In this document: positions 1 through 11,945 of the stretch, piece by piece
Position numbering within the stretch: position 1 is the stretch's first letter
How the letters are laid out: each line of letters begins with the position of its first letter
Assembly: GCA_049969715.1 (NCBI GenBank)
Contig: JBMFOH010000041.1
Coordinates: 1 to 11,945 of the forward strand
Source of the DNA: JBMFOH01 sp049969715 [NCBI: bacterium]
GTDB lineage: Bacteria > DUMJ01
Reading direction: 5' to 3'
Length of the DNA: 11,945 bases
The notes under the pieces: model-generated
Databases searched by the model: none
What the model was told of the DNA's origin: nothing
What the model saw: the letters and a program-made list of their open reading frames with translations, nothing else
Position numbers and translations under genes: made by a program

Positions 1-36
1 CTCCTTGTCCTAGAGTTTTAATTCTAGGATAAGGAG
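1..36. repeat. Long inverted repeat (14-bp hairpin)
   Basis: Bases 1-14 pair with 23-36 around an 8-base loop. Thirteen pairs are Watson-Crick and one is G·T. The stem may extend past the left edge of the window. No T-run follows on the + strand, so it is not a standard + strand terminator. It could be a terminator read on the - strand, an mRNA hairpin, or the end of a mobile element. The right arm contains AAGGAGG (31-37), but no start codon follows at a usable distance. Confidence 0.6.
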
Positions 37-101
37 GCAAAGGGGTAAAAATCAAGAAGGTTGGGCTGTGGGGGTGAGATATAATAAGGTTGTAAATAGA
101 A

Positions 102-542
102 GTGAGACTACAAGAGGTTTTAGAGTTTGGAGAAAATCTACTACAGAGTTATGGAGGTGTTATTCGTCTTTTCCCTGGGTCCCCAGAATGTTGGCAAGAC
201 GCAGTATTTCACGATCTTAGGGCAGAAGGAGCATATCTGGTTTCTGCCATTAGAAAAGAAGGAAAGTGTATGTTTACTAGAGTATTTGCAGAGAAGGGTG
301 GCAAAGTAAGAGTAAAAGGAGATTTTAGCACTGAAAGAGTTATAGTTACCTCTAATGACTATAAAGTTATCGAAAAAAGGAATGCAGAAGATATAGAACT
401 TAAATTAAAAGAAGGGGAAGAGATCTTCATCTTTTCAGAAGATGCTATTTCCTCTGAGATTGAATTTGAAACACTACCAGGTAAACCTTGGGAATTTCAC
501 TCCTTTGGGGTGAAAGATAAGATTACCCCTTTTCCCAGGTAA
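102..542 (+). pseudogene. C-terminal fragment of a GH95-type alpha-L-fucosidase
   Basis: The 146-residue reading frame starts at GTG 102. Its opening part carries LLQSYGGVIRLFP, then a W-x-x-A-x-F-H and LRAEGAYLVSA block near residues 13-50. This is the pattern seen where the catalytic barrel of GH95-type glycosidases passes into the C-terminal beta domain. The remaining roughly 95 residues look like that beta domain. Full-length GH95 enzymes are about 700-800 residues, so the N-terminal and catalytic domains are missing. The frame is closed upstream by stops at 30-32, 75-77 and 93-95, and the other two forward frames of 1-101 show no GH95-like continuation. The Shine-Dalgarno site is weak (AAGG at 86-89). 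It is most likely a decayed or truncated remnant. Expression as a stand-alone beta domain is possible but unsupported. The next gene starts 15 bases after its stop. Confidence 0.65.
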
Positions 543-557
543 TAGGGGGAGGACTCA

Positions 558-1637
558 ATGACTTCTTATGAAAGAGTTAAAACATTACTAAACAAGGAAA
601 TTCCTGACAGGATGGGACTTTTTGAACATTTTTGGCCTGAGACATTGAGAGACTATTGGCCTAAACAAGGATATCCAGAAGGTGAGAAACCCGAATTTTA
701 CTTTGACTATGATATCTTTCTTTGTGGAGGATGGTTTAATACTGAACCTTTTATAGGTAGAAGAGAAATTATAAAGGAAACAGAGGAATGGTGGATTATA
801 AAAGATGGTAGAGGAGCAACATTAAAGTTTTGGAAGAATAAATCTGGAACTCCAGAGCATATAGGTTTTGAAGTAACAACTCCCCAGAAGTGGAAAGAGT
901 ATAGAGAACCCCTTCTTGAAGTAAATGAGGAAAGACTTGGCGATTTAGAGGAGATTAAGAATGCTCTAAAGATTGCAAGAGAAAAGAAAAAATTCGCTAT
1001 GTTTGGTAATATGTTTGTATTTGAGCTTATGCGTGCTACTATTGGAGATCAGAATTTCCTTCCAGCTTTACTTCTTGACCCTGAATGGATAAAGGATTTT
1101 TGTCAAGTCTATCTAGACCATTATATAAAACATTATGAGCTTCTCTTTCAGAAGGTAGGACTTCCAGATGGATTTTTCCTCTATGAAGACTTTGGTTATA
1201 GTAATGGTCCATTTTGTTCTCCAAAAACATATGAAGAATTGATATTCCCATATGAAAAGGCTCTTATATCTTTCCTAAAGGATTATGGGCTTCCTGTTAT
1301 TCTCCACTCTTGTGGAGATGTTCGCAAAGTTATTCCACTTATCATTGATGCAGGATTTGATTGTCTTCAGCCGATGGAGGCAAAAGCAGGATGTGATGTA
1401 ATAGAGATAGCAAAGACCTATGGAAGGAAGATTTCGTATATGGGGAATATTAATGTTGTTCCTTTGAGTACGAATGATCTGGAGAAGGTAAAAGAAGAGA
1501 TCGTACCAAAATTAAGAGAGCTAAAGCGAATGAGAATTCCGTATTTCTTTCATTCAGACCATTCTATTCCGCCTACGATTAACTTAGAGACTTATAAATA
1601 TGCATTACAGCTCTTTTATGAGAATAGTTGGTATTAG
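558..1637 (+). CDS. URO-D-fold methyltransferase-like protein A
   Basis: This 359-residue protein belongs to the uroporphyrinogen decarboxylase superfamily, which includes heme decarboxylase HemE and the zinc/corrinoid methyltransferases MtaA, MtbA and CmuA. The start is ATG 558 with GGGGAGG just upstream. Visible signatures are E210-D211 before G-x-FCSP, the block H250-S-C252-G in LPVILHSCGDV, then MGNINVVPL (about 295-303) and H332-S-D-H335-SIPP near the C-terminus. H-x-C matches the first two zinc ligands of MtaA-type enzymes. The usual third cysteine is replaced by the D-H pair. The HemE N-terminal R-P-V-W-x-M-R-Q-A-G-R motif is absent, so a role in heme synthesis is unlikely. It is the first intact gene of the operon and a soluble protein without a signal peptide. 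The substrate is unknown. A methyl transfer role is inferred from the metal motif and the sugar-catabolic neighbours. Confidence 0.8.
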   Translation: MTSYERVKTLLNKEIPDRMGLFEHFWPETLRDYWPKQGYPEGEKPEFYFDYDIFLCGGWFNTEPFIGRREIIKETEEWWIIKDGRGATLKFWKNKSGTPEHIGFEVTTPQKWKEYREPLLEVNEERLGDLEEIKNALKIAREKKKFAMFGNMFVFELMRATIGDQNFLPALLLDPEWIKDFCQVYLDHYIKHYELLFQKVGLPDGFFLYEDFGYSNGPFCSPKTYEELIFPYEKALISFLKDYGLPVILHSCGDVRKVIPLIIDAGFDCLQPMEAKAGCDVIEIAKTYGRKISYMGNINVVPLSTNDLEKVKEEIVPKLRELKRMRIPYFFHSDHSIPPTINLETYKYALQLFYENSWY

Positions 1638-1657
1638 ATCAACTAAGGTTATATAAT
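1628..1657 (+). promoter_or_regulatory. Possible internal promoter before MNT/HEPN module 1
   Basis: A perfect TATAAT (1652-1657) lies 18 bases after TTGGTA (1628-1633), which matches the -35 consensus at four of six positions. Transcription would start near 1664, right at the Shine-Dalgarno site of the MNT gene, giving a very short leader. AT-rich DNA produces TATAAT by chance, so support is modest. Confidence 0.35.
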
Positions 1658-1674
1658 TTATTTTGGGAGGATTA

Positions 1675-1968
1675 ATGAAAACTCTTGAGGAAATAAGAGA
1701 CATAATAGGGCAATATAAAGAGGAAATAGAAAGAGACTTTAATGCAGAGATAATAGCGTTTTTTGGTTCCTATGTAAGAGGTGAGCAGACAGAAAAAAGT
1801 GACATTGACTTGATTGTTAAATTTAAAGACTGGGCAACTCTTTTTGACTTTATAGGCTTAGCAGAATTTCTTGAAGAAAAGTTAAATGTAAGGGTAGATA
1901 TAGTTTCAGAAAGGGCTATAAGAGAAGAGTTGAAGGAAAAGATATTGAAAGAAGCAATAACAATATGA
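1675..1968 (+). CDS. MNT-domain antitoxin, module 1 (MntA-like)
   Basis: A 97-residue minimal nucleotidyltransferase. The family motif G-S-x10-D-x-D is complete (G31, S32, D43, D45) and the third acidic residue is D75 in RVDIVS. In characterised MntA-HepT pairs the MNT protein transfers AMP to a tyrosine of the HEPN toxin and silences it. The start is ATG 1675: GGGAGG (1665-1670) is five bases upstream, while the longer in-frame TTG at 1663 would bury that site. It overlaps the HEPN gene by four bases (ATGA), implying translational coupling. The module sits between two URO-D-like genes on the same strand. A possible own promoter is at 1628-1657. Confidence 0.88.
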   Translation: MKTLEEIRDIIGQYKEEIERDFNAEIIAFFGSYVRGEQTEKSDIDLIVKFKDWATLFDFIGLAEFLEEKLNVRVDIVSERAIREELKEKILKEAITI

Positions 1969-2318
1969 AGAGAGACTATCGGCTCTTTATAAAGGATATA
2001 ATCAATGCTATGTCTGCTATAGAGGAATTTGTTGGAGAGTTAACTTTTGAAGACTTTATAAAAGATGACAAGACCTTAAGTGCCGTTATAAGAAAGTTTG
2101 AAATAGTAGGTGAGGCAACTAAGAATATTCCTGATAATATAAGACAAAGATATCCGTATATCCCATGGAAACTTATGGCTGGAATGAGAGATAGACTTAT
2201 CCATGCCTACTTTGGTATTGATTATAAACTTGTATGGTATACAGTAAAAACCGAAATCCCCAAATTGAAGCCAAAATTACAAAAGATTCTTGAAGAATTA
2301 GAAGGAAACATCACTTAA
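1965..2318 (+). CDS. HEPN toxin, module 1 (HepT/DUF86-like)
   Basis: A 117-residue, mostly helical protein of the HepT/DUF86 group. The RNase motif R-x4-H is R75 to H80 in MRDRLIHAYFG, followed by Y82, which matches the R-x4-H-x-Y pattern whose tyrosine is AMPylated by MntA in studied systems. IVGEATKNIP (about 47-56) and PW near 67-68 are further family marks. Toxins of this group cleave RNA, in some cases tRNA. All key residues are present, so the toxin looks active in principle. Translation is coupled to the antitoxin by the ATGA overlap. The operon resumes 17 bases after its stop. Confidence 0.88.
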   Translation: MKRDYRLFIKDIINAMSAIEEFVGELTFEDFIKDDKTLSAVIRKFEIVGEATKNIPDNIRQRYPYIPWKLMAGMRDRLIHAYFGIDYKLVWYTVKTEIPKLKPKLQKILEELEGNIT

Positions 2319-2334
2319 GCGGAGGATTAAAGAG

Positions 2335-3594
2335 ATGGAAATAAGTAAAAGAGACAAATCTATACTTAGGTCTTTGGCTTACCAGATATCCGATATAGCA
2401 TCATTACCTATCCAAAAGGAAAAGGCCCAGATGTGGAAGAGGCTTAATAAGTTAGAAGATGTTAAACCTATGGTTTGGATCAATGAGATACCTTGGCAGG
2501 AGATGAATGTAGACGATGAGCTTACACTTCAATATGAAAGCAAGTTCTGCATAAGGATAGAGCAAGAGCTTCGTCAAACAATATACCAATGGAGACATTT
2601 GAGGGCTGATATGGTAGTTGAACCAAAGATCTATTGTCCTCTTGTGATCTATGATTCAGGATTTGGGATATCTGAAGAATCAGATGTTGCAAGTATCGAT
2701 CCAAATAATCCTGTAGTTTCAAGACACTTTCATTCTCAGATACAGGGTGAGGAAGACCTCGAGAAGATAAAGTATCCGGTAGTTACCTATGATGCCGAAG
2801 CAACTGAAGAACGATATCAACTTATGTGTGATATCTTTGATGGGATATTGCCTGTTGAGAAAAGAGGATTACCTGGATTCTGGTTTGCACCTTGGGATGA
2901 ACTTGTTACATGGTGGGGGGTAGAAAAGCTTATGATTGATCTTGTAGAGAGGCCGGACCTTGTTCATAAGGCGATAGCTAGGTTAGTAGATGCGCATTTA
3001 CATAAACTTGACCAGTATGAATCCATGGGATTACTCTCACTAAACAACGGTCCAATAAGGGTAGGTTCTGGTGGATACGGATATACAGACGAATTGCCTA
3101 AGCCAGGATTTGATCCAGAACATGTTAGACCAATTGATCTTTGGGGATGTGCCACCGCCCAGATTTTTGTTGCAGTTTCACCCCAGATGCACGAAGAGTT
3201 TGCAGTTAAATATGAAAAGAGATGGTTAGATAGGTTTGGATTAGCCTACTATGGATGCTGTGAGCCATTACATAGGAAGATGGATATGCTAAGAAGAAAT
3301 GTTCCTAATCTAAGAAAGGTATCGATGAACTATAGAGTGAATGTAGACGAGGCAGTAGAGGCAGTAGGTAGAGACTATGTATTTTCTTATAAACCGAATC
3401 CTGCAGTATTGGCAGAGGCGATTTGGAATGTAGAAAAGGCTAAGACTGAACTTGAGTATGTGTTAAAGAGAGCTAAGGAGAAAGGTTGCATAGTAGAGAT
3501 TATAATGAAAGATATAAGCACGGTTAACTATGAGCCACATAGATTATGGGAATGGGCTGAAATGGCAAGTGAGATTACGGAGGAATATAGCTAG
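2335..3594 (+). CDS. Large divergent URO-D-like protein B
   Basis: A 419-residue member of the URO-D superfamily, longer than its operon mates by about 55-70 residues. The start is ATG 2335 with GGAGG nine bases upstream. The assignment rests on the barrel-like order of blocks: the N-terminal region KPMVWINEIPW, W-x-P-W-D-E (about 183-189), a hydrophobic helix with ERPDLVHKAI (205-214), then YYGCCEPLHRK (305-315) and KVSMNYRVNVDEA (328-340). The last two blocks occupy the place of the H-x-C-G strand and the following strand in protein A. The metal site is therefore altered: C308, C309, E310 and H313 replace H-x-C-G. VSPQMHEEFAVKYEKRW (281-297) fits the conserved helix that starts with S-P in this fold. 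The reaction is unknown. Similar proteins are often labelled as URO-D or trimethylamine-corrinoid related, but the sequence does not fix a substrate. Confidence 0.7.
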   Translation: MEISKRDKSILRSLAYQISDIASLPIQKEKAQMWKRLNKLEDVKPMVWINEIPWQEMNVDDELTLQYESKFCIRIEQELRQTIYQWRHLRADMVVEPKIYCPLVIYDSGFGISEESDVASIDPNNPVVSRHFHSQIQGEEDLEKIKYPVVTYDAEATEERYQLMCDIFDGILPVEKRGLPGFWFAPWDELVTWWGVEKLMIDLVERPDLVHKAIARLVDAHLHKLDQYESMGLLSLNNGPIRVGSGGYGYTDELPKPGFDPEHVRPIDLWGCATAQIFVAVSPQMHEEFAVKYEKRWLDRFGLAYYGCCEPLHRKMDMLRRNVPNLRKVSMNYRVNVDEAVEAVGRDYVFSYKPNPAVLAEAIWNVEKAKTELEYVLKRAKEKGCIVEIIMKDISTVNYEPHRLWEWAEMASEITEEYS

Positions 3595-3636
3595 GTTCTA
3601 CTGTTTTTATCATATAATTATGAGAGAGGTATTAAT

Positions 3637-3930
3637 ATGAGAAATCTTGAGGAGATTAGGAGCATATTGTCCTATTACAAAAAGGAATTAAAAATAAAAT
3701 ACGGTGTTAGAGAGATAGGTATTTTTGGTTCTTACGTAAGAAATGAACAAAGACGATCGAGTGATATAGATATCTTAGTTGAGTTTGAAAAAACGCCGTC
3801 ACTTCTTGAATTTATTAATCTTGAAAATTATCTTTCAGATATTTTAGGTGTTAAAGTTGATCTTGTTATGAAAGACTCTTTAAAACCAAATATTGGTAGA
3901 CATATTCTAGAAGAGGTTATTTTAGTGTGA
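3637..3930 (+). CDS. MNT-domain antitoxin, module 2 (MntA-like)
   Basis: A 97-residue minimal nucleotidyltransferase with G31-S32, D43-x-D45 and D75, exactly the positions seen in the module 1 antitoxin. A gap-free hand alignment of the two gives about 39 of 97 identical residues, so they are homologous but not a recent duplication. The start is ATG 3637 with GAGAGAGG upstream. Its TGA overlaps the GTG of the HEPN gene (GTGA). Expected role: AMPylation and neutralisation of the partner HEPN toxin. A bare TATAAT at 3613-3618 precedes it, without a convincing -35 box. Confidence 0.87.
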   Translation: MRNLEEIRSILSYYKKELKIKYGVREIGIFGSYVRNEQRRSSDIDILVEFEKTPSLLEFINLENYLSDILGVKVDLVMKDSLKPNIGRHILEEVILV

Positions 3931-4274
3931 AAAGAGATGCGTTAGACTATATCAATGATATATTAACAGAGTGTGAATATCTCTTAAAATCCTCAGCTAA
4001 CATTGAATATTGTCGATTCATTCAGGATGAGAATTTAAAAAGAGCTTTTGTTAGAAGTCTAGAGGTTATAGGTGAAGCTACCAAAAAGATTCCACTAGAA
4101 ATCAGAGGAAAATATCAAGAGGTTCCCTGGAGAGATATGGCTGGGATAAGAGATAAATTAATACATGAGTATTTTGGTGTTAATTATGCAGTTGTATGGA
4201 AAACGATTATAGAGGATATTCCAGAGATTTATAAGATGTTTAGGAAAGTTTTGGAAGAAATTAATAAAACCTAA
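3927..4274 (+). CDS. HEPN toxin, module 2 (HepT/DUF86-like)
   Basis: A 115-residue HepT/DUF86-type protein. The motif R75-D-K-L-I-H80-E-Y82-F-G keeps the RNase R-x4-H and the target tyrosine. VIGEATKKIP (47-56) and VPWRDMAGI (66-74) match the module 1 toxin closely, while the first 45 residues differ strongly. The GTG start at 3927 is chosen because it overlaps the antitoxin stop as GTGA, the normal arrangement for these pairs, and the opening MKRD matches module 1. All catalytic residues are intact. The fucosidase gene begins 20 bases after its stop, so read-through from the operon promoter would also express this pair. Confidence 0.87.
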   Translation: MKRDALDYINDILTECEYLLKSSANIEYCRFIQDENLKRAFVRSLEVIGEATKKIPLEIRGKYQEVPWRDMAGIRDKLIHEYFGVNYAVVWKTIIEDIPEIYKMFRKVLEEINKT

Positions 4275-4294
4275 GAATGTAGGAGGTAGACACT

Positions 4295-5491
4295 ATGGAT
4301 AGGATGGATTGGTGGAGACAGGCAAAGTTTGGGATGTTTATTCATTGGGGAGTTTATAGTATCCCCGGTAGAGGGGAGTGGGTCATGTATCAGGAGAGAA
4401 TCCCTAAAGAGGAGTATAGAAAACTGGCAGATAAATTCAATCCAGAGAAGTATAATCCTGAAGAGTGGGTAAAACTTGCCAAAAAAGCAGGAATGAAGTA
4501 TATGGTTTTAACTACAAGGCACCATGATGGATTCTCTCTATTTGATAGTAAGGTGAGTGATTTTACTGCCCCTAAGAGTGCTGCTAAGAGGGACCTTATA
4601 AAAGAGTATGTAGAAGCATGTAGAAAGTATGATATGAGAATTGGCTTCTATTATTCTTTACTCGATTGGAGATATGATGCCTATTTCAAAGGTCCTAGAG
4701 ATGATCCGGAAGGTTGGAAAGAACTTGTGCAATATATACACACCCAAATAGAAGAGCTTATGACAAACTATGGAAAGATTGATATCCTTTGGTATGATGG
4801 AGGCTGGCCTTATACTGCAGAAGATTGGCAATCACAGAAGTTAAATGAAATGGTAAGAAGACATCAACCAGATATCATTATAAACAATAGGAGCCAATTG
4901 CCAGAGGATTTTGATACTCCTGAGCAGTATATACCTGGACATTTCCCTGCTCCTAATGCCCCCCAAAGAGACTGGGAATCCTGCATGACGTTAAATGACC
5001 ATTGGGGATACTGTAAAGGTGATAATAACTGGAAAAATCCCCAGGTAGTTATTTGGAACTTAGCAAGATGTGCCTCCGGAGGAGGGAACTATCTTTTGAA
5101 TGTTGGACCAAAGCCTGATGGAACAATTCCAGAAGAGTCGATTAAAATACTAGAGGAAGTTGGAAAATGGATGGAAAAGAACGGTGAAAGTATCTATGGG
5201 ACGGTAAGGACAAAGGTTGGATTCCCACATGGAGTAACAACTCTAAAGGATAATAAACTCTACATCCATGTATTCTACTGGAATGAAGAGTTTGCCTTGG
5301 CCCCTTGTAAGATTAATGTAAAGAGGGCATATTTCTTAAAGAATAAGGAAGAAGTAAATTTCACAGTAAAAGGAGAGAGGATTATATTTTCTGGCCTGCC
5401 TGAGAAAGCTCCTGATCCGATAGATACTGTAATTGTCCTTGAGTTTGAAGGTGATATAGAGGCTCTTGAATCGTTTAGAGCTTTTGATTAG
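4295..5491 (+). CDS. GH29 alpha-L-fucosidase
   Basis: A 398-residue glycoside hydrolase of family 29, a retaining exo-alpha-L-fucosidase. Visible family marks: WWRQAKFGMFIHWGVYS near the N-terminus (H17), TRHHDGFSLFDS (H76, H77), the nucleophile region DILWYDGGWPY with D168, RDWESCMTLNDHWGY with E228 as candidate acid/base, and SGGGNYLLNVGPKPDGTIP (261-279). The catalytic barrel fills about 1-295, and a short beta domain follows (about 300-388). There is no signal peptide, so it should act in the cytoplasm on imported oligosaccharides. The start is ATG 4295 with AGGAGG eight bases upstream. It directly precedes URO-D-like protein C and shares the operon with the fucose isomerase, which supports fucose as the released sugar. 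Confidence 0.92.
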   Translation: MDRMDWWRQAKFGMFIHWGVYSIPGRGEWVMYQERIPKEEYRKLADKFNPEKYNPEEWVKLAKKAGMKYMVLTTRHHDGFSLFDSKVSDFTAPKSAAKRDLIKEYVEACRKYDMRIGFYYSLLDWRYDAYFKGPRDDPEGWKELVQYIHTQIEELMTNYGKIDILWYDGGWPYTAEDWQSQKLNEMVRRHQPDIIINNRSQLPEDFDTPEQYIPGHFPAPNAPQRDWESCMTLNDHWGYCKGDNNWKNPQVVIWNLARCASGGGNYLLNVGPKPDGTIPEESIKILEEVGKWMEKNGESIYGTVRTKVGFPHGVTTLKDNKLYIHVFYWNEEFALAPCKINVKRAYFLKNKEEVNFTVKGERIIFSGLPEKAPDPIDTVIVLEFEGDIEALESFRAFD

Positions 5492-5502
5492 GTGACACTC
5501 TT

Positions 5503-6549
5503 ATGAGTAGACAGTTAGCCCTTGATACGATATATTTAAAGCCAATATCGCGTTTAGCTCATACAGAGTACAGTTTAGAGTATCATACAGACTATATATT
5601 GAAAAAGACAGGGATATCACCTCCTAATCCTGAGGCATTTAAAAAGCTCTATAACCTCTGGGAGATAGACTTTTTATGGATGACTAATGATGGACTTCAC
5701 CAAGATTGGGAGAAATTAGGACGAGCTACTGATATGGGGCATGCGGAATATGCTATTAATGGGAGTGATAAAAGGATTCCAAAGGAATGCCCATTTAAGA
5801 CACCTGAAGAGGTATGGGCTTTCGATGCAGTAGCAGAGTATGGATTGCCAGATTTCAATGAACAGATAGAGGCATATGAGAAGATGATTCAGACTACAAG
5901 AGAAATGTTTCCTGATCAGCTTGGCACAGGTGGTTATTATAAGACAATAGTCTCTGGAGCTATACAGGCATTTGGATGGGAGATGTTTCTCTTGGCACTA
6001 ACAGATATTAATAAGATGGAAAAGGTTTTAGATAGTATCTTCCGATTTACCCTATTCCATATGGAAGCTTGGGCAAAGACAAGTGCAGAGGTTATTATTC
6101 AACATGACGATTTTGTCTGGGCTAGCGGACCATTTATGAGACCAGAGATATACCGTAAGATAATCATTCCTAGATATGCGGAACTATGGAAGCCTTTACA
6201 CAAGGCTGGAAAGAAGGTCTTATTCTGTTCTGATGGTAACTTTATGGAATTTGCAGAGGATATAGTTAATGCGGGGGCTGATGGTCTTATCTTTGAACCC
6301 TGTAATGACTTTGGTTTTATGGCAAAAAGATTTGGAGATTCTACTGTCTTAGTTGGAAGTTATGTTGATTGTAGAGACCTAACTCTTGGTAAATGGGATG
6401 TAGTAAGAGCCAATATAGATAAAACAATAGAAACAGCCCAAAAATGTAGAGGAGTTATATTTGCAGTAGGAAATCATCTTCCACCAAATATACCTGATGA
6501 GATGATGGAGAGGTATATAGGGTATCTGAAAGAGAGATTAGAAGGATAA
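5503..6549 (+). CDS. URO-D-like protein C with altered metal site
   Basis: A 348-residue URO-D-superfamily protein. The start is ATG 5503, with AGGTGA overlapping the end of the fucosidase gene. Typical blocks are IIQHDDFVWASGPFMRPEIY (198-217; D202, D203, then the fold's G-x-x-x-x-P segment), PLHKAGKKVLFCSDGNF (231-247), ADGLIFEPCND (259-269), VLVGSYVDCRDL (282-293) and AVGNHLPPNIPDEMMERY (321-338). Where proteins A and D carry H-x-C-G, this one has C242-S-D-G, so the first histidine ligand is lost. C242, C267, C290 and H325 could provide an alternative metal site, but this is inference. Proteins of this general type occur near carbohydrate genes in various bacteria. The reaction is not established from sequence. 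Confidence 0.75.
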   Translation: MSRQLALDTIYLKPISRLAHTEYSLEYHTDYILKKTGISPPNPEAFKKLYNLWEIDFLWMTNDGLHQDWEKLGRATDMGHAEYAINGSDKRIPKECPFKTPEEVWAFDAVAEYGLPDFNEQIEAYEKMIQTTREMFPDQLGTGGYYKTIVSGAIQAFGWEMFLLALTDINKMEKVLDSIFRFTLFHMEAWAKTSAEVIIQHDDFVWASGPFMRPEIYRKIIIPRYAELWKPLHKAGKKVLFCSDGNFMEFAEDIVNAGADGLIFEPCNDFGFMAKRFGDSTVLVGSYVDCRDLTLGKWDVVRANIDKTIETAQKCRGVIFAVGNHLPPNIPDEMMERYIGYLKERLEG

Positions 6550-6552
6550 AAG

Positions 6553-6690
6553 ATGCTTTATATGGATTCTGAGAATAAGGTTAATGTACTAAGAGATATA
6601 CTATTAAAGGCTCGTTTAGAAATGGAAAGAGCAAACCTTACAGAGAAAGAGGCTATTGAGATGCTCAAAGAAAAGTTAAAAGATTTTTAG
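6553..6690 (+). CDS. Small charged helical protein, 45 residues, unknown function
   Basis: ATG 6553 follows the stop of protein C by three bases, and GAAGGA (6540-6545) lies seven bases upstream as a Shine-Dalgarno site. The frame runs 45 codons to TAG at 6688-6690, and the next gene starts eight bases later, so it fills the only gap of the operon. It reads MLYMDSENKVNVLRD and then RLEMERANLTEKEAIEMLK, rich in E, K and L, and should form one or two amphipathic helices. There are no cysteines, membrane segment or known motif. I do not recognise the family. The exact fit in the gap, the Shine-Dalgarno site and the protein-like composition argue for a real gene. It may be an accessory or regulatory peptide of a neighbouring enzyme. 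Confidence 0.6.
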   Translation: MLYMDSENKVNVLRDILLKARLEMERANLTEKEAIEMLKEKLKDF

Positions 6691-6698
6691 GAGGCTTT

Positions 6699-7793
6699 AT
6701 GAAGAAATTCAAGGTTCCATTTGAGAAGCCTGAGCCAAACTTCTATGAATTTAAAGATGTACTTCTAGGCAAGAAGCCAGCTAGAAGGGTCCATTTTGTC
6801 GAGTTATTTCCAGATATAGAGATTATCTGGTATATTACAGAAAATATCTTGGGAGATAAAATTATTCGTTCTCCTCAAGAAGATTCCCAAGGTTTCTGGA
6901 GACAGCAGATAAACTTCTGGTATAAAATGGGCTATGATTATATTAGGGTCTCTGGAGGCTTAAACTTCACTGAACAGAAAAGAAGAGTTGCCTCTGATAC
7001 TGCTATCCTATCAAGAGGGGAGAGAAATTGGATAGAAGAGACAGTTGGAGTAATATCTTCCTGGAAGGACTTTGAAAAGTACAAATGGCCTACTCAAGAG
7101 TCTTTTGATTATTCCAACTATGAGTTTGTCTCTAAGAATCTACCAGAAGGGATGAAGATGTTGGTGTGTCCATCAAGTGGTGTCTTTGAGATTAGTAGTG
7201 AAGCTTTATTAGGCTTTGAGGGTATGAGTTATCTCTTATATGAAGACTACGAGTTAGTAAAGGCAGTATTTGATAGGGTTGGAGAGATAATCTATAGATT
7301 CTATGAAGATCTTATTACTCTTGATAATGTGGAAGGGATCTTCCAAGGAGATGACCTTGGTTTTAAGACAAGTACCATATTATCTCCAAAATTCTTAAGA
7401 GAATTGGTCTTACCTTGGCATAAGAGATATGCTGAACTTGCCCATAGATACAATAAGATGTATTGGTTCCACTGCTGTGGAAACGTCTTGGAGATCATAG
7501 AAGACCTGATAGAGGATGTAAAGATAGATGCCCTTCACTCATTTCAAGATACTATAATCCCTGTGACTGAATTTAAAGAGAAGTATGGAGATAGGATAGC
7601 GGTATTAGGTGGGGTAGATGTTGATAAGTTATGCAGGCTGGAAGAGAAAGAACTCAGAGCTTATATAAGAAGCATACTTGATAGGTGTATGCCATATAGG
7701 TATGCCTTAGGCTCAGGGAATACGGTAACAAACTATGTGCCAGTAGAGAATTATCTAGTAATGTTAGATGAAGGGGTGAGATACTATGATTGA
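6699..7793 (+). CDS. URO-D-fold methyltransferase-like protein D
   Basis: A 364-residue URO-D-superfamily protein. The start is ATG 6699 with AGGAGG close upstream. Family marks: GIFQGDDLGFKTSTILSP (213-230; D218, D219), helix LRELVLPWHKRYAELAH, the strand MYWFHCCGNVLEIIEDL (254-270) with H258-C-C260-G, DALHSFQD (277-284), VLGGVDVDKL (302-311) and ALGSGNTVTNYVPVENY (336-352). H258 and C260 match the first two zinc ligands of MtaA/MtbA/CmuA-type methyltransferases. The third cysteine of that site seems absent, with S339-G-N in its place. It overlaps the following glycosidase gene by eight bases, so the two are probably translated together. The substrate is unknown; transfer of a methyl group from a sugar methyl ether is a hypothesis from context. 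Confidence 0.8.
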   Translation: MKKFKVPFEKPEPNFYEFKDVLLGKKPARRVHFVELFPDIEIIWYITENILGDKIIRSPQEDSQGFWRQQINFWYKMGYDYIRVSGGLNFTEQKRRVASDTAILSRGERNWIEETVGVISSWKDFEKYKWPTQESFDYSNYEFVSKNLPEGMKMLVCPSSGVFEISSEALLGFEGMSYLLYEDYELVKAVFDRVGEIIYRFYEDLITLDNVEGIFQGDDLGFKTSTILSPKFLRELVLPWHKRYAELAHRYNKMYWFHCCGNVLEIIEDLIEDVKIDALHSFQDTIIPVTEFKEKYGDRIAVLGGVDVDKLCRLEEKELRAYIRSILDRCMPYRYALGSGNTVTNYVPVENYLVMLDEGVRYYD

Positions 7794-9771
7794 ATTACCC
7801 TTTAGGCAGGTCCATCTTGATTTTCACACCTCACCATTGATACCAGATGTAGGGATAGATTTCGATCCTGAGGAATTTGCCAAGACACTTAAGGAGTCCT
7901 ACGTTAACTCCATCACAGTATTTGCCAAGTGTCATCATGGGATGTCATATTATCCTACCAAGGTAGGAGTTATGCATCCTTCACTCAAAAGAGACCTTTT
8001 GGGCGAGATGGTAGAAGCATGCCATAAAGAAAATATTAGAGTTTGTGCTTATATTAGTGTAGTCTGGGATGAATATTCTGCTAGTAATCATGGGGATTGG
8101 CTACAAGTTAATAAGGATGGAACTTTAGCTGGAAGGCCACCTTTTGGTAATAGAGGTTGGAGATTTTTGTGTATGAACTCTCCCTATGTAGATTATGTGG
8201 CAGAACAGACAGAAGAGGTGCTTAAACTATACGATGTAGATGGTGTTTTCTTTGATATAGTGATGCAAACATATCCTGGTTGTGTATGTAATCACTGTAT
8301 GAAGAGTATGAAGAAACTAGGCCTTGATCCAACAAACGATGCGGATCTTTATAAGCATTCCCAGATCGTGGGCAGAAACTTCATGTCTAGAATGGATAAA
8401 TTAGTAAAGAGTCTAAAGCCAGAGATAAGTGTATTCTATAACTCTAGGCTTAGACTTGAGAGTGACTTTGAACTTGGTATGGGACAAGAATCAGGCTACT
8501 TCACTCACTTTGAGATAGAGTCTTTACCATCTGGCGGTTGGGGATACAATCATTTCCCTCTATTTGTCCGTTACTATCAGACCCTAGGGAAAGACCTCTT
8601 AGGAATGACAGGAAGGTTCCATAAGAGTTGGGCAGACTTTGGCGGCTTTAAAAATAGACCTGCATTAGAGTATGAATGCTTTACAATGCTCTCTTTAGGG
8701 GCAAAATGTTCAATAGGAGACCAGTTACATCCAAGAGGAAAGCTAGATAAGACCGCTTATAACCTTATAGGAAGTGTCTATAAAAAGGTTGCTGAGAGGG
8801 AAGAGTGGTGTAAGAATGCAAAACCTCTGTCTGACATAGGGGTTCTTATCTCTAGTTCCTTCTACAATGAGTGGAGGACCGACTCTGATGAAGGTGCTAT
8901 GAGAATGCTATCTGAATCTCATTATCAATTTTCTTTTATAGATTCACAGGAAGACCTGAATAAATATAAGCTTATAATAGCTCCTGATAGGATAAATATT
9001 GATAAGATTCTGGCTGAGAAGATAAAAGAATACTTAAAAGATGGAGGGAAGCTTATAGTAAGCTATAAGTCTGGATTAGCTGGTGATAGATTTGTCTTAG
9101 ATGAACTAGGGGTTGATTATCTTGGTGACAGTGATTATTGCCCAGACTATTTTAGAGTATTAGCCCCTATAGATAAAGATATAGAACCTGCAGAGTATGT
9201 AATGTATGAAAGAGGAACAAAAATTCAGCCTAGAGATGGAGCTCAAGTTTTAGTTGAAACCTATCAGCCATACTTCAATAGAACCTGGGAGCATTTTTCA
9301 TCTCATGCCCAGACCCCACCAGAGAAGAAGAGTATATATCCGGCGGTAGTTAGAAATGGCAGTGTGATATATATAAATTATCCTATCTTTAGAGCCTATG
9401 TGGTAAGTGGAAATCTAGTTTATAAAAAGCTAGTTAAAAACTGTATAGACCTACTTCTAGATAAACCATTAGTCCTAGATAATGCTCCATCTACTGCAAG
9501 AATTACTGTTACCTCTCAAGAACTCAATGGAAAGGAAAGATTTATTGCTCATATACTCCACTATATTCCAGAGAGAAGATGTAAGAGTATAGATATAATA
9601 GAAGATGTAATACCTATCTACAATGTCAAACTCCAAGTAAGGCTCGATAAGTCTCCATCTAGATGTTATCTTGCACCCCAGATGAAAGAGCTAGATTTCG
9701 TGTATAATAATGGATATGTAGATTTTACTGTTCCAAAAGTAGATGGATACCAGATAGTAGTATTAGAATAA
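7786..9771 (+). CDS. Putative glycosidase, GHL6 barrel with GH42M-like domain
   Basis: A 661-residue protein. The N-terminal half (about 1-340) resembles the hypothetical glycosyl hydrolase 6 (GHL6) barrel: QVHLDFHTSP, KCHHGMSYYP, a substrate-loop-like VWDEYS, and VDGVFFDI (151-158) with D157 as candidate catalytic acid, followed by C166-V-C168-N-H-C171. HFEIESLPSGG (241-251) offers further acidic candidates (E243, E245). Residues about 350-455 look like the beta-galactosidase trimerisation fold (GH42M): SDIGVLISSSFYNEW, then KLIIAP and LKDGGKLIVSYKSG. The C-terminal beta region follows. No signal peptide is seen. The start is ATG 7786, inside the last codons of protein D, with AAGGGGTGAG upstream. 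Enzymatic specificity of this group is poorly defined. The operon suggests a fucose-containing or methylated oligosaccharide as substrate, which is inference. Confidence 0.7.
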   Translation: MIELPFRQVHLDFHTSPLIPDVGIDFDPEEFAKTLKESYVNSITVFAKCHHGMSYYPTKVGVMHPSLKRDLLGEMVEACHKENIRVCAYISVVWDEYSASNHGDWLQVNKDGTLAGRPPFGNRGWRFLCMNSPYVDYVAEQTEEVLKLYDVDGVFFDIVMQTYPGCVCNHCMKSMKKLGLDPTNDADLYKHSQIVGRNFMSRMDKLVKSLKPEISVFYNSRLRLESDFELGMGQESGYFTHFEIESLPSGGWGYNHFPLFVRYYQTLGKDLLGMTGRFHKSWADFGGFKNRPALEYECFTMLSLGAKCSIGDQLHPRGKLDKTAYNLIGSVYKKVAEREEWCKNAKPLSDIGVLISSSFYNEWRTDSDEGAMRMLSESHYQFSFIDSQEDLNKYKLIIAPDRINIDKILAEKIKEYLKDGGKLIVSYKSGLAGDRFVLDELGVDYLGDSDYCPDYFRVLAPIDKDIEPAEYVMYERGTKIQPRDGAQVLVETYQPYFNRTWEHFSSHAQTPPEKKSIYPAVVRNGSVIYINYPIFRAYVVSGNLVYKKLVKNCIDLLLDKPLVLDNAPSTARITVTSQELNGKERFIAHILHYIPERRCKSIDIIEDVIPIYNVKLQVRLDKSPSRCYLAPQMKELDFVYNNGYVDFTVPKVDGYQIVVLE

Positions 9772-9787
9772 GAAAGGAGTGAGAAAA

Positions 9788-11284
9788 ATGAGATCAGCAC
9801 CTATTGGAATTGTTATGGTAAATGATGGGAGACCTCATGTCTATTCAGCCAACGAAGAAGAAAATATGCAGGTGGTAAAGAGATGGGCTGAGATTATAAG
9901 GAAGAACTTAAAGAACATTGATGGAACCTCTCCTGAAGTAGTTATTGCTTCTGAAACTATTAAAAGTGTTAGGACTGCCCAAAAGATAGGGGAAGAACTT
10001 ACCAGGGCAAACTGCAAACAGATAATAATGTGCTATAATGTCTGGGACTTTCCTTATCTAGCTTGGCCATTCTTAAACTCTTTAGATAGTAATGTCCCTA
10101 TCCTGAGTCTATCTAATAATAATGCCCAGTATCCTGGAAATGTAGGTCTTCTTGCTACAGATGGAGAGATTAGGCAGACTGGAAGAAGAACTCATAGGAT
10201 AGTTGGAGACATAGACGAACCTAAGGTTCAGGAAAAGGTTATTAAGTGGTTAAGGGCTTCCCAAGCGGTGACAACTATGAGGGGAGAGGTCTATGGACTC
10301 TATGGTGGACACTCTATGGGTATGGAGACTGGATACTTCCATCTAGTGCCAAACATAAAGACATTCGGAATTACTGCATATCAGATAGACCAGTTACTTT
10401 TAGTAAAGGCTATGGAAGAGATAGATGAAAAAGAGGTAAATAAGGGGTTCCAATGGTTTATGGATTTATTAGGAGATAGGATTCTTTATGATGGAAAGAT
10501 GCTTACCCCAGAAACATTAAGAACACAGATTAGGCTTTATCTGGCTATGAAAAGGGTCAATGAGGAGAACGGATTTGACTTCTGTGGGCTTAAGGGTCAG
10601 AGAGAGTTGACAGAATATGTGTGTCTTGGAGATATTCCAGAGATGCTTATGAATGACCCCTATGACTGGAATGGGTTCAAAGAGCCTACTGTATGTGCTA
10701 CAGAGGCGGATTCATTTGCTGCTTTGACTATGGAAATCCTTAAATACATAAGTGGTGGACTTCCTGTACTCTTTATGGATGTAAGGATTTACTATCCAGA
10801 TAAGGATGTATGGGATTTCTGCAACTCTGGGAATCATGCCAGTTATTATGCCTCTCTAAGTTTAGATCCAAAGGAGAATTTCAAGAAAATAACACTTTAT
10901 CCTGCTCTTGAGTACTACTTTAAGGCTGGAGGGGCATCAGTCTCATTTGACGCAGCCCCAACAAAACTGACATTCGCTAGACTTGGGTTATACGATAATA
11001 AACCATATATGGTTATAGTCCCTGGAGAGAGTTTAGACCTTCCTGAAGAGGAGAAAAAGGCAATCAATAATCTCTCTAATCCCACCTGGCCCCATGTCCA
11101 CGCTAGATTAGAATGTTCATTTGAAGAATTCTTAAATGTATTCCCTGCAAATCATATCCAGGCTATACCAGGAGATTATGTAGATACCTTAGTTTACTAT
11201 TGTGAGATACTTGGTATAAAGCCTATAGTTCTAGGCCCAAGGGGTAAAGAGAGGCTTACACCACTCTGGGAGATTCTAGAATAA
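9788..11284 (+). CDS. L-fucose isomerase family protein (FucI-like)
   Basis: A 498-residue member of the L-fucose/L-arabinose isomerase family, which converts L-fucose to L-fuculose using Mn2+. ATG 9788 is preferred over in-frame GTG 9779 because AAAGGAG (9773-9779) overlaps the GTG and stands eight bases before the ATG. The proposed metal ligands, by alignment to E. coli FucI from memory, are E306 in CATEADSF, D331 in LFMDVRIYYP and H456 in FPANHIQAIPGDYVDTL, corresponding to E337, D361 and H528. It is about 90 residues shorter than E. coli FucI (591). GGHSMGMETG (about 173-182) matches the family's conserved G-rich segment. It is the last gene before the operon terminator. The nearby fucosidase supports fucose as substrate, but another 6-deoxy sugar or arabinose cannot be excluded. 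Confidence 0.82.
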   Translation: MRSAPIGIVMVNDGRPHVYSANEEENMQVVKRWAEIIRKNLKNIDGTSPEVVIASETIKSVRTAQKIGEELTRANCKQIIMCYNVWDFPYLAWPFLNSLDSNVPILSLSNNNAQYPGNVGLLATDGEIRQTGRRTHRIVGDIDEPKVQEKVIKWLRASQAVTTMRGEVYGLYGGHSMGMETGYFHLVPNIKTFGITAYQIDQLLLVKAMEEIDEKEVNKGFQWFMDLLGDRILYDGKMLTPETLRTQIRLYLAMKRVNEENGFDFCGLKGQRELTEYVCLGDIPEMLMNDPYDWNGFKEPTVCATEADSFAALTMEILKYISGGLPVLFMDVRIYYPDKDVWDFCNSGNHASYYASLSLDPKENFKKITLYPALEYYFKAGGASVSFDAAPTKLTFARLGLYDNKPYMVIVPGESLDLPEEEKKAINNLSNPTWPHVHARLECSFEEFLNVFPANHIQAIPGDYVDTLVYYCEILGIKPIVLGPRGKERLTPLWEILE

Positions 11285-11290
11285 AACTTT

Positions 11291-11314
11291 AGGGCGCCTA
11301 ACGGCGCCCTTTTT
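11291..11314 (+). terminator. Intrinsic terminator of the operon
   Basis: A perfect 8-bp GC-rich stem, AGGGCGCC and GGCGCCCT, closes a four-base TAAC loop and is followed at once by a T-rich run (TTTTTATTTCTT). It lies six bases after the isomerase stop codon and ends the transcription unit. Confidence 0.93.
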
Positions 11315-11316
11315 AT

Positions 11317-11360
11317 TTCTTAACAAAGTCTTAATATTTTCTTAACGAAATCTTAACATT
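11317..11360. repeat. 22-bp tandem repeat with four TTAAC boxes at 11-bp steps
   Basis: Two 22-base units (11317-11338 and 11339-11360) match at 19 positions. Each holds two boxes, giving TTAACA (11320), TTAATA (11331), TTAACG (11342) and TTAACA (11353), each starting exactly 11 bases after the last, with five-base spacers ending in TC. Direct repeats at 11-base steps are the usual binding pattern of OmpR/PhoB-type response regulators, and TTAACA-like boxes with about five-base spacing resemble the Bacillus PhoP (Pho) box. The region lies upstream of the promoter of the LacI-family gene. Confidence 0.65.
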
Positions 11361-11366
11361 GAGGCA

Positions 11367-11396
11367 TTGCATCTGTATTTTATCCTGATATATAAT
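11367..11396 (+). promoter_or_regulatory. Sigma-A-like promoter of the LacI-family gene
   Basis: A perfect -10 box TATAAT (11391-11396) stands 18 bases after TTGCAT (11367-11372), which keeps the TTG of the -35 consensus. The expected start is near 11403, about 50 bases before the regulator's ATG. Confidence 0.6.
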
Positions 11397-11435
11397 AATA
11401 TCGATTTTAGAAAACGATATTAAAAAACGATATTA
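11397..11435. promoter_or_regulatory. Putative autoregulatory operator
   Basis: AATATCG (11397-11403) and CGATATT (11415-11421) form a perfect inverted repeat with an 11-base spacer. The right half, AAAACGATATTA (11411-11422), is repeated identically at 11424-11435, a 13-base step. The element covers the expected transcription start just after the -10 box, where a bound repressor would block transcription. Binding by the adjacent LacI-family protein is inferred from position. Confidence 0.5.
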
Positions 11436-11453
11436 GAGAGTGGAAAAAATATA

Positions 11454-11945
11454 ATGATAAGAATAGTTGATATAGCTGAGAAAGCGAATGTATCTCCAGG
11501 CACTGTCTCAAAGATACTTAAAGGCACTTATATTGGTTCTTCTGAGACGAAGAATCGAGTATTAAAGATAGCGAAAGAGCTTGGATATACTCCTAATCTT
11601 ATAGCCAGCAGTCTAAAGAGCCGTAAGAGTAAAATTATTGCCCTTATAGTGCCAGAAATTACTGTCCCATTTTTCCCTGAGCTAAGTAGAGGGGTAGAAG
11701 ATGTGGCAAGAGAGAATGAGTATAATGTAATACTATGCAGTAGTAATAGTGATCCACTTCAAGAAGCCAGATATCTTGAATCTTTAGAAAGAAGATGGGT
11801 AGATGGAATAATATTCTCTAGGATCACAGGAGACACATTCAAGGAAAAAATACCTCGTCTCTTAGCTAATAAAGTAAAAATGGTATTTGTTGACCGTGTT
11901 CCAGTTGAAAATAAATTATCTATTGCAAGGGTTGAGATAGACAAC
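11454..11945 (+). CDS. LacI-family transcriptional regulator (partial, right edge)
   Basis: The first 164 residues are in the window and the frame stays open to the last base. Residues 3-22 form the LacI-type helix-turn-helix (VDIAEKANVSPGTVSKILKG). GYTPNLIASSLKS (about 44-56) is the second DNA-binding and hinge segment. SKIIALIVPEITVPFFPELSRG opens the periplasmic-binding-protein-like effector domain (from about 59), with RRWVDGIIFSR near 112-122. The start is ATG 11454. The Shine-Dalgarno site is weak (GAGTGG about ten bases upstream). It lies directly behind the sugar operon and is the natural candidate for its sugar-responsive regulator, with fucose or a derivative as effector by inference. 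It could instead control a second operon to the right. Confidence 0.9.
   Translation, partial: MIRIVDIAEKANVSPGTVSKILKGTYIGSSETKNRVLKIAKELGYTPNLIASSLKSRKSKIIALIVPEITVPFFPELSRGVEDVARENEYNVILCSSNSDPLQEARYLESLERRWVDGIIFSRITGDTFKEKIPRLLANKVKMVFVDRVPVENKLSIARVEIDN

What the first reader, a model, noticed from the sequence alone, without database searches (positions are those of the whole stretch)
558..11284. Four divergent URO-D-fold proteins inside one fucose-catabolic operon
URO-D-like proteins A, B, C and D lie on one strand with a GH29 fucosidase, a GHL6-type glycosidase and a fucose isomerase-family enzyme, with almost no spacing. None shows the HemE signature, and A and D keep an H-x-C-G motif like zinc/corrinoid methyltransferases. 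A coherent idea is removal of methyl groups from O-methylated fucose or related sugars so that glycosidases and the isomerase can act. The C1 unit could enter corrinoid metabolism. Other options are decarboxylation or lyase chemistry on an acidic sugar. I do not know of a described pathway of this form.
Basis: partly seen in the sequence, partly recalled or inferred. Interest (0 to 1): 0.75.

Follow-up and report, generated by a model that had tools for sequence, protein, structure and literature searches.

The report
URO-D-fold enzymes in sugar operon
A sugar-degrading gene cluster carries four distantly related enzymes that may strip methyl groups from methylated sugars with the help of a vitamin B12 protein made elsewhere in the cell, a way of using such sugars without oxygen that I could not find described.

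Summary
A, C and D match Pfam URO-D above cut-off; B falls below it, but its family profile is URO-D-like. They share a strand with a GH29 fucosidase, a GHL6 protein and a divergent FucI-like isomerase. Two nucleotidyltransferase/HEPN-like pairs interrupt the run, and a conserved terminator ends it. Relatives keep B, GH29, C, D, GHL6 and FucI; A was not found there.

The corrinoid idea gains support. No corrinoid gene lies in the window, and its genome is not held. Yet 14 of 14 genomes bearing a C homologue have a RACo-type corrinoid activase (1 of 14 controls) and a B12-binding protein (9 of 14 controls). In 151 genomes of one phylum, all 103 with three or more URO-D hits have RACo, against 1 of 48. 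In the three closest genomes a corrinoid gene follows two URO-D genes, in a sugar locus where annotated.

I read A-D as substrate:corrinoid methyltransferases for O-methylated sugars, sharing one corrinoid protein in trans. Methyl transfer, substrate and cofactor are inferred. The C family is not fucose-specific, and some URO-D paralogues sit in housekeeping contexts. Aromatic O-demethylases of this superfamily are known; a sugar version was not found in my searches.

The parts
102..542 (+). 146-aa ORF with only the C-terminal domain of GH95 (fucosidase family); just 101 bases upstream of it are in the window
   Evidence: Pfam PF21307 6.1e-8; the other two forward frames of 1-541 are broken by stops
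558..1637 (+). URO-D protein A (HSCG ... DH motif); proposed substrate:corrinoid methyltransferase
   Evidence: Pfam 60.4 bits; MtaA/CmuA model 2e-14, below cut-off; AF2 model, best fold UroD
2335..3594 (+). URO-D superfamily protein B (YGCC motif), a separate conserved family
   Evidence: Profile matches; homologues in 12 of 14 genomes; beside a FucI-like gene in L073 and L074
4295..5491 (+). GH29 alpha-L-fucosidase
   Evidence: Pfam 5.9e-96; solved fucosidase 6gn6 4.2e-98
5503..6549 (+). URO-D protein C (CSDG ... NH motif)
   Evidence: Pfam 63.0 bits; 15-row family with invariant D202 D203 C242 D244 H325; AF2 pLDDT 90.6 and UroD fold
6699..7793 (+). URO-D protein D (HCCG ... GN motif)
   Evidence: Pfam 53.9 bits; 84-87% identical in L001, L002, L010
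7786..9771 (+). GHL6-type glycosidase-like protein with a partial match to the GH42 trimerisation domain
   Evidence: Pfam GHL6 1.8e-42, Alpha_L_fucos 2.2e-12, GH42M 8.6e-10
9779..11284 (+). divergent L-fucose/D-arabinose isomerase-like protein; its ATE and DVR segments align with those of FucI (that these hold metal ligands is recalled)
   Evidence: Pfam PF07881/PF07882/PF02952; 1fui 4.7e-25 and alignment; below equivalog cut-offs
11291..11310 (+). terminator-like hairpin closing the operon, conserved in L002 with a changed loop
11454..11945 (+). LacI-family regulator (runs off the window), after repeats of AACGATATTA
   Evidence: Pfam 1.9e-13; repeats

Best explanation
A, C, D and probably B are substrate-specific methyltransferases (MTI) of the UroD superfamily that take methyl groups from O-methylated sugars, here probably O-methyl-fucose or a related deoxy-sugar released or exposed by GH29/GHL6, and pass them to the Co(I) of one stand-alone corrinoid protein encoded elsewhere, kept active by a RACo-type ATP-dependent reductase. 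The demethylated sugar is then open to the FucI-like isomerase, and the methyl group enters C1 metabolism (tetrahydrofolate, or methionine). The four paralogues would differ in methyl position or sugar; A-type proteins would use a metal (H-x-C ... D-H) as Lewis acid. Shown by computation: the fold of A and C, superfamily membership of all four, the gene order, and association with corrinoid genes in relatives. Inferred: methyl transfer, sugar substrate, sharing of one corrinoid protein, metal role, fate of the methyl.
For: (1) 14 of 14 genomes with a C homologue carry RACo (1 of 14 controls) and PF02607 (1-3 hits each; 9 of 14 controls), against 16-75 URO-D hits each (three genomes were capped at 75 scored candidates). 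(2) 151 genomes of one phylum: RACo in 103 of 103 with >=3 URO-D hits and 1 of 48 with 0-2; 63 of 63 genomes with a C orthologue at E<=1.2e-99 have RACo (104 of 151 overall). 59 relatives of G001: 12 of 12 with >=4 URO-D hits versus 11 of 47. (3) In G001, G002 and G010, the three genomes sharing this cluster, a 212-aa corrinoid protein (DxHxxG present) follows two URO-D genes; in G001 Pfam shows lyxose isomerase, aldolase, Zn-dehydrogenase, FGGY kinase and a solute-binding protein around it, with a LacI gene beside. (4) G001 also has MtaB directly before a URO-D/B12-binding fusion. (5) UroD-superfamily O-demethylases MtvB, OdmB, VdmB, MtoB are known, and zinc is not always needed (PMC13222342, passages). 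(6) A keeps a possible metal triad, HxC plus a His aligned with the later Cys of the CmuA-like protein.
Against: No corrinoid or activase gene lies in the window, and its own genome is not held. The genome-level association is not corrected for shared ancestry, may track an anaerobic lifestyle, and its threshold of three was chosen after seeing the counts. B12-binding proteins are common in controls (9 of 14). Corrinoid genes lie beside a URO-D gene on the same strand in only 4 of the 16 places examined, of 24 found, and three of the four are close relatives. C has no canonical Zn ligands. The C family occurs mostly alone in other genomes (another URO-D gene beside it in 2 of 30), so it is not fucose-bound. 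A was not found in the conserved cluster of relatives. Some URO-D genes lie near RelA/SpoT, Cas10 or Clp-type genes. One corrinoid protein for about 20 MTIs has no precedent that I know of.
Confidence: 0.5

Rival explanations
1. The URO-D proteins are corrinoid methyltransferases, but for other methyl donors (methanol, methylamines, methyl-sulfur, aryl methyl ethers of plant walls) that arrive together with the glycan; the sugar enzymes are only co-regulated.
For: G001 has MtaB beside a CmuA-like fusion; G009 has an MTTB protein, a corrinoid protein, GH42 and a FucI-like protein in one run; mlp clusters are proposed to act in methyl-sulfur/selenide metabolism (PMC10418091, abstract and passages).
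Against: B, C and D lie among GH29, GHL6 and FucI-like genes in relatives as well (L001 and L010; C and D also in L002), and B is beside a FucI-like gene in G011 and G012.
Confidence: 0.18
2. The URO-D-fold proteins do not use corrinoid at all and perform sugar chemistry on the barrel, such as decarboxylation, retro-aldol cleavage, epimerisation or lyase action.
For: C lacks the H-x-C-G motif yet has an invariant polar site; Foldseek also lists sugar epimerases, far below UroD; B-family genes lie beside sulfatase, Zn-dehydrogenase and MFS transporter genes; some URO-D genes are in non-corrinoid contexts.
Against: All 63 genomes with a C orthologue in the 151-genome sample have the RACo activase, and so do all 103 genomes with three or more URO-D hits; a sugar lyase would need no corrinoid reductase.
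Confidence: 0.19
3. Division of labour: one of the four (A with its HxC..H site, or D) is the methyltransferase, and the others are MTII-type, structural or substrate-binding partners.
For: The motifs differ in all four; some URO-D genes come in unlike pairs, one A-like and one of another type (L005, L009; L015-L017).
Against: The C family is highly conserved at putative active-site positions, unlike a degenerate subunit, and mostly stands alone (28 of 30 loci).
Confidence: 0.13

Closest known systems
UroD-superfamily aromatic O-demethylase MTI (MtvB, OdmB, VdmB, MtoB) and CdmB
   Same: Same superfamily fold; corrinoid-dependent methyl transfer needing an ATP-dependent activating enzyme, a type present in the relatives of the window
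   Different: Those act with a corrinoid protein and an MTII, clustered with them in the Cdm and Mto operons described, on methoxylated aromatics or haloalkanes; here no corrinoid gene is in the window and the neighbours are glycosidases and a sugar isomerase. Sequence kinship to them was not tested
MtaA/MtbA/CmuA family
   Same: Best NCBIfam matches of A, C and D; fold of A and C
   Different: Scores far below cut-offs (53.6 of 235.4 for A); the H-C-C set is not complete in any of A-D
P450 demethylation of 6-O-methyl-D-galactose in marine bacteria
   Same: Removes a sugar O-methyl group so that degradation can go on (PMC8360166, passages)
   Different: Uses a monooxygenase and yields formaldehyde; a corrinoid route would need no oxygen
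Uroporphyrinogen decarboxylase HemE
   Same: Fold
   Different: No HemE model among the matches at E<=0.1

Membership tests
Corrinoid-dependent O-demethylase MTI (UroD superfamily) | UroD-type barrel | tested here: met
   A and C by models, D by Pfam, B by family profile only
Corrinoid-dependent O-demethylase MTI (UroD superfamily) | Cognate corrinoid protein in the same cluster | tested here: not met
   No B12-binding match among the 10 window proteins scanned (the HEPN-like ORFs and the second small pair were not scanned). In the three closest genomes a corrinoid gene lies in another locus beside two URO-D genes. The window may not hold the whole cluster
Corrinoid-dependent O-demethylase MTI (UroD superfamily) | Corrinoid activating enzyme in the genome | tested here: inconclusive
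   Window genome not held; present in 14 of 14 related genomes
Corrinoid-dependent O-demethylase MTI (UroD superfamily) | Methyl transfer from a methyl ether to Co(I) | not testable with these tools
   Needs an assay
Corrinoid-dependent O-demethylase MTI (UroD superfamily) | Clusters with MtvB/OdmB/VdmB/MtoB in a tree | not tested
   Reference sequences were not at hand
MtaA/CmuA methyltransferase | Score over the curated cut-off | tested here: not met
   TIGR01463: 53.6 of 235.4 bits for A, 23.1 for C, 26.2 for D; no match for B
MtaA/CmuA methyltransferase | Zinc ligands H-x-C ... C (ligand roles recalled) | tested here: not met
   A HxC..H, D HxC without third ligand, C CxD..H with the His one column off, B none; the CmuA-like L035 has the full set
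Uroporphyrinogen decarboxylase HemE | Match to a HemE model | tested here: not met
   None among the matches at E<=0.1 for A-D
GH29 alpha-L-fucosidase | Family match | tested here: met
   Pfam 5.9e-96; 6gn6 4.2e-98
L-fucose isomerase FucI | Equivalog cut-off | tested here: not met
   129.8 of 850 bits; 139.2 of 775 bits

The most novel reading that the evidence does not exclude
A widespread oxygen-independent route in which many URO-D methyltransferases, each tied to one glycan locus, demethylate O-methylated sugars and feed a single shared corrinoid protein and activase: a hub-and-spoke system that couples polysaccharide breakdown to C1 metabolism in Armatimonadota and, by the genomes that carry C, perhaps Kiritimatiellota, Lentisphaerae and others.
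Probability: 0.38. Interest if true: 0.82.

Novelty: new variant of a known kind. Interest (0 to 1): 0.62.

Why it matters
Methyl groups on sugars can block further degradation, and the removal route named in the paper passages I read uses oxygen (P450, PMC8360166). A corrinoid route would explain how anaerobes use methylated glycans, give a function to dozens of unexplained URO-D paralogues per genome, and make sugar methyl groups a C1 source. The 103-of-103 versus 1-of-48 co-occurrence makes this directly testable with a small set of purified proteins.

Tried and rejected
HemE function: rejected, no HemE match. Judging B from three near-identical rows gave only 6.2%; a wider family settled it.

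GH67 as a general partner (it could release 4-O-methyl-glucuronate; recalled): in G001 a GH67 gene, split in two frames, lies directly upstream of a URO-D gene (L090). But in 13 other GH67 loci, fetched with about 6 kb on either side where contigs allowed, 0 had a URO-D-like ORF at E<=1e-5 to 26 reference proteins; three of those genomes (G018, G111, G144) are listed with 0 URO-D hits. Left as a single case.

C as fucose-specific: rejected; in 30 loci of other genomes C is mostly alone. The flanks of C annotated (10 proteins) are mixed: glycosidase-like in L011 and L007, a xylose-isomerase-like protein in L006, but an Omp85 protein and a TPR protein in L008, a histidine kinase in L003, an FAD oxidoreductase in L013, a beta-helix protein in L004, and no family for one L003 protein.

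Neighbour tally of URO-D genes in G001/G002: 79 proteins at 15 places, out of 91 proteins at 17 places (the 12 from L097 and L099 were left out because those loci look like orthologues of L091 and L095). Result: 6 BPD_transp_1 and 5 SBP_bac_5, but also GidB and Clp families; only the first 25 of 156 families are shown. The 17 places are part of the 22 and 25 hits of these genomes. A control tally was planned and not run; its regions were not used.

A LacI-type consensus operator gave 1 match with one mismatch, no more than chance (27 of 200 shuffles had one). A profile of the A family found no PDB sequence at E<=0.01. The plasmid collection holds only 3 records with distant matches to A. Promoter-like hits were 56 versus 38.9 (sd 6.6) in shuffles and were not pursued.

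Literature: ten searches of the held open library; among the listed titles and abstract beginnings I saw none on corrinoid demethylation of sugars. Beyond listings I saw passages of PMC13222342 (and its section 9), PMC10418091 (with abstract), PMC8630106 and PMC8360166. Most subscription papers are not held.
Full report
WHAT IS THERE. The window holds one run of + strand genes: a GH95 C-terminal domain ORF (102-542), A (558-1637), a nucleotidyltransferase plus a HEPN-like ORF (1663-2318; 'HEPN' is recalled, not from a call), B (2335-3594), a second similar-looking pair (3637-4274), GH29 (4295-5491), C (5503-6549), D (6699-7793), GHL6 (7786-9771) and a FucI-like isomerase (9779-11284). A hairpin with a T-run follows (11291-11310), conserved in the relative L002; a LacI-family gene comes next. 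Pfam URO-D is over cut-off in A, C and D, not in B. B belongs to the superfamily by family profile: 96.5% against the A family, 8.8e-7 to part of a solved UroD; its distant relatives L082 and L083 show HSCG where B has YGCC. Models of C and A (pLDDT 90.6 and 87.0) align best to UroD at Z 25.0 (3.5 A, 307 residues) and Z 28.0 (2.9 A, 315 residues), and to the methylcobalamin:CoM methyltransferase of M. mazei (4ay7/4ay8) at up to 22.1 and 25.7. No HemE model is among the matches at E<=0.1.

RELATIVES. One genome scan with C gave 14 loci in 14 genomes, 44-82% identical. L001, L002 and L010 keep GH29-C-D-GHL6-FucI in order, with B upstream in L001 and L010; L002 begins at GH29, and in G002 B lies on another contig beside a GH29-like gene. 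LacI follows in L002. A short-chain dehydrogenase sits between GH29 and C in L002, and an unannotated 265-aa ORF in the same place in L010. Two Opp-type ATPase genes precede in L010 and a permease gene in L001. A was not found in these loci; its nearest kin seen in G002 are 33% and 35% identical (L100, L101), L101 between an SBP_bac_5 gene and two permease genes. In G011 and G012 a B homologue directly follows a FucI-like gene 75-76% identical to the window's.

CORRINOID LINK. The window's genome is not held. In the 14 related genomes RACo_C_ter and PF02607 (B12-binding cap) are found in 14 of 14 each, with 1-4 and 1-3 hits per genome, against 16-75 URO-D hits (three genomes capped). RACo rang in 1 of 14 control genomes, PF02607 in 9 of 14, so RACo is the telling one. 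In 151 genomes of the phylum of G006 (drawn by the tool), RACo was found in 104 and URO-D in 116. All 103 with three or more URO-D hits have RACo; 1 of the 48 with 0-2 does (Fisher p 1.5e-38, not corrected for kinship; without four genomes that came through C: 99 of 99 versus 1 of 48). The threshold was set after seeing the counts; 13 genomes have one or two hits, 1 of them with RACo, and none without a hit has RACo. Counts are lower bounds, as about 12 candidates were scored per genome. In 59 relatives of G001 (G001, G002 and G010 included), 12 of 12 with four or more hits versus 11 of 47 have RACo; at three or more it is 12 of 13, G020 being the exception; without those three genomes, 9 of 9 versus 11 of 47. 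A C orthologue (E<=1.2e-99) is in 63 of the 151 genomes, all 63 with RACo. Other phyla were not sampled in this way.

WHERE THE CORRINOID PROTEIN IS. In G001, G002 and G010 a 212-aa corrinoid protein with the DxHxxG motif follows two URO-D genes. In G001 the surroundings are a D-lyxose isomerase, a class II aldolase, a Zn-dehydrogenase, an FGGY kinase and a solute-binding protein, with a LacI gene; G002 and G010 show the same URO-D/corrinoid/498-aa ORF/LacI layout but were not annotated by Pfam. Of 24 PF02607 places I examined 16: all 16 have DxHxxG and 4 have a URO-D gene beside them on the same strand (L015, L016, L017, L023); in L028 a C-like gene lies within 4 kb on the other strand. Two further flags (L026, L032) come from the corrinoid ORFs themselves matching the B12 part of a reference and do not count. 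G001 also has MtaB directly before a URO-D/B12-binding fusion, followed by a Prismane/CO dehydrogenase family gene. A possible acceptor of the methyl group is a homocysteine-methyltransferase/pterin-binding protein (571 aa in G010); G001, G002 and G010 each have one PF00809 hit. Completeness of the Wood-Ljungdahl path was not tested.

ACTIVE SITES. In alignment A1 the CmuA-like L035 has HICG and a later GC. A has HSCG and SDH, the His in the column of that Cys. Other A-like proteins keep D-H with HSCG or DSDG. C has CSDG and GNH (His one column off), and its 15-row family keeps H80, H201-D202-D203, C242, D244, E265 and H325 invariant. D has HCCG and GSGN. B has YGCC. So a metal site is likely in A, possible in C, doubtful in D and B; the models were not examined for geometry. 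Zinc is not required by CdmB and was not found in a Moorella O-demethylase (PMC13222342, passages), so loss of ligands does not exclude the reaction. The ligand roles in MtaA are recalled, from no call.

READING. I take A-D as MTI-type methyltransferases that hand methyl groups from O-methylated sugars to a corrinoid protein shared with other URO-D paralogues. Support is genomic, not biochemical. The step 'sugar' rests on gene order; the step 'fucose' on GH29 and a divergent FucI relative. Results against: several URO-D genes of G001/G002 lie in housekeeping neighbourhoods; C is mostly alone elsewhere (another URO-D gene beside it in 2 of 30); GH67 linkage was a single case; same-strand corrinoid linkage was 4 of 16.

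KNOWN OR NOT. UroD-superfamily O-demethylases for methoxylated aromatics are established (PMC13222342 and PMC8630106, passages), and the tree described in PMC13222342 includes clades of MTIs with unknown substrates (section 9). The word 'sugar' does not occur in the main text held of PMC13222342 or PMC10418091. Sugar O-demethylation by P450 is described (PMC8360166, passages). Ten literature searches named under Tried and rejected listed no paper that I recognised as corrinoid demethylation of sugars. Hence: new variant of a known kind, with a bolder reading as a hub-and-spoke system.

Noticed in passing
window 1663-2318 and 3637-4274: Two pairs of small ORFs lie inside the sugar operon: a nucleotidyltransferase (Pfam) with a HEPN-like ORF, and a second similar-looking pair (HEPN is recalled). 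L001 has relatives of such a pair between B and GH29, and L002 has a PIN-domain ORF between C and D.
   Followed up: partly
window 11396-11435: Three AACGATATTA-like repeats, one inverted, upstream of the LacI gene; 7 matches to the 12-base pattern with up to 2 mismatches in the window versus 1.9 expected; the stretch is largely conserved in L002.
   Followed up: partly
L030 (G009): A run of genes with an MTTB-family protein, a corrinoid protein, GH42, a class III aminotransferase, a xylose-isomerase-like protein, a transaldolase-like protein and a FucI-like protein: another sugar/corrinoid pairing.
   Followed up: no
L090 7033-10151 (G001): A URO-D gene directly downstream of a GH67 gene that is split into two frames.
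   Followed up: yes
L086 5678-10165 (G001): MtaB, then a URO-D + B12-binding fusion protein, then a Prismane/CO dehydrogenase family gene: a methanol-type system in the same genome.
   Followed up: partly
L094 169-3527 (G001): Cas10/Cmr2 and RAMP genes near a URO-D gene.
   Followed up: no
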